Shown here piece after piece: positions 1-64,000 of a stretch of 64,000 nucleotides of DNA. The notes beneath the pieces were generated by a model. It was not told the origin of the DNA and searched no databases. It worked only from the letters and a program-made list of their open reading frames with translations. The first letter of the stretch is position 1; each line of letters begins with the position of its first letter. The DNA is from Sporanaerobium hydrogeniformans (GTDB taxonomy: Bacteria; Bacillota; Clostridia; Lachnospirales; Cellulosilyticaceae). Where the stretch lies: positions 62,001 through 126,000 of the forward strand of contig NZ_PEDL01000004.1 in the NCBI RefSeq assembly GCF_002735925.1, given 5' to 3'. The translations under genes were made by a program, and so were the position numbers.

Positions 1-1036
1 CATATTTCGCATAAAGCTCTTCTAAAGAAACTTCTTCATCTGCATGCCAGCTCTTCCATTCGCTTGCAAGCTCTGGATAAGCCTTTGCATAGTTTTCAAA
101 TAAGGCATTCCACTTAGCTTCTTCAGCCACACCTTTTTGAATAATACTTTCCATATGTGTTTTTACTTCTTCATCTACAAAGAATTCCTCTTCATGATGC
201 CCAAGGAAGGTTCTCATTTCTTTAATATTGTCTATACCTAGTGGTTCACCATGAGCGGCTGCTTTACCTTGTTTAGCAGGACAACCGTAGCCAATTTGTG
301 TTCTAATTTCAATAAGGCTTGGCTTAGTTTGGTTGGCTTTAGCTGCTTTTAAGGCTGCTCCTATAGCTTCTATATCATTACCATCTTCTACAAGGAAAGT
401 CTCAAAGCCTTGTGCTTCAAAACGTGCTCTTACATTTTCTCTAAAAGCAATATCTGTATTTCCTTCAATAGTAATATTATTGGAATCATAAAGCACAATA
501 AATTTACCAAGCTCTAATGTACCTGCAAGTGCAGCTGCTTCATAAGAAATACCTTCCATGAGACAACCATCACCTACTAAAGCATAGGTATAGTGGTCTA
601 CAATATCATAGCCTTCCTTATTAAAATGAGTGGCTAAGTATTTTTCTGCCATTGCCATACCTACACCTGTTGCTATCCCTTGTCCAAGTGGACCTGTTGT
701 AGTTTCTATCCCTACAGTATGCCCATACTCTGGGTGACCAGGTGTTAGACTTCCTTCTTGACGGAAATTCTTTAAATCTTCTATTGTAATCCCATAGCCG
801 AATAAATGAAGTAATGAATAAAGTAGCGCTGAACCATGTCCTGCTGAAAGAATAAAACGGTCTCTATTTTCCCATTTAGGTGATTTAGGATTGTGTTTAA
901 GGTGTTCTGCCCATAGAGTGTATGCCATTGGTGCTGAACCTAATGGTAAACCAGGGTGACCTGAGTTAGCCTTTTGTACAGTTTCTGCTGCCAAAACGCG
1001 AATGGTATTAATCGACTGCTCTTTAATCTTGCTCAT
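1..1036 (-). CDS. tkt: Transketolase, 5' part (gene runs off the window's left edge)
   Basis: Thiamine-diphosphate enzyme of the non-oxidative pentose phosphate pathway, moving two-carbon ketol units between sugar phosphates in the cytoplasm. The visible 345 residues are the N-terminal pyrophosphate-binding domain: SGHPG at about residue 25, GPLGQG at 115, and the ThDP motif GDG at 155-157 followed by SNN near 185. A full transketolase is about 660 residues, so nearly half the gene lies outside the window. The ATG is set by AAGGAGGA at 1047-1054. A TATAAT-like -10 box lies upstream at 1088-1093. The gene diverges from the AP2 protein. The family call is secure. Confidence 0.96.
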   Translation of the reverse strand, partial: MSKIKEQSINTIRVLAAETVQKANSGHPGLPLGSAPMAYTLWAEHLKHNPKSPKWENRDRFILSAGHGSALLYSLLHLFGYGITIEDLKNFRQEGSLTPGHPEYGHTVGIETTTGPLGQGIATGVGMAMAEKYLATHFNKEGYDIVDHYTYALVGDGCLMEGISYEAAALAGTLELGKFIVLYDSNNITIEGNTDIAFRENVRARFEAQGFETFLVEDGNDIEAIGAALKAAKANQTKPSLIEIRTQIGYGCPAKQGKAAAHGEPLGIDNIKEMRTFLGHHEEEFFVDEEVKTHMESIIQKGVAEEAKWNALFENYAKAYPELASEWKSWHADEEVSLEELYAKY

Positions 1037-1087
1037 TATATCTTTTTCCTCCTTAGGGTATTAGGTACAAAAAAATCATACTTTTAC

Positions 1088-1093
1088 ATTATA
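1088..1093 (-). promoter_or_regulatory. Probable -10 box for tkt
   Basis: On the minus strand a perfect TATAAT sits about 50 bases before the tkt start codon. The -35 element 17 bases further upstream is poor (TATACA), so the promoter is only a reasonable guess. Confidence 0.35.
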
Positions 1094-1193
1094 CCTCTTT
1101 TTTTTCTTCATGTATATGACAATTTATGATACTATTAAAATTAGAAATTCTTATGTTTTCTATTTATTCCTATTCAATAAGGAGGGTGATTTT

Positions 1194-2231
1194 ATGCCTT
1201 ACATTTATCCTATCTTGCAAAATGGACAAACTGTTTATAGACTTTACTTTGTCCACCATGCTAAAAAGCTTTATTTAGGCTACTACAAGACAGAGTCTGA
1301 TGCACAAGCTGCCTTAAAAGAAGCCCAGACCATTATGCAAGGTAACTTTTCACTCCTAGATTATACTCCTTATTATATTCCTTTTAAGAAATACATATCC
1401 CTTTGTAATTTTAGAGATAACAAAGTTTATATAAAAAATCCTATTTATATTTATCCTCGCTACTTTTGCTACTTCTTATCTCCTTCTTTAAAATTAACTT
1501 TTGATATGAAGGAACTCATGTATTTTTCTTCTTATAAAATTTTTAAGCGTGGAAATTATATTTATACGCAGGATGCTATTACTCAGCAGAGCATCCTTTC
1601 TCGCTTTGGCATCCCTCCCCACTCTGTTATGGGTGTTGATTATCGCTTTAAAAATGAAGACTGTTATGATTTTCGTGCTGAAAATCTCGAAATCTTTAAT
1701 AGCTATAAAGGTGTTAGTAAGGAAGAAGCCCATGGTCAAATTTTTTATAGTGCCCGCATTTTTGTGAAGCATAATCTGATTATCGGTCATTATCAAACAG
1801 AGTTAGAAGCTGCTATTGCTTATAACAAAGCCATAGACCTATTAAAGAGTAAAGGGTTCACACGGGATTACATTAAAAATGAAATTGCCTATCTTACTTT
1901 ACCCGAATACAAAGAAATCTATGACCGACTTTCTATCTCTCCTGTCTTGCTTACAGGCAATCAAAGAAAACGAGTTACTTCTTTCAAAAAATACCGTGGC
2001 ATTTCTAAAGATAAAAGTGGTTTTAGGGCAAGTATTGGTTATAAATCAAAACAGTTTTATTTAGGTATTTATCCTACTGAAAAAAGAGCAGCTCAAGCTT
2101 ATAACTTTGCTTCTTTTTATCTGTATGGGCATAATGGGCATGTTAACCCCACTGTTCCTACTATTTATGAGGCCGATACACAAAAAATTGCCTCCTATCT
2201 TAAGAAATATGATCTTAAAAATAAAGTATAA
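1194..2231 (+). CDS. AP2/HNH-derived DNA-binding protein with three AP2-like modules
   Basis: Probable DNA-binding protein of 345 residues. Three AP2-like modules are visible at about residues 13-48, 168-218 and 265-318. Each has the YRG/YKGVS start, the LGYY, IGHY or LGIY strand and a TE..AA.AYN helix. The stretch at about 143-168 (DYRFKNEDCYDFRAENLEI) resembles the end of an HNH_3 nuclease domain, but the catalytic histidines are not evident. The start is the ATG at 1194 behind AAGGAGGG at 1179-1186; a longer in-frame start at 1110 has no ribosome-binding site. The gene stands alone, flanked by a divergent tkt and a shared terminator. Bacterial HNH-AP2 proteins are usually homing endonucleases; this one looks like a nuclease-dead derivative. 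Its target is unknown. Confidence 0.8.
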   Translation: MPYIYPILQNGQTVYRLYFVHHAKKLYLGYYKTESDAQAALKEAQTIMQGNFSLLDYTPYYIPFKKYISLCNFRDNKVYIKNPIYIYPRYFCYFLSPSLKLTFDMKELMYFSSYKIFKRGNYIYTQDAITQQSILSRFGIPPHSVMGVDYRFKNEDCYDFRAENLEIFNSYKGVSKEEAHGQIFYSARIFVKHNLIIGHYQTELEAAIAYNKAIDLLKSKGFTRDYIKNEIAYLTLPEYKEIYDRLSISPVLLTGNQRKRVTSFKKYRGISKDKSGFRASIGYKSKQFYLGIYPTEKRAAQAYNFASFYLYGHNGHVNPTVPTIYEADTQKIASYLKKYDLKNKV

Positions 2232-2233
2232 AA

Positions 2234-2290
2234 GGAGATTGCTTTTCCAGCTTATACTAAGCTTTGGAAGCAATCTCCTCATTTTTTGTT
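2234..2290. terminator. Bidirectional terminator between AP2 gene and PurK-like gene
   Basis: An inverted repeat with arms at 2234-2254 and 2258-2278 (GGAGATTGCTT with AAGCAATCTCC at its base) is followed by a T-rich run on the plus strand. It separates two convergent genes. Confidence 0.8.
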
Positions 2291-3372
2291 TACATTTCTT
2301 TTGTTGTTTTTTTTGTCTTGTCTCTTTTTTGCTCAATACTACCTTGAGTAGGCTGTTCTAATGCCTGTTTTAAAGGTACTATATAGAGCTGTTCATTTTC
2401 TAACTGATAAACATGGTAAGCTACCTTAGAACTTTTTACCCTTGCACCCTTTAAAAGATGTCCCTGCATCGGACGTAGCAAAGTGGGTTCTATACAATTC
2501 ATTCCCATTAGAACTCCTATATATTGCTCATAAGGTGATAAATCATAAGCCTTTTCTAAAAGATTTGCTGCAAGAGGGAGCTCTGGTGTAATCTCTAAGA
2601 TTTCTACACCCTTATTGGCTTTTACACCATAGCAAATAGTATATAAGCCAACGCTATTTAGTTCTTTTACAAGCTTTTTATTATAACGATTAATCTTTTG
2701 AAGCATCGTTTTAGAAAGACTTGTAGTTGTTGTAAGGCTCATTAAATGTCCTTCTTCATCGTAGCATTCTTCTACTGGATTATAAAAAACCACATTGTTT
2801 TTATTATCTACTAGCCCCACACAAATAATTTTAGTACTATACTGACGAATAGGTTGAAGAATAAAACTATTGATTTTTTCATTCATTTCAAGAATCTCTT
2901 CTGCTAGCTCTGATTGATTAAATAATTCTACTGTTTCAATGCGATCTTCATACTCTTTAACTAGTTTAAAGGGTAAATTGATTTCATCGATACGATTAAA
3001 GGTATCCCCTTTATTATCTTGGTAATAGGTATCTCTATAAGGAACCTCTAGCTCAGTTACTAGCTCTAGTATTTTCTTTGGACTACTAAGTATACCCATA
3101 GAGTCCTTTTGAGGATAACTAGCTGCTTCTAACTTAAGCGTACAGTCTGTCAGTGTGTTAAAAACAACTGCATCCACTCTTAGGCTTAATTTTTTAATAT
3201 TTTCACTTGTAAAAGCAGCAATCATATGTTCATTTGCATAAGTAGCTCCTAAGCAGTTAATGCGAGGATCTAATAAAGTCGTAGCCATCCCTTTTTTGGC
3301 AGCTTCTGCCATAAACAGTAAAGCTCCCATACCGCCGCCTACTATACCTATTTTATTTATTGTTTTTTCCAT
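2290..3372 (-). CDS. PurK-like ATP-grasp protein, probably not an active PurK
   Basis: The 360-residue protein opens with a Rossmann-type IGIVGGGMGAL and continues with VDAVVFN, matching the N-terminal domain of N5-carboxyaminoimidazole ribonucleotide synthase (PurK). A divergent ATP-grasp region follows, with FYNPVEECYDEEG resembling the PurK FYP..EN segment. Where PurK has its conserved NEIAPRPHNSGH, this protein reads LEITPELPLAAN, losing the Arg and His. No purE or other purine gene is nearby. The next gene upstream is a small membrane-anchored protein with a gap of 34 bases. The fold is fairly clear and the function is not; a non-purine ligase or a regulatory paralogue is possible. Confidence 0.65.
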   Translation of the reverse strand: MEKTINKIGIVGGGMGALLFMAEAAKKGMATTLLDPRINCLGATYANEHMIAAFTSENIKKLSLRVDAVVFNTLTDCTLKLEAASYPQKDSMGILSSPKKILELVTELEVPYRDTYYQDNKGDTFNRIDEINLPFKLVKEYEDRIETVELFNQSELAEEILEMNEKINSFILQPIRQYSTKIICVGLVDNKNNVVFYNPVEECYDEEGHLMSLTTTTSLSKTMLQKINRYNKKLVKELNSVGLYTICYGVKANKGVEILEITPELPLAANLLEKAYDLSPYEQYIGVLMGMNCIEPTLLRPMQGHLLKGARVKSSKVAYHVYQLENEQLYIVPLKQALEQPTQGSIEQKRDKTKKTTKEM

Positions 3373-3406
3373 ATTTCTTCTCTTCTCACTTTCTTTATAA
3401 CACTTC

Positions 3407-4063
3407 CTAGTCTACTAAATAATCTACCATATTGGCAGCCTTTGTAACATCCTTAGCTGTAGCTGTAATACCAATTACCATTTCTTCATGCTCATCAATA
3501 CCTGCTAAATGAGCTAATTTGGGAACCTTAATTCCCCAAATATGTTCTTCCATCTCCCGTTCTTCACCATTCCTATCCACAGCCGTCACATCTCCAGTAC
3601 GAATGACTTCATGGGATTTTATTATCTCTGCTAACTCTGGAATTTCATCTAAAGGGATAAACATACTCCCTGCACTATTGGCCAAATTCTGCTTAAAGGT
3701 ATCTGTAGGAAGTACCAAAATATCTAGCTCCTTGGATTGCATCATTACCATGATTTTTTGTTGCATAACCATAACTAGTTCACTCATCATATTCCAATCG
3801 ATAGCCGTTACAAAAAGTCCTGTATTAAACTCTTCCTTATAACGTGTCATCTCATTATCTAAATCATCATTCGTGATAAGTCCTCCCGCAATAGTAATAT
3901 CTACCTCATTTACTTCACGTGGCTTTAACATATTAACCAAAAGTCCCCCTACTAAAATAACTGCTATCACTATAGCAAGGGCTGGTCTTCTATAGTATTC
4001 CCATAAATACCAAATTTTTTCATTTCTACTTAGTTCCTTAAAGTCCTTACCATACTTTTCCAT
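3407..4063 (-). CDS. Membrane-anchored protein of unknown function
   Basis: A 218-residue protein with a short cytoplasmic N-terminus (EKIWYLWEYYRRP), one membrane segment at about residues 29-46 and a long soluble domain outside. The layout matches a poorly described group of clostridial proteins starting with a W.Y.WYYY-type motif before a single helix. The soluble part has no motif I can name. It sits just upstream of the PurK-like gene on the same strand and is probably cotranscribed. The intergenic region before it also holds the promoter of the divergent rhomboid-like gene. Confidence 0.6.
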   Translation of the reverse strand: MEKYGKDFKELSRNEKIWYLWEYYRRPALAIVIAVILVGGLLVNMLKPREVNEVDITIAGGLITNDDLDNEMTRYKEEFNTGLFVTAIDWNMMSELVMVMQQKIMVMMQSKELDILVLPTDTFKQNLANSAGSMFIPLDEIPELAEIIKSHEVIRTGDVTAVDRNGEEREMEEHIWGIKVPKLAHLAGIDEHEEMVIGITATAKDVTKAANMVDYLVD

Positions 4064-4094
4064 CTTTTCTTCTCCCTGCTTACTTTATTCCCCT

Positions 4095-4122
4095 TTGACT
4101 AATGAAAAGAGTGTGTTATACT
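4095..4122 (+). promoter_or_regulatory. Sigma-A type promoter for the rhomboid-like gene
   Basis: TTGACT at 4095-4100, a 16-base spacer and TATACT at 4117-4122 lie about 80 bases before the start of the rhomboid-like gene. Confidence 0.65.
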
Positions 4123-4199
4123 GATATCAACATTTTAACCTATTATAAATAATAATGCAGTAAAAATATATTATTTTTATGAATATTGCAGGAGGAACT

Positions 4200-5021
4200 A
4201 TGAATTTTTTAGACAAAATGGAACGTAAATGGGGACGATTTGCCATTCCTAATCTGATGCTTTATATTCTACTAGGAAATGGGATTGTTTTCTTACTCTA
4301 TCATCTAATGGGACCACAAATTGAATTTTTACTTGCTTTTAATTGGCAAGCTGTTTTACATGGACAAGTCTGGCGACTTATTACCTTTATTTTCATCCCT
4401 AATAGCTACAGTATTATCTGGTTTATCTTTATGGCCTTTTTATACTATTCTATTGGTAGTGCCCTTGAACATGCTTGGGGAACCTTTAAATTTAATGTTT
4501 ATTACTTTACAGGTGCTCTACTTACCATGATTGCATCTGGCGTACTGGGTGGTTTTGGTACGACTTACTATATTAATCTTTCTTTATTTTTAGCCTATGC
4601 TACTTTATTTCCTAATGTTCAATTTTTACTTTATGGTCTTATTCCTGTTAAAGTAAAATATCTTGCTTATTTAGATGTAGCTCTTTTATTATTTGAATTT
4701 ATCCAGCAGGGACTTGCAGGTAAAGCACTTATTATTATTTCCTTATTTAACTATATCCTTTTCTTTGGAAGCACCTTAACAAGAGGGCGTCAAACAGCTA
4801 CACAAAAACAATTTAATAAAACAAAACGTGCTCAAAGCAGCACTCAGAGACACTATAAATCAAGTTCAAGTGAACCCATCCAAGTAGCTTTCCATAAATG
4901 TCATATATGTGGCAAAACAGAGCTTACTCATCCCGACATGGATTTTCGCTACTGCTCTAAATGTAATGGTAACTATGAATACTGTATGGAGCATCTTAAA
5001 AACCATACACACGTTGAATAA
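4200..5021 (+). CDS. Rhomboid-like membrane protein with C-terminal zinc ribbon, probably catalytically dead
   Basis: A 273-residue polytopic protein with about six membrane segments in its first 190 residues. The QVWRLITFIF segment and the following helix layout match the rhomboid family. The GxSG catalytic serine motif and its partner histidine are not present: the segment expected to hold them reads TTYYINLSLFLAYATLF. After a polar linker rich in Lys, Arg, Thr and Ser, the C-terminus has CHICGK ... YCSKCNGNYEYC ... H, which looks like a zinc ribbon. The start is the ATG at 4200 behind GGAGGA; the ATG at 4179 has no such site. It is monocistronic, with a promoter before it and a terminator after it. 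It may be a pseudoprotease or membrane chaperone. Confidence 0.75.
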   Translation: MNFLDKMERKWGRFAIPNLMLYILLGNGIVFLLYHLMGPQIEFLLAFNWQAVLHGQVWRLITFIFIPNSYSIIWFIFMAFLYYSIGSALEHAWGTFKFNVYYFTGALLTMIASGVLGGFGTTYYINLSLFLAYATLFPNVQFLLYGLIPVKVKYLAYLDVALLLFEFIQQGLAGKALIIISLFNYILFFGSTLTRGRQTATQKQFNKTKRAQSSTQRHYKSSSSEPIQVAFHKCHICGKTELTHPDMDFRYCSKCNGNYEYCMEHLKNHTHVE

Positions 5022-5049
5022 AAAAGTCCTTAAAAAATTATTCCTAGTT

Positions 5050-5117
5050 AAAATGAACCCTATGAGTAAGACATTTCTAAAAGAGTGTCTAGTCCATAGG
5101 GTTCATTTTATATGTTT
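5050..5117. terminator. Long bidirectional terminator hairpin
   Basis: Perfect 16-base arms at 5050-5065 and 5095-5110 flank an inner AGACA/TGTCT stem. A T-rich run follows on the plus strand. The right arm overlaps the stop codon of the convergent carD gene, so the hairpin serves both genes. Confidence 0.85.
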
Positions 5118-5599
5118 TTTTCTAATAGCTTATTAATAATTTTTTCTGCTTTTTCGGTAGAAATAGCTTTAATATTAGAAAATTCATCTAATAAAAGTCT
5201 TTTAGCTTGTGATAAAATGTTCCTCTCCATATTGTTAAGTGTTTTTATCGTTTCCATACAACTTAAATCTCTAACCACTTCACTGCAGCTCATAAAAGAA
5301 CCTGAAAGAAGCTTTTCTTGATTTTGCTTGATTCTTTTCTTGATATCTATTGAATAATCGATATCTACTTCTTTTTTAAACAAAATATTCTCTACCTTAT
5401 CTGCTTCTTCTAGGGTATTCATCCTTCTAAAACCAGATTTATGAATTTTTTCTGTAGGCACCATCATGAGTACATTTTGGTCTTTCATTTGTATAATCAC
5501 ATATTCTCTTGACTCACCAAGCATGGTTCTTACCTCTATGGCTTCAACCACTCCACTCCCTCTCATAGGACAAAAAACAACTTCACCAACTTTAAACAT
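5108..5599 (-). CDS. carD: CarD/CdnL-family transcription regulator
   Basis: CarD-type proteins bind the RNA polymerase beta subunit and stabilise promoter open complexes. The 163-residue protein begins with the RNAP-interacting Tudor-like domain (MFKVGEVVFCPMRGSGVVEAIE, about residues 1-60). A helical C-terminal domain follows with LSGSFMSCSEVVRDL, matching the CdnL DNA-contacting region. Length fits the family (about 160). The cold-shock gene lies just upstream on the same strand, with its own terminator between. The family call is firm; the target promoters cannot be read here. Confidence 0.9.
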   Translation of the reverse strand: MFKVGEVVFCPMRGSGVVEAIEVRTMLGESREYVIIQMKDQNVLMMVPTEKIHKSGFRRMNTLEEADKVENILFKKEVDIDYSIDIKKRIKQNQEKLLSGSFMSCSEVVRDLSCMETIKTLNNMERNILSQAKRLLLDEFSNIKAISTEKAEKIINKLLEKNI

Positions 5600-5624
5600 T
5601 ATTCTACCTCCATTCGTTTTATTT

Positions 5625-5661
5625 TATAAAAAAGCAGGTAGAACTACTGTCCTACCTGCTT
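5625..5661 (-). terminator. Terminator of the cold-shock gene
   Basis: Ten-base arms AAGCAGGTAG and CTACCTGCTT lie at 5632-5641 and 5652-5661. On the minus strand the hairpin is followed directly by a T tract. Confidence 0.85.
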
Positions 5662-5671
5662 ACTCACAAGT

Positions 5672-5869
5672 TTATGCTCTTACAACATTTTCTGCTTGTT
5701 CACCACGAGCACCTTTTGTAATATCAAAGTTAACTCTTTGACCTTCTTCAAGTGATTTAAAACCATCACCTTGAATAGCTGAAAAGTGTACGAATACATC
5801 ATTTCCACTTTCTCTTTGAATAAAACCAAAACCTTTTTCTGCGTTAAACCATTTAACTGTACCTGTCAT
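5672..5869 (-). CDS. cspA: Cold-shock protein (CspA/CspB family)
   Basis: A 65-residue single cold-shock domain, an RNA chaperone that binds single-stranded RNA and DNA. The RNP-1 motif KGFGFI and RNP-2 motif VFVHF are intact, and the length is typical. The start follows AGGAGGTACCT. Upstream is a leader of roughly 130 bases carrying a strong hairpin, driven by a near-perfect promoter at 6009-6037, the arrangement expected for a gene controlled through its 5' UTR. Which Csp paralogue it corresponds to cannot be told. Confidence 0.96.
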
Positions 5870-5913
5870 TTATAGGTACCTCCTATTATGAATTTTTTGT
5901 ATACATCATTAAA

Positions 5914-5979
5914 CAAAAAAATTCACATGCAATTACAAATTATATACGCGTCTATATAATCTCTAATTACATGTGAAAT
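5914..5979 (-). promoter_or_regulatory. Leader hairpin of the cold-shock gene, attenuator-like
   Basis: On the minus strand, arms at 5979-5964 and 5935-5921 (ATTTCACATGTAATTA pairing with TAATTGCATGTGAAT) form a stem of about 14 pairs, followed immediately by seven T residues. It lies inside the transcript that starts near 6002 and about 50 bases before the csp start codon. It has the form of an intrinsic terminator placed in a leader, so temperature-dependent read-through is a plausible inference. It could also end read-through from the padR operon. Confidence 0.6.
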
Positions 5980-6008
5980 CTATAAATGTTTACTGTATAT
6001 ATCTATAG

Positions 6009-6037
6009 ATTATATCACCTTTTTCACCCTAAGTCAA
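6009..6037 (-). promoter_or_regulatory. Consensus sigma-A promoter for the cold-shock gene
   Basis: Read on the minus strand: TTGACT (6037-6032), a 17-base spacer and TATAAT (6014-6009). It starts five bases past the stop codon of the padR gene and gives a leader of about 130 bases before csp. Confidence 0.85.
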
Positions 6038-6041
6038 ATAT

Positions 6042-6434
6042 TTATTTCTTATTTTTTTCTATCTCTGGAGTGAATGGTTCAAGTCGTGTAATAATATCTT
6101 TAATCCCTTCATTGTATTGACGAAGTGTATGTATCCAGTTACCTATACATTGGCGCCCTTCCTCTGTAATAGAAAAAACTCGTTTTCCTATAGCTGCTCT
6201 CGTTTCTGCCTCTACATAAGATTTCACCAAGCCTCGCTTTTCCATATCACGTAGTATACGATAAATGCCTGTTGCATCCGGTGAATTTCCTTGCCATATA
6301 GTTGTTTGACTAATTTTTTCTATCAAATTATACCCATGATTGGGACCTTCACATAAGCTTGCAAGAATAATGGGTTGTATAAATCGCACTAATGTACTTC
6401 CTTTGCAAGCACATTTGCTATCTATCTCTTTCAT
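6042..6434 (-). CDS. PadR-family regulator with a Cys-rich N-terminus
   Basis: A 130-residue winged-helix repressor-type protein. The PadR core is clear: ILASLCEGPNHGYNLIEKI, then GIYRILRDMEKRGLVKSY, then the KRVFSITEEGRQ wing. Unusually it starts with a CACKG motif (residues 8-12) before the helix-turn-helix, which could bind a metal or sense redox state. The ATG at 6434 follows AAAAGGAGA; a longer frame to 6494 has no ribosome site. It is the last gene of the operon that encodes a radical SAM enzyme and an ABC importer and lies 34 bases after the ATPase gene, so it probably controls that operon. Ligand unknown. Confidence 0.85.
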   Translation of the reverse strand: MKEIDSKCACKGSTLVRFIQPIILASLCEGPNHGYNLIEKISQTTIWQGNSPDATGIYRILRDMEKRGLVKSYVEAETRAAIGKRVFSITEEGRQCIGNWIHTLRQYNEGIKDIITRLEPFTPEIEKNKK

Positions 6435-6468
6435 ACTCTCTCTCCTTTTATTAAAATAACAAAACTGA

Positions 6469-7179
6469 TTATAATAAAGCCTTATAAATAGCACTTCTAC
6501 ATTCTGAAAGTTTATCTTTCTTTACTTCTATACTTGCACGTATGCGCCCTGGTCTTTCAGTAAATACAACAACCTGTTCTGAAATACGTAGTGCCTCCTC
6601 CACATCATGTGTCACAAAAAGAACTGTTAATTGAAGCTTTTCCCATACAGTTAGAAGTAAATCTTGCATTTTCTCTCTTAACCGGGCATCAAGCGCTGCA
6701 AAAGGCTCATCCATAAGTAACATTGGAGGTCTTAAGACAAGAACGCGTGCGAGTGCTACCCTCTGCTTCATTCCACCTGAAAGCTCATTAGGATAAGCAT
6801 CTTTAAATGCCTCTAGTCCTACCCAAGTAAGCATCTGTCTTACGGCTCTTTTCCTTTCCTTAATAGGTACGTGTTGCCTTTTAAGACCAAACTCCACATT
6901 TTGTGAAACCGTTAGCCAATCAAACAATGCGGGTGACTGAAAAACCATACACGGTTTCTGCCCGTTCATTGCTTGTAGACATACCTCACCTGTATCTGCT
7001 GTTTCAAAACCTCCAATAATATTGAGAAGTGTACTTTTTCCACATCCACTTGGACCAATCAAAGCTGTAATTTTTCCATGTGGTGGCTCAAAAGTTAACT
7101 TATCAAGTGCATACACCTTATCGCCATTAGTTCCTAAAAAGCTTTTGGTTACTTCATGAATAGAAATTCCTTTTTTCAT
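6469..7179 (-). CDS. ABC transporter ATPase, NitT/TauT (SsuB/TauB) type
   Basis: Cytoplasmic ATPase energising the importer encoded just upstream. All ABC motifs are present in 236 residues: Walker A GPSGCGKST at about 42-50, signature LSGGMKQR, Walker B LLMDEP and the switch histidine in VTHD. Sequence style matches the nitrate/sulfonate/taurine importers. Its ATG overlaps the permease stop codon (ATGA at 7176-7179), so the two are translationally coupled. The substrate cannot be inferred from the ATPase. Confidence 0.9.
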   Translation of the reverse strand: MKKGISIHEVTKSFLGTNGDKVYALDKLTFEPPHGKITALIGPSGCGKSTLLNIIGGFETADTGEVCLQAMNGQKPCMVFQSPALFDWLTVSQNVEFGLKRQHVPIKERKRAVRQMLTWVGLEAFKDAYPNELSGGMKQRVALARVLVLRPPMLLMDEPFAALDARLREKMQDLLLTVWEKLQLTVLFVTHDVEEALRISEQVVVFTERPGRIRASIEVKKDKLSECRSAIYKALL

Positions 7180-7970
7180 CTTTCTTCCCTCCGTTTACGT
7201 AACTGTGGAGAAATTTTCTTACACAAATAAAGTAGTAGTCTATCTGTTGCTTTACTCATTATAGCAATTACTAGCATAGTAGCAAGTACAATATCTACAT
7301 GGCCTAGCATACGTCCATCTGACATCACTGCACCTAAGCCCATAGATACGCCTGTAACTTCACCTAAAACCAAATAGGCCCAACTCACGCCAAGCCCTAA
7401 TCTTAGTCCAACCGCTACTTGGGGAAAAGCTGCTGGGAAAATAACAGTAGCAAATAAGTTAAGCCCCCTAGCCCCCATCATACGTCCTGCACGCAAGATA
7501 AGAACAGGTACTTCTTTTGCTCCATGTGCTGTATTCATATAAATAGGGAAAAATGCTGCTAGAGAAATAAGAAATAATGTATTTCCTTCTCCTACACCAA
7601 ACCAAACAATGGCAACTGGTAACCAACCAATGCCTGGTATAGCGCGAAGCATATTTAAAAATGGATCTACTAACCTTTGAAAAAGAGATACCCTCCCTGT
7701 TAAAAATCCAAGGGATATGCCCATTAACGTAGCCAGTGTAAAGCCACTAAGTACACGTCTTAAGCTACACAATAGATGGGAAAGTAAGGTTCCACTGTAG
7801 GGTGTTATGTTTAACGTTCCTGTTGCAAAATCTATAAGAACCATTATGAGCCGCTGGGGTGATGGCAGCTTATAGGCTGGTAGTGCACCAGAGGCACTTG
7901 CAATAAACCATATACATACGAGTACCGTTGGTAACACTACACCCATAGCATCTAACTTATATCTTCTCAT
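7176..7970 (-). CDS. ABC transporter permease, NitT/TauT (SsuC/TauC) type
   Basis: A 264-residue inner-membrane permease with about six helices. The EAA loop that contacts the ATPase is recognisable as AGRMMGARGLNLFATVIFPAAFP (described in part; about residues 160-182). RAIPGIGWLPVAIVWFG in the middle is typical of SsuC/TauC-like proteins. It overlaps the ATPase gene by four bases and follows the binding lipoprotein gene by two. Substrate unknown. Confidence 0.9.
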   Translation of the reverse strand: MRRYKLDAMGVVLPTVLVCIWFIASASGALPAYKLPSPQRLIMVLIDFATGTLNITPYSGTLLSHLLCSLRRVLSGFTLATLMGISLGFLTGRVSLFQRLVDPFLNMLRAIPGIGWLPVAIVWFGVGEGNTLFLISLAAFFPIYMNTAHGAKEVPVLILRAGRMMGARGLNLFATVIFPAAFPQVAVGLRLGLGVSWAYLVLGEVTGVSMGLGAVMSDGRMLGHVDIVLATMLVIAIMSKATDRLLLYLCKKISPQLRKRREER

Positions 7971-7972
7971 AC

Positions 7973-8944
7973 CTATTTCTTCTTTGCTTGCTGAATAAAG
8001 GATAAGTCAAACATAGCATCAATATCTGGAATGTTATCAATCATCCCTAACTGTAACATTTGCTCTGCTAAATTTTTTGCATTTTGAATATACATCTCAT
8101 CAATCTCCCAGCCTAACTCTATATTATCAGCTGAAACCTCTAGTAATGCCTTGTCTGTTCCAAAGGAGGCAGCTTTCTCTAACCATGCATCACGATTCTT
8201 ATTTTCATACTCTGTTGCAGCAATATGTGCATTCACTAACTTTTGTACCTTTCCAGGGTTCTCTTTAATCATATCCTCTGTCACAATCATAGCTGCATTA
8301 ATCGTTCCAATACTATCATCAAAATAAGGGTAACTTAAAATACGTCCAAATCCCTCTTTTACTGCTTGAGAAGGATAAGGTTCTCCACTTAAAAAGGCAT
8401 CAATTTCTCCACTTGCCAAGGCCTGTCCCATATCAAAGAAGTCAATACGTACTAAGGTAACATCCGTATCGGCATTAAGTCCTGCACGTTGAAGTACATC
8501 AAGTAACAAAACATGATGCATGGTTCCTGGTACATACCCAATGGTTTTGCCTTTAAGATCTGCCTCTTTTTTAATAGCTGAATCTTCTTTTACCACTAAT
8601 GCTGAACATTTATTACATAAGCTTGCCACAATTTTAATTGGTTCACCACTTGCTCTAGCTGCAATAGCTGTTGGAAGAGTTGTACCTGTCATATCTAAGC
8701 TTCCTGCAAGTAATGCTACCTTTTGATCACCTGGATTTGTAAAAGGTAAAATTTCTACTTGGTCTCCTTTTGTTAAAAAATCCTCATAGAAAAAGGGTGT
8801 AAGTGTTTGAGCTGTTTTCCATGTTCCTACAGTTGCCTGCACTTTTTCAGTAGCTCTATTGTTACTCACCTTATTTTCACAACCAGCAAGTACCCCTACT
8901 AAAGTCACAGTAGTTATTAATAAACTAATAACTTTCTTTTTCAT
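7973..8944 (-). CDS. Substrate-binding lipoprotein, SsuA/TauA/NMT1 type, with a CNKC motif
   Basis: A 323-residue extracytoplasmic binding protein. The signal peptide ends in the lipobox LAGC, with the lipidated Cys at 22. The body follows the NitT/TauT/NMT1 plan: LLAGSLDMTGT, DLKGKTIGYVPGT, a DAFLSGEPYP segment. Where relatives normally have a Gly-rich stretch, residues 110-113 are CNKC, close to the expected ligand cleft, with MHH further on. The ATG at 8944 is chosen because it gives a proper signal peptide; an in-frame extension to 9097 would overlap the radical SAM gene. The Cys pair could hold a metal or thiol ligand (inference). Confidence 0.88.
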   Translation of the reverse strand: MKKKVISLLITTVTLVGVLAGCENKVSNNRATEKVQATVGTWKTAQTLTPFFYEDFLTKGDQVEILPFTNPGDQKVALLAGSLDMTGTTLPTAIAARASGEPIKIVASLCNKCSALVVKEDSAIKKEADLKGKTIGYVPGTMHHVLLLDVLQRAGLNADTDVTLVRIDFFDMGQALASGEIDAFLSGEPYPSQAVKEGFGRILSYPYFDDSIGTINAAMIVTEDMIKENPGKVQKLVNAHIAATEYENKNRDAWLEKAASFGTDKALLEVSADNIELGWEIDEMYIQNAKNLAEQMLQLGMIDNIPDIDAMFDLSFIQQAKKK

Positions 8945-8963
8945 TGTCTCTACATTCCTTTCT

Positions 8964-9965
8964 CTATTCTCCTTCAGCAGTTGCATAAACTGTATAACCC
9001 GCTTTTTGAAACAATTCCTTAGCCTTTGTTGCATCAAACTGATTCCACTTACCACCACAGCAGCAGCTTGAATCCCGTGGTACTGAACCCGTTTCAATAA
9101 CAGTCACATTGGCTCCAAACTCCATCTGTAGCTGTGAGCCTGGGTGCACGCAAATATCTGGTACATGAGAGCCACAAGCTAGTCGTGTCACAGCTATAAT
9201 TTGTGCAAGGCGCTCTTCTTCAATCTGTGGATATACTCCTAGTGGTGTTCCTGGCACAGGAATACGAGCCATGGCACCTGTTACAATGGCATTGCAATTA
9301 GCTGCAAGTAAGCAAATATCTGCTATTTCCTCATTGCTATGTTCTATCCCAACAGGCTCTACTAAAAATACCAATTTCAGTGGTGATGCTTTTACTGCCT
9401 CTAAAGTTGCAATACGCACCTTAGGGTCAAAGTGAGTGTCTTTTCCTTCACCTAGTCGCAAAGAATGATAAATAAAATCTACACCACAGGTATGAAGCCA
9501 GTTTGCTGTCTCTAAATCAAATTCTCCAATATTAAGACCTAGTTCATATGTGCCCACGACGCGTGTTCGGATAGCTCGAATCATATCCATCAGTGCTTCT
9601 TTTGAATAAAACTCCGTAGTACGCAAAACAATCCAACGTACACCTTGCTGTACATACTCGCGTACTTGCTTTACAGTCTCCTCTTCGTCATATTTCCTCT
9701 CAGTGGTAACAATCCCCCACGCCTCTCCTAAGGAACAAAAATCACAATTCATGGAGCATGGGGCAAAATCAACACCGATTGCTCCCCAAAGATAGGCACG
9801 GTCATGTGTTAAGCGGCTTGTGACACGGCGTGCTGCAGCTCCCAATTCCTTCCATGTCTCGCTTCCTGTTTCAATGGCAAGCAATTGAATAATAGAGTCT
9901 CTCGGTAAGAGTTTTCCCGTTTCTGCCTGTGCCTCGGCATATGCAATTATTTCTAAATCTGTCAT
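8964..9965 (-). CDS. BioB-like radical SAM enzyme of unknown reaction
   Basis: A 333-residue radical SAM protein. The 4Fe-4S motif CSMNCDFC (CX3CX2C, about residues 70-77) is intact, and the later IPVPGTPLG resembles the biotin synthase/HydE/PylB group. The C-terminal part carries SCCCGGKWNQF, an unusual Cys triplet that could hold an auxiliary cluster. It is the first gene of a five-gene operon with a binding lipoprotein (19 bases downstream), permease, ATPase and PadR regulator. No biotin, thiamine or hydrogenase gene is nearby, so it is probably not BioB, ThiH or HydE. It may make or modify the compound handled by the importer. Confidence 0.85.
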   Translation of the reverse strand: MTDLEIIAYAEAQAETGKLLPRDSIIQLLAIETGSETWKELGAAARRVTSRLTHDRAYLWGAIGVDFAPCSMNCDFCSLGEAWGIVTTERKYDEEETVKQVREYVQQGVRWIVLRTTEFYSKEALMDMIRAIRTRVVGTYELGLNIGEFDLETANWLHTCGVDFIYHSLRLGEGKDTHFDPKVRIATLEAVKASPLKLVFLVEPVGIEHSNEEIADICLLAANCNAIVTGAMARIPVPGTPLGVYPQIEEERLAQIIAVTRLACGSHVPDICVHPGSQLQMEFGANVTVIETGSVPRDSSCCCGGKWNQFDATKAKELFQKAGYTVYATAEGE

Positions 9966-10189
9966 ATCGCACCTTCCTTTATTATTAGACTTACTCCTAT
10001 ATACTATAAACTTATACTACAATTTTTTAGGTCATTCATGTTTGTAATATTATTTGATTTTAATAAATTATTTCGTTTTTACTTTGTATTCTTCTGTAAA
10101 AATTTTGTTAAATATCCCTTTACGTTATAAAATATACTTTTATTCACATACTAACTACATACGACTCTATTTTAACTAGGAGGACTACT
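9966..10189. other. Divergent intergenic region
   Basis: A 224-base AT-rich stretch between the radical SAM operon and the SDR gene. It must hold both promoters, but I cannot point to a convincing -35/-10 pair for either. No hairpin or repeat stands out. Confidence 0.4.
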
Positions 10190-11056
10190 ATGAACTTTCC
10201 AACATCTTTTCCACCGCAACATCAAGAGCAACATCCAGGTATTGAATCACTTATGTCTCCTTTACCAATCTACGATGACCCTCACTATCTTCAAACAGGT
10301 ACACTACTTCAAGACAAGGTAGCTATCATTACAGGAGGAGATAGTGGGATTGGACGTGCAGTTGCTATTGCTTATGCTAAACAAGGTGCTCATATCGTTA
10401 TCCCTTTTTTAAATGAAACAGCCGATGCCAATCTCGTTAAACAACAAATCGAAACACTAGGTAGGAAATGTCTCCTCTTCCCTTGCGATTTAACACAAAA
10501 AAAAGACTGCCTTGCCATTGTTGATACTACACTTAAGCATTTTGAAAAAATAGATATCCTTATTAATAATGCAGCTGTGCAATACGAAGCAGCTACTTTA
10601 GATGCCATTTCTGATGAACAATTTGATAAAACCTTTAAAACGAATGTATATGGGGTTTTTTACCTCACGCAAGCAGCTCTTAAAGTGATGAAAGCAGGCA
10701 GTAGTATCATCATGACTTCTTCTGTGGTAGCTTTTCATGGAAATGAAACCTTAATTGATTATTCTATGACTAAAGGTGCACTTATGGCTATGACACGTTC
10801 TCTTTCTATCTGCCTTGCTAAAAATGGTTCAGGAATTCGTGTTAATGCAGTAGCTCCAGGACCTATTTGGACACCTTTTATCCCCTCCTCACTGGATGCA
10901 AAAGGAGTTTCACAATTCGGGAAAAATACACCTCTTGGTCGCGCTGGACAACCAGTAGAATGTGCCGGTGCTTATGTTTTCTTAGCCTCTGAAGCAGCTT
11001 CCTATATAACTGGTCAAACTATCCACATCAATGGCGGTGAAATTGTAAACGGCTGA
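10190..11056 (+). CDS. Short-chain dehydrogenase/reductase, GSP39 (YdaD/YhdF) type
   Basis: NAD(P)-dependent oxidoreductase of 288 residues. The Rossmann motif TGGDSGIG lies at about 48-55, NNAA follows at about 127, the catalytic serine is in MTSS and the YSMTK (YxxxK) motif is intact. A 40-residue N-terminal extension ending in [12 protein letters not shown] matches the general-stress SDRs of Bacillus (YdaD/GSP39, YhdF), often annotated as glucose dehydrogenase-like. Start behind AGGAGG. Single gene with its own terminator. The true substrate is unknown. Confidence 0.9.
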
Positions 11057-11072
11057 TAAAAGAGCACATAAA

Positions 11073-11107
11073 AATAAGCTGCCCAAACTATTTTGGGACA
11101 GCTTATT
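11073..11107. terminator. Bidirectional terminator between SDR and DUF1858 genes
   Basis: Arms at 11073-11087 and 11092-11107 (AATAAGCTGCCCAAA with TTTGGGACAGCTTATT) form a strong stem between two convergent genes. Confidence 0.85.
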
Positions 11108-11131
11108 TACTATTTACTATTATACTCTTTA

Positions 11132-11329
11132 TTAAGCTTGTACTACTACTTTATTTAATGCTTCTATAAGAGATGGAATATCCATACCATGTGCATTTGC
11201 ACCTTGTTCGATTGTTTCAAAGTGTGCTGCTGCACAACCAAGGCAACCCATACCAAAAGCTGCAAATACGCCTGCTGCTGCTGGATATTTTTCTACGACT
11301 TCTATAATTCCCATTTCTTTTGTAATCAT
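11132..11329 (-). CDS. DUF1858-domain small protein
   Basis: A 65-residue protein covering one complete DUF1858 domain, known from proteins linked to the hybrid-cluster protein and other redox systems. The GMGCLGC motif carries the two conserved cysteines. The ATG at 11329 follows AAGGAG; a longer frame to 11395 lacks a site and would run into the upstream terminator. A strong promoter, a structured RNA and an intrinsic terminator lie upstream on the same strand (11381-11561), suggesting control by attenuation. Confidence 0.88.
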   Translation of the reverse strand: MITKEMGIIEVVEKYPAAAGVFAAFGMGCLGCAAAHFETIEQGANAHGMDIPSLIEALNKVVVQA

Positions 11330-11380
11330 CTTTATTTCTCCTTCTTTCATCATAGACCTATGTATTTGTTTACTTTGATA

Positions 11381-11407
11381 GTAAAAAACACCCAATCACT
11401 TGGGTGT
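11381..11407 (-). terminator. Intrinsic terminator between the structured RNA and the DUF1858 gene
   Basis: On the minus strand ACACCCAA, a four-base loop and TTGGGTGT are followed by six T residues. It ends the structured RNA and lies about 50 bases before the DUF1858 start codon. Confidence 0.88.
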
Positions 11408-11526
11408 GCTATCCAAAAATAATAATTTGGCAAGCCGGCGTACCTTGCATCTCTGATTACTACCAAAAAGCAGCGCGTGGGGAGCCCTTTCCCACCTCAA
11501 ATTATTACTTTTTAATACTATTTTAT
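11381..11526 (-). ncRNA. Structured RNA of unknown class: riboswitch-like leader or small RNA
   Basis: A transcript of about 146 nucleotides is expected from the promoter at 11533-11561 to the terminator at 11381. On the minus strand it folds as a three-way junction. The closing stem is AATAATTTG (near 11508) with CAAATTATT (near 11425). One hairpin has GTGGG/CCCAC arms and a GGGC-containing loop. The other has GCAAG/CTTGC arms and a GCC-containing loop, so loop-loop pairing is possible. The joining segment is GC-richer than its surroundings. It precedes the DUF1858 gene. I compared it by memory with lysine, TPP, cobalamin, SAM, glycine, purine, c-di-GMP, fluoride, preQ1 and ZTP classes and could not match it. 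Confidence 0.6.
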
Positions 11527-11529
11527 ACA

Positions 11530-11952
11530 CTAATTATACTGCACTTTTTTATCACAGTCAATGCAATTTTCTTTAAATCGACCACTAAAAATACGGTTTT
11601 CTAGCTTACTTGGTGTAATGGGATAAAAAGAAGCTACATAAATATAGTCTTCCTCTAAATCTACTTCTAAAGCTACTAATAAGTTTTTATCCAATTTCTT
11701 TACCAGCTCTAAGCTTGTGCCTACTTTTTTAGGATGACAACCTACATACTCAGGATTTGTGATAATCTCTTCGATATAATCTTCTATATGACTGATGATG
11801 TATTTCCCGAGATCCTTACCATGCTTTCGCATGACATGTTTCACTACACCCGGAGCCATATACACTTTTCCACTAAAAGGAAACTCTCCCAAGGTAGCTA
11901 CTTCATGATTGATAAAACCAACTACATTACACTCATCCTTTGGTACTTTCAT
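11530..11952 (-). CDS. PBECR-like nuclease-fold protein (candidate)
   Basis: A 140-residue protein whose core (YMAPGVVKHVMRKHG ... IEEIITNPEYVG ... YVASFYPITPSKLENRIFSGR) fits the PBECR group, the barnase/EndoU/colicin/RelE-like nuclease domains described from phages and conjugative elements. The histidine in KHVMRKH and the terminal SGR motif are candidate active-site positions. Here the domain stands alone with no antitoxin, immunity or phage gene beside it. The last codons overlap the -10 and -35 boxes of the downstream structured RNA. The family assignment is from sequence feel and needs a profile search. Confidence 0.5.
   Translation of the reverse strand: MKVPKDECNVVGFINHEVATLGEFPFSGKVYMAPGVVKHVMRKHGKDLGKYIISHIEDYIEEIITNPEYVGCHPKKVGTSLELVKKLDKNLLVALEVDLEEDYIYVASFYPITPSKLENRIFSGRFKENCIDCDKKVQYN
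11533..11561 (-). promoter_or_regulatory. Consensus sigma-A promoter inside the end of the PBECR-like gene
   Basis: Minus-strand TTGACT (11561-11556), 17-base spacer, TATAAT (11538-11533). The -10 box is formed by the last two sense codons of the upstream gene. Transcription would start near 11526 and run into the structured RNA. Confidence 0.85.
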
Positions 11953-12097
11953 AGGCCCCTCCTAAATCTCTGTTCACATGAGGTATTTAGAGTATGTCTT
12001 ATCTCTATTATACTCCGTTTTGATTCTTTTGTGACAAGATTTTCTAAAATTCTAGTCTTTATTTTAGACAAAAAGGGTAGTTTTTTTACCTATGTTT

Positions 12098-12502
12098 TTA
12101 TAAACGGATAGTTACATCTTTCTTATAACCATTGACTACCATATGAGCTACATTAGTGCCAAGTTCATCTGTAATAATGACTTCATAGACACCAATACGT
12201 TTGCTCTCTGAAAGTCTTGTTGCTTCTGCTATAAGTTTTTTACCCTTGGCCACACTAATAAAAGAAATACTGTTATTAAGTGAAACAGTGAGTTGTCCAC
12301 CTATATTAGCGGCTACCGCAAAAGCAAAGTCCCCTAGAGTAAAAATGGCTCCTCCCTGTACAGAGCCACCGGCATTATAGTGTTTTTCTTGTATTTGCAT
12401 ACTACAGCATGCTTTACCTTCTTCTGCCCATTCAATTTCTATACCTACACCTGTCGCAAACTTATCATCTTTAAAAAATTCCCTTACTCTCTCAATATCC
12501 AT
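12098..12502 (-). CDS. PaaI-type hotdog-fold thioesterase
   Basis: A 134-residue single hotdog domain, likely hydrolysing an acyl-CoA. The family signature is visible as YNAGGSVQGGAIFTLGDFAFAVAAN (residues about 41-65, given in part), with NAGG where the catalytic Asn/Asp-Gly normally lies. The ATG at 12502 follows AAGGAG. It lies 120 bases downstream of the DUF523 gene on the same strand and may be the last member of that operon. Substrate unknown. Confidence 0.88.
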   Translation of the reverse strand: MDIERVREFFKDDKFATGVGIEIEWAEEGKACCSMQIQEKHYNAGGSVQGGAIFTLGDFAFAVAANIGGQLTVSLNNSISFISVAKGKKLIAEATRLSESKRIGVYEVIITDELGTNVAHMVVNGYKKDVTIRL

Positions 12503-12622
12503 GTTGCTTACTCCTTGCACGTTATAGTTTATTCAACCTATATACTACAGTATCTCCTACTTCGTTTTTTTTATTATACGTCAAGTAGCTTGTAAATAGC
12601 AAACAAACAATCTGCAAAACAT

Positions 12623-13114
12623 TTATTCATTAATTTGTTCCTCTAAAACGCTTAACTGATTCTCTCCTAAAATAAAGATGCCATTTTGATGCAAAAGTTC
12701 TGCAGTTATACCCATTCCTTCTTTTTTTTGCCCTGAAAAGCTCCCATCATAAATTGTCCCAAAACCACAAGAAGGACTATTTTCTTTTAAAAGAGCTACC
12801 TTACACCCAAATAGCTGTGCAAGCTTCAAGGTTTCTTCTGCTCCCTTAATAAAAGCCGTTGTTACTTCTACCCCACAACTCGTCCATGCGCTTCTTTCTT
12901 CCCCTCTAAGTTCTACTGGATTTCTCGGTGTTGTTAAACCACCAAGCTGCTCTGGGCATACAGGAATAAGATGATATTTTCCCTTTAAATTTAAAATTTC
13001 TTCTTTAAAGTTATTGCCTCCACTGTATTTACAGTTAATCCCTAACAGACATGCACTTACTAGAAGAGCTTGTTTTTCCTTGCTTCTTACTTGATTGCTC
13101 CCTTTAATGGTCAT
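12623..13114 (-). CDS. DUF523 family protein
   Basis: A 163-residue DUF523 protein (YbbK-like). The family hallmarks are all present: VSACLLGINCKYSG, PVCPEQLGGL, and LLKENSPSCGFGTIYDG. The four conserved cysteines suggest a metal or Fe-S site. No experimentally settled function is known to me. It follows the HlyD-type adaptor gene by 18 bases and is probably in the same operon. Confidence 0.93.
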   Translation of the reverse strand: MTIKGSNQVRSKEKQALLVSACLLGINCKYSGGNNFKEEILNLKGKYHLIPVCPEQLGGLTTPRNPVELRGEERSAWTSCGVEVTTAFIKGAEETLKLAQLFGCKVALLKENSPSCGFGTIYDGSFSGQKKEGMGITAELLHQNGIFILGENQLSVLEEQINE

Positions 13115-13132
13115 TGTATTACTCCTCTATCT

Positions 13133-14284
13133 TTATTTTAAGATTTTTACATCTACACCATACCCTAGCTTAATAAAAGCACCATGACCTGCCAAAGTAA
13201 CATCTGCCTTCACAATCGTTTCACCACTTTCTTCAATGGCTTTATGAGCAATACGGCTAATTTGTCCCTTTATCACTTGTTCTTCGTCTGCATAACACTT
13301 TACTTCTGCCTGACTCCCTAATTTCACATCTTTAATAAAGCTCTCTGGTATATCTACTGTTGCCACAAGACTGGTCTCATCTACTAATTTTAAGGCGACA
13401 CCTTGACCATCTCTTCCCACAAGGCAGCCTTCTTGTATGCCTAGCTTTTCTACAATACTATCTGTTTCTGCTATAATGTCTTTACCTTTTATATAACTCT
13501 TCCTTAATCTACTTTGCATTTCCTCAAGTTCAACCTCTGCTATACTCCTCCTAATAATTAGCTCATCTATCTCACTTTTATTTGAATAGGAGGTATTGCT
13601 TGCCTGCGTTTGTTTAACCTTTAAGCTCGCTGCTAAAGCATCAAGTTCTAACTGTTTTTCTGTCTTTGCTTTTTCTAGCTTAGCCTCTGCCTCCTTCAAA
13701 GTCTTTTCTTTACTCTGAATCCCAAGCTGAGCTTCATCTACTTCATTCTTCGCTAGACTTCCTGCTACATAAAGAGTTTCTAATACCTCATAGTCCTTCC
13801 TTGCCTTAGCAAGCACTCTCTCAGCTTCAGCTATTTCCTCTGTCTGCATCTTTAATTCAGGATCTGTTTCCTCTTGTAAAAGACGTTCTTTTAAAAGAAG
13901 CTCTTGCTTAATTTTACTTGCCTCTACACTTGTAGGATCTAAATTCTTTTCAAACTCTCCCAACTGTACCTCAAGAAGCTCCATTTCTTTTTCCTTTTTC
14001 AAGATACTTGTTTCATAGCTCTTTATATCAAGTGTTGCTAATTTATCTCCTTTTTTAACGCAGTCGCCTTCCTTCACATACAGTTTCTCTACAGTAGCCG
14101 GAAAATCAATATATATTTCTTTTGTCTGATTAGCTGTAATTTCACCAAAAACATCAATGCCTTCTTGAACCTCAGCTTCTATTTTTTCTGTTGTTACCTG
14201 CCCACTATTAGCTTCTTCACTCTTATTGCAGCCTACCAAAAGTATGCCTACTAGCATCCATACTACCCATTTCATCTTTTTCAT
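13133..14284 (-). CDS. Efflux adaptor lipoprotein (HlyD/MacA-like)
   Basis: A 383-residue membrane-fusion type adaptor. The signal peptide ends at LVGC, so the mature protein is lipid-anchored at Cys19. Barrel-sandwich halves flank a long coiled coil at about residues 90-260, rich in Glu and Lys. YVKEGDCVKKGDKLATLD is the lipoyl-like half. Together with the ABC ATPase (14340-15011) and the FtsX-like permease (15025-17526) it makes a complete MacAB-like exporter. In Gram-positives such sets export peptides, antibiotics or lipoprotein-like substrates; which one is unknown. Confidence 0.9.
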   Translation of the reverse strand: MKKMKWVVWMLVGILLVGCNKSEEANSGQVTTEKIEAEVQEGIDVFGEITANQTKEIYIDFPATVEKLYVKEGDCVKKGDKLATLDIKSYETSILKKEKEMELLEVQLGEFEKNLDPTSVEASKIKQELLLKERLLQEETDPELKMQTEEIAEAERVLAKARKDYEVLETLYVAGSLAKNEVDEAQLGIQSKEKTLKEAEAKLEKAKTEKQLELDALAASLKVKQTQASNTSYSNKSEIDELIIRRSIAEVELEEMQSRLRKSYIKGKDIIAETDSIVEKLGIQEGCLVGRDGQGVALKLVDETSLVATVDIPESFIKDVKLGSQAEVKCYADEEQVIKGQISRIAHKAIEESGETIVKADVTLAGHGAFIKLGYGVDVKILK

Positions 14285-14339
14285 TTCTCTTTCTCCCCTT
14301 CTTTCATACGAAACACACTCTTATTATTGAGCTAGCTTC

Positions 14340-15011
14340 TTAACAAATGTACCCATCTCTTACCTTGATAAGATGGGTGCCATACTCTGCTGCTTCCTTG
14401 GAATGTGTCACTTGAATAATGGTTTTATCTTGTTCTTTATTAATACGTTGTAAAAGCTCCATAATCTCTATCCCTGTCTTACTATCTAGATTCCCAATAG
14501 GTTCATCTGCAAAAATAATATCTGGCTGATTAATAAGAGCTCTGGCTATAGCCACTCGTTGTTGCTGCCCACCAGATAATTCCCTAGGTGTATGTTTTCG
14601 TCTTTCCTTAAGCCCTACTATTTCAAGTATTGCTTCTAAATCCTCTTGATGTGCTTTCATCTTTTTACCGTCTAACAAAATAGGTAGCATAATATTTTCT
14701 TCTACATTTAGATTTGGAATTAGGTTATAAAACTGAAATACAAAACCAATATCACTTCGTCGCATTTTACTCTCTTCCTCATCTTTCATCTTACTCATTT
14801 CTTTACCATTAATTAAAATCTTTCCTGATGTAGGTGTATCTAATCCCCCTAAAAGATAAAGAAGAGTACTCTTACCTGAACCAGAAGGCCCCATAATAGA
14901 GTAAAAGCTTCCTTTTTTAATTTCTAAATTGATATCTTTTAAGATCTCTACTGTTGCATTTCCTAATGCATAGCTCTTACATAGGTTTTGCGTTTCTATT
15001 ACATTTTCCAT
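14340..15011 (-). CDS. ABC ATPase, MacB/LolD type
   Basis: A 223-residue ATPase partnering the large permease encoded 13 bases upstream. Walker A GPSGSGKST, signature LSGGQQQR, Walker B IIFADEP followed by IGNLDSKT, and the switch His in VTHS are intact. This subfamily drives mechanotransmission rather than classical transport. The start ATG is behind a GGGAAGTAAATG context. The gene lies between the permease and the adaptor in one operon. Confidence 0.93.
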   Translation of the reverse strand: MENVIETQNLCKSYALGNATVEILKDINLEIKKGSFYSIMGPSGSGKSTLLYLLGGLDTPTSGKILINGKEMSKMKDEEESKMRRSDIGFVFQFYNLIPNLNVEENIMLPILLDGKKMKAHQEDLEAILEIVGLKERRKHTPRELSGGQQQRVAIARALINQPDIIFADEPIGNLDSKTGIEIMELLQRINKEQDKTIIQVTHSKEAAEYGTHLIKVRDGYIC

Positions 15012-15024
15012 TTACTTCCCTCAC

Positions 15025-17526
15025 TTATTCATATTTAATAGCTTCAATAATATTGAACTTTGAAGACTTACTTGCAGGTGTAATAGAAGCCATAATTGTC
15101 ACACCTATTGCCCCTATTACATATAGCCATAGTACACTTTTTATAAAATGCATAGGTATTGGACATTGCATACCTTCTAATATATAAGGCGAAATCTTAA
15201 ACATGCCCCATCCTGTAACGATGCCAATAATTGCCCCCAGTATCCCTAAGGCTAATGCTTCTAAAAATACCATTTGCATGATTTGCCGCTTACTCATACC
15301 AATTGAACGCAAAACAGCTAGGTTTTGCTTTCTCTCAATAAAGCTAATAAATAGATTGTTAACAATCCCTACAATTCCAATGATAACAGCTAATATTGAA
15401 AAAGCTACCATCATCATCATCATTTGGTCATTACTCTCTTTGTTACTCTGTTTCATGGAACGGATCAAACGTCCACTTAAATAACGATTTTCATATTTTT
15501 TTTGCAATTTATTTAAAGCTTCCTCTTCATCGTCACTAGTAAGTAGGTAAGCATTGTCATAATATCTCTTATTCATATCGAGCTTTAAATATTTTTCACT
15601 CATAAGGGCATAGTTGCCATTGTTCATAAAAGTATTCATAAAGCCAAGTACTGTGTAAATACGGTTTCCCTTTGGTGTAGCAATGCTTAATTTATCTCCT
15701 TCCTTGACACCATAACGATCTTTAAGGATCTTTGTAAGAATTAGGTATCGATCTTCATTAATCTTCCCTAGTAATTCCTCCTTTTTTCCCATATAGTCTA
15801 GTTGTACATGCCTATCATACTCAGGACCAGTTATACCTTCTACCCACCAGATTTCTGCTTCCCACTCCTGCACTTTAATAGCTGCTTGCTCATAAACAGG
15901 GACTACATCTTCTACCCCTTTTTCACTTTCTAAAGCTCTTGCCGCTCCTTTATCCATGTTTTCCATCCATACTACCATATCGGACTGGAAGGTCTGGTCA
16001 TAGAAATTTAAGACTTCTACTTGTACATTGATACTAATATTTACAATAAAGAGAAGCATTGACACACCTAAGGTAATGAGGGTAATACTATTTAACATAT
16101 TTTTATTAGCTTTAATATTTCTTACTGCTAAAACCCCTATATTTCCAAAGACAACTTCAAAAATCCCTTGTAAAGTATAAGAAGTCCACCTTACTAAGGT
16201 TGGTAAAAGGTTGATAACTCCTATAATCAGAAAGGTGAGAGAGAGTGATGATAAAATCATCATATTTTGTCCGTTAGTTAGTTGAAGTACCCCTATGCTT
16301 ATGAATAAGCTTACCGTCCCTATTATACTTTTTCTCACCTTTTTCTTTTTATATCCGCCTCCATTACCTAGCACAATATCTTTAACGGGTATTTTCCCTA
16401 CCTTTAAAATAGGAAGCATACTACTTATTACACTAACTAAAAGGGAAAAGCAGAAAGTAATAAAGCATCTTACTCCCCCAACCTCCATTTTTATCTTTTT
16501 AGCACCCTCTAGCTCCCCTGTTGATAAAAATTGAAGCATTAGGAAAAGAATTAAAAAACCTAGTAAAATAGCGCAAATCCCACCAATAATACCATAGCCT
16601 ATACTTTCTAGAAGCAGTACCCTATTTACCATGCGTTTGCTTGCTCCTATACTTCGAAAGGTACCTATTACTGGAAGCTTTTCAAGGGTAATTACCTTAA
16701 AGGAAGAATGCACAATATAGATACTCATAAAAGTAACTAGTACAGTCATCATGAGAAGGGGCTGTGCAATCCAAGAAATGCTTTCTTCTAGATCCTTCCT
16801 ATCAACAAACTCTTTTACCTCTGCCTTAGGATAAGCTACTCTTAGCTTCTCAATTAACTCATCAATCGTTATCTTTTCTGCAGCTGACTTCATATAGATA
16901 AGAGTAGGCTTTTGCTCCGTTCCAAAGAACTGGCTAAGAGCACTAAAACGCATTAATCCCTTTGCCTCTTCTGTTTCACTACCAAATAGTCCCTGTGGAT
17001 AAGCTATGCCATAAATCACTAGCTTTCTTTTTTTCTCCCCAATTCGCATTTCAAAGCTATCCCCTACTTGAAGCTTATATTTCTCAGCTGTCTTTTGACT
17101 GATAATAAGACTTCTATCATCAAAGGTTGCCCCTGAAAGCTGTTGTTTTAAGACAAGTTTATTCATTTTAATATAATCTTCAAGTTCTATTCCTGTTAAC
17201 TGAATCGTATCATAGCCCTTGTCTTTTTTTTCATAAAGCCCATTTCCTGTAATCACTGGAATAATATAGTCTGCTAGAGCTTCTAGCTGCTGTGCAGGAT
17301 GCATACTAAGGAGATTTGTATCCATCTTTTTGCCTGCATAGATATGAATCTCTACATTTCCTCCTGTCTCCCTTATTTTATCTGTTTGCATCTGAACCAC
17401 TGAAGCAGATAAGGCTGTAGAGGCTAAATAGAGAGCTCCTGCTAAAGCTACAGCTAATACTACCAAAAAAGTACGCATTTTCTTTTCTGTAATAGATTTT
17501 ATCAAGTATTTTAATATAATTTGCAT
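15025..17526 (-). CDS. FtsX-like ABC permease with two FtsX domains
   Basis: An 833-residue membrane protein: N-terminal helix at about 20-40, a large extracytoplasmic MacB-type domain (to about 250), a first FtsX core of three helices (about 255-390), further helices near 400-470, a second extracytoplasmic domain, and a C-terminal FtsX core (about 710-815). Size and layout match the long Gram-positive permeases paired with LolD-type ATPases and HlyD-like adaptors. It starts 17 bases after the nagZ stop. Substrate unknown. Confidence 0.92.
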   Translation of the reverse strand: MQIILKYLIKSITEKKMRTFLVVLAVALAGALYLASTALSASVVQMQTDKIRETGGNVEIHIYAGKKMDTNLLSMHPAQQLEALADYIIPVITGNGLYEKKDKGYDTIQLTGIELEDYIKMNKLVLKQQLSGATFDDRSLIISQKTAEKYKLQVGDSFEMRIGEKKRKLVIYGIAYPQGLFGSETEEAKGLMRFSALSQFFGTEQKPTLIYMKSAAEKITIDELIEKLRVAYPKAEVKEFVDRKDLEESISWIAQPLLMMTVLVTFMSIYIVHSSFKVITLEKLPVIGTFRSIGASKRMVNRVLLLESIGYGIIGGICAILLGFLILFLMLQFLSTGELEGAKKIKMEVGGVRCFITFCFSLLVSVISSMLPILKVGKIPVKDIVLGNGGGYKKKKVRKSIIGTVSLFISIGVLQLTNGQNMMILSSLSLTFLIIGVINLLPTLVRWTSYTLQGIFEVVFGNIGVLAVRNIKANKNMLNSITLITLGVSMLLFIVNISINVQVEVLNFYDQTFQSDMVVWMENMDKGAARALESEKGVEDVVPVYEQAAIKVQEWEAEIWWVEGITGPEYDRHVQLDYMGKKEELLGKINEDRYLILTKILKDRYGVKEGDKLSIATPKGNRIYTVLGFMNTFMNNGNYALMSEKYLKLDMNKRYYDNAYLLTSDDEEEALNKLQKKYENRYLSGRLIRSMKQSNKESNDQMMMMMVAFSILAVIIGIVGIVNNLFISFIERKQNLAVLRSIGMSKRQIMQMVFLEALALGILGAIIGIVTGWGMFKISPYILEGMQCPIPMHFIKSVLWLYVIGAIGVTIMASITPASKSSKFNIIEAIKYE

Positions 17527-17543
17527 AATCCCTTACTCTTTCT

Positions 17544-18806
17544 CTATTTTATAATTTCCATCTTATACTTCCATGCCAAAGTACGACTTACAGCTTCATC
17601 AATAAGTGCTTCCTCTATCTCTCCGTGCTTTACAGCTGCTAACACTGCTGCACAGCTCTCTTCTAAATCAGAAATAAGGATTAAATCATTGCCTGCTTGA
17701 AGTGCCAACACTGCTGGGTGTATCTCTCCTGAAAAAAGGGAAATGGCTTCCATTGCTAAATCATCCGTCATAATCACACCTGTAAAGCCTAATTCCTCTC
17801 TTAAAAGCTTATGTACCTTAGAAGATAAAGACGCTGGATATTCACTATCCATTGCTTCTACAATAGAGTGAGAAACTAATATGCTCTCTACTCCTTGTTC
17901 AATTCCTTTTTGAAAAGGAATAAGATCAACTTCCTTAAAACTTCTTAAAGGTCTTGTATCTCTTACTAAATCCGTATGGGTATCTCCATTACTTCCATAC
18001 CCTGGGAAATGCTTAAGTGTGCTAGCAAGCTTTGCCTTTTGCATAGCTTTTACAACAGTTACTACGTATTCTGCTGTTTCTAATGCCTGTTTACCAAAGG
18101 CTCTCCCATACATATAGGCACTTGGCTCATTAGTCACATCTGCTACTGGTGCTAAATTAAGACTAATCCCTAGCTCCTTAAGAAGCTTTGCCTTAGCAAC
18201 TGCATCTTGTCTTATAGCTTCTAGCCCCCCTTCTTGTTCCAAAGCCTGTGGTGATTTAAAAGGTGCTTTGGCAAGCTGTGGATTACTGCTAATACGCACA
18301 ACACTTCCTCCTTCCTCATCTACCGCCATCAGCATGGGCAGGGTACTTGCTTCCTGATAAGCATTTATTGTATTTATTACTTCTTCCTTTGTCTTATCTT
18401 TAAAATCACGACTAAAAAGCACATAACCAGCTGGTTTTAGATTCTTTATTTGCTCAATAGCTCCTACATCTGGACATCTAGCTAAAAAAAGCTGTCCTAC
18501 CTTCTCTTCTAAACTCATTGTAAGTAGCTTTTCTTTTGCTTGCTTTTCATAAAATCTAAAGACAGTTTGTGGTTCTGACGCTGTAAGCTGCTCTTTGGAG
18601 TTCATCACTTTATTTTCTTCCAACACCTTAGGTGCATTTTCTATTGGTTGCTTTTTATTCATCTCTAATGTAACTTCCCCTATTTGTTTTTTCTGTGGTA
18701 GCTTATAAAATAGTATAAGAAAGCACCCTATACTAACTAGAGCTAATAGCAAAAATAAACCATATATCTTCTTTTTGACTTTTCTTTTTTCTGATGAGCC
18801 CTTCAT
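17544..18806 (-). CDS. nagZ: Beta-N-acetylhexosaminidase, GH3 (NagZ-like)
   Basis: Glycoside hydrolase that removes N-acetylglucosamine from muropeptides or other glycans. The 420-residue protein has an N-terminal signal-anchor helix (about residues 13-31), a linker and a GH3 catalytic domain. KHFPGYGSNGDTHTDL carries the NagZ-specific flexible-loop histidine, and VIMTDDLAMEA carries the catalytic Asp. The membrane anchor puts it outside the cell, as in Bacillus NagZ. First gene of a probable operon with the MacAB-like exporter; preceded by a promoter with repeated 11-mers at 18939-18995. Confidence 0.93.
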   Translation of the reverse strand: MKGSSEKRKVKKKIYGLFLLLALVSIGCFLILFYKLPQKKQIGEVTLEMNKKQPIENAPKVLEENKVMNSKEQLTASEPQTVFRFYEKQAKEKLLTMSLEEKVGQLFLARCPDVGAIEQIKNLKPAGYVLFSRDFKDKTKEEVINTINAYQEASTLPMLMAVDEEGGSVVRISSNPQLAKAPFKSPQALEQEGGLEAIRQDAVAKAKLLKELGISLNLAPVADVTNEPSAYMYGRAFGKQALETAEYVVTVVKAMQKAKLASTLKHFPGYGSNGDTHTDLVRDTRPLRSFKEVDLIPFQKGIEQGVESILVSHSIVEAMDSEYPASLSSKVHKLLREELGFTGVIMTDDLAMEAISLFSGEIHPAVLALQAGNDLILISDLEESCAAVLAAVKHGEIEEALIDEAVSRTLAWKYKMEIIK

Positions 18807-19060
18807 TTGATCCCTCCTGCTTATTCGTCATATTCTACACAAACACTTCATAAGACAACTTCTCTTCTTTATTTTTCCTACTATGCATCTTATTGTTGCT
18901 TATACTATATTCAATTATTATTTATTTTAACTTTATACATACCTCACCTAGTGAAGTATTTTACATTTTATATGATACTCATATATACCTCACCTGTCAA
19001 TGTATATTTTTTAAAAAATCATTATTAACAATATTTTTAAACTCATATCAATTTTCTACA
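18807..19060 (-). promoter_or_regulatory. nagZ upstream region: promoter with two identical 11-mers
   Basis: On the minus strand TTGACA (19000-18995), a 17-base spacer and TATCAT (18977-18972) form a good promoter, leaving a leader of about 160 bases. The 11-mer AGGTGAGGTAT occurs twice in direct orientation, at 18985-18995 inside the promoter spacer and at 18939-18949 in the early leader, 46 bases apart. The position is typical of a repressor or response-regulator site. The rest of this 254-base gap is AT-rich without further structure. Confidence 0.6.
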
Positions 19061-19064
19061 CCAA

Positions 19065-19102
19065 AAAGCTAAGTAAGAATTTATGAATTCTTACTTAGCT
19101 TT
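19065..19102 (-). terminator. Terminator after the small membrane protein
   Basis: Perfect 17-base arms at 19065-19081 and 19086-19102 with a four-base loop; on the minus strand the stem is followed by T residues. It ends the S41/MinJ-like operon. Confidence 0.88.
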
Positions 19103-19116
19103 CTTTATTTCTCTAT

Positions 19117-19629
19117 TTAAGCTACTCTTTTTCCCTCTTTTTTAAGGTCATTAGCTAGTTTTTGAACCTCTTTAATGTTCCAGGTCATTCGCATCATTGC
19201 CCCAAAACCTATTCCACATAATATAAATAAAATGAAACTAACTCCTTCTGCAATAGCACTAAAATGATATATATCAAAAAGAACTATCCAACACAAAAGT
19301 CCCCAACCTAATACACCTTCTGAAAAAATATAGCGCCATTTCATACTTTTATCCCACACTTCTTTGATAAGTAGCTCCTTATAAACCCCCCAAGAAATAA
19401 AACCCTGTATAAAACCGATTGGCATAAGTACTAGTAATTTAATAAACACACTCACTAAGAAGTTTTGAGGATGACGTATCAGCTCTCCAAAAAAAATACC
19501 TATTATAGCCTCCACAATAAGTGCAGGTCCAATAGCTCTCCCCAAAACCCCAAACTGCCAAATAAACTTCTGTTTTTGTTCCCTAATGATACATGTTAAA
19601 ATTTTTCTTATTAGCCTTTGTTTTGTCAT
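19117..19629 (-). CDS. Small integral membrane protein of unknown function
   Basis: A 170-residue protein with four likely membrane helices (about residues 30-50, 60-83, 102-120, 125-147) and a charged C-terminal tail ending KKEGKRVA. I recognise no family motif. It is the last gene before a strong terminator and follows the MinJ-like gene by 125 bases on the same strand, so it may belong to the same envelope cluster. Confidence 0.6.
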   Translation of the reverse strand: MTKQRLIRKILTCIIREQKQKFIWQFGVLGRAIGPALIVEAIIGIFFGELIRHPQNFLVSVFIKLLVLMPIGFIQGFISWGVYKELLIKEVWDKSMKWRYIFSEGVLGWGLLCWIVLFDIYHFSAIAEGVSFILFILCGIGFGAMMRMTWNIKEVQKLANDLKKEGKRVA

Positions 19630-19754
19630 CCCTTTCTCCTCCTCCTGTGCTGTTTACCCATAGTTTTCTATCTATTAATTACAAACATTCCTTCTCCTTC
19701 ATTATAATCCTATGTTTTTTATCTGCCAACTTAAAATAAATTAAATTTTCTATA

Positions 19755-20396
19755 TTATTCTATTTTATAATGAATAAGTGTTAGTATTTCATGCAAAAGT
19801 GGCATGAAAAGAAGTGCAACCTCTAATCTGAGATTCTTTTTTACTAAAATCCAACCTAGGCAAGTCATACATGCACCATATAAAAAAATGCATCCTCCCA
19901 TGAACTTAAACTTCTTAACTGGTTTTAATGAAGTTGTATCATCACTATATACCATAAACATAGGAATAAATAAAAGTTTATAAGAAAATAAAAAAAGAGG
20001 GACTAGCCAACTTAAATAAGTTTGGTATCCCTCTACTTTTTCTTTTCCTTTGTACCCCTTAACAGGCACTATAGCTTTGGGTGCCTCCCAATAAGCCATT
20101 ATCCCTTCTGCCATATGTAATAATCCTACTAAGAGTATAAGCTGCCTATAAGGCACTATAAACCATTTGCTAGGTAGCCCTAAATAACTACTTATGTTAT
20201 AAACCCCATATAAAATAGGAACACTGTATGCCAAACAGTACCACCTACTTTGAAAAGCTCCAGCTATGAGACTAATGGGGAGTAACCAAAATAAATTAAA
20301 AGTAAGAGGCCATGGGCCTCCTACTCTATTCATTACAAAACTAATACCTATCCCTATAAAACATCCCATTATCCATCTTTTTAATTTATTTTCCAT
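19755..20396 (-). CDS. MinJ-like polytopic membrane protein lacking a PDZ domain
   Basis: A 213-residue protein with about seven helices. The central stretch (LVGLLHMAEGIMAYW, then IVPVKGYKGKEKVEGYQ and a WLVPLF helix) resembles the membrane domain of Bacillus MinJ and clostridial PDZ-membrane proteins, where LH.E is followed by a basic loop and a KFWPLP helix. The MinJ C-terminal PDZ domain is absent. In Bacillus, minJ lies near ctpB and ftsEX; the same neighbours are found here, with a 9-base gap to the ctpA-like gene. Homology is inferred from pattern and context. Confidence 0.55.
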   Translation of the reverse strand: MENKLKRWIMGCFIGIGISFVMNRVGGPWPLTFNLFWLLPISLIAGAFQSRWYCLAYSVPILYGVYNISSYLGLPSKWFIVPYRQLILLVGLLHMAEGIMAYWEAPKAIVPVKGYKGKEKVEGYQTYLSWLVPLFLFSYKLLFIPMFMVYSDDTTSLKPVKKFKFMGGCIFLYGACMTCLGWILVKKNLRLEVALLFMPLLHEILTLIHYKIE

Positions 20397-20405
20397 CTCA
20401 TCCTC

Positions 20406-21566
20406 CTATTTGATTTCTTTTTTTACAACCTCTATAGCTTTTTGGAGTTGAGTATCTTCTTTATCTTCTAGCTTGCCTTTTGTAAGTGCATTGGTAGTTA
20501 AGCTAACTTTATAGTTTGGTTCAATCCCAATACCTTGGATACACACACCGCTTGGTGTGAAATATTTAGCTGTGGTAAGCTTAAGGGCTGAACCATCTGT
20601 AAGGGGTACAATGCTTTGAACAACCCCTTTGCCAAATGTGGTTTCACCTACAAGCTGCGCACGTTTATGATCCTTAAGTGCACCTGAAAGCACCTCTGAA
20701 GCACTAGCACTATCTCCATTTACCAAAACAACGATAGGGATAGCATTGTAGGTATCATCTGCATAAATTTCTTCTACCTTACCATTTTTGTCTTTTGTGG
20801 AAACAATAAGTCCCTTTGGTATAAGTTCATCTACAATTTTAGTCGTAACTTGCAATAACCCTCCTGGATTATTACGAAGGTCGAGAACTATACCTTTTGC
20901 TTTTTCTTTTTCCAGGTCATTTAAAGCTTTTACAAATTGTTCATGGGTTAACTCTTCGAACTGAGTAATTTTGATGTAACCAATATGTTTTTCTAACATA
21001 CGAGAACTTACAGAAGGATACGTTATATTTTTACGAGTAAGCACTAAATCATAAACCTTTTGCTCTGAAGGCCTATAAACGCTAACATTAACGGTTGTAT
21101 CTGGTGGTCCTTTAATCATTTTAGGGACATTTTCAAAATCATCCCCAGTAATGGTCTGACCTTCTGCCTTAATAATTTTATCCTTTGGCAAAATGCCTAC
21201 TTCTTTAGCTGGAGAGTTTTCAAATACCTCTGTTACTACAATGGTATTGTCAGTAGCATCAACTGTCATCTGTACACCTATCCCTGCATAGACACCACTT
21301 GATTTTTCTTTAAAGCTTGCATATTCTTCTGAAGTGTAGTAATTGGTGTAAACATCCCCTACTCCTGCTACAAATCCTTTATAAATCCCTTCCTGCATCT
21401 TATCCTTATTAACTTCGCCTACAAAATAATCATTAATAACTGCTTCTATCGCTAATAATTTTTTATCTACATAATAGTACTTATCAATGAAACCTGCTCC
21501 CACCAATACTATTGTTGACAATAAAAAACCTATAGCAGCACCTCGAAAAAAGCTATTTTTTTTCAT
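20406..21566 (-). CDS. ctpA: Carboxy-terminal processing protease, S41 (CtpA/CtpB type), active
   Basis: Membrane-anchored serine protease of 386 residues. One N-terminal helix (8-26), a PDZ domain at about 95-180, then the protease core. The catalytic serine is S288 in GDSASAS, the general base is K313 in TFGKG, and Q317 follows, all as expected for the family. The ATG at 21566 is preferred over the adjoining TTG because it sits better behind AAAGGAGG. Its paralogue just upstream has lost both catalytic residues. Likely targets are envelope or sporulation proteins; context suggests wall-hydrolysis control with FtsEX and the M23 protein. Confidence 0.93.
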   Translation of the reverse strand: MKKNSFFRGAAIGFLLSTIVLVGAGFIDKYYYVDKKLLAIEAVINDYFVGEVNKDKMQEGIYKGFVAGVGDVYTNYYTSEEYASFKEKSSGVYAGIGVQMTVDATDNTIVVTEVFENSPAKEVGILPKDKIIKAEGQTITGDDFENVPKMIKGPPDTTVNVSVYRPSEQKVYDLVLTRKNITYPSVSSRMLEKHIGYIKITQFEELTHEQFVKALNDLEKEKAKGIVLDLRNNPGGLLQVTTKIVDELIPKGLIVSTKDKNGKVEEIYADDTYNAIPIVVLVNGDSASASEVLSGALKDHKRAQLVGETTFGKGVVQSIVPLTDGSALKLTTAKYFTPSGVCIQGIGIEPNYKVSLTTNALTKGKLEDKEDTQLQKAIEVVKKEIK

Positions 21567-21653
21567 CAATGCTACCTCCTTTATAAATGTGTGACTGTTT
21601 TTAGTGTGCCTTATTTTAACATTCTTATCCTTATCAGTTTTTTCCTTTAAAGC

Positions 21654-22826
21654 TTAAAATTGCTCCAAAGCTTTCATAAGCTGTGCATCATTTTTAAGAG
21701 ATATTTCACCACTTGTCATCAGCTCAACAGCTGATTCAACAGTGTTTTTTATAGCAATATCAGGTGCAATGCCCTTACCTTTTAGGCTGACTTCACTTAT
21801 ACTGTAAATAATACCCGTTGTAACACGAACCCCCGTCTTATCTTTTAAATCTATACACTGTGTTACCACACCATTTCCACTGGTAATACTCCCTACGACT
21901 GGCATTTTCTTTACTTCTTTTAAAGTACTTACCATGGCCTCTACAGTACCACTTGTTCCCTCATTTACTAATAGAACGACTTTTCCATCATAACTTATTC
22001 CTGCATTTCCTTTATACTCTTTAAAGTTACCTGTTTTGTCTTGTACTTTGAAAAGAAGCTGATCTTCTATAAACAAGTCGCAAATCTCTACAATTTCTTC
22101 AAGATTCCTACTGGTAAGATAGCGGACATCTAAAATCACATCTTTAACTTGCTTTTCTTTAAAACTTTTTAAGGCCTCTGCTAATTCCTCACTGGTATCT
22201 GGGGTAATAGTCTTCATTTCTATGTAGCCTCTATTTCCCTCTAAAATCTCAGTCTTTAAACCCGGAATATGGATCACCTCTGAAACAAGTTCTACTGTTC
22301 GACTCTCTTTACCTGAATTATCTTGTATGACATAAGTTACCTTTTGGCTACCTGTATAAGCTAACTTTTCATAAAGCCCTACTTGATTAGCCATTCGCAC
22401 ACCTATCTCATCAATTTGGATAATTTTATCCCCTACCTTAATCCCTGCTTTTTCAGCAGGTGAGTTCTCTAATACTTGTGTAACTATAATTTCATTCCCA
22501 CTTATACCCCAAGTAAAAAATATACCTGTTCCTATATATTGTCCTTTTTCAAAGATTTTTTCTGCCGCATATTCCTCTTCATTTAAATAAACTGTACTTG
22601 GATCCTCTAAGCCACTTACATAACCTGCATACAAACTATCCATGATCTTTTGCTGATCCATATCACCTAAAAAGCTATAGTCTAAATACTTATTCAGTTG
22701 ATTCATCTTACTTCTTGAATACTGAGGAGCCGTAAAACGTTCTAAATTGCAACCAACAATTGTTCCCATTACACTTACGCTTACGACCATCCCTGTTAAA
22801 ATCCCTATTATCTTTTTTATTTTCAA
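21654..22826 (-). CDS. S41-family lipoprotein with both catalytic residues lost
   Basis: A 390-residue paralogue of the neighbouring CtpA. Signal peptide with lipobox TIVGC (Cys26), PDZ domain at about 100-185 and a full S41 core. Aligned without gaps to its neighbour, the catalytic Ser becomes G293 (EGTSGTVE in place of GDSASASE) and the catalytic Lys becomes N318 (TSGNG in place of TFGKG). It should bind but not cut. Translation starts at a TTG behind AAGGAG. It has its own promoter (22863-22891) and precedes ctpA by 87 bases. It may scaffold or inhibit the active protease. Confidence 0.88.
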   Translation of the reverse strand: MKIKKIIGILTGMVVSVSVMGTIVGCNLERFTAPQYSRSKMNQLNKYLDYSFLGDMDQQKIMDSLYAGYVSGLEDPSTVYLNEEEYAAEKIFEKGQYIGTGIFFTWGISGNEIIVTQVLENSPAEKAGIKVGDKIIQIDEIGVRMANQVGLYEKLAYTGSQKVTYVIQDNSGKESRTVELVSEVIHIPGLKTEILEGNRGYIEMKTITPDTSEELAEALKSFKEKQVKDVILDVRYLTSRNLEEIVEICDLFIEDQLLFKVQDKTGNFKEYKGNAGISYDGKVVLLVNEGTSGTVEAMVSTLKEVKKMPVVGSITSGNGVVTQCIDLKDKTGVRVTTGIIYSISEVSLKGKGIAPDIAIKNTVESAVELMTSGEISLKNDAQLMKALEQF

Positions 22827-22862
22827 AGGTCTCTCTCCTTATGTGCCCATTATTTTTTTATC

Positions 22863-22891
22863 ATTGTATTCCTTTTTTCTTTAGCAAGCAA
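22863..22891 (-). promoter_or_regulatory. Promoter for the S41 pair
   Basis: Minus-strand TTGCTT (22891-22886), 17-base spacer, TACAAT (22868-22863), placed between the upstream operon's terminator and the S41 lipoprotein gene. Confidence 0.6.
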
Positions 22892-22905
22892 TACTTAAAC
22901 ATTTA

Positions 22906-22946
22906 AAAAGAAGCAACTCTATAATAATATATTAGTTACTTCTTTT
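22906..22946 (-). terminator. Terminator of the CdaR-FtsEX-M23 operon
   Basis: Arms near 22906-22919 and 22933-22946 (AAAAGAAGCAACT with AGTTACTTCTTTT) followed by T residues on the minus strand, 36 bases after the M23 gene. Confidence 0.7.
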
Positions 22947-22981
22947 ATGTATGTTCTTATACTGTTAGTTTACCCAAAATC

Positions 22982-24106
22982 TTATTTTTTACTAAGATAA
23001 TTCCAAGGACTTGTATGTGCACCATTTACACGTACTTCAAAATGGCAATGATTACCTGTAGAATACCCTGTGCTCCCTATTTTAGCAACAGTTTGTCCTT
23101 TTTTCACTGTATCACCCTTTTGAACTACCAAGGAAGAGTTGTGTCCGTAAAGACTTACTAAACCACTTCCATGATTAATCATGATCGTATAACCGTAACC
23201 ATTTATCCAACCTGAAGTAATAACGACTCCATCAGCAGCAGCTACTACAGGTGAGCCATAGGAAGCAGGAATATCTATCCCTGTATGAAATTCTCTAAGT
23301 CCAGAAATAGGACTTGTTCTTGAATTGTACTGTGAACTTAATTGATAAAAACCTGGTACTGGCCACCCAAATTTTCCTCCTGCATATTTCAGGTTACTTG
23401 CAGCTGTTAACCTTTTTATCTCTGCTTCTAACTTCTTAGACTCTTCTTCCATCTCTTTAATCTGAGCCTTGAGTTTATCTTCTTCACCTGCTAGCTGGCT
23501 AATAGCTTTATCCTTTTCTTCTCTAGCAGCTTGCAGTTCATGCTTACGACTTACTTGCTCTTCAAAAAGTGTATCTAGCTCAACCTTTTCTTCTTCAATA
23601 AGCTTTTTTTGCTCATCGATTACCCGTATTTGCTCTTCATAGCTCACTAATGTATTATTATCTTTTTCTGAAATACGTTTAATATATTCTACGCGATTAA
23701 GCGCTTCCCAAAAGCTTCCTGAAGAAAAAACAATTTGCAAATACCCTATTTTGCGATTTTTGTACATTTGTACCATTCGCTTTTTGGTATCCTCATACTG
23801 CTCTTCTTTTTTTTCAGTAGCTACTTCCAGTGCTGCCTCACTCTTTTCAATAGCCTCTTCCTTTTCTGCTAACTGTACTTCTAATTGATCAATTTTATCT
23901 TGAATGCCTACAATCTGGGTATCTACCTTCTTAATTTCTTCTTTAATTTGCTTCTTTTTTTCTTCTGTTAAAGCAAGGCTATTTTTAGTTTCTTTTATTT
24001 CCTTTTGCGTATTACTTAACTCATTTTTTTTACTTGATAAACTAGAAGCATACAGAGGGGTGAGTATTAATAAAAAACTCAAAAATAAAGCTAGTTTTTT
24101 CCTCAT
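22982..24106 (-). CDS. Coiled-coil M23 peptidase, EnvC-like murein hydrolase or activator
   Basis: A secreted protein of 374 residues: signal peptide (1-20), two long coiled-coil segments from about 22 to 235, and a C-terminal LytM/M23 domain from about 245. The zinc ligands look intact: HTGID, then the HCHFE pair, so it may be an active endopeptidase rather than only an activator like EnvC. It sits 9 bases after ftsX, the arrangement seen where FtsEX pulls on a coiled-coil partner to switch on wall hydrolysis. In Bacillus the equivalent partner is CwlO. Confidence 0.92.
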   Translation of the reverse strand: MRKKLALFLSFLLILTPLYASSLSSKKNELSNTQKEIKETKNSLALTEEKKKQIKEEIKKVDTQIVGIQDKIDQLEVQLAEKEEAIEKSEAALEVATEKKEEQYEDTKKRMVQMYKNRKIGYLQIVFSSGSFWEALNRVEYIKRISEKDNNTLVSYEEQIRVIDEQKKLIEEEKVELDTLFEEQVSRKHELQAAREEKDKAISQLAGEEDKLKAQIKEMEEESKKLEAEIKRLTAASNLKYAGGKFGWPVPGFYQLSSQYNSRTSPISGLREFHTGIDIPASYGSPVVAAADGVVITSGWINGYGYTIMINHGSGLVSLYGHNSSLVVQKGDTVKKGQTVAKIGSTGYSTGNHCHFEVRVNGAHTSPWNYLSKK

Positions 24107-24115
24107 ATTTACCTC

Positions 24116-25009
24116 CTACACCTTCAAATGTTTATGTACAGAAACGCCACTACCTATTAATCCGATACCAATGCCTATACTTAAGTAAATAGGAATAAGT
24201 TCTCTCATGATTTCTTTTACTTCTAATAGATGGAAACCATTTAATAAGCTTAATAGATGAGTTATCATAAACTCATGAACACTATTATAAAGTAGAATTA
24301 TACATACAATTGAAACAAGGGAACCTATAAAACCAATGACAATTCCTTCTATCAGAAATGGTAAACGAATAAACCAGTCTGTGGCACCTATATATTTCAT
24401 AATATTAATTTCTTTTCGTCTAATATAAACTGTTAACTTAATGGTGTTGGCCATTAACAGTAAACCAATAATAATTAGGCAAACACTTATCCCCCATGAA
24501 ACATAATTCACTGTATGATTAAGCTTCATAAAAATATCTGTTTCCTTTTGCAAATAGACAATTTCTAACTCACTATATTTTTTTAAACTCTCTGCTACTT
24601 GATCTTGAAATTCTATACTTTCAACCGTAAGTTCAAAGGATGCAGGAAGAGGATTATCTTTTTGAAAATCTTCAAATAAGGTATCACTTTCACTGTCATC
24701 ACTAAAAATCTTAAGTGCTTCTTCCTTTGAAATATATTCTATATGGGTAATATGTGGAATGTTATTAAGCTCTTGCTGAATGGTTAAAATACGTTGTTCT
24801 TCTACTCCATCCTTTACATAAGCGGTAATACCGAACTTTGTTTCTACCTGTTTCAAGATGGTATCTATGTTGCTTCCTAAAGCATAGGAAACACCTAATA
24901 TCAATAAACAAAGTACAATAGTGCCTGCAGAAGCTAACGCCATGATTCTATTTTTCCATAAGCTTATAATACCCTCTTTAAATAAATACTTGAGAGTATT
25001 CCATTTCAT
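24116..25009 (-). CDS. ftsX: Cell-division permease FtsX
   Basis: A 297-residue four-helix membrane protein that forms a complex with FtsE and transmits ATP-driven movement to an outside hydrolase. N-terminal helix at about 20-45, an extracytoplasmic domain to about 160, then three helices (about 170-290). The ATG at 25009 is chosen because it lies eight bases from AAGGAGG; another ATG two codons earlier is too close to it. The gene overlaps the end of ftsE by 32 bases, so expression is coupled. Confidence 0.93.
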   Translation of the reverse strand: MKWNTLKYLFKEGIISLWKNRIMALASAGTIVLCLLILGVSYALGSNIDTILKQVETKFGITAYVKDGVEEQRILTIQQELNNIPHITHIEYISKEEALKIFSDDSESDTLFEDFQKDNPLPASFELTVESIEFQDQVAESLKKYSELEIVYLQKETDIFMKLNHTVNYVSWGISVCLIIIGLLLMANTIKLTVYIRRKEINIMKYIGATDWFIRLPFLIEGIVIGFIGSLVSIVCIILLYNSVHEFMITHLLSLLNGFHLLEVKEIMRELIPIYLSIGIGIGLIGSGVSVHKHLKV

Positions 25010-25685
25010 CGTCATAGCCTCCTTCTTGTATATCCTTCACTATATTGCCTTCTCTAATCTCTATGACCCTCTTTTTAAGGGAGTTAACAATCTCACGCTC
25101 ATGTGTTGCCATGACAATAGTCACTCCCCTTTTATTGATATCTTGTAAGCAGTTCATAATTTCCCAAGACGTAGCAGGGTCTAAGTTCCCTGTAGGCTCA
25201 TCTGCAATGAGAATAGGGCTATTGTTGACAATAGCACGTGCTAGGGCTGTTCGCTGCTGTTCCCCCCCCGAAAGCTCATTAGGATAACACCTTGCTTTTC
25301 GGGCAAGACCAACAAGCCCTAGCACAATAGGGACATTTTTACGAATATCTCTCCCACTTGCCCCTACAATTTGCATGGCAAAGGCCACATTTTCATAAAC
25401 CGTTTTATTAGGAAGCAACCTAAAGTCTTGAAAAACAATCCCTATATCTCTTCTTAGATAAGGAATTTGCTTTGGTTTTAGCTTGGTTACATCTTTATTA
25501 TTAATGATAATCTTACCATGGGTCGGTTCAATTTCCTTTAAAAGAAGTTTTAATAAGGTGGACTTCCCTGAGCCACTATTCCCAGTAATAAATACAAATT
25601 CTCCCTTCTCGATACTTAGGTTTGTATTATTTAACCCCACTGCCCCATTGGAATAAACCTTTGATACATTTTGTAAGTAAATCAT
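24978..25685 (-). CDS. ftsE: Cell-division ATPase FtsE
   Basis: A 235-residue ABC ATPase. Walker A TGNSGSGKST, signature LSGGEQQR, Walker B ILIADEPTGNLDP and switch His in ATHE are intact, with the FtsE-type opening MIYLQNVSKVYSNGAVGLNN. It overlaps ftsX and lies 18 bases after the CdaR-type regulator gene. Slightly longer at the C-terminus than the usual 228 residues, with an acidic tail. Confidence 0.95.
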   Translation of the reverse strand: MIYLQNVSKVYSNGAVGLNNTNLSIEKGEFVFITGNSGSGKSTLLKLLLKEIEPTHGKIIINNKDVTKLKPKQIPYLRRDIGIVFQDFRLLPNKTVYENVAFAMQIVGASGRDIRKNVPIVLGLVGLARKARCYPNELSGGEQQRTALARAIVNNSPILIADEPTGNLDPATSWEIMNCLQDINKRGVTIVMATHEREIVNSLKKRVIEIREGNIVKDIQEGGYDDEMEYSQVFI

Positions 25686-25703
25686 ATGCTATCCACCAAG
25701 TTT

Positions 25704-26801
25704 CTACATTCTATTTTGACTTTGTCTCTCCATATAATCCATATATTGACTTACCATAATTGTAATCTTAAATACAATGGCATCGTCAAATTGACGAAGG
25801 TCTAGACCTGTTGTTTTTAATAATTTATCTAAACGATACACAAGAGTATTTCTGTGAATATAAAGTTGTCTTGAAGTTTCAGACACATTTAAACTGTTTT
25901 CAAAGAATTTGTTAACAGTTGTTAAGGTTTCTTCGTCAAAGCTATCTACACGCTTGTCCTTTAATACCTCTTTGATAAAAAGCTTGCAAAGTGAAAGTGG
26001 CAATTGGTAAATAATACGACCAATTCCCAGTTTTGCATAATGTGAAATATGCCCTTCGCAGTTAAAGATTTTACCTACTTCAAGAGCCATTGTAGCTTCT
26101 TTGTAAGAGTTAGATACATCTTTTAAGTCATTAACAGCTGCACCTACTGCTACATAAACCTTGCTCATAGCTTCTGCACTTAAGGTATCATAAATCATCT
26201 TTGCGTAACCTTCTATTTCAGCAGAATCATCTGACATCACTTCTTTTACTAAAATCATGTTCTTTTCATCTACAGCTGTTACAAAATCTCTTGTTTTGTC
26301 TGGGAAAATATTACGAAGGATATCTGAAACATTGTTATCTTTTTTATCATCACATTCAATAAGAAAAACAACACGACGTACATTATTTTTAATATGAAGT
26401 TTTTTTGCACGTGTATAAATATCTACTAAAAGTAAGTTATCTAAAAGAAGATTTTTGATAAAATTATCGCGATCAAAACGTTCCTTATAAGCTACTAGTA
26501 AACTTTTAATTTGGAAGGTTACAATTTTACCTAATTTATAAGCTTCATCATCTACCCCACTTACTGATAAAACATACTCTACTAAATATTCATCATAAAT
26601 TTTGAAATAATGAGAGCCTTGCATCTCTTGGCTATCCGCTTGAGAATTAATAAAGGCTTCTACTTGTGGTACATATTCTCCTACATTATTGCTAATTGTA
26701 GAAACAACGATTTTTGACTCTGCATCAATAATGCAAAAATCACGGCGTGTAATATTTTTTAGTCCGTCTATTGTACTTTGTAAAATTTGATTGGAAATCA
26801 T
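25704..26801 (-). CDS. cdaR: CdaR/PucR-type transcription regulator
   Basis: A 365-residue regulator. The first 110 residues look like the sugar-diacid recognition domain (QILQSTIDGLKNITRRDFCIID). A GGDEF-like middle follows, then the C-terminal PucR helix-turn-helix with the family signature NVSETSRQLYIHRNTLVYRLDKL (about residues 313-335, given in part as NVSETSRQLYIHRNT). In Gram-negatives CdaR responds to sugar diacids such as glycerate. Here it heads an FtsEX-M23 operon, so its signal may be different. The link is positional only. Confidence 0.88.
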   Translation of the reverse strand: MISNQILQSTIDGLKNITRRDFCIIDAESKIVVSTISNNVGEYVPQVEAFINSQADSQEMQGSHYFKIYDEYLVEYVLSVSGVDDEAYKLGKIVTFQIKSLLVAYKERFDRDNFIKNLLLDNLLLVDIYTRAKKLHIKNNVRRVVFLIECDDKKDNNVSDILRNIFPDKTRDFVTAVDEKNMILVKEVMSDDSAEIEGYAKMIYDTLSAEAMSKVYVAVGAAVNDLKDVSNSYKEATMALEVGKIFNCEGHISHYAKLGIGRIIYQLPLSLCKLFIKEVLKDKRVDSFDEETLTTVNKFFENSLNVSETSRQLYIHRNTLVYRLDKLLKTTGLDLRQFDDAIVFKITIMVSQYMDYMERQSQNRM

Positions 26802-26920
26802 ATCTATCAGCTCCTAAATTCAAATGATATAACTATTTTATCTTACCTTCTATTTTATCCTATAATAGTTCAAAAAAAAAGCTTAAATGAAAAAAACCTT
26901 ACAGTAATCTCTTCTTTCTT

Positions 26921-26959
26921 ACAAAAAAGCCATAGGATATTAAAGTATCCTATGGCTTT
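26921..26959 (-). terminator. Terminator of the MsmK/UgpC-type gene
   Basis: Fourteen-base perfect arms AAAGCCATAGGATA (26926-26939) and TATCCTATGGCTTT (26946-26959), followed on the minus strand by TTTTTTGT. Confidence 0.92.
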
Positions 26960-26982
26960 TGTCTCTATTCATTAAGCAATCA

Positions 26983-28095
26983 CTAGTTTGTAATTGTCTT
27001 TTGTGTTTCTAAATCAAATGCGTGGATTTTTGTTATATCAATTGCAATATCCACTTTATCATCTACTACAGCTGTACAAGATGCTGGGAAGCAACCTGTG
27101 ATGTTGTTGCCTTCGCAAACCATGTAGTAGTTCTTTTCTGCACCAAGCATTTCAACTACTTCTACAGTTGCTGTTGCATAAGCATAATTTGGTTTTTGTT
27201 CTTCAAATAAAGTTGAAGGCTCAGCGATATCGCCAGGACGGATACCCATCATAACATCTTTGCCTACGTAAGGAGCTAATTTCTTAGCTTTTTCAGGAAC
27301 TACTGGTACTTCTACTGAACCAAAGGTAAGCGCAAGACCTTCTCCTCTCTTCACAACTTTAGCTTCAATCATATTCATTTGTGGTGAACCGATGAATCCA
27401 GCTACGAAAAGGTTTTGTGGTTCACTAAATAATTTACTTGGTGAATCTACTTGTTGGATTACACCATCTTTTAATACTACGATACGTGTACCAAGTGTCA
27501 TCGCTTCGATTTGGTCATGTGTAACATAGATAAATGTTGTTTGTAATCTATGGTGCATTTTAGAAATTTCTGTTCTCATTTGCACACGAAGTTTTGCATC
27601 AAGGTTTGATAAAGGTTCGTCCATTAAGAATACTTTTGGCTCACGAACGATTGCACGACCCATAGCAACACGTTGTCTTTGACCACCTGATAATGCTTTT
27701 GGTTTACGATCTAAGCATTGGTCAATGTCAAGGATTTTAGCTGCTTCACGTACACGACGGTCGATTTCTTCTTTTGGAGTCTTACGAAGTTTTAAACCAA
27801 ATGCCATGTTGTCATATACAGTCATATGTGGATATAACGCATAGTTTTGGAATACCATCGCGATATCACGATCTTTAGGTGCCACATCGTTACAAAGCTT
27901 GTCACCAATCCATAATTCACCAGAAGAAATTTCCTCAAGACCAGCGATCATACGAAGCGTTGTTGACTTACCACAGCCTGAAGGACCTACGAAAATGATA
28001 AATTCTTTGTCTTCAATATCTAAGTTAAAGTCTTTAACCGCTACGAAACCATTAGAGTATTTTTTTACAATGTTTTTTAATTTTAAGCCTGCCAT
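26983..28095 (-). CDS. msmK: Sugar ABC transporter ATPase, MsmK/UgpC/MalK type
   Basis: A 370-residue ATPase with N-terminal ABC domain (Walker A GPSGCGKST, signature LSGGQRQR, Walker B VFLMDEPLSNLDAKLR) and a C-terminal TOBE/OB regulatory domain from about residue 240 (MGIRPGDI). This class serves several sugar importers from one gene, and here it indeed stands alone without permease or binding protein, with its own terminator. Likely a shared ATPase for oligosaccharide importers elsewhere in the genome (inference from family and context). Confidence 0.94.
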   Translation of the reverse strand: MAGLKLKNIVKKYSNGFVAVKDFNLDIEDKEFIIFVGPSGCGKSTTLRMIAGLEEISSGELWIGDKLCNDVAPKDRDIAMVFQNYALYPHMTVYDNMAFGLKLRKTPKEEIDRRVREAAKILDIDQCLDRKPKALSGGQRQRVAMGRAIVREPKVFLMDEPLSNLDAKLRVQMRTEISKMHHRLQTTFIYVTHDQIEAMTLGTRIVVLKDGVIQQVDSPSKLFSEPQNLFVAGFIGSPQMNMIEAKVVKRGEGLALTFGSVEVPVVPEKAKKLAPYVGKDVMMGIRPGDIAEPSTLFEEQKPNYAYATATVEVVEMLGAEKNYYMVCEGNNITGCFPASCTAVVDDKVDIAIDITKIHAFDLETQKTITN

Positions 28096-28379
28096 AAGAT
28101 TTTCCCCCTTAGTTTGGAATTAATTATTATCTCGTTGGACTTAATTTACTATACTATATTTGACTTCGCCAAACTATTGACTATTTTTATAAAAAGCTTT
28201 TACCTGTTTTGGATAATAGTCCCAAACTCCCTTTACACCTTTATAGGGTACCTCTAAAAAACCATCTTTACGTAGTATTTTCTATAGATTTTATAGCCTA
28301 TTTTAGTAATTAATTGACATAAACCCGCCTTATAGACAATTTATCTAATCTTTTTCCGTTTTTTTAAGTACTTTCTCTA
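28096..28379. other. Intergenic region with a short coding-like remnant
   Basis: A 284-base gap upstream of the MsmK-type gene. On the minus strand 28281-28174 reads as 35 codons without a start, beginning KILRKDGF and ending YKNSQ then TAG, with a protein-like composition (see findings). The msmK promoter must lie here, probably with a TATAGT -10 near 28150, but no convincing -35 is visible. Confidence 0.3.
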
Positions 28380-29120
28380 TTATTTACGTAATAAAACATA
28401 GAGAAGAAACTTTGGCAAGACTAACATCCTTCCAAAACGACTAGGTTCTTTCACAAGACGATAAAACCATTCAAGGCCTAGCTTTTGATAAATAAAAGGT
28501 GCCCTTTTAACAACTCCAGCCATTACATCGAGACTACCACCTACCCCTATAGCAACGCGTATGTGGGTTAATTTATCTTTATTTTCTTCTATCCAAATTT
28601 CTTGTTTAGGTGCTCCTAATGCAACTAAAAGAATGTTGGCACCCGAAGCATTAATAGCCTCTATAATCCTCTCACTCTCCTCAGGTTTAAAATAACCATC
28701 ATGAGTACCTACGATTTGAATACCTGGATAAAGCTTTCTCATTTCTTCTGCTGCCTTATTGGCAATACCTGGCTTACTCCCTAAAAAATAATATTTATAA
28801 CCATTAGAAACAGCCTCTTTCATGGTATTTTGTACCATGTCATAACCTGCTACACGTTCTTTCAGTGTATTTCCTCTTAAAAACTTAGATGCAATCACTA
28901 CACCTATCCCATCTGGTACTACTAAGTCTGCTTTATTTAATATAGAAGAAAGTCGTTCATTTTCTCTAGCAGTCATAATAATTTCAGGATTAGGTGTAAA
29001 AACTAAGTGCACTTTGTCTCCTTTTGTAAACTGCTGAATTTGACCAATTGCCTCTCTCATTGTAACATTACAAACTGGAATATCCATAATTACTATTTTT
29101 TCACATTGTTTTTTATCCAT
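28380..29120 (-). CDS. WecG/TagA/CpsF-family glycosyltransferase
   Basis: A 246-residue GT26-type enzyme. TagA adds N-acetylmannosamine to lipid-linked N-acetylglucosamine, the committing step of wall polymers. The signature is clear: FTPNPEIIMTA, DGIGVV, YYFLGSKPG, VALGAPKQEIWI and the GVGGSLDVMAG segment. The ATG at 29120 follows GGGAGG; the ATG at 29132 would place that site inside the gene. The DUF5693 gene lies 26 bases upstream. It is plausible as the second glycosyltransferase of the wall-polymer pathway whose other genes are at 43-51 kb. Confidence 0.93.
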   Translation of the reverse strand: MDKKQCEKIVIMDIPVCNVTMREAIGQIQQFTKGDKVHLVFTPNPEIIMTARENERLSSILNKADLVVPDGIGVVIASKFLRGNTLKERVAGYDMVQNTMKEAVSNGYKYYFLGSKPGIANKAAEEMRKLYPGIQIVGTHDGYFKPEESERIIEAINASGANILLVALGAPKQEIWIEENKDKLTHIRVAIGVGGSLDVMAGVVKRAPFIYQKLGLEWFYRLVKEPSRFGRMLVLPKFLLYVLLRK

Positions 29121-29146
29121 GTTGCCTCCCATTTCTTAAAACCTTA

Positions 29147-31087
29147 TCACTCTTTGTGACAGGGATAGTGTTTTTGAAAGTAAGAAATAACCCAATTAGT
29201 AAGAACAAGTAAAACAAGTCCTATAGCTATCCCTAGAATTATACCATAACTACTACGTAATAGGGAAATAAGAAGTGGCGTATGAATATGAGCATAGGTG
29301 TTGACTAATGAAACTGGACCTATGGCTCCTAATGCTACTAAAGGTAAATACTTATCTTGGTAACCCCAACACAAAACCAGCAATAGGAAGGGATAACCAA
29401 TTAAAAATTCTTTTGTACGTGGTCTAACACCTAAGCATTTGGTAAGCGTATCACGGATGATTTTTTCAAAGTGGGGTACCTCTGCACTATTGCCACTCCG
29501 AATGGCATAAATCAAAAAGAAAAGTGTTAATATACCCATGATAATGAGCGCTAAATACGTCACCTTGCATTGCATAAGCTCTCTTATAGAGTGCTTCTCT
29601 TCCTCATGGTATTTATAAAATAAAATCAGTACAATACCTAGTATAGGCAAAAGATAGGCAAGCTTTACTCCACTAAAAAGGTCAATGCCTAAACTATAAC
29701 TTGTCCTTGAAAGAGTTCCAATAATCGTTAAACCTCCACCAAAGGAGATAAGGCAGATTTTAAGTAATGCCCCTATTCCCTGAATATAATCACGTTTTTG
29801 AGGTTTCACCTCTGTTACAACCGCATAAACAGGACAAATAATAGCCCCAAATAAAGCCATTAACTTAAGTCCTAATCCCCATCTCGTATAAAGTATAAGA
29901 CTATAACCGATTATTCCCACTATAGCCAGTCCATAGCCCAGCCCTCTTCTATTAAAATCATCCATTAGTAATACAAAAAAACCAATGGCACCTAATCCAG
30001 CTATAAAACTCACTAGAATATCTGTGCTAACTGTTCTAGCCCCTGGTTTCAGTTCATCATACTGCTGAGTAACTCCTACCTCATAGCCTGCTTTTTCTGC
30101 TTCTTTTTTAAATGAAGTTATAAGCTCTAACAAACTTTCTTCATCCTGAATTGCCATTCGCTCCTGCTGAGGTAGGTTAAATAAAAAAGCACGGTCTTTC
30201 CTTTCCTTAAGTGCTAATTTATAGCGATTCAATGTATCTAATGTAGAAAAGCTCTTAAGGTTATCATCTCCAAATTCTCGAACAACAGGATAAGTACCCG
30301 TATGATTATAAACACTTTTTACCAAGGCAATAAATCCTTTTTGCTTATGAGCTAGGAATTCTCTAAAAAACACCCCTTTTTCAGCTACTAACTTGATAAG
30401 CTCAGGTGAATCATAATCCGAAATCCTATCTTCTAAGAAATACAAAGGTCCTATAGAAGGAAGTTTGTTGATTTCTGAGACTATATAGGCGGCTGTTTCC
30501 TCTAATCCCTTTGGCCAAGCTCTAAGCCCTAAGCAAATTTCATACCCCAGGTTTGCACCTACCTGAATCCCTTCTTCTGGAAAACCTACACCAATGGTTG
30601 TTAAACTACTTTCATCGCGTACCTCAATATAAGTTTCATCCTCTACGTTAAAGCTTCTATTAGGAATTCCTTTATGAGTTAAATGTCCTTTTATTCGTTC
30701 AGCGATAGCCGGTTCTTTTACCACAATATAAATAAAAGGTGCCTTTATCTGTGGTATGGCTTTTGAAATGTTTGCTTCTTCATAACCTGCTAACACCCTT
30801 ATATGCCCCTGCTTTGCTTCATTATCTAAAGAGCCTTTCCCTTGAGGTAATAAGGTGTTTTCTTTTATAAATAAAGTTGTAGCCCCTGCTTCTTTGAACT
30901 GAATGAGCAAATCACCAATTTCTTGATCCTTCTCTTGTGACATATTTAAAATATCTTCATAACGAATACCAATACGCACACCTTGCTCTTGACCTTCAAT
31001 AGCTATACGTCTTCCCCCTATAACCAGACATACTATAAAGGATAGCATCATCAAACCCTGTATGAATGTTCGCTCTAGCTTTCTCAT
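29147..31087 (-). CDS. DUF5693 family membrane protein
   Basis: A 646-residue protein with one N-terminal helix (about 8-26), a soluble extracytoplasmic domain of about 320 residues (GVRIGIRYEDILNMSQ ... VGVGFPEEGIQ), and about eight helices from residue 350 to the end. It matches DUF5693 proteins, which in many Clostridia and Paenibacilli sit beside csaB and a TagA-like transferase. Here the TagA-like gene follows, while csaB is about 18 kb away. A role in pyruvylated wall-polymer assembly is inferred from that pattern only. Confidence 0.85.
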   Translation of the reverse strand: MRKLERTFIQGLMMLSFIVCLVIGGRRIAIEGQEQGVRIGIRYEDILNMSQEKDQEIGDLLIQFKEAGATTLFIKENTLLPQGKGSLDNEAKQGHIRVLAGYEEANISKAIPQIKAPFIYIVVKEPAIAERIKGHLTHKGIPNRSFNVEDETYIEVRDESSLTTIGVGFPEEGIQVGANLGYEICLGLRAWPKGLEETAAYIVSEINKLPSIGPLYFLEDRISDYDSPELIKLVAEKGVFFREFLAHKQKGFIALVKSVYNHTGTYPVVREFGDDNLKSFSTLDTLNRYKLALKERKDRAFLFNLPQQERMAIQDEESLLELITSFKKEAEKAGYEVGVTQQYDELKPGARTVSTDILVSFIAGLGAIGFFVLLMDDFNRRGLGYGLAIVGIIGYSLILYTRWGLGLKLMALFGAIICPVYAVVTEVKPQKRDYIQGIGALLKICLISFGGGLTIIGTLSRTSYSLGIDLFSGVKLAYLLPILGIVLILFYKYHEEEKHSIRELMQCKVTYLALIIMGILTLFFLIYAIRSGNSAEVPHFEKIIRDTLTKCLGVRPRTKEFLIGYPFLLLVLCWGYQDKYLPLVALGAIGPVSLVNTYAHIHTPLLISLLRSSYGIILGIAIGLVLLVLTNWVISYFQKHYPCHKE

Positions 31088-31149
31088 CCATTATTCCTCC
31101 CACTTCTCCGTTGTAAAGCTATTTTGTGCAAATGAGAGGAAATTCATAC

Positions 31150-31191
31150 CAATTAAAAGGCATAGATAAGTAAACTTTATCTATGCCTTTT
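31150..31191 (-). terminator. Terminator of the arsenic operon
   Basis: Perfect 15-base arms AAAAGGCATAGATAA (31155-31169) and TTATCTATGCCTTTT (31177-31191), just after arsC. Confidence 0.88.
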
Positions 31192-31212
31192 CAATCAACT
31201 ACTTATTTCGTT

Positions 31213-31623
31213 TTATTTAAATACACCTGACTCTATCCTAGTCTTTAAATCTAAAACCTTTTTTTCAATAAGCTGTGCTGTCTTTATGAATTCTGCATCT
31301 TCTTTTCCTGACGGATCACTTAAGCCCCAATCTTCTCTATAGCGACAGGGTAAACTAGGACATTCTACATTACATCCCATTGTAACCACAATATCTACCT
31401 CTGGTATATCTGTTAAGAGTTTACTCTTTTGTGTTTCATTCATGTCTATGCCATAAAGCTCCTTAATAATCCTTACTGCATCTTGATTAATTTCAGGTCT
31501 TTGCTCTGTACCTGCTGAATAGCTTTCAAAAATTTCACTCCCTAAATGTTTTCCTAAGGCTTCCGCCATTTGTGATCTACAAGAGTTGTGAACACATATA
31601 AAAGCTACTTTTAACTTTTGCAT
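31213..31623 (-). CDS. arsC: Arsenate reductase, thioredoxin-coupled type
   Basis: A 136-residue low-molecular-weight phosphatase-fold enzyme that reduces arsenate to arsenite. The P-loop reads CVHNSCRS (Cys10, Arg16), and the redox pair lies in MGCNVECPSLPC (Cys84, Cys88), followed by EDWGLSDPSG as in the family. The ATG at 31623 is placed correctly behind AAAGGAG; upstream in-frame ATGs are too close or lack a site. Last gene of the arsR-permease-thioredoxin-arsC operon. Confidence 0.94.
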   Translation of the reverse strand: MQKLKVAFICVHNSCRSQMAEALGKHLGSEIFESYSAGTEQRPEINQDAVRIIKELYGIDMNETQKSKLLTDIPEVDIVVTMGCNVECPSLPCRYREDWGLSDPSGKEDAEFIKTAQLIEKKVLDLKTRIESGVFK

Positions 31624-31661
31624 CGATTTCATTCTCCTTTTTGTCAAATCATTTTGTAGTA

Positions 31662-31895
31662 TTATTTACACATATATGTTTCCATGTCTTTCTTAGAAAG
31701 CATTCTTCCTGCTGAAACTACCTTTTCATCAATTACAAGGGCAGGTAAACTCATAATACCATATCTCATCTGTTCCTTAATGTCTGTTACTTTATCAAGT
31801 GTTGCATCCAGTCCTTGTTCTTTGATAATTTCTTCTGCATAAGCATACATCCTCGTACATTTTGAGCAACAAGCTCCAAAAACTTTAATATGCAT
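31662..31895 (-). CDS. Small thioredoxin-like redox protein
   Basis: A 77-residue redox-active disulfide protein (thioredoxin_3 type). The active site is ACCSKC near the N-terminus, and the cis-proline loop SLPALVID and VVSAGRM follow. Such proteins are commonly encoded beside DUF318-type permeases in metal or arsenic loci. Two adjacent ATGs (31895, 31898) fit the AAGGAG site equally well. It lies between the permease and arsC and could reduce ArsC or hand over a thiol-bound ligand. Confidence 0.88.
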   Translation of the reverse strand: MHIKVFGACCSKCTRMYAYAEEIIKEQGLDATLDKVTDIKEQMRYGIMSLPALVIDEKVVSAGRMLSKKDMETYMCK

Positions 31896-31915
31896 CATCC
31901 TATCTCCTTTCTTTT

Positions 31916-32920
31916 TCAGAGCATTAAAAATGAAAAAATATTAAATGCGTATCCAATAATGATAATGCCTACTATAACAATTCCTACAAATAGAGCAAGT
32001 AACCTTGGCTTAATAACGTTTTTAAGCATAATAAGAGATGGTAAAGATAAGGTAGTTACTGCCATCATAAATGATAGAACTGTTCCTAGTCCCACTCCCT
32101 TATAGAGTAAGGCTTCTGATATGGGTATGGTTCCAAAAATATCGGCATACATAGGAGCACCTACAAGAGTTGCAATGAGAACTGAAAAAACATTTTCTTG
32201 ACCGAGCACTGCTGAAATAATGGGTGCTGGCACCCAGTTATGAATAAGTGCCCCTATTCCAACTCCTAGGAGTACATATTTCCATACTCTTATAAAAATC
32301 TCGTTTACTTGATCTTTGGAATAATTGAATCTGTCCTTTTTAGTTAAGGTTGGTAATGTAATGTCTATTTTCCCCTCTACATGTTCAAATACAAATGGCT
32401 CTATATACTTTTCTACCTTTAACCTACTGATAATGGTCCCCCCTACTACAGCTAAGATGATTCCAACTACTACATAAGTTATTGCAATACTCCAGTTAAA
32501 AATGCTAGCTAATAATAAGACAGATGCCAAATCTACCAATGGAGAAGAGATGAGAAATGAGAAACTTACTCCTATGGGTAAGCCTGCTTGTGTAAATCCA
32601 ATAAACAAGGGAATGCTAGAGCAACTACAGAACGGGGTTACTGTTCCTAATAGTGCTCCCATGATGTTTCCACTTATCCCATTAAATTTACCTAAAATCT
32701 TTTTCGTCTTCTCTGGTGGAAAGTAACTTTGTATATAAGAAATCATAAAGATGAGTACTCCTAATAAAATGAAAATCTTTAGGGTGTCATATATAAAGAA
32801 GTGTATGCTTCCTCCTATTCTAGTTGTAATATTTAGGTCAAACACCTCTTCAACAAACCATTGTATCAAGCCATACAACCACTTCATCTGGAGTAACTGT
32901 TCATTCATCCATGTAAACAT
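31916..32920 (-). CDS. DUF318-type permease (ArsP/YraQ family)
   Basis: A 334-residue protein with eight to ten helices. The family hallmark TPFCSCSSIPLFIGF lies in the third helix and SSPLVDLAS follows; a second half begins after a charged loop (IDITLPTLTKKDRF). ArsP relatives export trivalent organoarsenicals, while others are linked to thioredoxin-like partners with unknown cargo. The ATG at 32920 sits behind GGGAGG. No ArsB or Acr3 pump is present in this operon, so this permease is the only candidate arsenic exporter here. Confidence 0.9.
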   Translation of the reverse strand: MFTWMNEQLLQMKWLYGLIQWFVEEVFDLNITTRIGGSIHFFIYDTLKIFILLGVLIFMISYIQSYFPPEKTKKILGKFNGISGNIMGALLGTVTPFCSCSSIPLFIGFTQAGLPIGVSFSFLISSPLVDLASVLLLASIFNWSIAITYVVVGIILAVVGGTIISRLKVEKYIEPFVFEHVEGKIDITLPTLTKKDRFNYSKDQVNEIFIRVWKYVLLGVGIGALIHNWVPAPIISAVLGQENVFSVLIATLVGAPMYADIFGTIPISEALLYKGVGLGTVLSFMMAVTTLSLPSLIMLKNVIKPRLLALFVGIVIVGIIIIGYAFNIFSFLML

Positions 32921-32922
32921 CC

Positions 32923-33243
32923 TCAACCCTCCCATTTTTCTTTACAAATGCAATCCTCCTTATGCGATAAAAGTTCTTCTACAAATTGCTTATACGCTAT
33001 AACCTTCGCTTCATTCAACTTATATTTCATCCAAATCCCATCTTTTCTTGCACTAACAAGCTCACATTGTGTTAACATTTTCATATGGTAGGATAACGTA
33101 GGCTGTGTAATGTTGAGCTTTTCAAGTATGTTACATGCACAAAGCTCACCGCAAGAAAGCATATCTATGATCTTTAATCTCGTTTCATCTGCTAACGCCT
33201 TGAGTAAAGGCACATATTCACTATAACTGTATTTCACACTCAT
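32923..33243 (-). CDS. arsR: ArsR/SmtB-family repressor
   Basis: A 106-residue winged-helix metalloregulator. The DNA-binding helix ITQPTLSYHMKML is typical, and GELCAC (ELCVC-type motif in the recognition region) provides the arsenite-binding cysteines; more cysteines lie in the tail (CICKEKW). First gene of the operon, with a palindrome and promoter immediately upstream. Its stop codon is separated from the permease start by two bases. Confidence 0.92.
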   Translation of the reverse strand: MSVKYSYSEYVPLLKALADETRLKIIDMLSCGELCACNILEKLNITQPTLSYHMKMLTQCELVSARKDGIWMKYKLNEAKVIAYKQFVEELLSHKEDCICKEKWEG

Positions 33244-33259
33244 TTCTCCTTTGCACAAC

Positions 33260-33311
33260 ATATAGATATCTATCTATATATTATATTACTTAGCACATAG
33301 ATAGGTGTCAA
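33260..33311 (-). promoter_or_regulatory. ars operon promoter and candidate ArsR operator
   Basis: Minus-strand TTGACA (33311-33306), 17-base spacer and TAATAT (33288-33283). Between the -10 box and the ribosome site lies a palindrome, ATAGATATCTAT at 33262-33273, with related ATAGATA units on both sides. The position suits repression by ArsR. Confidence 0.65.
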
Positions 33312-33356
33312 TATATTATTTCCTGTTTAACTAAAATTTTTTACTACCTCTTTTAA

Positions 33357-33405
33357 AGAAAAAAAGCCTACAATCCTTGAAACCCAAGTAATTGTAAGAC
33401 TTTTT
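33357..33405 (-). terminator. Terminator of the NhaC-type lysine transporter gene
   Basis: Imperfect arms at 33361-33379 and 33384-33405 (AAAAAG/CTTTTT, ACAAT/ATTGT and CTTG/CAAG blocks), with T residues following on the minus strand. Confidence 0.6.
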
Positions 33406-33410
33406 ACCTT

Positions 33411-34949
33411 CTATTTTTGTTTTGCTTTATCCCACTTATTGAATATGAAAAGTGTAACCCCTAATAATAGAATTGAACTTCCTAATGTCATCCACAAGCT
33501 AGCTGTAAAACCTGCGACAATATAGCCTACCAAACAGCAGCCTGCTACAACTAAAGCATAGGGAATTTGAGAGGAGACATGATCTATATGATGACACCCT
33601 GCTCCTGTAGATGAAAGAATAGTTGTATCTGAAATAGGAGAACAGTGATCACCAAATACTGCTCCAGCAAGAGTTGCTGCAAGAGTTGCTATTACAAGCT
33701 GTGGTGCTACTGCTGCACTGATTGTTGTTACAATAGGAATTAAAAGTAGGAAGGTCCCCCAAGAAGTTCCCATTGCAAAAGCAAGTCCTCCTGCTACTAA
33801 GAATACGCTAGCTGGAATAAATGCTGCAGGCATTTGTGAATTTGCTACAAGTCCCCCTACAAAGCCTCCTGTATTTAACAGCTCTCTACATACACCACTA
33901 ATAGTCCATGCCAAAGTAAGAATAATGAACGCACCTACCATGGTCTTAACACCTATACCAATACCTTCCATAAACTCTTTAAAGCTTATGAGTTTGCGTG
34001 GTACAAAAAGAAGAAAGGCTACAATGAGTGCACCAAAGCCTGCAAGAGCTAGTGCTCGTCCTGCATCTGTGTTACCAAATCCTTCAGCTAATGTCATACC
34101 ACCTTCAAAGTAGCCACCTACATAAAGCATAGAAAGTATTGCAAATACAATAAGCGCAAAAATAGGAATAATAAGATCATATACTTTTCCTTTTGAAGAA
34201 ATTTTCACTTTAGAAAGCTCGTCTTCTTCAGTATCTGCATTTGCTATTTCCTTGCCTTCTCGTGCCATCTTTTCAAACTTAGCCATGCCGCCAAATTCAA
34301 TAGGAGTGACACAAAGTACAGTGACCATTATTAAAGTTAAAATAGCATAAAGATTATAAGGGATTGTCGCCATGAAGGTTTCCATACCATTAAGTGGTAC
34401 ACCATTTACCTCTAAACCTTCCATTGCTGAAATAACAGATGCTGCCCAAGATGAAATAGGGGCAATAATACAAACAGGTGCTGCTGTTGCATCGATAATG
34501 TATGCCAGCTTTGCCCTAGAAATCTTATGCTTATCTACTACTGGTCTCATAACTGTACCAATTGTTAAGCAGTTAAAGTAATCATCAATAAATATAAGCC
34601 CCCCTAAAACAAAGGTTCCAAGTTGTGCTCCTTTTTTTGTTTTAATTTTATTTCCTGCCCAATCACCATAAGCTCTTGAACCCCCTGCCATTGTAATAAC
34701 AGCCACAAGTGCACCTAAAAATGCCAAAAATAAAATGATGGGTGCATTGTCTCCTAATTTCTGAGCCATTAATGAAAAAGTAACATCCATGGCCTTAACT
34801 ATGCCTCCCCCTGTGTTAAAAGCATAAATAAGTGTCCCTGATAAAATACCTACAATCAATGAGGAAATAACCTCTTTTGTTATAAGTGCCAGTGCGATTG
34901 CTATAATAGGTGGGAGTATCGATAACCAACCAACATCAATTGCTTCCAT
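33411..34949 (-). CDS. lysW: NhaC-family transporter under a lysine riboswitch (LysW-like)
   Basis: A 512-residue antiporter-family membrane protein with about twelve helices. NhaC features include GTSWGTFLLLIPI and DHCSPISDTTILSSTGAG in the second half. Family members move Na+/H+, malate/lactate or amino acids. The upstream leader is a complete lysine riboswitch with its own terminator, and comparative work on the L-box regulon described NhaC-type lysine importers under the same control, so lysine import is the best reading. Single gene with terminators on both sides. Confidence 0.88.
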   Translation of the reverse strand: MEAIDVGWLSILPPIIAIALALITKEVISSLIVGILSGTLIYAFNTGGGIVKAMDVTFSLMAQKLGDNAPIILFLAFLGALVAVITMAGGSRAYGDWAGNKIKTKKGAQLGTFVLGGLIFIDDYFNCLTIGTVMRPVVDKHKISRAKLAYIIDATAAPVCIIAPISSWAASVISAMEGLEVNGVPLNGMETFMATIPYNLYAILTLIMVTVLCVTPIEFGGMAKFEKMAREGKEIANADTEEDELSKVKISSKGKVYDLIIPIFALIVFAILSMLYVGGYFEGGMTLAEGFGNTDAGRALALAGFGALIVAFLLFVPRKLISFKEFMEGIGIGVKTMVGAFIILTLAWTISGVCRELLNTGGFVGGLVANSQMPAAFIPASVFLVAGGLAFAMGTSWGTFLLLIPIVTTISAAVAPQLVIATLAATLAGAVFGDHCSPISDTTILSSTGAGCHHIDHVSSQIPYALVVAGCCLVGYIVAGFTASLWMTLGSSILLLGVTLFIFNKWDKAKQK

Positions 34950-34994
34950 AATCTTTTCCTATTCCTCTCTTAATTTTTATAATCTTTAGATAAC

Positions 34995-35023
34995 AAAAAA
35001 GCCTTGAGCAAATCACTCAAGGC
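34995..35023 (-). terminator. Riboswitch expression-platform terminator
   Basis: GCCTTGAG/CTCAAGGC arms (35001-35008 and 35016-35023) followed on the minus strand by six T residues, between the lysine aptamer and the transporter gene. Confidence 0.9.
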
Positions 35024-35059
35024 TTCATTTCTGACTAAGTAAATGCCTAACGCTCAGGC

Positions 35060-35262
35060 ACTCCTCTCATTCAACAAATCGACTTTAGTGATAGCTCTCC
35101 ACAAATTTAATTTGTGACAGTGTTATATATATTCTACATAACCCCAACGTTATAGTCCTAAAGCATTAACTACATCGCTTCGGCGATTTCTCCTTTCAGC
35201 TTGCTTCAATGTGCTTAACTCCACAAGCTTACTCTTAAAAACCGCAACCTCTATCTACTTCC
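35060..35262 (-). promoter_or_regulatory. Lysine riboswitch (L-box)
   Basis: On the minus strand the aptamer shows the conserved L-box blocks in order: GATAGAGGTTGCGG, AAGAGTAAGC, GCTGAAAGGAGAAATCGCC with GAAGCG, GTTGGGG, ACTGTCACAAATT with AATTTGTGG, and GAGCTATCAC closing the first stem. The layout follows the lysC leader of Bacillus subtilis. Lysine binding would favour the downstream terminator and switch off the NhaC-type transporter. Confidence 0.93.
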
Positions 35263-35285
35263 TATTTAGTTGTTATCTTATGTAT

Positions 35286-35314
35286 ACTATAACTTATAAT
35301 ATAAAGGTTGTAAA
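35286..35314 (-). promoter_or_regulatory. Promoter of the lysine riboswitch transcript
   Basis: Minus-strand TTTACA (35314-35309), 17-base spacer, TATAGT (35291-35286); transcription would start about 20 bases before the aptamer. Confidence 0.65.
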
Positions 35315-35407
35315 GCAAAATTTACTTAATAAACCTTTGCTCTTGTCTGACAATTTTTGTAAAACCTCTCATGAAGTTATGTAATCTATCAGCTATCCTT
35401 TTATTAG

Positions 35408-35449
35408 TATCCTTTATAAGACAGCACCTCGTCCTATAAAGGATACTTT
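35408..35449. repeat. Inverted repeat after selO
   Basis: Perfect 13-base arms AGTATCCTTTATA (35408-35420) and TATAAAGGATACT (35437-35449) touch the selO stop codon. A T run follows only on the plus strand, where there is no gene, so a terminator role for selO is uncertain. Confidence 0.5.
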
Positions 35450-36919
35450 TCATGTACCACAATAGGTTTTATATTTATTCTCTGTTTTTTCTGGCAAAGT
35501 AGTATAGTATGCATTATATTTTGTATAATCATAAGGTGCTGTAATAGCTTCTAAAAGTGCTTTTATTACACTATAATCCTTCTGCTCAGCTGCAGCCTCT
35601 AGGGCTTCTTCCACCCTGTGGTTACGTGGTATAACCATTGGATTGTTGGCTTCCATAAGTCTTTTTATAACCTCTTTACACTCTCTTTGCTCATCTAATC
35701 GCTTCTGCCACATAGTATACCACTTTTTAAAGTCCTCATTCTTAAACCAATCCATACCTTCTCTATTATTAATAGTTAGATTTAAAAAAGTATTTGTATA
35801 GTCTGCTTTATATTTTTCCATAAGCTTTAAAAGCTCTTGAATTAAGTTTTTATCTTCTTCTTTTTTATGAACTAAACCAAGCTTGGCTCTCATGCCCTCA
35901 TACCAATTTTTACTATAAAGCTGCCTAAAATCAGAAAGGGCTATTTCCGCTAACCGAATGGCCTCCTCCCTGTCTGCATGTAAAATAGGCACTAAAGTTT
36001 CTGCAAATCTTGCTAAGTTCCAAGCTGCTATAGGGGGTTGATTTTCATAAGCATAGCGCCCATACTCATCAATAGAACTAAAAACAGTTTTAAGATCATA
36101 ACTATCCATAAAAGCACAGGGACCATAGTCAATTGTTTCTCCACTAATTGCCATATTATCTGTATTCATAACCCCATGTACGAATCCAACAAGTTGCCAT
36201 TTTGCAATAAGTATGGCTTGGCGTTCTATCACTCTTTTTAACAAATAGAAGTAAGGGTTCTCTTCATTCATCCCCTCTTTAAAATGTCTTGTTAGGGTAT
36301 AATCTGCTAATGCCTTAAGCTCCTTGACTGTTCCCCACCTTGCTACATACTGAAAAGTTCCTACACGTATATGACTCTTGGCTATACGCGTCAATCTAGC
36401 ACCTTCTAAAGCTTCTTCTCGAATGACCTTTTCACCTGTTGTTATAACTGCTAAGCTTCTTGTCGTCGGAATCCCAAGAGCATGCATTCCCTCACTAATA
36501 ATATACTCTCTTAACATAGGCCCTAGTGCTGCCTTTCCATCTCCTCCCCTTGAATAAGGTGTTCTCCCAGCCCCTTTAAGTTGAATATCATAGACTTCCT
36601 TATCCTTTGCTTGGTACTCCCCTAAGAGTATTGCTCGTCCATCACCTAACATTGTAAAATATCCAAATTGGTGTCCTGCGTAAGCCTGTGCGATAGCTTC
36701 TCTAGGAGCCTTGTTACCTGCTAGAAACTGTATTCCTTCTTGACTCTGCAAAAAGGCTTTATCTAAACCTAAACTATCTGCTAAATGCCTATTAAATAGG
36801 ACAAGCCGAGGCTCCGGTACCTTACTTGGTGCTTGTACTGAAAACAAACTTTTAGGAAGTTTAATGTACGTATGCTTTAAGTTTACATACTGATCTATTC
36901 CTACTTCTGCTCTATTCAT
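35450..36919 (-). CDS. selO: SelO/YdiU-family protein adenylyltransferase
   Basis: A 489-residue pseudokinase-fold enzyme that transfers AMP to protein Ser, Thr or Tyr. Conserved blocks are [36 protein letters not shown], and HGVMNTDNM with the catalytic Asn/Asp followed by DYGP. Length agrees with bacterial SelO (about 480-490). The ATG at 36919 follows GGGGG; an upstream ATG-like start at 36946 is less well placed. Monocistronic between the lysine riboswitch and the GH105 gene. Confidence 0.95.
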
Positions 36920-37005
36920 TTTGTTTCCCCCTATCCTAACACTCATTTTTATCTTAGTTTATACATCTCCCTTCTTATTATCCTAGTTTATAAAAATTAT
37001 TTCTT

Positions 37006-38127
37006 TTATTGCTCAAGTGCTTCTGATAAGGCTAAAATCGTTAAAGATTGCCCATAAGCCATGGGTGCAATCAAAATATTTTTATAATGTTCTTTATTGT
37101 AACCCATTCCTGTTCCTCCTGAAACATTTAATACCGTTCCATCTTCTGCAATGTTTTGAAGGATGGCAGCAATAGCCTTATGCGCACATTCTAAATAGCT
37201 ATCGTCTAAAATACCTAAACGAATCCCCTTTAAAATACCTGCTGCAATAGCTGCTGAACCGGAAACTTCTTCATAGCTAGTAGGATCATCTAATACCGTA
37301 TGCCATAAACCAGATTTGCTTTGTAATTTTTTAAGTGTGCTGACTTGCATTTTGTATGTATCTAAGATGATTTGTTTCACACCCGCATTTAAGCTGCCTT
37401 GGAAGAACTCTAAATATTCAAGAATCCCTACTGTAAACCAGCTATTGCCACGACACCAAAATATACCTCCAAAGTTGTTACGTCCATTGAATGTCCAACC
37501 ATGATAGAATAAGCCGGTTTTATTGTCATGTAAATATTTAATGTGCATTAATACCTGATGAATAGATTCATCAATCCAATCTTGGCGATTATAAAGCTGA
37601 CCCATTTTATTAAGAAATAGTACGGTCATAAAAATAGTATCAATCCACATCTCATTTTCATTGAGACGTACACCTTGGCGATCTCCATTGGCACTTGTTA
37701 CATGTTGGAAACCACCTTCTTTGGTTCTTGGAAGACACTCCATAAGCCAATCTGCCCAAGTGAGACAAAGCGCTTCAAACTCTTTATCCTTTTTTGTTTC
37801 ATTAAGCAATGCAAGGGTCAGTAAAGGGGTTGTCGTATTAATATTCTTAGAGGGTAGGCCCATCTCTATATTGTCTTTAAACCACTCATATAAAAAAGCT
37901 TCATATTCACTATTCTTTTTAGCTTTCATTACCTTTAAAAGACCATATAAACCTACGCCTTGTGGCCAGTCCCATTCTTTAATGCCAAAATCTCTTTTAA
38001 AGTAACCAATGGCTTCTCCACCCTTTTTTGCTAATTCCTCTTCATTTTGAGGTCCTTCTAAATTTAATAATTTGTCAATCACACGGTCTAATTTTTCTTG
38101 GATTACTGAATGGTTTATTTTTTTCAT
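37006..38127 (-). CDS. GH105 unsaturated rhamnogalacturonyl/glucuronyl hydrolase (YteR-like)
   Basis: A 373-residue (alpha/alpha)6-barrel hydrolase without signal peptide, so cytoplasmic. It removes the 4,5-unsaturated uronic acid left by polysaccharide lyases. Family blocks are WDWPQGVGLYGLL, LNENEMWIDTIFM, FYHGWTFNGRNNFGGIFWCRGNSWF and VSGSAAIAAGILKG. The ATG at 38127 follows GGAG at nine bases; an in-frame TTG at 38142 is less likely. It diverges from an AraC-type regulator, with a TRAP transporter next door, forming a pectin-saccharide use locus. Confidence 0.93.
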   Translation of the reverse strand: MKKINHSVIQEKLDRVIDKLLNLEGPQNEEELAKKGGEAIGYFKRDFGIKEWDWPQGVGLYGLLKVMKAKKNSEYEAFLYEWFKDNIEMGLPSKNINTTTPLLTLALLNETKKDKEFEALCLTWADWLMECLPRTKEGGFQHVTSANGDRQGVRLNENEMWIDTIFMTVLFLNKMGQLYNRQDWIDESIHQVLMHIKYLHDNKTGLFYHGWTFNGRNNFGGIFWCRGNSWFTVGILEYLEFFQGSLNAGVKQIILDTYKMQVSTLKKLQSKSGLWHTVLDDPTSYEEVSGSAAIAAGILKGIRLGILDDSYLECAHKAIAAILQNIAEDGTVLNVSGGTGMGYNKEHYKNILIAPMAYGQSLTILALSEALEQ

Positions 38128-38249
38128 ACTTATTTTCTCCAATCTTTTTTAAAACTAGCTGATACTATTCTAGAAAGTTATCTTGTTTTCTTGTATACTA
38201 TCACTAAATATAATGACTTTAAAATTTAACGAAAGGCTGGAATCTATTC

Positions 38250-39158
38250 TTGGATAAACTACTTTATTTTGCTGAAACAGAAGGTATTGCACTAGAACGC
38301 ATGCAACGTATAGGTAAATTTGATATGAATGTGAAACACTTTCATAATGAATATGAGATCTTCTACTTATTAGAAGGTAAAAGACAGTTTTTCTTTGATA
38401 ACCGTGCTTATGAAATCAAACCCGGTAGCCTTATATTAGTCAATGAAAATGCCATCCATATGACTCGGGCAAATTCTGATGAGGATATAGGACATGATCG
38501 GATTATTCTTTACATTAATAAGCAAAAGATGAAGGAATTAGATAACCTCTTTCCTACTATTAACCTTGTAAAGTTTTTCAGAGAGCAATATGGTGTTTTT
38601 CACCTTAATGAAGAACAACAAACGCAATTTATGACTTTTTACGAATCATTAAAACAAGAGTTTGATACTAAAGAACGTCATTCTCATGCCATGATTGCTA
38701 TGCAAATCATCATGTATTTTATTGAATTTATGCGCAAAAATCAAGCACACAAAATTGCAGATATAAATTCCAATACAAGTGCCAAATACCAAACTATTTA
38801 TGCTGTATCTGATTATATCTCTGAGCATTATACTGAATCACTTTCCCTTGAATCCTTAGCAAGCTACTTCTTTCTTAGCAAATATTACCTGTGTAGAAGC
38901 TTTAAGGAAGTAACAGGCTATGGCATTAATGAATATATTCACATTCATCGTATTCAAAAGGCTAAACAGCTTTTAGAGGAGACTAAGCTTAGTGTTTCAG
39001 AAATCTCGCAAATGCTTGGCTATGAAAGCCTTACTCACTTTGAGAAAATCTTTAAAACCTATATGACTTTGTCTCCCCTAAAATACCGTAAAACACTTAA
39101 TATTGTTACTTATACCAACGATCTCCCTATTACTAGTGGTCTACAGCTTAACCCATAA
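38250..39158 (+). CDS. AraC-family regulator with cupin sensor domain
   Basis: A 302-residue activator: N-terminal cupin (HFHNEYEIFYLLEGKRQFF, about residues 31-49, then KPGSLILVNENAIH) and a C-terminal double helix-turn-helix (about 200-290; LSLESLASYFFLSKYYLCRSFKE and SVSEISQMLGYESLTHFEKIFK in separate helices). It starts at a TTG with a weak GAAAGG site, the only start-like codon before the cupin. It lies between and opposite to GH105 and the TRAP operon and probably activates both in response to a pectin sugar. Confidence 0.88.
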   Translation: MDKLLYFAETEGIALERMQRIGKFDMNVKHFHNEYEIFYLLEGKRQFFFDNRAYEIKPGSLILVNENAIHMTRANSDEDIGHDRIILYINKQKMKELDNLFPTINLVKFFREQYGVFHLNEEQQTQFMTFYESLKQEFDTKERHSHAMIAMQIIMYFIEFMRKNQAHKIADINSNTSAKYQTIYAVSDYISEHYTESLSLESLASYFFLSKYYLCRSFKEVTGYGINEYIHIHRIQKAKQLLEETKLSVSEISQMLGYESLTHFEKIFKTYMTLSPLKYRKTLNIVTYTNDLPITSGLQLNP

Positions 39159-40455
39159 GTCCTAATACAGTTGGTAACCATGTACTTAAAGCTGGAATAT
39201 AGGTAACCATTAATAGACCAATAAAGATAGCCACAAAGTAAGGAATTAAGGTTTTCATAACCTCTTCTACTTGAAGCTTTGCCACACTACAGCCAATGAA
39301 TAAAACGTTCCCAACTGGAGGGGTAATCGTACCTACTGATAAATTCATTACCATCATTACTCCAAACTGTATAGGATCCATACCGATACTTGTTACAATA
39401 GGCATAATGATAGGTGTGAAAATCAGTAAGGCAGGTGCCATATCCATAAAGGTTCCAACAATTAATAATAAAATATTGATAATAAGTAAAATAATAATTT
39501 TATTATTGGAAATCCCTAGTACTAGGTTACTGATAGCTTCTGGAAGACCTGTAAAGGACATAACAAATGAAAGTACAGAAGAAGCACCAATGATGAGCAT
39601 AACAATAGCCGTCATAACACCTGCTTCTTTTAAAATCTCTGGGATTTTACTTAATTTAATAGATTTATACACAACTACGGATAAGAAAAACGCATATGCA
39701 ACGGCTATACCTGATGCTTCTGTTGGTGTAAAATAACCTGATAAAATCCCACCAATGATAATAACAACTAGGAATAAGCTTGGGATAGCATCCCAGATTG
39801 TTTTTAAAACAATTTTTGTGGTTAAATGCTCACCTTTTATAACATAGCCTTTCTTTTTACCATAAATAAAGGCTACAATCATACATAAGGCACACCATAA
39901 CAAACCTGGAATCCAGCCTGCCATGAATAAAGCTGCTACGGAAGTTCCTCCACTGGCAGCAGAAAAGACAATAAATGCCGTTGTTGGAGGGATTAATTGT
40001 CCTACAGGTGCCGTTGCAATATTTACAGCTGCTGAATAAGCATCTTCATAACCGTGCTCCTTTTGAAGAGGATGAAGTACACCTCCCATAGCTGTTGCTG
40101 CGGCAATACCTGAGCCTGAAATAGAACCAAACATAGCATTCCCAGCAATATTAGTAAGGGCTAAAGAACCTGGTACCTTACCTAATACTAATAAAGCCAT
40201 ATTAATAAGACGTTTTGCTATCCCACCATTACTCATTAAAAGCCCTGCTAAAATGAAAAAGGGTACAGCTAGTAGTGTAAAGCTATCAATACCACCTACT
40301 AACTTTTGTGCTGAAATGAACATCCCAAATTGTGGGGTTAAAAATGCAATAATCGATACGAGTGCAGAGATAATAATACTAAAAGAGACTGGTACACTAA
40401 ATGCTAAGAGCAAGAAGAATACAGTAACGAGCATTAATGCTACTTGAAGTTCCAT
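39148..40455 (-). CDS. dctM: TRAP transporter large permease (DctM)
   Basis: A 435-residue, twelve-helix membrane subunit of a TRAP importer. Typical blocks include FTLLAVPFFILAG, GSISGSGIAAATAMGGVLHP, IPPTTAFIVF, GTFMDMAPALLIFTPIIMPI and ITPPVGNVLF. Its 3' end overlaps the end of the convergent araC gene by 11 bases. The start adjoins the DctQ stop directly (no gap). The substrate is inferred from GH105 nearby: a uronate or small oligogalacturonide. Confidence 0.94.
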   Translation of the reverse strand: MELQVALMLVTVFFLLLAFSVPVSFSIIISALVSIIAFLTPQFGMFISAQKLVGGIDSFTLLAVPFFILAGLLMSNGGIAKRLINMALLVLGKVPGSLALTNIAGNAMFGSISGSGIAAATAMGGVLHPLQKEHGYEDAYSAAVNIATAPVGQLIPPTTAFIVFSAASGGTSVAALFMAGWIPGLLWCALCMIVAFIYGKKKGYVIKGEHLTTKIVLKTIWDAIPSLFLVVIIIGGILSGYFTPTEASGIAVAYAFFLSVVVYKSIKLSKIPEILKEAGVMTAIVMLIIGASSVLSFVMSFTGLPEAISNLVLGISNNKIIILLIINILLLIVGTFMDMAPALLIFTPIIMPIVTSIGMDPIQFGVMMVMNLSVGTITPPVGNVLFIGCSVAKLQVEEVMKTLIPYFVAIFIGLLMVTYIPALSTWLPTVLGLMG

Positions 40456-40923
40456 CTAGTTTTCCTCCTTCATTTCTTTTATAAATCCAACTAATCTTAC
40501 TAGGCAGTAAAAGCTCATAAGTACCCCACTTATTGGAAGACATGCGTAATAAATAGGCATTGGTAATTGCATAGCTGGAGAAATTTGTCCAACTGAATTT
40601 AGCATTACCATGGTTCCTCCCATAATTAATACAAAAATACTTAATATAAGAATAACCACTTCAATCATCATTTTTGTTTTTATTAGATTTTTTAGTTGGA
40701 AGGTTTTCGTTATCAAGTTAATAGAAATATGTTTTTCTTGTCCATAGGCATAAGGCATCCCTAACATCGTTAGCCAAATCAGTGCATAGCGTAAAAATTC
40801 CTCTGTATACTTGCTTGGATTATTTAAGAGAAATCTTGTTGCAACCTGCCAACAGCATCCTAGTACCATTATCCCCATTAAACTAACGATTAGTGTACCT
40901 AACATTTTATTTAATGCTTTCAT
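40456..40923 (-). CDS. dctQ: TRAP transporter small permease (DctQ)
   Basis: A 155-residue four-helix subunit. The family motif RFLLNNPSKYTEEFLRYALIWLTMLG (about residues 31-56, given in part as NPSKYTEEFLRYALIWLTML) is clear. The ATG at 40923 is placed six bases behind GGAGG; an ATG one codon earlier is also possible. It sits between dctP and dctM. Confidence 0.92.
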   Translation of the reverse strand: MKALNKMLGTLIVSLMGIMVLGCCWQVATRFLLNNPSKYTEEFLRYALIWLTMLGMPYAYGQEKHISINLITKTFQLKNLIKTKMMIEVVILILSIFVLIMGGTMVMLNSVGQISPAMQLPMPIYYACLPISGVLMSFYCLVRLVGFIKEMKEEN

Positions 40924-40935
40924 CATATTCCTCCC

Positions 40936-41961
40936 CTAGTTTCCACTATATTGTTGGATATCTTCATATAATTTTTGGTAGTCCTCACCTTTTGCTACAA
41001 ACTCTTCATGTAGTGGTTGTACCGCTTCTATAAATGCACTCTTATCAATATCACGATATACCGTGATTCCCATTGCTTCTGCTTCTACAATAGCCTCTTC
41101 CATCATACGATTGTACATCTGCTTGAAATTGTCATTAACCTGAGTAAGACATGCTACTAAATAGTCTTGTTGCTCTGTTGTTAAATCGTTCCAAGTCTTT
41201 GTACTGATGATATAAATATCAGGTGAGTACTGATGCTCTGTATATGTATAAGACTTTGCAATCTCTGCATGCTTATCAACAGTTAAGGCAAGTTCTGTAT
41301 TTTCAGCTCCATCAATAACACCTTGCTGTAAAGAGGTATACGTTTCACTTGCAGACATTGGAACAGGAGAAGCCCCCATTAATTCCAACATCCTCATGGA
41401 AGCTGAACTTGGCATAGAGCGCAATTTCCTCCCTTTCAGTACAGAAGGGTCTGTTGCAGGAACATTTTCCTTTAAATAAACATTTCTAGCTCCATTTGCA
41501 TAATAGCCAATGGCAATGTAGCCCTCTTCTTCATTTTCTTTAAATAAAGCCTTAACTGCCTCACTTTTTTCCATTGCTGCATAATAGTGTTCTTGCCCTG
41601 TAAACAAGTATGGCATTGCAAAAATAGAATAGTGATCATTAAATTGTCCGAGTGTATTCGAACTTACTTTTGCCATATCTAATACACCTGCTTTTACCAT
41701 CTCAATAGCTTCTTTTTCTGAGCCTAACACACCACTTGCATAAATATCTACTTCTAGATTCTTGCTTGGATCTTGGGCAACAAAATCTGAAAACAAAGCA
41801 ATTGATTGCGCAATTTCTGACTCTTTTGCTTGGTTATGTGCCAGTCTAATTTGTATTTTGTCTGAATAGTTTGCACTAGAGACACTTCCAAATATAGAAA
41901 CTGATGTAATGAGCCCAATCATTGCAGCTGTAATGCCTAAAACCTTTTTTACACTTTTCAT
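40936..41961 (-). CDS. dctP: TRAP substrate-binding protein (DctP)
   Basis: A 341-residue secreted binding protein. The signal peptide covers about residues 1-28 and has no lipobox cysteine, so the mature protein would be free unless retained otherwise, which is unusual in a Gram-positive. The DctP fold is shown by SGVLGSEKEAIEMVKAG, KLRSMPSSASMRMLELMGASPVPMS with the carboxylate-binding Arg, and LQQGVIDGAENT. First gene of the dctPQM operon; a TGTACA palindrome lies upstream. Confidence 0.92.
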   Translation of the reverse strand: MKSVKKVLGITAAMIGLITSVSIFGSVSSANYSDKIQIRLAHNQAKESEIAQSIALFSDFVAQDPSKNLEVDIYASGVLGSEKEAIEMVKAGVLDMAKVSSNTLGQFNDHYSIFAMPYLFTGQEHYYAAMEKSEAVKALFKENEEEGYIAIGYYANGARNVYLKENVPATDPSVLKGRKLRSMPSSASMRMLELMGASPVPMSASETYTSLQQGVIDGAENTELALTVDKHAEIAKSYTYTEHQYSPDIYIISTKTWNDLTTEQQDYLVACLTQVNDNFKQMYNRMMEEAIVEAEAMGITVYRDIDKSAFIEAVQPLHEEFVAKGEDYQKLYEDIQQYSGN

Positions 41962-42020
41962 TTTCATGAACCTCCGAGTAAATTTAGACTTCTAATATGT
42001 ATATATTGCACATATAAAAT

Positions 42021-42035
42021 TGTACAATTTGTACA
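42021..42035. promoter_or_regulatory. Palindromic operator candidate before dctP
   Basis: TGTACAATTTGTACA is a perfect 15-base palindrome about its central base, about 60 bases before the dctP start. The inner TTGTACAA-type core resembles operators of GntR/FadR-type uronate regulators, but no such regulator is in the window. Confidence 0.45.
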
Positions 42036-42372
42036 TATTATCTCATTTAAAAAGATAGTTTTGTATGCATTTTTTATATTACTATCTTAACATGAAATAC
42101 AGTATACTTCTCTTCCTATATTGCACAAGACCTTCACTTTTCAAATAATATTGCTCTTTTATGGTAAGCCTATTGAACACTATTCCTTATGATTTTATTT
42201 TTCGCATTCATTTATTATAAAATAGTTCTAACCCAGCTTCTTAAAAAGATGCACTTTATCTATTCTATTTAATCTTTATTGCTTATGAAATACTCCTTAT
42301 TTTTTATTTCTTCTATACTTTTTATATAAACAGTTATTTGCTACTACTTTTCCACAATTCTTTTCTCAATAG

Positions 42373-42416
42373 AAATAGCTCTGACGTGTCTTATGAAAGA
42401 CCAGTCAGAGCTATTT
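42373..42416. repeat. Isolated 13-base inverted repeat
   Basis: AAATAGCTCTGAC (42373-42385) and GTCAGAGCTATTT (42404-42416) are perfect arms around an 18-base loop. It lies 180 bases past the HAD gene stop and could end that transcript, though the T run after it is weak. Confidence 0.5.
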
Positions 42417-42597
42417 ATTAATGAAGGGGTATCATAAATAAAAAATTTTTCTTAATGATGGAACAGTCTACTATTTCTTTTTTTACTAATTAAAGTATAT
42501 AGTAAGTTAACCTATGTAAAAAGAGTATTCATCTATCCTTAACCTAATCGACTTCTAGTTGTAACCTAAAGTAACATAATTGCAATTTAAAAACGGT

Positions 42598-43266
42598 TTA
42601 TTCCTCTTCTTTCTTAAATAAAAGCTTCTCAAGTTCTTTTACTTCTTCTAAATAGTAATCACAATTTTTATGCATGTATTCAATGATAGAAGGCACACTT
42701 TGCGACCAGCCTGCACAAGCAAAATCCACCTGACAACTCCTTGCCATATCATAACCTGGCTTCAAATCATCTACCATCAGGAGATCACTTGGCAAAAGCT
42801 TATAAGTACGCATAATTTCCTGTAAGGGATAAGGCTGAGGTTTACGCTTTTCCTCACCTAGTTCCCAGCCAAAAATCCTATCTGGCTGAATCCCTCCATT
42901 TTCTTTATAATCTCTACGAATAGCTGAAGATGAAGAGTGAGAAACCACACAAACAATCCCCCCTTCTGCCTTATATCTTGCAATAATCTCCCTCATTCCT
43001 TCATAAAAAACAGGTACATGTGTATTTACATAATCTTCCCAAACTTGGAGCTGATAAGCCATTTCCTCTTCTGAAAAACCTAATACCTCAAAGCATAACT
43101 TGTTAAATCCAGGCTCAAAACAGTATAGCATAAATTCCTCTAAGGTCATCTTAAGCTCTGGTCTTAACTTCTCTAATGTTTTTAAAAAAGAGGGAAAATG
43201 AATTTCTGGTGTACTCTTCACCACCGTATCATCATGATCTAAAACCAAGCACTTATATTTCAACAT
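42598..43266 (-). CDS. HAD-superfamily hydrolase
   Basis: A 222-residue phosphatase-like protein. Motif I is DHDDTVV (usually DxDGT), motif II is VVSHSS, motif III has the Lys in KRKPQPYP, and motif IV is LLMVDDLKPG. A helical cap lies at about 20-90. The motifs suggest an active Mg-dependent phosphatase of the phosphoglycolate phosphatase type. It follows the DUF4330 genes by 93 bases on the same strand; substrate unknown. Confidence 0.88.
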   Translation of the reverse strand: MLKYKCLVLDHDDTVVKSTPEIHFPSFLKTLEKLRPELKMTLEEFMLYCFEPGFNKLCFEVLGFSEEEMAYQLQVWEDYVNTHVPVFYEGMREIIARYKAEGGIVCVVSHSSSSAIRRDYKENGGIQPDRIFGWELGEEKRKPQPYPLQEIMRTYKLLPSDLLMVDDLKPGYDMARSCQVDFACAGWSQSVPSIIEYMHKNCDYYLEEVKELEKLLFKKEEE

Positions 43267-43359
43267 ATAATCCTCCTCCTTACTCGCTTTGTTTCCTCTA
43301 GTCTAGTCTAAAAAAGAGTAACCTACCTCTCCTAATAAAGGTACGCTACCCTCTTAATA

Positions 43360-43848
43360 CTATTTAATCACTTGAAGACTCTTTACACTGCACTCAGAAA
43401 GCTGCACCCACTTCGTATCCCACGCCAGATTTCCACCTACATAAATCTCTGTATTGGAGCTATCTAGGTAAACTCTTTCACCTGAACGACCTTCTGTACG
43501 TACTGTCACATAAGCTGTATAGCGATCCGGTACCTCTGCTTTTACAACCGTCCCATTAGGCATGGTAGCCGCTTGCACATAAGGCACACTCTCTACATTT
43601 ATAATTGTTCCGCCATTCAATTTTGTCTTTTGGGTAAAAATATCTCCTTTTCTTTGGAGGGCATCTACTGTAAACTGTCTAATATTATTTACTTCCATTA
43701 CATATTCAATGGTAGCTGGTGTTGAAGTCTCAGCTGCCATTTTACCATAGAAGCGGTAAAAGCCACCACCTACGAGGACAATGACTACTAAAAGTGCTAA
43801 TAAATCGATAATATTCAGTTTACCTAATAATTTCCCGTTCTTATCCAT
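43360..43848 (-). CDS. DUF4330 family membrane-anchored protein (copy 1)
   Basis: A 162-residue protein with one helix (about 15-33) and an extracytoplasmic domain. KLNIIDLLALLVVIVLVG at the start and RYTAYVTVRTEG plus TEIYVGGNLAWDTKW in the body are shared with its upstream neighbour. DUF4330 proteins have no settled function but repeatedly sit at the end of clostridial polysaccharide operons, as here. The tandem pair shows about the same length and order of motifs. Confidence 0.85.
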   Translation of the reverse strand: MDKNGKLLGKLNIIDLLALLVVIVLVGGGFYRFYGKMAAETSTPATIEYVMEVNNIRQFTVDALQRKGDIFTQKTKLNGGTIINVESVPYVQAATMPNGTVVKAEVPDRYTAYVTVRTEGRSGERVYLDSSNTEIYVGGNLAWDTKWVQLSECSVKSLQVIK

Positions 43849-43878
43849 CTTTCTCCACTCCTTTCACTTTAAAGTCTC

Positions 43879-44388
43879 TTATGGGTTAGGTGTACTAGCT
43901 GTATCAAGCTCTACTACATAGCCTTTTCCTGAATAGCCTTTCCCTTTGACGAAAATAGCCTTTCCTACTTTAACTTCTGTATTTCCTACCAAAACACTGG
44001 CGTCACTCTCATTAGCATTTGCTTCAATTGTAATATAGGCTGTATAACGTGGATCTTGTGGCGCTACAAAGTTATATTTTCCAGTTGTTGTATCAAAAGC
44101 TTGAACCATAGTTGGTTCTGGTTCAGAGATAGCTGTAATCCTGCCATAGTCTACACTGTCTATAGCAATATTAACTTCATCGCCTACTTGCATTTGATTA
44201 AAAAGCTCAAGGGGTGCATCACGTAATTCTACTGTAAAAGTTGCTTTTGTTTCTTCCATGCCTATACCCATCTTCTTGCCAAGGCCTAATATTCGGCTCC
44301 CTATTATAAAGGCAACAATAAGTACAATGATTACCACTACATCTATTATATTAAATTTCATTTTCTTTTTATTTATTTCCTTACTCAC
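43879..44388 (-). CDS. DUF4330 family membrane-anchored protein (copy 2)
   Basis: A 169-residue paralogue of the following gene: one helix (KFNIIDVVVIIVLIVAFIIG, about residues 11-30), then a domain with RYTAYITIEANA and TEVKVGKAIFVKGKGYSG. Translation most likely begins at the GTG at 44388, behind a GGTGGTGAT site within the end of the glycosyltransferase gene, giving an 8-base overlap. This coupling makes it a true member of the glycopolymer operon. Confidence 0.83.
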   Translation of the reverse strand: MSKEINKKKMKFNIIDVVVIIVLIVAFIIGSRILGLGKKMGIGMEETKATFTVELRDAPLELFNQMQVGDEVNIAIDSVDYGRITAISEPEPTMVQAFDTTTGKYNFVAPQDPRYTAYITIEANANESDASVLVGNTEVKVGKAIFVKGKGYSGKGYVVELDTASTPNP

Positions 44389-45532
44389 TTTTATCACCAC
44401 CCATTTTCTTATTTACACCTTTTTGTTCTAATACACTTCTATAAAACGCCTCTGTTTTTTTTGCCATAACAGTTGCCGTATAATTTTCTTCATAAACAAT
44501 AAAGGCATTCTCTCTCATTTTATTATAAGTCACTTGGTCTTGGAGTAAAGTAAGCACTTCATGAGCTAGGATTTTATACTCACCTACTGGTGCTACAAAA
44601 CCATTGATGCCATGTCGAATCATACTCGCATTCCCCCCTGCATCTGTAACAACAGCTGGTATACCAATACTCATCCCCTCAGAGAGCGCCAAGCTTTGTG
44701 CCTCTGTATAAGCTGTATTCATTTGAATGGTTGTAATACTAAGGATTTCTTCTACCTTTTCTACAAAACCAAGCATTCGAATTTTCTCTTGAAGTCCTTG
44801 TTCTACAATCTGTTTTTTGATAGCTTCCTCATTGGGGCCTGTCCCTGCAATAAGAGCAATTACATCCGATCTCTCTTTAAAAACCTCTGCCATTGTTTGA
44901 ACAAAAATATCATGTCCTTTTTCTGGTGAAAGCCTTGCTAAAATCGTAATGACTGGAACATCTTCCGCTAGCTTATATTTTTTACGAACCGCAAGCTTTT
45001 CTTGTTCTGATAAAAGAGGAAGCTTCCCCACACCATTCAGAATGATGTCTATCTTTTCTTCCTTAAGCCCCATATTCATAAGAACAGGTAAACATTCATT
45101 GGCTACCCCAATCACACCATCACATAAAGCATTATTTAAAGTACTTTTTAGTACCTTCTTAATTCCTTTATCTGATTTTAATGCATAGGTATCTACATAA
45201 TGCCGTGTATAAACAACTGCTTTTACACCTGCTAACCTAGCAGCAATACGTGTACTTAAACTAGCATGTGCATGAACGATATCTGGCTTAACTTCTTGAA
45301 TCAGTTTCCTAAACTTTATAATATCCTTAAGAGCAAAGGATTTGTCTCCTTCAATATCTAATTCAATAACCTTGATATTTAAGTTTTCCATGTAACCCTT
45401 AAGCAAACTACCTTTTGGTAAGGCTAAAATAAGTTGAAAGGCAGCTTGATTTATTTCAGACAAAAGGTTTATTAAATATTTACCTGCCCCCCCTATATTC
45501 GTATCATTACATACATGCAGTACTTTTATCAT
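44381..45532 (-). CDS. GT4-family glycosyltransferase (copy 1)
   Basis: A 383-residue GT-B enzyme. N-terminal VLHVCNDTNIGGAGKYLINLL binds the acceptor side; the C-terminal domain shows ILARLSPEKGHDIF, AGTGPNEEAIK, and the nucleotide-sugar motif EAQSLALSEGMSIGIPAVVTDAGG. Retaining, cytoplasmic. Its ATG overlaps the stop of the ligase/polymerase gene by four bases. The sugar it adds cannot be read from sequence. Confidence 0.92.
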   Translation of the reverse strand: MIKVLHVCNDTNIGGAGKYLINLLSEINQAAFQLILALPKGSLLKGYMENLNIKVIELDIEGDKSFALKDIIKFRKLIQEVKPDIVHAHASLSTRIAARLAGVKAVVYTRHYVDTYALKSDKGIKKVLKSTLNNALCDGVIGVANECLPVLMNMGLKEEKIDIILNGVGKLPLLSEQEKLAVRKKYKLAEDVPVITILARLSPEKGHDIFVQTMAEVFKERSDVIALIAGTGPNEEAIKKQIVEQGLQEKIRMLGFVEKVEEILSITTIQMNTAYTEAQSLALSEGMSIGIPAVVTDAGGNASMIRHGINGFVAPVGEYKILAHEVLTLLQDQVTYNKMRENAFIVYEENYTATVMAKKTEAFYRSVLEQKGVNKKMGGDKSE

Positions 45533-47385
45533 AGGGATGCCTCCTTATTATTGATAACACGTAAAAAACTCATTGCTAGAGCAATAAAAACAAAAAAGAT
45601 AAGAATTAAGCGGTAGTTATAAAAGAGGTGATCAAATACGCCTTGCACTAAGAAACCTATCACTCCAGCACTCATTCCTAATGTAATGATCGCTATATCT
45701 TTATCCTTTATCTTCATAGCCTTTGTATAGCACGTTGCCATCTTCCTGATAAATACAAGGATAAGAGCTAAAAATAAAACAAGTGCCATGATACCACCAT
45801 CTAGTAAAAGCTGAATAAAGGTATTATGTGAATGAAGTGCAAATACATAATAGTAAGCATAGAAAGGATAGACATATCCATAAGCACCTGTTCCCATCCC
45901 TACGCCTGTCCATAGGAAATCACCTACCATACGTAAGGAAGACATCCAAATCTTCACACGAACTAAAGTAGAAGACTCCTCCATATTACCAATACTTGCA
46001 AAACGATTGATAATACTATCTGGTAAAACCAAAGGAGCTACTAAAAGTGCGGGGATAAATAGACCCCATAGTCTGCCATTATAAAAGGTCATAAATATAA
46101 TAATGGCTACCCCAAACCCTAGCCAACATCCTCTAGAATAAGTTAAAGCTAAACAAAGAATCATAATCCCTGTACAACCTAAATAAACAAGCTTAGGTAG
46201 TAACTTTTGTTTCGTACATACAAGCCCCATTCCTAGACTTGTTGATAAAATCAGATAAGCCCCTAAAACGTTAGGATTTTCTAAGGTAGAATAAGCACGC
46301 ATTTTAAGGTCTTCAAACATCTCTTGATCTACCCAACCATTATTTACATTCCATCCAAATACATATTGCATAATACCATAAAGGGCAACTAATGTACCTG
46401 ATAAAATAAAGAATTTCACCACATTCATAAGCACTTCTTTTTTATTAGTTATATTCACACTTATCAAATAAAAGCCCATAAAACAAAGGTAAATAAACCA
46501 AAGTACAAAGCTACTCATACGACTGTAGGAATATAAGCTTGCTACAAAGAACACGACTAGGAGTCCCATAATAAGAAGTCCTACTTCATCTAATACCCAT
46601 TTAAAGCCTTTTTCCATAAAGCTTTTTACTACTAAAGAAAGAATCGTTAAAAAGACTAAAGGTAGCACAAACTTAGTACCTAAAAGAGGTGCAACAAATA
46701 CGACAGCATAAAGGCCATACTCTGGACGATAAAAAATCATAAATAAAGCTGTAAACGCTGCAACTAAAACACTTGCCATAACTGGTCCTATCTGTGCCCC
46801 TGTAGCAGCTGTCAGCACACCTAAGCCTATCCCATAAATCAGATGACGTAACCTATCTTGAGAAACGTAAAAGTCAAAGTCTATCTTAAAGTCTAAAAGA
46901 TAAAATACAGCTTGCATCACTTTACTATGCTCTATGATACGCATCCCATCACGGTTCATAAGAATCCCTATTATTCCTACTCCTATAGCTCCTATGACTA
47001 CGTATTTATTTAACCCTCTATGTAGTAAGGCATAGAGAGCTGTAAAGCTTACCAAAAAAGCTCCTATTAGATTGGTATTTAAAGAAAAAACGCTCCAAAT
47101 ATAACGGCGTAATTCCCCTAAAACACAGCTCTGCCTTACCCCCTCTAAAGAAATCTTGTTTCCTATCCATTCTAAGCACCTGAAGGGGGTATAAAAAATC
47201 TTGTAAGTTCTACTTTCTTTGTAGTCTCTTTTTTTACCTTCCCTCACTAGTAAAGAATAAAAAAAGCTATTTACAAATAACCTTTCCACAAAGGCATATA
47301 AATGAGTAAGTAGCTTATAAAGATAACTGTCCTTATAAAGCATCCAAAAATAAAGAAGCATTGAGCCAAAAAGGCTGTTTTCCAT
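45529..47385 (-). CDS. O-antigen ligase/polymerase-like membrane protein (WaaL/Wzy type)
   Basis: A 618-residue protein with an N-terminal extension of about 130 residues and roughly twelve helices. The Wzy_C signature is visible: NPNVLGAYLILST, then YSRGCWLGFGVAII, and a large outside loop with HSHNTFIQLLLDGGIMALVLF containing the conserved His. It would polymerise or transfer lipid-linked glycan outside the membrane. It lies between the flippase and the GT4 gene in one operon, the usual place for Wzy. Confidence 0.9.
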   Translation of the reverse strand: MENSLFGSMLLYFWMLYKDSYLYKLLTHLYAFVERLFVNSFFYSLLVREGKKRDYKESRTYKIFYTPFRCLEWIGNKISLEGVRQSCVLGELRRYIWSVFSLNTNLIGAFLVSFTALYALLHRGLNKYVVIGAIGVGIIGILMNRDGMRIIEHSKVMQAVFYLLDFKIDFDFYVSQDRLRHLIYGIGLGVLTAATGAQIGPVMASVLVAAFTALFMIFYRPEYGLYAVVFVAPLLGTKFVLPLVFLTILSLVVKSFMEKGFKWVLDEVGLLIMGLLVVFFVASLYSYSRMSSFVLWFIYLCFMGFYLISVNITNKKEVLMNVVKFFILSGTLVALYGIMQYVFGWNVNNGWVDQEMFEDLKMRAYSTLENPNVLGAYLILSTSLGMGLVCTKQKLLPKLVYLGCTGIMILCLALTYSRGCWLGFGVAIIIFMTFYNGRLWGLFIPALLVAPLVLPDSIINRFASIGNMEESSTLVRVKIWMSSLRMVGDFLWTGVGMGTGAYGYVYPFYAYYYVFALHSHNTFIQLLLDGGIMALVLFLALILVFIRKMATCYTKAMKIKDKDIAIITLGMSAGVIGFLVQGVFDHLFYNYRLILIFFVFIALAMSFLRVINNKEASL

Positions 47386-47395
47386 TTATTTCACC

Positions 47396-48931
47396 TCACT
47401 TTAGTTTTGATTGAATAAAGTCTATAAATTGCCAAACGGTAGACACCTTTAAACCGATACAGCTTACTAAATAAACCGTTGCACCTATAATTGTAGGTAC
47501 GATTACACCTAAAATAGCATTCTCAAAAAATCCTCTCGTTACAAAAACAATACCGCCCATTAATGTAACAGCTATTACCATTTTCCCCAGATCTACAAGC
47601 TCTTCCTTCTGAGCAAAATCACCTAGTTCCCTACTCATCATCATAAGATTTAAAATGGCTGTTACAATATACCCAAGTGCAATAGCATACCCTAAACCAA
47701 CGATTCCTAAATAGGGAGGTAAGATAACACTCCCTATAATATTTACGCCCATTCCAATCATAGCTGTATACATAGGTGTTTTGGAATTTTTAAGGGCATA
47801 AAAAATTTTATTAAGGATTTCATTGTAAGAATGAGCCAGCATCCCGAAGCTACACCCCATAAGAGCAGCTGCTGTAAGAGCTGAATCTGCTGCTGTGAAG
47901 TTTCCTCTTTCAAAGGCTAACCTTACAATGGGAAGGGCGAGTAGAATAAGTCCAATCATAATAGGTGCCATAATAAAAGTGATGGTACTTAGTAAGAGTC
48001 CCCTCATTTTCTTAATGTCATCCTTTCTTCCTGAAGCCTCTGCCTTTGCAAGATAGGGAAAACTGAGGTTGGATGCTACAAAAGCAAAGACACCTGTAAT
48101 AACAATATAGAGTTTATTAGAGTAGCTAAGAGCTGTAAATGCCCTTCCATCGTTTAAGTAAGAAGACATTCTTAGGTTAATAAGAGAAGCAATAGGTGGT
48201 GCCCATGAACTAATCAAAATAGGCACAGCTAGCTTAAGCGCCATACGCATCTCTGGTGTATTGAGCCTTAGAGTAGGTCTATATTTAAATTCAAACTTCT
48301 TTAAATGAGGTACCTGTACAAGGGCTTGTGCCGCCCATGCTAATACCCATGTGATGGCAAGACCATAAATACCACCTTTTTTTATGAAAAACAAAAAATA
48401 ACCAATCAAAAGGGCATTAAAGACTACACTCAGCATAGAGGTAATATAAAACTCACCATTGGAGTTAAGTATGCCTACAAATACATAGGTTAACCCTGTA
48501 AAAATAATCATTCCAAACATAATACGGGAAAGCCCAATAGCAAGCTCTGTCGTTGGAGCATCAATTCCCGGTGCAATAAAGCCAATGAGCCATCTATTAA
48601 AAACCAATCCAAAGATTGTCAGTAAAATGGTAATGACTAACACACCATTTACATAATCATTGGCAAACTTCATCGCTTTTTTCTTGTTTTCTTTGGTTAA
48701 AACAGAGTTGTAGATAGGAATAAAGGCTGCTGTAATCACACCACCGATGACCACATCAAAGAGCCTAAGCGGTACCTCTGTAGCTGCTGTAAAAGCTGTG
48801 GCCTGCATACCTGTGGCATAGACTGCTGCCAAAATCATATCTCGAACCAATCCTAATACTTTTGCAAGTATGGTGGTGATGGCCATAAACCCTGCGGTTC
48901 TGATGGTCTTACTATAATCCAACTTCTTCAC
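47396..48931 (-). CDS. murJ: MurJ/MviN-type lipid-linked glycan flippase
   Basis: A 511-residue, fourteen-helix MOP-superfamily transporter. TILAKVLGLVRDMILAAVYATG at the start (residues about 17-38), ERGNFTAADS and the NEILNKIFYALKNSKTPMYTA block in the middle are the MurJ family pattern. Within this operon it more probably flips the wall-polymer precursor (a Wzx role) than lipid II, but the sequence does not separate the two. Ten bases upstream of the WaaL/Wzy-like gene. Confidence 0.92.
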   Translation of the reverse strand: MKKLDYSKTIRTAGFMAITTILAKVLGLVRDMILAAVYATGMQATAFTAATEVPLRLFDVVIGGVITAAFIPIYNSVLTKENKKKAMKFANDYVNGVLVITILLTIFGLVFNRWLIGFIAPGIDAPTTELAIGLSRIMFGMIIFTGLTYVFVGILNSNGEFYITSMLSVVFNALLIGYFLFFIKKGGIYGLAITWVLAWAAQALVQVPHLKKFEFKYRPTLRLNTPEMRMALKLAVPILISSWAPPIASLINLRMSSYLNDGRAFTALSYSNKLYIVITGVFAFVASNLSFPYLAKAEASGRKDDIKKMRGLLLSTITFIMAPIMIGLILLALPIVRLAFERGNFTAADSALTAAALMGCSFGMLAHSYNEILNKIFYALKNSKTPMYTAMIGMGVNIIGSVILPPYLGIVGLGYAIALGYIVTAILNLMMMSRELGDFAQKEELVDLGKMVIAVTLMGGIVFVTRGFFENAILGVIVPTIIGATVYLVSCIGLKVSTVWQFIDFIQSKLK

Positions 48932-48937
48932 TCCTCA

Positions 48938-50038
48938 TTATTTGTAGGAAGCTATGAGTTTTATAACTTCTTCCGTATTTTTCCGAGCTAAGCACTCAAA
49001 CTCGGGCTTTTTATCTTGTAATTCCTTTTTAAGGATCTGCCTCTTTGTCCATACCTCTTCAATGACACTTAGAAGCTTGTCCTTATGAAGTTCCTCTACA
49101 GCTCCTGCCGAATGCTGATGGGTATAACGTAAAAGTCCCTCTACCTTCGGGTCATAAACAATACCTACAATAGGTACACACATGGACACAGCATAAATGA
49201 GTGCATGAAGACGCATCCCAATCATTAAATCAGATGCCTTAATAATAGCGAGTAATTCTGTAATATGATACTCTCTTTTTAAAAGATAGCTAGGTGCCTG
49301 CATCTTACTCGCCACCTGCTCACAAACGTCAAAATCTTGACTCATCTGCAAAGGGGCAAGTAGAATCTGAGCATCATATTTCCTGGAAATCTCATCAGCT
49401 GCTTGGGCGATAACCTGGGTATATTCTTCGATATTTTCACCCCAAGGGCGCACAGATAGGGTGATAATAGGCTTTTCCTCTACTACACCTATTTCTTTTA
49501 AAAGCAGCTTTACTTTTTCTCCTTCTACTTCTTTAAGAAGCATAGCTGGGTCTGCCGTCACTTCTATACGAGGCTGGGTAATTCCTAAGCTTTCTATCTC
49601 TTCTTTAGACATAGGCTCACGAAGGGTAATAAGCGATACTTTATCTAATATTTTTTTGCAAAGCTTACGGTTTTTTTCTTCTTTAATAGGTCCAATCCCA
49701 TTGGCATAAAGCATAACCCTCACACCTAAAAAATGAGCTAGCCTAATAAGCCCTAGATAATAAAGAAGCGAACGTGTACTGGTCACATCTTGGATGAGGC
49801 TACCCCCTCCACTTATAAAGAGACGAGACCTTTTCATCACTTTAATGACCTCAAGGATATTAAAACGCGAAATAGCCTCTACTCCATAAATTTCTTTTGT
49901 TTTCTCAGGTGTCTTGGAAAGCACAGCAATTTTGATTTGAGGATTAACCCTTTTTAGTTCCTGAACCATACCTAATAAAATGGCATCATCACCGCTATTG
50001 CGAAAACCATAAAAACCTGATATCAATACATCTATCAT
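48938..50038 (-). CDS. csaB: Polysaccharide pyruvyl transferase CsaB
   Basis: A 366-residue GT-B-like enzyme that adds ketal-linked pyruvate to wall polysaccharide, creating the ligand for S-layer homology domains. Signature blocks are GFYGFRNSGDDAIL, GGGSLIQDVTSTRSLLYYL, GIGPI, LSVRPW and MIGMRLHALIYA. Seven bases before murJ. Its presence predicts that this organism anchors SLH-domain proteins to a pyruvylated polymer. Confidence 0.96.
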   Translation of the reverse strand: MIDVLISGFYGFRNSGDDAILLGMVQELKRVNPQIKIAVLSKTPEKTKEIYGVEAISRFNILEVIKVMKRSRLFISGGGSLIQDVTSTRSLLYYLGLIRLAHFLGVRVMLYANGIGPIKEEKNRKLCKKILDKVSLITLREPMSKEEIESLGITQPRIEVTADPAMLLKEVEGEKVKLLLKEIGVVEEKPIITLSVRPWGENIEEYTQVIAQAADEISRKYDAQILLAPLQMSQDFDVCEQVASKMQAPSYLLKREYHITELLAIIKASDLMIGMRLHALIYAVSMCVPIVGIVYDPKVEGLLRYTHQHSAGAVEELHKDKLLSVIEEVWTKRQILKKELQDKKPEFECLARKNTEEVIKLIASYK

Positions 50039-50096
50039 TTTGTAAAACTCCTAACTTGACCAATTTGGCTAATTGCTGCTTTTATCCTGGTACTTC

Positions 50097-51233
50097 TCAG
50101 TCTTTTAAAACCTTTTCATAAACAGCTAAATTGTCCTCTGTCATTTTCTTTACAGAGTAATACTTTTCAATAATCTCATAACCATATTCTCCAAGCCTTT
50201 TTCTTTCTTCTTCATTAAGTGCTAAGAGTTTTTCTAAATCTTCTTTCAGTAGGGATGGCTCACACATCTTTTCACCACGGCAAGTAAAGTTGGAAGCCTT
50301 TGCTGATGCCCATTTGCTTTCATCAAAAATCCCTATATAACCTTCATTACCCGCTACAAGGGTAGGACATTTAGCAGCCATAGCTTCTAGTGCCGCTCGG
50401 CTTACTCCCACAAAGAGATCTGCAAGAGCTGTAAACTTATTAATATCTGTACGTGGTCCTCCTAATAAAATGAAGGAAACTCCTAGCTTGCTATTAATAG
50501 CCTCTACCTTTGCCTTAACCCTTTCAAAGTCATTCCCACCACCTACAATAATGATTTGTAAGTTAGGGTGCTTTTCATAAAGCTCTGTAGCAACCTCTAA
50601 AAGATGATGTACAACTAAACTTCTATCTTCATCTAAGCGGCTAATATAAACAAGTTTTATTTTATTTTCATCAATCCCCAGCTCTTTAACCACATCTTCA
50701 TGAGGAATCTCTGGACTAAACCGCTCAGTGGAAATCCCATTAATGGTTACCTTAATCTGTGACTCTGGAATAGAGTAGTTATCCATCAAATATTTCTTAA
50801 TGTCCTCACTAACTGCAATAGTTTGTGGCCCCCAATCTGTGGTCACACGATAAATCCAAGCCGTATTAAATACCCAATGAGCAGAGGTCACAAAAGGAAT
50901 ACCTGTCTCCTTATGAATTTTGCCCAAAATAAAGCCTGGAATACGGGCATGGGCATGAATAATATCAATTTTTTCTTCTTTTATAATGGATTTAAGCATT
51001 CTATAAGCCTTCCACATATTGAGAGGATTTTTATTATGGAGAGGCACCTTAATATGCCCAATGCCTTCCTTGCTTAAATCTTCTTCAAATCTTCCACCAT
51101 TGGAAACAACTACGGGAATGTGTCCTGCTTTTTTAAGACCACAAGCTAACTCTAAAACATGGGTTTCTACCCCACCTATATCAAAGCTCATTAATGCGAG
51201 TAAGATTTTTTTACCTTTTTGCACCTTATTCAT
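50097..51233 (-). CDS. GT4-family glycosyltransferase (copy 2)
   Basis: A 378-residue GT-B enzyme: ALMSFDIGGVETHVLELACGL at the start (given in part), HAHARIPGF, then KLVYISRLDEDRS and VGVSRAALEAMAAKCPTLVAGNEG (residues about 280-303). The conserved acceptor-side and nucleotide-sugar motifs are intact. First gene of the wall-polymer operon, 58 bases before csaB, and downstream of a terminator that isolates it from the NAGPA genes. Confidence 0.92.
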   Translation of the reverse strand: MNKVQKGKKILLALMSFDIGGVETHVLELACGLKKAGHIPVVVSNGGRFEEDLSKEGIGHIKVPLHNKNPLNMWKAYRMLKSIIKEEKIDIIHAHARIPGFILGKIHKETGIPFVTSAHWVFNTAWIYRVTTDWGPQTIAVSEDIKKYLMDNYSIPESQIKVTINGISTERFSPEIPHEDVVKELGIDENKIKLVYISRLDEDRSLVVHHLLEVATELYEKHPNLQIIIVGGGNDFERVKAKVEAINSKLGVSFILLGGPRTDINKFTALADLFVGVSRAALEAMAAKCPTLVAGNEGYIGIFDESKWASAKASNFTCRGEKMCEPSLLKEDLEKLLALNEEERKRLGEYGYEIIEKYYSVKKMTEDNLAVYEKVLKD

Positions 51234-51437
51234 CCTTGCAATTATATATTTAGGTTTTAGGTGTACCTATAAACACATGGCTTTATTATTGCTCTAAAAC
51301 TTTACCCTATATTATAGCATACCCCCTCTATACAAATCTAGCCTTTGCATAAATCTGTGGTGTACATAGCTTTTCATTCTGCTAAAAAGAAAGTAAAAAT
51401 TTATTCAAATCGCCTCCAGACTTCCACAGTGTGGATA

Positions 51438-51483
51438 AAATAAAGCACTAACCCTATATCTCTAACAGGTTAGTGCCTTATTT
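51438..51483 (-). terminator. Terminator of the LCP-NAGPA operon
   Basis: Arms AAATAAAGCACTAACC (51438-51453) and GGTTAGTGCCTTATTT (51468-51483), one mismatch, with T residues after it on the minus strand. Confidence 0.85.
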
Positions 51484-51515
51484 CTATGCTCTTATTTCTT
51501 TAAAGAATTTTGTAT

Positions 51516-51947
51516 TTATTGCACCACATATCCCCCACGCACCATAACATACATCTGTTTTGTGGCGATAATTCCTCTACCATCATCTCGTGGAATGAGT
51601 AAGAGGTGGTATTTAGGAACTGGTTTACCATTTGCAATATCAGAGCCTGCTGTAATATTTTGTACGCCTCCAGCTTCTGAACCAATGACTTGTCCTTCAC
51701 CTGAACGCATGATGATTTCTGTCCCCTGCTTACCAAGTAAGATTTGTCCTGGCTCTAGGCTCATTACTTCATAAGTAAAAGTAGTAGATGTAGTGTTTTG
51801 TTTGCTCAGCTCTGCTATCTTCTGGTCTACATAGCTTTTTGTTACCACTGGGTCTTCTGATGTTCCTGCTCCATACTGTGCAGCATAGACTGTGGAAATG
51901 GTGGCAAGTAGTATGACTCCTAATAAAATCTTGGTTCTCTTTTTCAT
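51516..51947 (-). CDS. Small secreted protein of unknown function
   Basis: A 143-residue protein with a signal peptide cut after about residue 22 (TVYAAQ), a short helix with KSYVDQKIAEL, and a compact beta-rich domain (LEPGQILLGKQGTEIIMRSGEG, then MYVMVRGGYVV). The ATG at 51947 follows AAAAGGGG; the longer frame would overlap the NAGPA gene. It lies 29 bases after that gene and ends the operon, so it is probably a partner of the NAGPA protein. I know no function. Confidence 0.75.
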   Translation of the reverse strand: MKKRTKILLGVILLATISTVYAAQYGAGTSEDPVVTKSYVDQKIAELSKQNTTSTTFTYEVMSLEPGQILLGKQGTEIIMRSGEGQVIGSEAGGVQNITAGSDIANGKPVPKYHLLLIPRDDGRGIIATKQMYVMVRGGYVVQ

Positions 51948-51976
51948 AAGACACCCCTTTTCTCCAGTTATTTTCA

Positions 51977-54808
51977 TTATTTAATAAGCTTATTAAAGGT
52001 ATAATAAATATCTTCCCCTATTATTTTAAAACGTAGATACATAGCGTCATTAATATTATCGGTTGTAGATTCAAATCCATTTAAGCGGATATAGCGAATG
52101 CCATCTTCCATACGTACTTCACTTTCATTGCCACCTGTGAAAATAACAAAGATATTGGTACCATCCTTTTCGCTTTTGCTTTTTAAAACATCATGAAGAG
52201 CCATTCCCTCTCTTGTGTCATTAAACTGAGTTAAAGGATTTACACGTGTAATAAGGATAATATTTTTTGCACTTGTTTCATTAATTTGTTTTGTCATTTT
52301 TGCCCATGCTGAGCTATCAGTTAGGCGAATACTTCCAGAGTCAGAACCAACCATCATAATTTTGGTAGCATTCATATCCAGTGTCTCTAGTTTATTCCTA
52401 TAGCTATATAAAGAAGCTGTAATAGGTAGCTCACTATTTTTATTAGAGGCTTGCACTACTAAGTTAGTCTCTTTTGAAAGCTCCTTACCAATCGTTTTCT
52501 TTGTTGATTCTTCTAAGGTAAGTGTATTAATAGCCGTTGGTCCAATTATATTAAGCGTTTGCTGCCCAGCCTCTATACCACTTAAGTCACTGCGATAGAG
52601 TGGGTCAAATTTATAATGGTCATAAAGGGTAATCCCTTGAGTTTTACGACTACCTCTTGTGAAGGAAACATGATCCACATAAATAGCACTTGTACGTTTT
52701 TCCGCTACTTTAGGTGCTACTGTATAGACACGGGTGATTTTAGCAGGTAATTGCATGCCTTGTGGTAAAGGTACCGAGAAGTATTTCCAACCATTATGTG
52801 TTAAGCTATCGGATACTTTCAGGTAGTACTTTCTCCCTTTACTGTCTTCCACTTGAAGTTTTACAGCATCCTTTTGATTAGAGGCATAGAGCCATAGGTT
52901 AATGGTTGCTGCATCTGTTGGAACAGTTATAGGCTTCATTAAGCTCATAAAGGCCGTTTGCCTATTATTGGTTTTAGCTAGGTTATATGTCATTTTGATA
53001 CTTTGTGTGCCGTGATATTTAACTTCTTTAGAGTGCTCTACCTTCCCTGTTACTGTACTGGTATCTCCGCCCCATTTAGCGCCGCTTTCTTCAAAGGAAT
53101 CACCTAAAATAACACTGGCGCCGCCAATTACCTCTACTTCACTAGATACATTACCATACTCGGCTCTTAATAATGCGATAGCTTTGTTCGTTACACTAAT
53201 GGTATTACCCACTCCCTGTACAGCCCCATTATTGGTTTCCCAATGGAGCTTACTTGCAGAAATAGGTATTTTATAGCCCTCTACATCCACGCCATATACC
53301 TTCACACTCTTAGAGCTATTTTCATCAATTTGGAGTTTACTTGGCTCCACTACTAACCCTACTGGTGCCTCATGCACCTGGACTTCTGTAGCCACCTGGA
53401 TCCCTTGATAATCTGCTATAATTAATCCTTTCCCCGCTGTAAGAGGTGTAAAAGTATTGTTTTCAAATACACCTTCTATGCCGGTTACACTGTATACAAC
53501 TTGATTGGTATCTAAGCTTACAGGGTTTTTATTACTATCCGTACCTCTTACTTTAAAGCTAATAGGTTCTTCAACAAAGGTACATGTACGTTCTAACTCT
53601 ATGTATAATTCATTTAGGCTTCCTAGAGGTTGAGTTGTAAAAATCCCTACCCCATTCACTACTTTTCTAAGAGCACCTTCTGATGGTTTGTTTTGAACAG
53701 TAGCTGTCGTTTCTCCTTCACTACGTGCAACAACAGTTGTTGAGCCGCCTCCATCTAAATACATAGCATCTTGTACACCATAGCCTTTAAGAAGGTTAAT
53801 AAGTTCATTATGCGTCACTCCTATGGAAGCTCCTCTACCATCTATTCCTATCAAAAGTACTTCTCCAGCCTTCTTAGTTGTAGCTACAATAGTACGTGGA
53901 TTTTTAGCATTAGGGGATACTACATTGGTACTACCTTTGTAGGCCTCTCCCCCTTTCATAATGAGGCCACCTCCTCCAACTGCCATTTTTACATCACTTA
54001 CCGAGGTGGCTATCTCATTATTAAGGTAAAAGTCTTTTTTAACTTCTACTATACTCCCTACAGCCATAGAACCTTTAAGCTTATTATAATAGCTACTATC
54101 CATCAAAATAACATAGCCATCTTGAGGAATATCTACCGCTTCACCCATCCCTACTTGTCTAACTACCCTATCGTTTTCTACCACTATAGTGCAAGCTCCT
54201 ACGAACTTGGTAACAATACTTAAGGTGTTTTTAAGATAGGTGTTATCGATAATAACAGGTGCTGAAAGAGTGGACCCTACTTTGTTATAAGCTCTTATAG
54301 AGCTAAGCCATTGGCCATCTGCATAAAGAGTTATCCCCATACTGAAATAATTAAGAAGGATGTTCTCCTTATTATCAATTAAAAAGGTTCCCATGTTTAC
54401 CCCTGGTCCTACATCTGTTACAAGCCCATTATGGTAAGCATGCTTTATTTCTCCCTCCTCAACAACTGGTCCAAAACTAGGTGTATTACCGACAAGTCCA
54501 AAGAAATCTGCATTTACACCTGCCACTGCTCCACTATTTTGTACCATTTGCAAGACAGTTTGCCTCTCACCTAATACTGGTGATTCAATCGGTCTAAGTG
54601 CAATATTTTCATCAAATAAATTGGCTTTTAAAAGATAAAGGTCAAGCCAACCTGCTTCGGTAAGTACAGCTTCTTTGGTAAGCGTTGCTCCTTTTGTAAC
54701 GGTCTGTGTTTCTGTTTTTTTATAAAGTATACTTGCTTGTAATGGCGTTATTTGCCCTACACCTATCATTCCCACAAGAAGATAGGTGACTAATTTTTTG
54801 CATCTCAT
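51977..54808 (-). CDS. Large secreted phosphodiester glycosidase (NAGPA domain) with extra modules
   Basis: A 943-residue exported protein. Signal peptide (1-25); NAGPA/phosphodiester-glycosidase domain at about 95-395 with NADFFG, GIDGRG and YLDGGGSTTV; Big-like beta domains (about 400-565); a jelly-roll carbohydrate-binding-type domain (about 570-715, ending IYVDHVSF); and a C-terminal domain of about 210 residues that resembles a hydrolase fold (NIFVIFTGGNESEVR). NAGPA enzymes uncover sugar-1-phosphate diesters, so wall-polymer linkages are the likely target. It sits 26 bases after an LCP ligase gene. Confidence 0.88.
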   Translation of the reverse strand: MRCKKLVTYLLVGMIGVGQITPLQASILYKKTETQTVTKGATLTKEAVLTEAGWLDLYLLKANLFDENIALRPIESPVLGERQTVLQMVQNSGAVAGVNADFFGLVGNTPSFGPVVEEGEIKHAYHNGLVTDVGPGVNMGTFLIDNKENILLNYFSMGITLYADGQWLSSIRAYNKVGSTLSAPVIIDNTYLKNTLSIVTKFVGACTIVVENDRVVRQVGMGEAVDIPQDGYVILMDSSYYNKLKGSMAVGSIVEVKKDFYLNNEIATSVSDVKMAVGGGGLIMKGGEAYKGSTNVVSPNAKNPRTIVATTKKAGEVLLIGIDGRGASIGVTHNELINLLKGYGVQDAMYLDGGGSTTVVARSEGETTATVQNKPSEGALRKVVNGVGIFTTQPLGSLNELYIELERTCTFVEEPISFKVRGTDSNKNPVSLDTNQVVYSVTGIEGVFENNTFTPLTAGKGLIIADYQGIQVATEVQVHEAPVGLVVEPSKLQIDENSSKSVKVYGVDVEGYKIPISASKLHWETNNGAVQGVGNTISVTNKAIALLRAEYGNVSSEVEVIGGASVILGDSFEESGAKWGGDTSTVTGKVEHSKEVKYHGTQSIKMTYNLAKTNNRQTAFMSLMKPITVPTDAATINLWLYASNQKDAVKLQVEDSKGRKYYLKVSDSLTHNGWKYFSVPLPQGMQLPAKITRVYTVAPKVAEKRTSAIYVDHVSFTRGSRKTQGITLYDHYKFDPLYRSDLSGIEAGQQTLNIIGPTAINTLTLEESTKKTIGKELSKETNLVVQASNKNSELPITASLYSYRNKLETLDMNATKIMMVGSDSGSIRLTDSSAWAKMTKQINETSAKNIILITRVNPLTQFNDTREGMALHDVLKSKSEKDGTNIFVIFTGGNESEVRMEDGIRYIRLNGFESTTDNINDAMYLRFKIIGEDIYYTFNKLIK

Positions 54809-54834
54809 TTCATGGCCCCCCTAGCTGTTTTTGC

Positions 54835-56094
54835 TTATTGATTACTTCCTAATATTATTTGAACATCTACTGCTTGATCATCTTTTTGAATAACGATTGC
54901 ATTGGGATAATAAGTCTTAAATTGTAAGCCCCTTGCCTTATCTTTGGTATAAATAGTTGTTGTTTGCAAGGTTTCCTCCGTATAGTTCCCAATACTGCTT
55001 ACTTGGTAACCTTCACTTTCAAGCTTTTGTTTGGCAGTTCCTGCTGCTCCTTTAATCCCTCCTCCATTTAAGATTTCAATAGTTACATTTTTATCTACAA
55101 TAGGTTCAGGTTCTGGCTCTGGTACCTTATCATGAATTACGCGGTCAATAAACTCTGGCAGAGCTACTTCGTCTATTACATAATAGGACTTATTACCGAT
55201 ATATTTGCCTTCACCTGGGATAATATCAAAGGTTAAGTTGGTTGTGTCAAAATCTTTCATGTATTTATAGTAGGTACTTATTTCACCAGGTAAAACGTCT
55301 GTTTTAACGGAAGAGATAAGTACAGGTACTAGTTGCGGCACCTTGGTAATAATACTTGGATCAAGTATCTTTTTTGCAAAAGCTTCTAAAAAGAGCTGTT
55401 GAGTTTTGATACGTCCTACATCTCCTTCTGCATACCCTTTTCTAAAGCGTACTAGCATCTCGGCATGTTCCCCATCTAGTGTTTGAAGTCCTTGCTCAAG
55501 GTGAATATACAAGTCTTGGTAAGGGTCTTCATAGTGCATCGCCATAGGTACATCGACCTCTACCCCTCCTATTTCATCAACAATCTTGCGAAAAGCGTCT
55601 AGTGTCACAACGACATAGTTATCGATCGTTATATCTAATAGATCTTCTATTTGTGCAATGGTAAAATCTCTTAAATGGTCCATTCCACTATAAGCACTCA
55701 TCTCATTAATTTTAGAAACAGAAATTGTATAACCTTTTTCCTCCTTGAGCATTTGTTGCTGCTCAGGAGTCCAAGCTACATACGTGTCACGTGGTACAGA
55801 AATAACCTTTACTTTACCTGTTTCACTATTGAAGTTCACTAAGAAAATAACATCTGTACGATATCCTTCTATATCTACACCGAAAACGGCAAGAGTTTTA
55901 TTAATATTTTTCTCTTGTGTAAAAGGATTATTAAAACCTAGTCCGCCTTCTTTATTATTATCTCCAGTATAAAAAAAGTGTTTATAAGCCCATACTCCTG
56001 CTGCTATAATAACGAGTCCAATGATTAATGTAATGCAGGCAGATTTTATAAACAAACGCCAGAGTTGGTTTTTACTTGACTTCTTCTTCTTCAT
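54835..56094 (-). CDS. LytR-CpsA-Psr (LCP) phosphotransferase, copy 1
   Basis: A 419-residue membrane-anchored enzyme that transfers undecaprenyl-linked polymer to peptidoglycan. One helix at about 15-36, the LCP core with VFGVDIEGYRTDVIFLVNF, VISVPRDTYV, INEMSAYSG and MLVRFRKGYAEGDVGR (the conserved Arg and Asp residues), and a C-terminal LytR_C domain (VTIEILNGGGIKGAAGTAK). Shares domain order with the LCP gene at 61273-62643. First gene of the NAGPA operon. Confidence 0.94.
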   Translation of the reverse strand: MKKKKSSKNQLWRLFIKSACITLIIGLVIIAAGVWAYKHFFYTGDNNKEGGLGFNNPFTQEKNINKTLAVFGVDIEGYRTDVIFLVNFNSETGKVKVISVPRDTYVAWTPEQQQMLKEEKGYTISVSKINEMSAYSGMDHLRDFTIAQIEDLLDITIDNYVVVTLDAFRKIVDEIGGVEVDVPMAMHYEDPYQDLYIHLEQGLQTLDGEHAEMLVRFRKGYAEGDVGRIKTQQLFLEAFAKKILDPSIITKVPQLVPVLISSVKTDVLPGEISTYYKYMKDFDTTNLTFDIIPGEGKYIGNKSYYVIDEVALPEFIDRVIHDKVPEPEPEPIVDKNVTIEILNGGGIKGAAGTAKQKLESEGYQVSSIGNYTEETLQTTTIYTKDKARGLQFKTYYPNAIVIQKDDQAVDVQIILGSNQ

Positions 56095-56370
56095 CTTATT
56101 CCTCCAAGTTGTCTTACAGCTATTAAAATTTCTTCACATGCATTGTTGTCGTATATTCCTATGTTTTCTAAAGCTCTTTATTATTTTTCTTCTTATTTTT
56201 GTCCATAATAGGAATTAATATGATACATTTTAAAAGGGTAAGAATTTACATTTTAATCCATCCCCTATCATAGCATACTTCCATAAAAAAAGAAATTACT
56301 ACAAACTATTTGTTGTCTGTTTGTAATTTTTGTTGTATTTTAGAAACATAAGGTTAAAAAGGAGACAAAT
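56095..56370. other. Divergent region between LCP copy 1 and nfo
   Basis: A 276-base AT-rich gap with both promoters. On the plus strand TTGTCT, 17 bases and TATTTT form a weak promoter candidate for nfo near 56314-56340. An imperfect inverted repeat (AAATTACTACAAAC with GTTTGTAATTT) lies around 56293-56329 and may be regulatory. Confidence 0.3.
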
Positions 56371-57234
56371 ATGTTTAAAATCGGTAGTCATGTTTCAATT
56401 AGTGGCGGACTTTTAGGTGCTGCCAAAGAAGCTTATTCTTATGGAGCCAATACCTTTATGATTTATACAGGTGCTCCACAAAACACAAAGCGTTCCCCTC
56501 TCGAAAAGCTTAAAATAAAAGAAGGACAAGCCTTTATGGCAGCCCATGATCTTTCAGATATCGTGGTACATGCCCCTTATATTATTAATTTGGCTTCTCC
56601 TAAAGAAGAGACCTATGCTCTAGCTAAGGAGTTTCTTGCTCTTGAACTTGAAAGAACTGAAGCTATAGGCTCTAACTATCTCGTTCTTCACCCCGGCTCT
56701 TTTACAACTCAAACCTATGCTTACGGCATAGAACGCATTGCTGCAGCTCTTAATGAAGTCCTCACCCCTACTCAAAAGCCAATCCTCTGCCTTGAAACAA
56801 TGGCAGGCAAAGGAAGCGAAATCGGTAGAAGCTTTGAAGAGTTAAGAGATATTTTAGACCGAGTAGAATATAAGGACAAGTTAGGAATCTGCTTTGATAC
56901 TTGCCACCTTCATGATAGTGGCTATAATATCATTAATGACTTTGATAAACTATTAGAATACTTTGATGCACTCATTGGTTTAGATAAATTAAAAGTCGTT
57001 CATTTAAATGGTTCCCTTAATGTCTGTGGTGCCAAAAAAGATCGTCATGCCAATTTGGGAGCTGACGAAACAAATCCTAGAGGTGCTGACCAAATTGGTA
57101 AAGAGGCTCTTTATGCGATTGCACATCACCCTGCCCTTGAAGGGAAACCTATTATTTTAGAGACACCTTGGTTAGATGCAAAGACTAACTTATATAAAGA
57201 AGAAATCGCCTTTTTAAGGGAGGGATTGAAGTAA
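56371..57234 (+). CDS. nfo: Endonuclease IV (AP endonuclease)
   Basis: A 287-residue TIM-barrel DNA repair enzyme that cuts at abasic sites. The three-zinc active site is intact: HVS near the start, HAPYIIN, HPGS, CLETMAGKG, CFDTCHLHDSG, HLNGS, HANLGADE and ILETP. Start after AAAAGGAG. Its stop overlaps the start of the following SDR by one base (TAATG), so the two are coupled. Confidence 0.96.
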   Translation: MFKIGSHVSISGGLLGAAKEAYSYGANTFMIYTGAPQNTKRSPLEKLKIKEGQAFMAAHDLSDIVVHAPYIINLASPKEETYALAKEFLALELERTEAIGSNYLVLHPGSFTTQTYAYGIERIAAALNEVLTPTQKPILCLETMAGKGSEIGRSFEELRDILDRVEYKDKLGICFDTCHLHDSGYNIINDFDKLLEYFDALIGLDKLKVVHLNGSLNVCGAKKDRHANLGADETNPRGADQIGKEALYAIAHHPALEGKPIILETPWLDAKTNLYKEEIAFLREGLK

Positions 57235-57977
57235 TGAATTTTTCAAAGGAAGTTGTCTTAGTAACCGGTTCATCTCGTGGCATTGGAAAGGCAGTTGCTT
57301 ATGCTTTTGCTGAAAAAGGAGCTCGTGTTATTTTAAATGGTGCCCATGACCAACTAGCTCTTAGGCATACCTATGAGTCTTTTATTAGTAAAGGCTTTAC
57401 TGTTACTTCCTTTTTTGGAGATTTATCTGATTTTGAAGTAGCAAAAAACTTGTTTTCTCATATTTACGCTGAGTTTTTAATGTACCCTACAGTAGTTATC
57501 AACAATGCAGGTATGAGTCATGTGGGTTTATTCACAGATACTCCACCTGACTTGTGGAGTAAATTGTTAACTACCAATATTCATTCAGCCTATCATTGCA
57601 GCTTTCTTGCTGTCCCTCATATGATTAGTCGTCAATCGGGTTGCATTATTAATATGTCTTCTATTTGGGGGAAATCAGGTGCTTCTTGTGAAGTTGCCTA
57701 TTCCACTAGTAAAAGTGCTCTTCATGGTTTTACTAAAAGTCTTGCAAAGGAGTTAGGTCCTTCTAATATTCGTGTCAATGCCATTGCCTGTGGTTGGATT
57801 GATACAGAAATGAATCGTTCCTTTACCCAAGAAGAACGGTCTGCCTTTCTAGAAGACGTACCACTTTGCCGAATGGGTACACCAGAAGATGTAGCTCAAA
57901 CCTGCCTTTACCTTGCCAGTGATCAATCGAGTTATATGACAGGGCAAGTGCTCACCCTAGATGGGGGACTTCTTTAA
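57234..57977 (+). CDS. Short-chain dehydrogenase/reductase (FabG-like)
   Basis: A 247-residue NAD(P)-dependent oxidoreductase. TGSSRGIG at about 11-18, NNAG near 85, the catalytic serine in NMSSIWG, YSTSK (YxxxK), and the closing LTLDGGLL. Close in style to FabG, but encoded with nfo rather than fatty-acid genes, so a housekeeping FabG role is unlikely. Translationally coupled to nfo; terminator follows. Confidence 0.9.
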   Translation: MNFSKEVVLVTGSSRGIGKAVAYAFAEKGARVILNGAHDQLALRHTYESFISKGFTVTSFFGDLSDFEVAKNLFSHIYAEFLMYPTVVINNAGMSHVGLFTDTPPDLWSKLLTTNIHSAYHCSFLAVPHMISRQSGCIINMSSIWGKSGASCEVAYSTSKSALHGFTKSLAKELGPSNIRVNAIACGWIDTEMNRSFTQEERSAFLEDVPLCRMGTPEDVAQTCLYLASDQSSYMTGQVLTLDGGLL

Positions 57978-58022
57978 AAAAAGTGACGATTTCACCTTGC
58001 TTGGGTGTAATCGTCACTTTTT
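57978..58022. terminator. Bidirectional terminator after nfo-SDR
   Basis: Nineteen-base arms at 57978-57996 and 58004-58022 (AAAGTGACGATTTCACC with GGTGTAATCGTCACTTT, one mismatch), T residues on both strands, between convergent genes. Confidence 0.9.
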
Positions 58023-58051
58023 AATGATTTCACTTTTCTTTAAATCTTTAC

Positions 58052-59404
58052 CTATTCCCATGTATGTGTTTTACTTAAAAAAGCTTTGTCTACTGCAAAA
58101 TATTTAAAATCACATACCCCTTGTCGATCTGGTACAGGGTCGCCAAAGGTTGTATCTATAAATACTTCTTTCCCATCTAAAATAGCCTTACTCCACATAT
58201 GACTTTCATTATTTTCTCCTGCAGTACCACCTATCCCTGTAATCTGAATCCCCACTAGCTTGCAAAGGGCATTATAGAGTCCAGTATAACCCTGACATAC
58301 TGCTTTACCATTTAAAAGTGCTCCATACCCTGTATAACCTTCCTCACTATAGTCTGTATCATATGCTAAGTGAAGGATAACCCATTCATACAAAACTTTA
58401 GCCTTTTGGGTCTCTGTCATCTCTTTAGTAAGAACGCCTTCGTCAATCAAGTTTTGGGCAAGAACCTTGACTTCTTCAAAGAAGGTATCACGCATTTTAT
58501 TTACCTTATCAGCCTCTATATTATTATTCATAAGCTTCAAAGTAAGCTTTCCACTGCCATAAGTACCTTTTAAAGACACCTCTATCATATTCTTATAACA
58601 TAAATACTCAGGATAATTATAAAAAACCTTTTGATGTGCCTTTAAAATAACTTCAGAGAGAATCCTATCTTGAAAAGACTGTCTCATATCAGAATCGTAC
58701 TTAATCTCGTAGCTATCTTGATTGTTAGCTACCATATAAAGGATGATTTCTTCATAGTCCTCCTGAGTCTTGGGTTCTTTTTTAGGCATTTTATGAGGAA
58801 GTGCTAAGTTCATTTCATCTAAGATAAGTGACTTTGAATCTTGCTGGGTACCTACTGAATTTTTAGATTCTCCATTGTTTTTTAAACTGGTATCAATAGT
58901 GATGCCTTGTGTAAGTGCATCCCACCCCAAATAAAAATCTAATTCCTCTGCCAAATCTCTCAATCTAAAATAACTGGTATCATCAATAGTATAAGCGGTT
59001 AACTCTATCTTTTTTCTATCCTTATAAAGAGGTGCCTGAGATAAAGTAGCTGTTTTAGCTAGACCATCTCCTACCTTTAACTCGCCCCCTACTGTTATAT
59101 ACTCCTTTCCTTGTACTAAATTAATAGCTCTTGCTTCACTATCCCATTCGATATCAAATTGTGCTTGGCTTCCTTTTACAGCTTGTGCTAAATCTCTTAA
59201 TTTAATATAGTTATTATCATTAATGGAATAGGCTTCAAAACCAATAGACTTCTCATTAATAAAAATCTTTGCTGGGGTAGGTAAAGCCTTCACGCCATTT
59301 TGTATACTTGCTGCATAAATAGGCAGACTTTTGATCGTTCCTGGTGCTTTTAAAAGTATAAGTGCTGTTAATAACACACCTATTACTCGTTTTTTCTTTT
59401 TCAT
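58052..59404 (-). CDS. Secreted stalk-domain plus transglutaminase-like protein
   Basis: A 450-residue exported protein. After the signal peptide (about 1-32) come two copies of a copper-amine-oxidase-N-type stalk unit (INDNNYIKLRDLAQAV and IDDTSYFRLRDLAEEL, about residues 58-165), then a linker, then a transglutaminase-like core. The Cys-His-Asp triad is visible as GKAVCQGY, SHMWSKA and IDTTFGDP. Such proteins probably act on wall proteins or peptides, either as proteases or cross-linkers. It precedes no clear operon partner; GH13 lies 67 bases upstream. Confidence 0.88.
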   Translation of the reverse strand: MKKKKRVIGVLLTALILLKAPGTIKSLPIYAASIQNGVKALPTPAKIFINEKSIGFEAYSINDNNYIKLRDLAQAVKGSQAQFDIEWDSEARAINLVQGKEYITVGGELKVGDGLAKTATLSQAPLYKDRKKIELTAYTIDDTSYFRLRDLAEELDFYLGWDALTQGITIDTSLKNNGESKNSVGTQQDSKSLILDEMNLALPHKMPKKEPKTQEDYEEIILYMVANNQDSYEIKYDSDMRQSFQDRILSEVILKAHQKVFYNYPEYLCYKNMIEVSLKGTYGSGKLTLKLMNNNIEADKVNKMRDTFFEEVKVLAQNLIDEGVLTKEMTETQKAKVLYEWVILHLAYDTDYSEEGYTGYGALLNGKAVCQGYTGLYNALCKLVGIQITGIGGTAGENNESHMWSKAILDGKEVFIDTTFGDPVPDRQGVCDFKYFAVDKAFLSKTHTWE

Positions 59405-59471
59405 TTTGCCATCCTCCTGCTCCTATTTTAAACTACTTCCCCTTAGCTGTCTATTTATAAGCTACACTTTT

Positions 59472-61133
59472 CTAAATTTTATAGAGTCTTGCTTCATAAG
59501 GTTTACACCTACTCACTGGTTCTGTTATTTCATAATTACCTAATAAAAACTGCTTGTGTAATTCTTTTTCTAGTTCTTGAGGATATTTTATCTTTTTCGA
59601 AGATAGGTTAATAATTACAAGATACTTCTCCTTTACTCCCTTTCTTTTATAAACAATAAGCTGGGGGTGCTCCTCTAAAAGTGGCTCAAAGCTTCCCCAT
59701 GTTAAATCAGGATGTTGTTTTCTAAAGCTAATAAGCTCCCTATAAAAGCTTAAGATGGAGTGAGGTTTTTTTTCTTGGTTTGCTACATTAATCGTCTTAT
59801 AATTAGGATTGGTCTTCGTCCAAGGTATTCCTTTTGAAAAGCCTCCATTCTCGGAAGCATCCCATTGCATAGTTGTTCGGCTATTATCTCTTGTCACCTT
59901 TTTGACAATACGTCTTGCTAACCATTTAGGTAAATGCATCATCTCTTGCAATACCTTATAAGCATTGAGTGCTTCATAGTCCTGCCACTCACCTTCTTCT
60001 AAGATACAGTCTGTCATGCCAATTTCTTCTCCTTGATAAAGAAAGGGGGTCCCTCTCAAAGTAAGATTTAAAAGAGCAAGTGCCTTCGCACTTTGAAGCC
60101 AATATCTCTTATCGTCTCCAAAGCGTGATACTTGTCTATTTTGATCATGATTCGATAAATAGTTCCCCGTCCAACCACCTTCTCTTTCCATGGTGATTTG
60201 CCAACTAAATAAAACCCTTTTAAAATCTTTTATAGACCAATGATAAAGCTTTCTAAAATCATACTTTCCCAATACGCCATAACCTAAATGATGCAAATCA
60301 AAATGAAACATCATCTGAAGCTCTTTCCTGTCTTCTCTTGTATAAAGCACCACATCTTCTTGCTTGGCAAGAGGCCCTTCCCCTATGGCTATGCAGCTAT
60401 ACGGCTCTAATACTTCCTTATACATTTCTTTAATATACGTATGAGTCTTTGGACGATTTAAGGTTAATTCCCCAGGAAATGATAAGATTTTGGGATTGCT
60501 ACCCACATCTGGAAATCCTTCCGCCTTGCTAATGGCATTAATAACATCCATTCGAAAACCAGCCACACCTTTCTCTAGCCAAAAAGTCATTATCTTATAA
60601 ATTTCTTGCCGCATGGCAGGATTTTCCCAATTCAAATCACACTGGTTGGGTGTAAATTGTGTCATATAATAACTCTTGCTCTTAGCTTCATATGTCCATG
60701 CACTACCACCAAAAAAGCTCATCCAATTATTAGGAGGTCTATCTCCCTTCCCCTTTTTAAAGATATAAAAATCTCTATAAGGTGAATTTTCTTCTTGGAG
60801 AGCTTTCTTGAACCAAATATGCTGATCAGAGGTATGATTAGCAACTAAGTCCATAACAACTTCCATTCCTCTTGCTGCTACCTCTTTTAAAAACTCATCA
60901 AAATCTTGCATGCTCCCATACTCAGGATTGATTTGATAGTAATCACTAATGTCATAGCCATAGTCCTTATTAGGTGAAAGATAAACCGGTGAGAGCCAAA
61001 TAAGGTCAATACCTAACTCCTTCAAATAATCTAGCTTACTTATAATCCCCCTTAAATCACCTATACCATCTCCATTGCTGTCTGCAAAAGATCTAGGCCA
61101 AATTTGATAAACTATTTTTTCCTTCCAGTGCAT
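59472..61133 (-). CDS. GH13 alpha-glucosidase (oligo-1,6-glucosidase/trehalose-6-phosphate hydrolase group)
   Basis: A 553-residue cytoplasmic (beta/alpha)8 hydrolase. Region I DLVANHT, region II GFRMDVI with the nucleophile Asp, the acid/base Glu in AIGEGPL and region IV SNHDQNR are intact. IYQIWPRSF-type opening (VYQIWPRSFADSNGDGIGDL) and LNWENPAMR match the MalL/DexB/TreC group. Substrate choice between isomaltose, sucrose and trehalose phosphate is not decidable; no PTS gene is nearby, arguing against TreC. Confidence 0.93.
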   Translation of the reverse strand: MHWKEKIVYQIWPRSFADSNGDGIGDLRGIISKLDYLKELGIDLIWLSPVYLSPNKDYGYDISDYYQINPEYGSMQDFDEFLKEVAARGMEVVMDLVANHTSDQHIWFKKALQEENSPYRDFYIFKKGKGDRPPNNWMSFFGGSAWTYEAKSKSYYMTQFTPNQCDLNWENPAMRQEIYKIMTFWLEKGVAGFRMDVINAISKAEGFPDVGSNPKILSFPGELTLNRPKTHTYIKEMYKEVLEPYSCIAIGEGPLAKQEDVVLYTREDRKELQMMFHFDLHHLGYGVLGKYDFRKLYHWSIKDFKRVLFSWQITMEREGGWTGNYLSNHDQNRQVSRFGDDKRYWLQSAKALALLNLTLRGTPFLYQGEEIGMTDCILEEGEWQDYEALNAYKVLQEMMHLPKWLARRIVKKVTRDNSRTTMQWDASENGGFSKGIPWTKTNPNYKTINVANQEKKPHSILSFYRELISFRKQHPDLTWGSFEPLLEEHPQLIVYKRKGVKEKYLVIINLSSKKIKYPQELEKELHKQFLLGNYEITEPVSRCKPYEARLYKI

Positions 61134-61232
61134 GGCATCCCCTCCTATAAGAGTCTTTTTCTTTTATTATAGGCTCACCTAATTATACTCAAACTATTCA
61201 AAATAATTACACCTACTACTTTATTTTATTAA

Positions 61233-61264
61233 AAGGCAGAACTCCCTATCTAGAGCCCTGCCTT
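61233..61264 (-). terminator. Terminator after LCP copy 2
   Basis: Arms AAGGCAGAACTC (61233-61244) and GAGCCCTGCCTT (61253-61264), two mismatches, with TTTTAAT following on the minus strand. Confidence 0.75.
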
Positions 61265-61272
61265 CTCATCTT

Positions 61273-62643
61273 TTATTCATTTACCTTGTAGTCTTGTCCT
61301 AGGACAATCTGTATATCTGTAGTAATACTCTGACTTGCTACTACAATAGCCCCTTTAAAGTAAGTTTTAAACTGCTCACCCTTCGTGGCATCTTTTGCAT
61401 AAATAATTGTTGTGGGTTTCTCTCCGTCTTTATAATTTCCAATACGCTTCACCTGATAGCCTTGTCCTTCCAAACTATCTTTGATACGTCCTGCAAGCCC
61501 TTGCACGCCTGCTGCATTTAAAAGTTCAATGCTTACACTTTTATCTATTATAGGTTCCTGACTTTCTAAATTAGTTCCCTCTGACGGAGCACTTGTTTGC
61601 AACTGACTATCCTCTGCCATATCATTGGTTTTACCTACTTCTCGGTCATAAAAAATATTTTCGATAAACTCCGGAAGCTTCACTGTGTCAATAAAGAAAT
61701 ACGAAACACCATTTTCCATTCTTCCCTCACCAGGTAGAGTGGCAAAAGCAAGGTTATCAATATTGAAATTTTGAAGGTAAGGGTAATAATCCATAATTTG
61801 TGGTAAGCTTACATCGGTTGTAAGATCTTTAATAAGGATATTTATAAATTGAGGTAACTTGGTAAGGGTTTGTGGACTCATAATCTTCTCTGCAAAGCTT
61901 TGTAAAAAAAGCTGTTGCACCACAATACGATCCTCATCTCCCCTTGGATACGAACGAAAACGCACTAACTGTTCTGCCTTATCTCCTCTTAACAACTGCA
62001 CACCTGGTTGCAAATCAATATAGAGATTTTGATAAGGGTCACTATACTGCATTCGGCTTGGCACATCTACTTCTACACCACCTATCGTATCTACAATCTT
62101 TCTAAAAGCTTCTAAATTGACAACGGCATAATTATCAATTGTGATACCTAAGATGTTTTCTAATTCATTCATCGTATACTTACGGATATTCTTCATTCCT
62201 CCATAAGCAGTCATCTCATTGATTTTTGAAACATACTGAGTATACCCTTTATCTTCTTTAAGTGCTGCACGTTGCTCTTCTGACCAGACTACCTTTGTAT
62301 CACGAGGTACAGAAACAACCTTTATCTTATTTGTCTTACTATTAAAATTAACCACTATAATAACGTCAGTACGTACCTCATCATCATCCACACCAAAAAC
62401 AGCAATGGTTCTGTTAATTGTAGCTAATTCATGCTTTTCTTTTTCCTTATCTGTCATTTGTTCTAAATCACCAGACTCCTCTGTTTTTTTAGAACTTCCA
62501 TCATAAATATATGTATTATAGCTCCATACGCCTATTACTACTATAATGAAAGCAACAAGTAATGTTATTCCGGCTGAAATGCCAAAGAATTTAAGGAGTG
62601 TTTTTTTCTGACTCTGATTGAGCGGTCCTTGTTCTTCTTTCAT
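61273..62643 (-). CDS. LytR-CpsA-Psr (LCP) phosphotransferase, copy 2
   Basis: A 456-residue paralogue of the LCP protein at 54835-56094. Membrane helix at about 20-42, LCP core with VFGVDDDEVRTDVIIVVNF, VSVPRDTKV, INEMTAYGG and LVRFRSYPRGDEDR, then an Asp/Glu/Ser linker and LytR_C (SIELLNAAGVQGLAGR). The linker before LytR_C is longer than in copy 1. Lies downstream of a CapA gene and has its own terminator. The pair may attach different polymers. Confidence 0.94.
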   Translation of the reverse strand: MKEEQGPLNQSQKKTLLKFFGISAGITLLVAFIIVVIGVWSYNTYIYDGSSKKTEESGDLEQMTDKEKEKHELATINRTIAVFGVDDDEVRTDVIIVVNFNSKTNKIKVVSVPRDTKVVWSEEQRAALKEDKGYTQYVSKINEMTAYGGMKNIRKYTMNELENILGITIDNYAVVNLEAFRKIVDTIGGVEVDVPSRMQYSDPYQNLYIDLQPGVQLLRGDKAEQLVRFRSYPRGDEDRIVVQQLFLQSFAEKIMSPQTLTKLPQFINILIKDLTTDVSLPQIMDYYPYLQNFNIDNLAFATLPGEGRMENGVSYFFIDTVKLPEFIENIFYDREVGKTNDMAEDSQLQTSAPSEGTNLESQEPIIDKSVSIELLNAAGVQGLAGRIKDSLEGQGYQVKRIGNYKDGEKPTTIIYAKDATKGEQFKTYFKGAIVVASQSITTDIQIVLGQDYKVNE

Positions 62644-62827
62644 TTCTATCCTCCTCTACTTTTACAACATCTTTTAATTGTACACTATATTACATCAAAA
62701 TACATTTGTCATAATCTATTAAATTATAAATAATATCTCTCAGTTATGCAACATATTTATGTATAATCCTGTAATAGCAAAGGAAGACTATCTGCTGATT
62801 CCATCTATAATAAGCCCTTGTTTATCC

Positions 62828-64000
62828 TTAAAAATCAGTTTTCTCTAGTATTTCTTTAAAAACTTGTTGCCAAATTTCTTTACAATAGGATAGGCTAAAT
62901 GCTTCATCCTGCTTTCTGATCTCATTTATTTGTGCTAATGCCTCTGTGTAATCTTGTAATCTATAAGTCGTTATATTACCTCTTCCTTTTTGTAAATGAG
63001 TAACAAGTGCTTGTGCGCCATATTCCTTAATGCCTACTTGTCCTTTCTCATCCCTTTCTAATGTAATTTTTGCCATAGCACCTAGCATACGCGCTGCTAC
63101 CCCTTTTCCAGATTCACTGGTTGAATTCACAAAATTACCTAGGGAATAATATACTAACGTTTTATGCCCATTTTTACCTTCTATCCATTCTATCGGCTCA
63201 ATAACATGAGGATGCGTACCTAAAATAAGATCTACTCCCTCATGAGCCATAAATTCTGCCCAGTACCGTTGCTCCTTTGTTGCTACATGCGTATATTCTG
63301 TTCCCCAATGAGGACATACAATGACAAAATCAGCAAGTGCCTTCGCCTTATTTATATCTTTTTTTAGTCTGTCCTCACCTAGTAAGTTTACCCAATAAGG
63401 CTGTCCATCAGGTAAGGGAATCCCATTCGTCCCATAGGTATAATTTAGTATAGCAATCTTGATGCCTTCTTTCTCATACACATAAATAGCATCCTCCTGC
63501 TCTTTTTGAGTATCTTGAATGCCTAAAACGCCTACCTGAGGGTAGTGGGTCTCCCAAAAATTTAAAGTATTTAAAATACCCTTTTTCCCTTTATCTAAAG
63601 TATGATTAGTAGCATGTAAAACTACGTTAAAACCTGCTTCTACTAATGCATCCCCCACTTCGTAAGGACCATTGAAAGTAGGGTAACCCGAAAGTCCTAA
63701 CTCCTTGCCACCTAATATAACCTCTTGATTCACAATAGCTAAATCTGCTTCTTGTATATCTTCCTTTACCTCTTTAAAGAGATGAGCGTAATTATAAACA
63801 TCATTTTCCCCTTTTCCACTTTCTGTGACAGGCGTGTGAAGAAGCACATCTCCTACCATAATAATAGAAACTTGTTCCTCAGTTATTACAATTTCCTTAT
63901 CTTTCTCTATATCCTGAATAGACTGACCCACTGTGTTTTCTATCTCTACTTTTGTTTCATCTACTTGTTCTTCTTTACTACTTCCTTGCTCTAGCCTAGT
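62828..64000 (-). CDS. CapA-family protein, N-terminus beyond the window edge
   Basis: Poly-gamma-glutamate synthesis/metallophosphatase-type protein. The visible 390 codons contain the CapA core: IIMVGDVLLHTPV, NQEV, ATNHTLDKGK, VCPHWGTEY and LGTHPHVIEPIEW with the conserved His and Asp. The frame stays open to base 64000 (23 further codons encoding an acidic linker with LEQGSSKEEQVDE), so the GTG at 63931 is not the start; a signal peptide is expected outside the window. In Gram-positives CapA proteins are surface enzymes; the LCP gene follows by 184 bases. Confidence 0.9.
   Translation of the reverse strand, partial: TRLEQGSSKEEQVDETKVEIENTVGQSIQDIEKDKEIVITEEQVSIIMVGDVLLHTPVTESGKGENDVYNYAHLFKEVKEDIQEADLAIVNQEVILGGKELGLSGYPTFNGPYEVGDALVEAGFNVVLHATNHTLDKGKKGILNTLNFWETHYPQVGVLGIQDTQKEQEDAIYVYEKEGIKIAILNYTYGTNGIPLPDGQPYWVNLLGEDRLKKDINKAKALADFVIVCPHWGTEYTHVATKEQRYWAEFMAHEGVDLILGTHPHVIEPIEWIEGKNGHKTLVYYSLGNFVNSTSESGKGVAARMLGAMAKITLERDEKGQVGIKEYGAQALVTHLQKGRGNITTYRLQDYTEALAQINEIRKQDEAFSLSYCKEIWQQVFKEILEKTDF

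Follow-up and report, generated by a model that had tools for sequence, protein, structure and literature searches.

Why would a bacterium keep, directly beside an active S41 protease, a relative of that protease from which the catalytic residues have disappeared? The question is raised by two neighboring genes on the minus strand of the window, the whole stretch of 64,000 nucleotides that was analyzed. The gene at 20406..21569 encodes an active S41 protease of the CTP type (387 aa), while the gene at 21654..22826, which has a TTG start, encodes a dead S41/CTP paralogue (390 aa). Both open reading frames lie where the initial annotation had placed them, and its description of the dead gene as the upstream one holds in the order of transcription. 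The substrate choice and the switching-on of CTPs are understood in few cases only.

Domains and catalytic residues

Sequences were labeled dead or active by their score to the two window proteins, and their residues were read afterwards. The dead protein (21654..22826, minus strand) can be subdivided into a signal or anchor segment, N-terminal helices of the dimerization type, a PDZ domain, the S41 core and C-terminal helices. PDZ and S41 domains pass the Pfam cut-offs in both proteins, in agreement with the initial annotation, which considered PDZ and core to be kept. With TIGR00225 (NCBIfam) the active protein passes at 308.6 bits, whereas the dead protein stays below the cut-off of 218.6 (155.4 bits). 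The two sequences share 30% identity over 341 columns (BLASTP, E 6e-43) with 8 gap positions. They had been said to align without gaps through the active site. This is correct from the nucleophile to the general base, where there are 0 gaps, and not for the residues shortly before, where three gap positions are found.

The catalytic roles of Ser309, Lys334 and Gln338 in CtpB from B. subtilis are described in the available part of PMC3808539. In the alignment with CtpB, the active protein carries Ser289, Lys314 and Gln318 at a like spacing, and with this triad, a GG loop and the passed family cut-off it qualifies as S41A. The dead protein carries Gly293 at the nucleophile position (21948..21950), Asn318 at the position of the general base (21873..21875) and Thr322 at the third triad position (21861..21863, all on the minus strand). 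Residue numbers count from the TTG; with the ATG after it as the start, each would be lower by one. The first two substitutions were already recognized in the initial annotation and are confirmed by the CtpB alignment. The replacement of Gln by Thr322 and the disappearance of the oxyanion Gly-Gly are further losses.

The same can be observed across f1, the clostridial family of the window genome. The complete triad is present in 28/28 active sequences (19 of the 21 from f1, with G005 and G016 outside the alignment, and 9 from other families of the order) and in 0/20 dead ones. Catalytic loss is thus not sporadic, and orthologues with an intact triad were not found among the 20. At the nucleophile column 19/20 dead proteins have Gly; the remaining one (G019) has Ser and has its Lys replaced by Glu. 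The Lys is retained in 0/20 and the Gln in 5/20. The oxyanion Gly-Gly loop is found in 28/28 active and 0/20 dead sequences.

The PDZ domain has changed as well. The position equivalent to Arg168 of CtpB, a PDZ sensor according to the available parts of PMC6686036 and PMC3808539, is Lys or Arg in 21/28 active proteins against 0/20 dead ones. Trp106 is specific to the dead proteins (20/20, active 0/28), and a T-x-Gly-x-x-Glu motif marks 19/20 of them. The carboxylate-binding loop is retained (Gly101 in 20/20, Gly99 in 17/20). The position equivalent to Val118 of CtpB is Phe or Tyr in 15/20 dead and in 0/28 active proteins. A Tyr at this position blocks peptide binding in CtpB, as reported in the available text of PMC3808539, so the dead PDZ may have other ligands or none.

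The AlphaFold2 model of the dead protein (8 sequences) is of medium confidence (pLDDT 77, pTM 0.72), with residues 1-74, including the N-terminal helices, poorly modeled; the active model reaches pLDDT 80 and pTM 0.73. The dead protein is predicted to have the CTP fold with PDZ and S41 core. The best structural match of its model is CtpB (VIA, Z 30.1, 329 residues, rmsd 4.5), followed by CtpA from H. pylori and P. aeruginosa. The likeness to CtpB lies in fold and domain order; unlike CtpB, the dead protein is devoid of the Ser, Lys and Gln, the oxyanion GG and the Arg168-type sensor. At the C-terminus, CtpB extends beyond both window proteins. The S41 core of retinol-binding protein 3 (IRBP) also resembles the dead model (Z 16.8-19.9). 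IRBP is a eukaryotic retinoid carrier, an S41-like non-protease that is not known to have an active S41 gene as its partner.

Conservation of the pair and its neighborhood

A search of 40 relatives was followed by one of 24 f1 genomes, in which the dead gene was found in 20 and the active gene in 21. The 3 genomes with neither gene are 73-83% complete. The scores in f1 separate cleanly, dead proteins reaching 327-539 bits and active ones at most 262. The dead gene adjoins the active gene in 19/20 dead-bearing genomes (in G016 via a fragment of the active gene at the contig end), which eliminates the absence of conserved pairing as an explanation. The dead frames are open at full length in 19/20; the G022 copy is cut by the end of its contig. 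Catalytic loss and pairing are kept across 8 of the 9 genera of f1. The locus is a real and conserved enzyme-pseudoenzyme pair, as the initial annotation had supposed. In the window genome itself a third S41 gene was not found with the dead protein as query (E 1e-3) or with PF03572 (E 1e-5).

On the minus strand of the window the pair is preceded by ftsE (24978..25685), ftsX (24116..25015) and a gene for an EnvC/PcsB-like M23 murein hydrolase (22982..24106), a conserved upstream neighbor. The active gene is followed by a gene for a conserved putative membrane protein of 213 aa (19755..20396, minus strand). An ftsEX neighborhood is also found for ctpB in B. subtilis. A ctpB homologue has been reported in Epulopiscium (available part of PMC3416734). 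The pair is linked to envC and/or ftsX in 15/20 dead-bearing genomes, so that it adjoins the FtsEX-EnvC division system in most members of f1. This count includes G020, where a piece of envC lies at the contig end, G009, where the small contig of the pair also holds ftsX, and G002, where 1.3 kb separate envC from the dead gene. The link is absent in G005, G007, G011 and G017, while G022 is outside the call. G007, G011 and G017 form one clade in which dead and active genes lie together and ftsEX lies elsewhere; at the relocated locus of G007 (L047, 8784-10349) the upstream genes read as an amino-acid ABC transporter.

The 213-aa protein is without a Pfam match and reads as a membrane protein. 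Its homologues occur in the same 20/24 f1 genomes as the dead gene, G006 being the one informative absence. They also lie 3' of the protease in 4/12 neighborhoods from other families of the order. The relative in G001 ends in a weak C-terminal PDZ below the Pfam cut-offs; the shorter window copy is without it.

Two f1 genomes depart from the pattern, and both are counted against a partnership of the two proteins. In G005 the dead and active genes are apart. In G006 the active gene directly follows envC and the dead gene is absent, which implies that the active protease can do without the dead protein.

Origin of the dead gene

The dead gene was not seen in any of the 12 neighborhoods from other families of the order. 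There, envC precedes the active gene by 74-245 bases in 6 and ftsX precedes it in 1, while in 5/12 neither ftsX nor envC was found on the fetched stretch. In a tree of 59 rows the dead proteins form a single clade (100/100); within it the branches are ordered as they are among the active proteins. The pairwise identities of dead and active proteins correlate at 0.93 (153 pairs), a value expected from shared descent alone. G006 holds the earliest-branching active gene of f1. Position and distribution point to one tandem duplication within f1. Most simply, the ftsEX-linked gene for the CTP protease would have been copied in tandem, and the dead copy would have lost catalysis afterwards. In the trees the long-branched dead clade does not join the active clade of f1, although a topology in which the two are joined withstands the AU test (p 0.18, whether G006 is included or not). 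Alternatively, the dead gene may be older and have been lost elsewhere, or G006 may have lost it.

Membrane anchor and expression

The initial annotation described the dead protein as a lipoprotein. The window protein does carry a lipobox, I-V-G-Cys26 (22749..22760, minus strand). Lipid anchoring is, however, rejected as a family trait, since the lipobox is present in 6/18 aligned dead sequences (the 20 minus one near-duplicate and one truncated at a contig end). Of the other N-termini, 11 are hydrophobic without a lipobox and one (L003:1501-2667) has Trp in place of the Cys, which its close relatives L004, L005 and L006 keep. Inside f1 the anchor thus alternates between a lipobox and a plain hydrophobic segment. 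The trait common to the dead proteins would be anchoring in the membrane, not lipid.

The interval from envC/PcsB to the dead gene holds a terminator-like hairpin with a T run at its end (22905..22946, minus strand; -16.8 kcal/mol, z -4.5), which separates the pair from ftsEX-envC. It was not picked by the terminator scan. Among 16 relatives whose sequence was read at this place, hairpins chosen by eye at 7 were folded and gave z -3.7 to -8.4. The hairpin suggests a break in transcription, which makes a promoter of their own possible for the dead and active genes. Such a promoter had been proposed in the initial annotation, and the promoter scan did not show it: a minus-strand sigma-70-like site was not found in 22827-22981, and the promoter-like sites in 19000-26000 equal those of shuffled sequences (29 versus 25.8, sd 4.8).

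Selection and domain conservation

The dead gene is under purifying selection. In 12 pairs with more than 50% dead identity, dN/dS is about 0.12-0.25 for dead and 0.04-0.14 for active genes, rough values with dS near or past saturation. Dead and active genes have the same dN/dS in the pair G019-G022. The near-identical pair G007-G017 (dead 0.30, active 0.14) was excluded from the range.

The median identity over 153 genome pairs is 32% for dead and 57% for active proteins. This difference is unevenly distributed over the domains. The ratio of dead to active conservation (column identity, 17 genomes) is 0.72 for the PDZ and 0.65 for the N-terminal helices, followed by the cap (0.60), the C-terminus (0.59) and the core (0.51; 0.50 when the catalytic loops are left out). 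The PDZ-minus-core difference was reached in 0/5000 shuffles and in 2/257 circular shifts. Thus, the PDZ is the relatively best-kept domain of the dead protein and the protease core the worst.

A second S41 tandem

In searches of the order and the class (392 and 391 genomes, high cut-offs of E 1e-62 and 1e-78), no score above 255.3 bits was found outside f1 among the matches listed. When 69 genomes of the class were surveyed with PF03572, neighboring S41 genes were seen in G000 and in G456. In another clostridial family, that of G456 (f63, 11 genomes), 5 genomes have a dead S41 gene immediately behind an active one and a fragment is present in a sixth (L112:939-3853 in G456, and L113-L117). 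The idea that such pairs are restricted to one family is therefore rejected as a general claim. The dead members have Gly at the nucleophile position in 5/5 and the Lys in 0/5, while their active partners have Ser-Lys-Gln. The two genes overlap or abut in 5/5 (from a 4-base overlap to a 1-base gap, with the first ATG taken). The active gene comes first, the opposite of the order in f1.

The f63 dead proteins join the f63 active proteins in the tree (99/98), which indicates a separate origin. In G456 the active member contains PG_binding_1, and the dead member scores 21.5 bits for it, just below the cut-off of 23. The tree grouping and the PG_binding_1 in both members disfavor the dead genes of f1 and f63 as one old family, although a topology with all dead proteins in one clade withstands the AU test (p 0.12). 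An independent origin of the f63 pair is, judging from these sequences, likely, though not proven.

A survey of 91 genomes of the phylum gave two further S41 clusters, both with Ser. In one (L127, G805) both members keep Ser and Lys and lie about 4.7 kb apart; the other (L126, G814) has two S41 genes of another type with the Ser kept. Both are possible contrast sets. An S41 pseudoprotease tandem was not found in the literature searched, which included few subscription papers.

Possible functions of the dead protein

In the reading that we favor over all others, and to which we give an even chance, the dead protein would be a membrane-anchored, PDZ-bearing partner of the active protease, either as pseudo-protomer or as adaptor. 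In this case, it would associate with the active protease through the kept N-terminal helices, in mixed dimers or oligomers, while its PDZ would bind the tails of envelope proteins. The dead protein would thereby determine the place, timing or targets of cleavage by the active subunit, with an effect that could be activating or restraining. Several observations are counted in favor: the conserved catalytic loss, the single clade, co-inheritance, linkage, purifying selection and the relatively best-kept PDZ, together with the relocated pair in G007, G011 and G017, the f63 tandem and, by analogy, CtpA-LbcA. Besides G005 and G006, four further points count against it. Dead and active proteins from one genome are barely more alike than those from different genomes, whichever region is compared, which gives no hint of co-adapted surfaces. 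The Phe or Tyr at the Val118 position may mean that binding of tails is altered or lost. The structure model is of medium confidence and is poor in the N-terminal helices. In the trees, finally, the dead clade stays apart from the active clade of f1, although joining them is not rejected.

Alternatively, the dead protein could be a PDZ-containing membrane protein or scaffold that acts on FtsEX-EnvC or the wall and is a mere neighbor of the protease. Such an independent function is rather unlikely, yet it deserves to be taken seriously: envC and/or ftsX are linked in 15/20, and in G005 the dead gene stands apart from the active one. It sits poorly with the three genomes that share a single relocation, where the pair has stayed together and ftsEX is elsewhere, and with the one f63 locus whose flank was read, where the upstream gene resembles argS and not ftsEX. 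Unlikely to a greater degree is a decoy or brake that binds the same tails as the active protease, or forms mixed dimers that do not fire, and so lowers its output. The kept carboxylate loop would suit this role, and a Gly at the nucleophile position would allow binding without cutting, but the same ligands are not expected when the groove residues differ (Trp106 and the bulky residue at the Val118 position).

That the dead protein has remained an enzyme by rebuilding its active site is very improbable. The Ser of G019 would be in line with this, whereas the Lys and the GG loop are each retained in 0/20, the Lys position holds many different residues, and by eye the dead-family alignment contains no conserved replacement of the triad. 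A decaying, functionless duplicate is scarcely credible: fast evolution would fit, but full-length frames in 19/20, a single clade whose frames stay intact in 8 genera, residues that are invariant and specific to the family, and a dN/dS well below 1 would not be expected.

The reading as a partner of the protease has parallels in known systems. CtpB is a PDZ-gated ring dimer, a catalytic homodimer (available part of PMC3808539). According to the available text of PMC11021448, the lipoprotein LbcA of P. aeruginosa binds the N-terminal dimerization region of CtpA, and only one protomer per CtpA dimer is activated. CtpA-LbcA and E. coli Prc-NlpI both place a CTP protease under a membrane-anchored, non-catalytic partner (same source), which is the putative arrangement here. 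LbcA and NlpI, the partners encountered in the literature, are helical TPR lipoproteins, whereas the candidate partner here is the protease's own relative, with a predicted S41/PDZ fold and not a TPR fold. The dead relative may fill the place of the silent protomer, or act as an adaptor. In families other than S41, the pseudoproteases ClpR and FtsHi are kept beside active relatives. The iRhoms, also not S41, likewise present a dead relative beside an active family member (available parts of PMC3149277 and PMC6451368).

Overall, the interpretation in the initial annotation is partly supported; its idea of a dead protein that may hand substrates to the active protease, or hold it back, would agree with the retained PDZ. 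We tentatively extend it to a broader proposal, which is somewhat doubtful at its full breadth: CTP proteases may have evolved obligate enzyme-pseudoenzyme hetero-oligomers at least twice. The silent subunit of an asymmetric dimer would have become a separate gene that keeps anchoring, dimerization and a retuned PDZ, with catalysis lost and convergence on Gly at the nucleophile position. If true, a partner that is a dead relative would offer a simple genetic handle on the activation of cell-envelope CTP proteases. It would also allow a test of why one protomer in a CTP dimer can stay silent.
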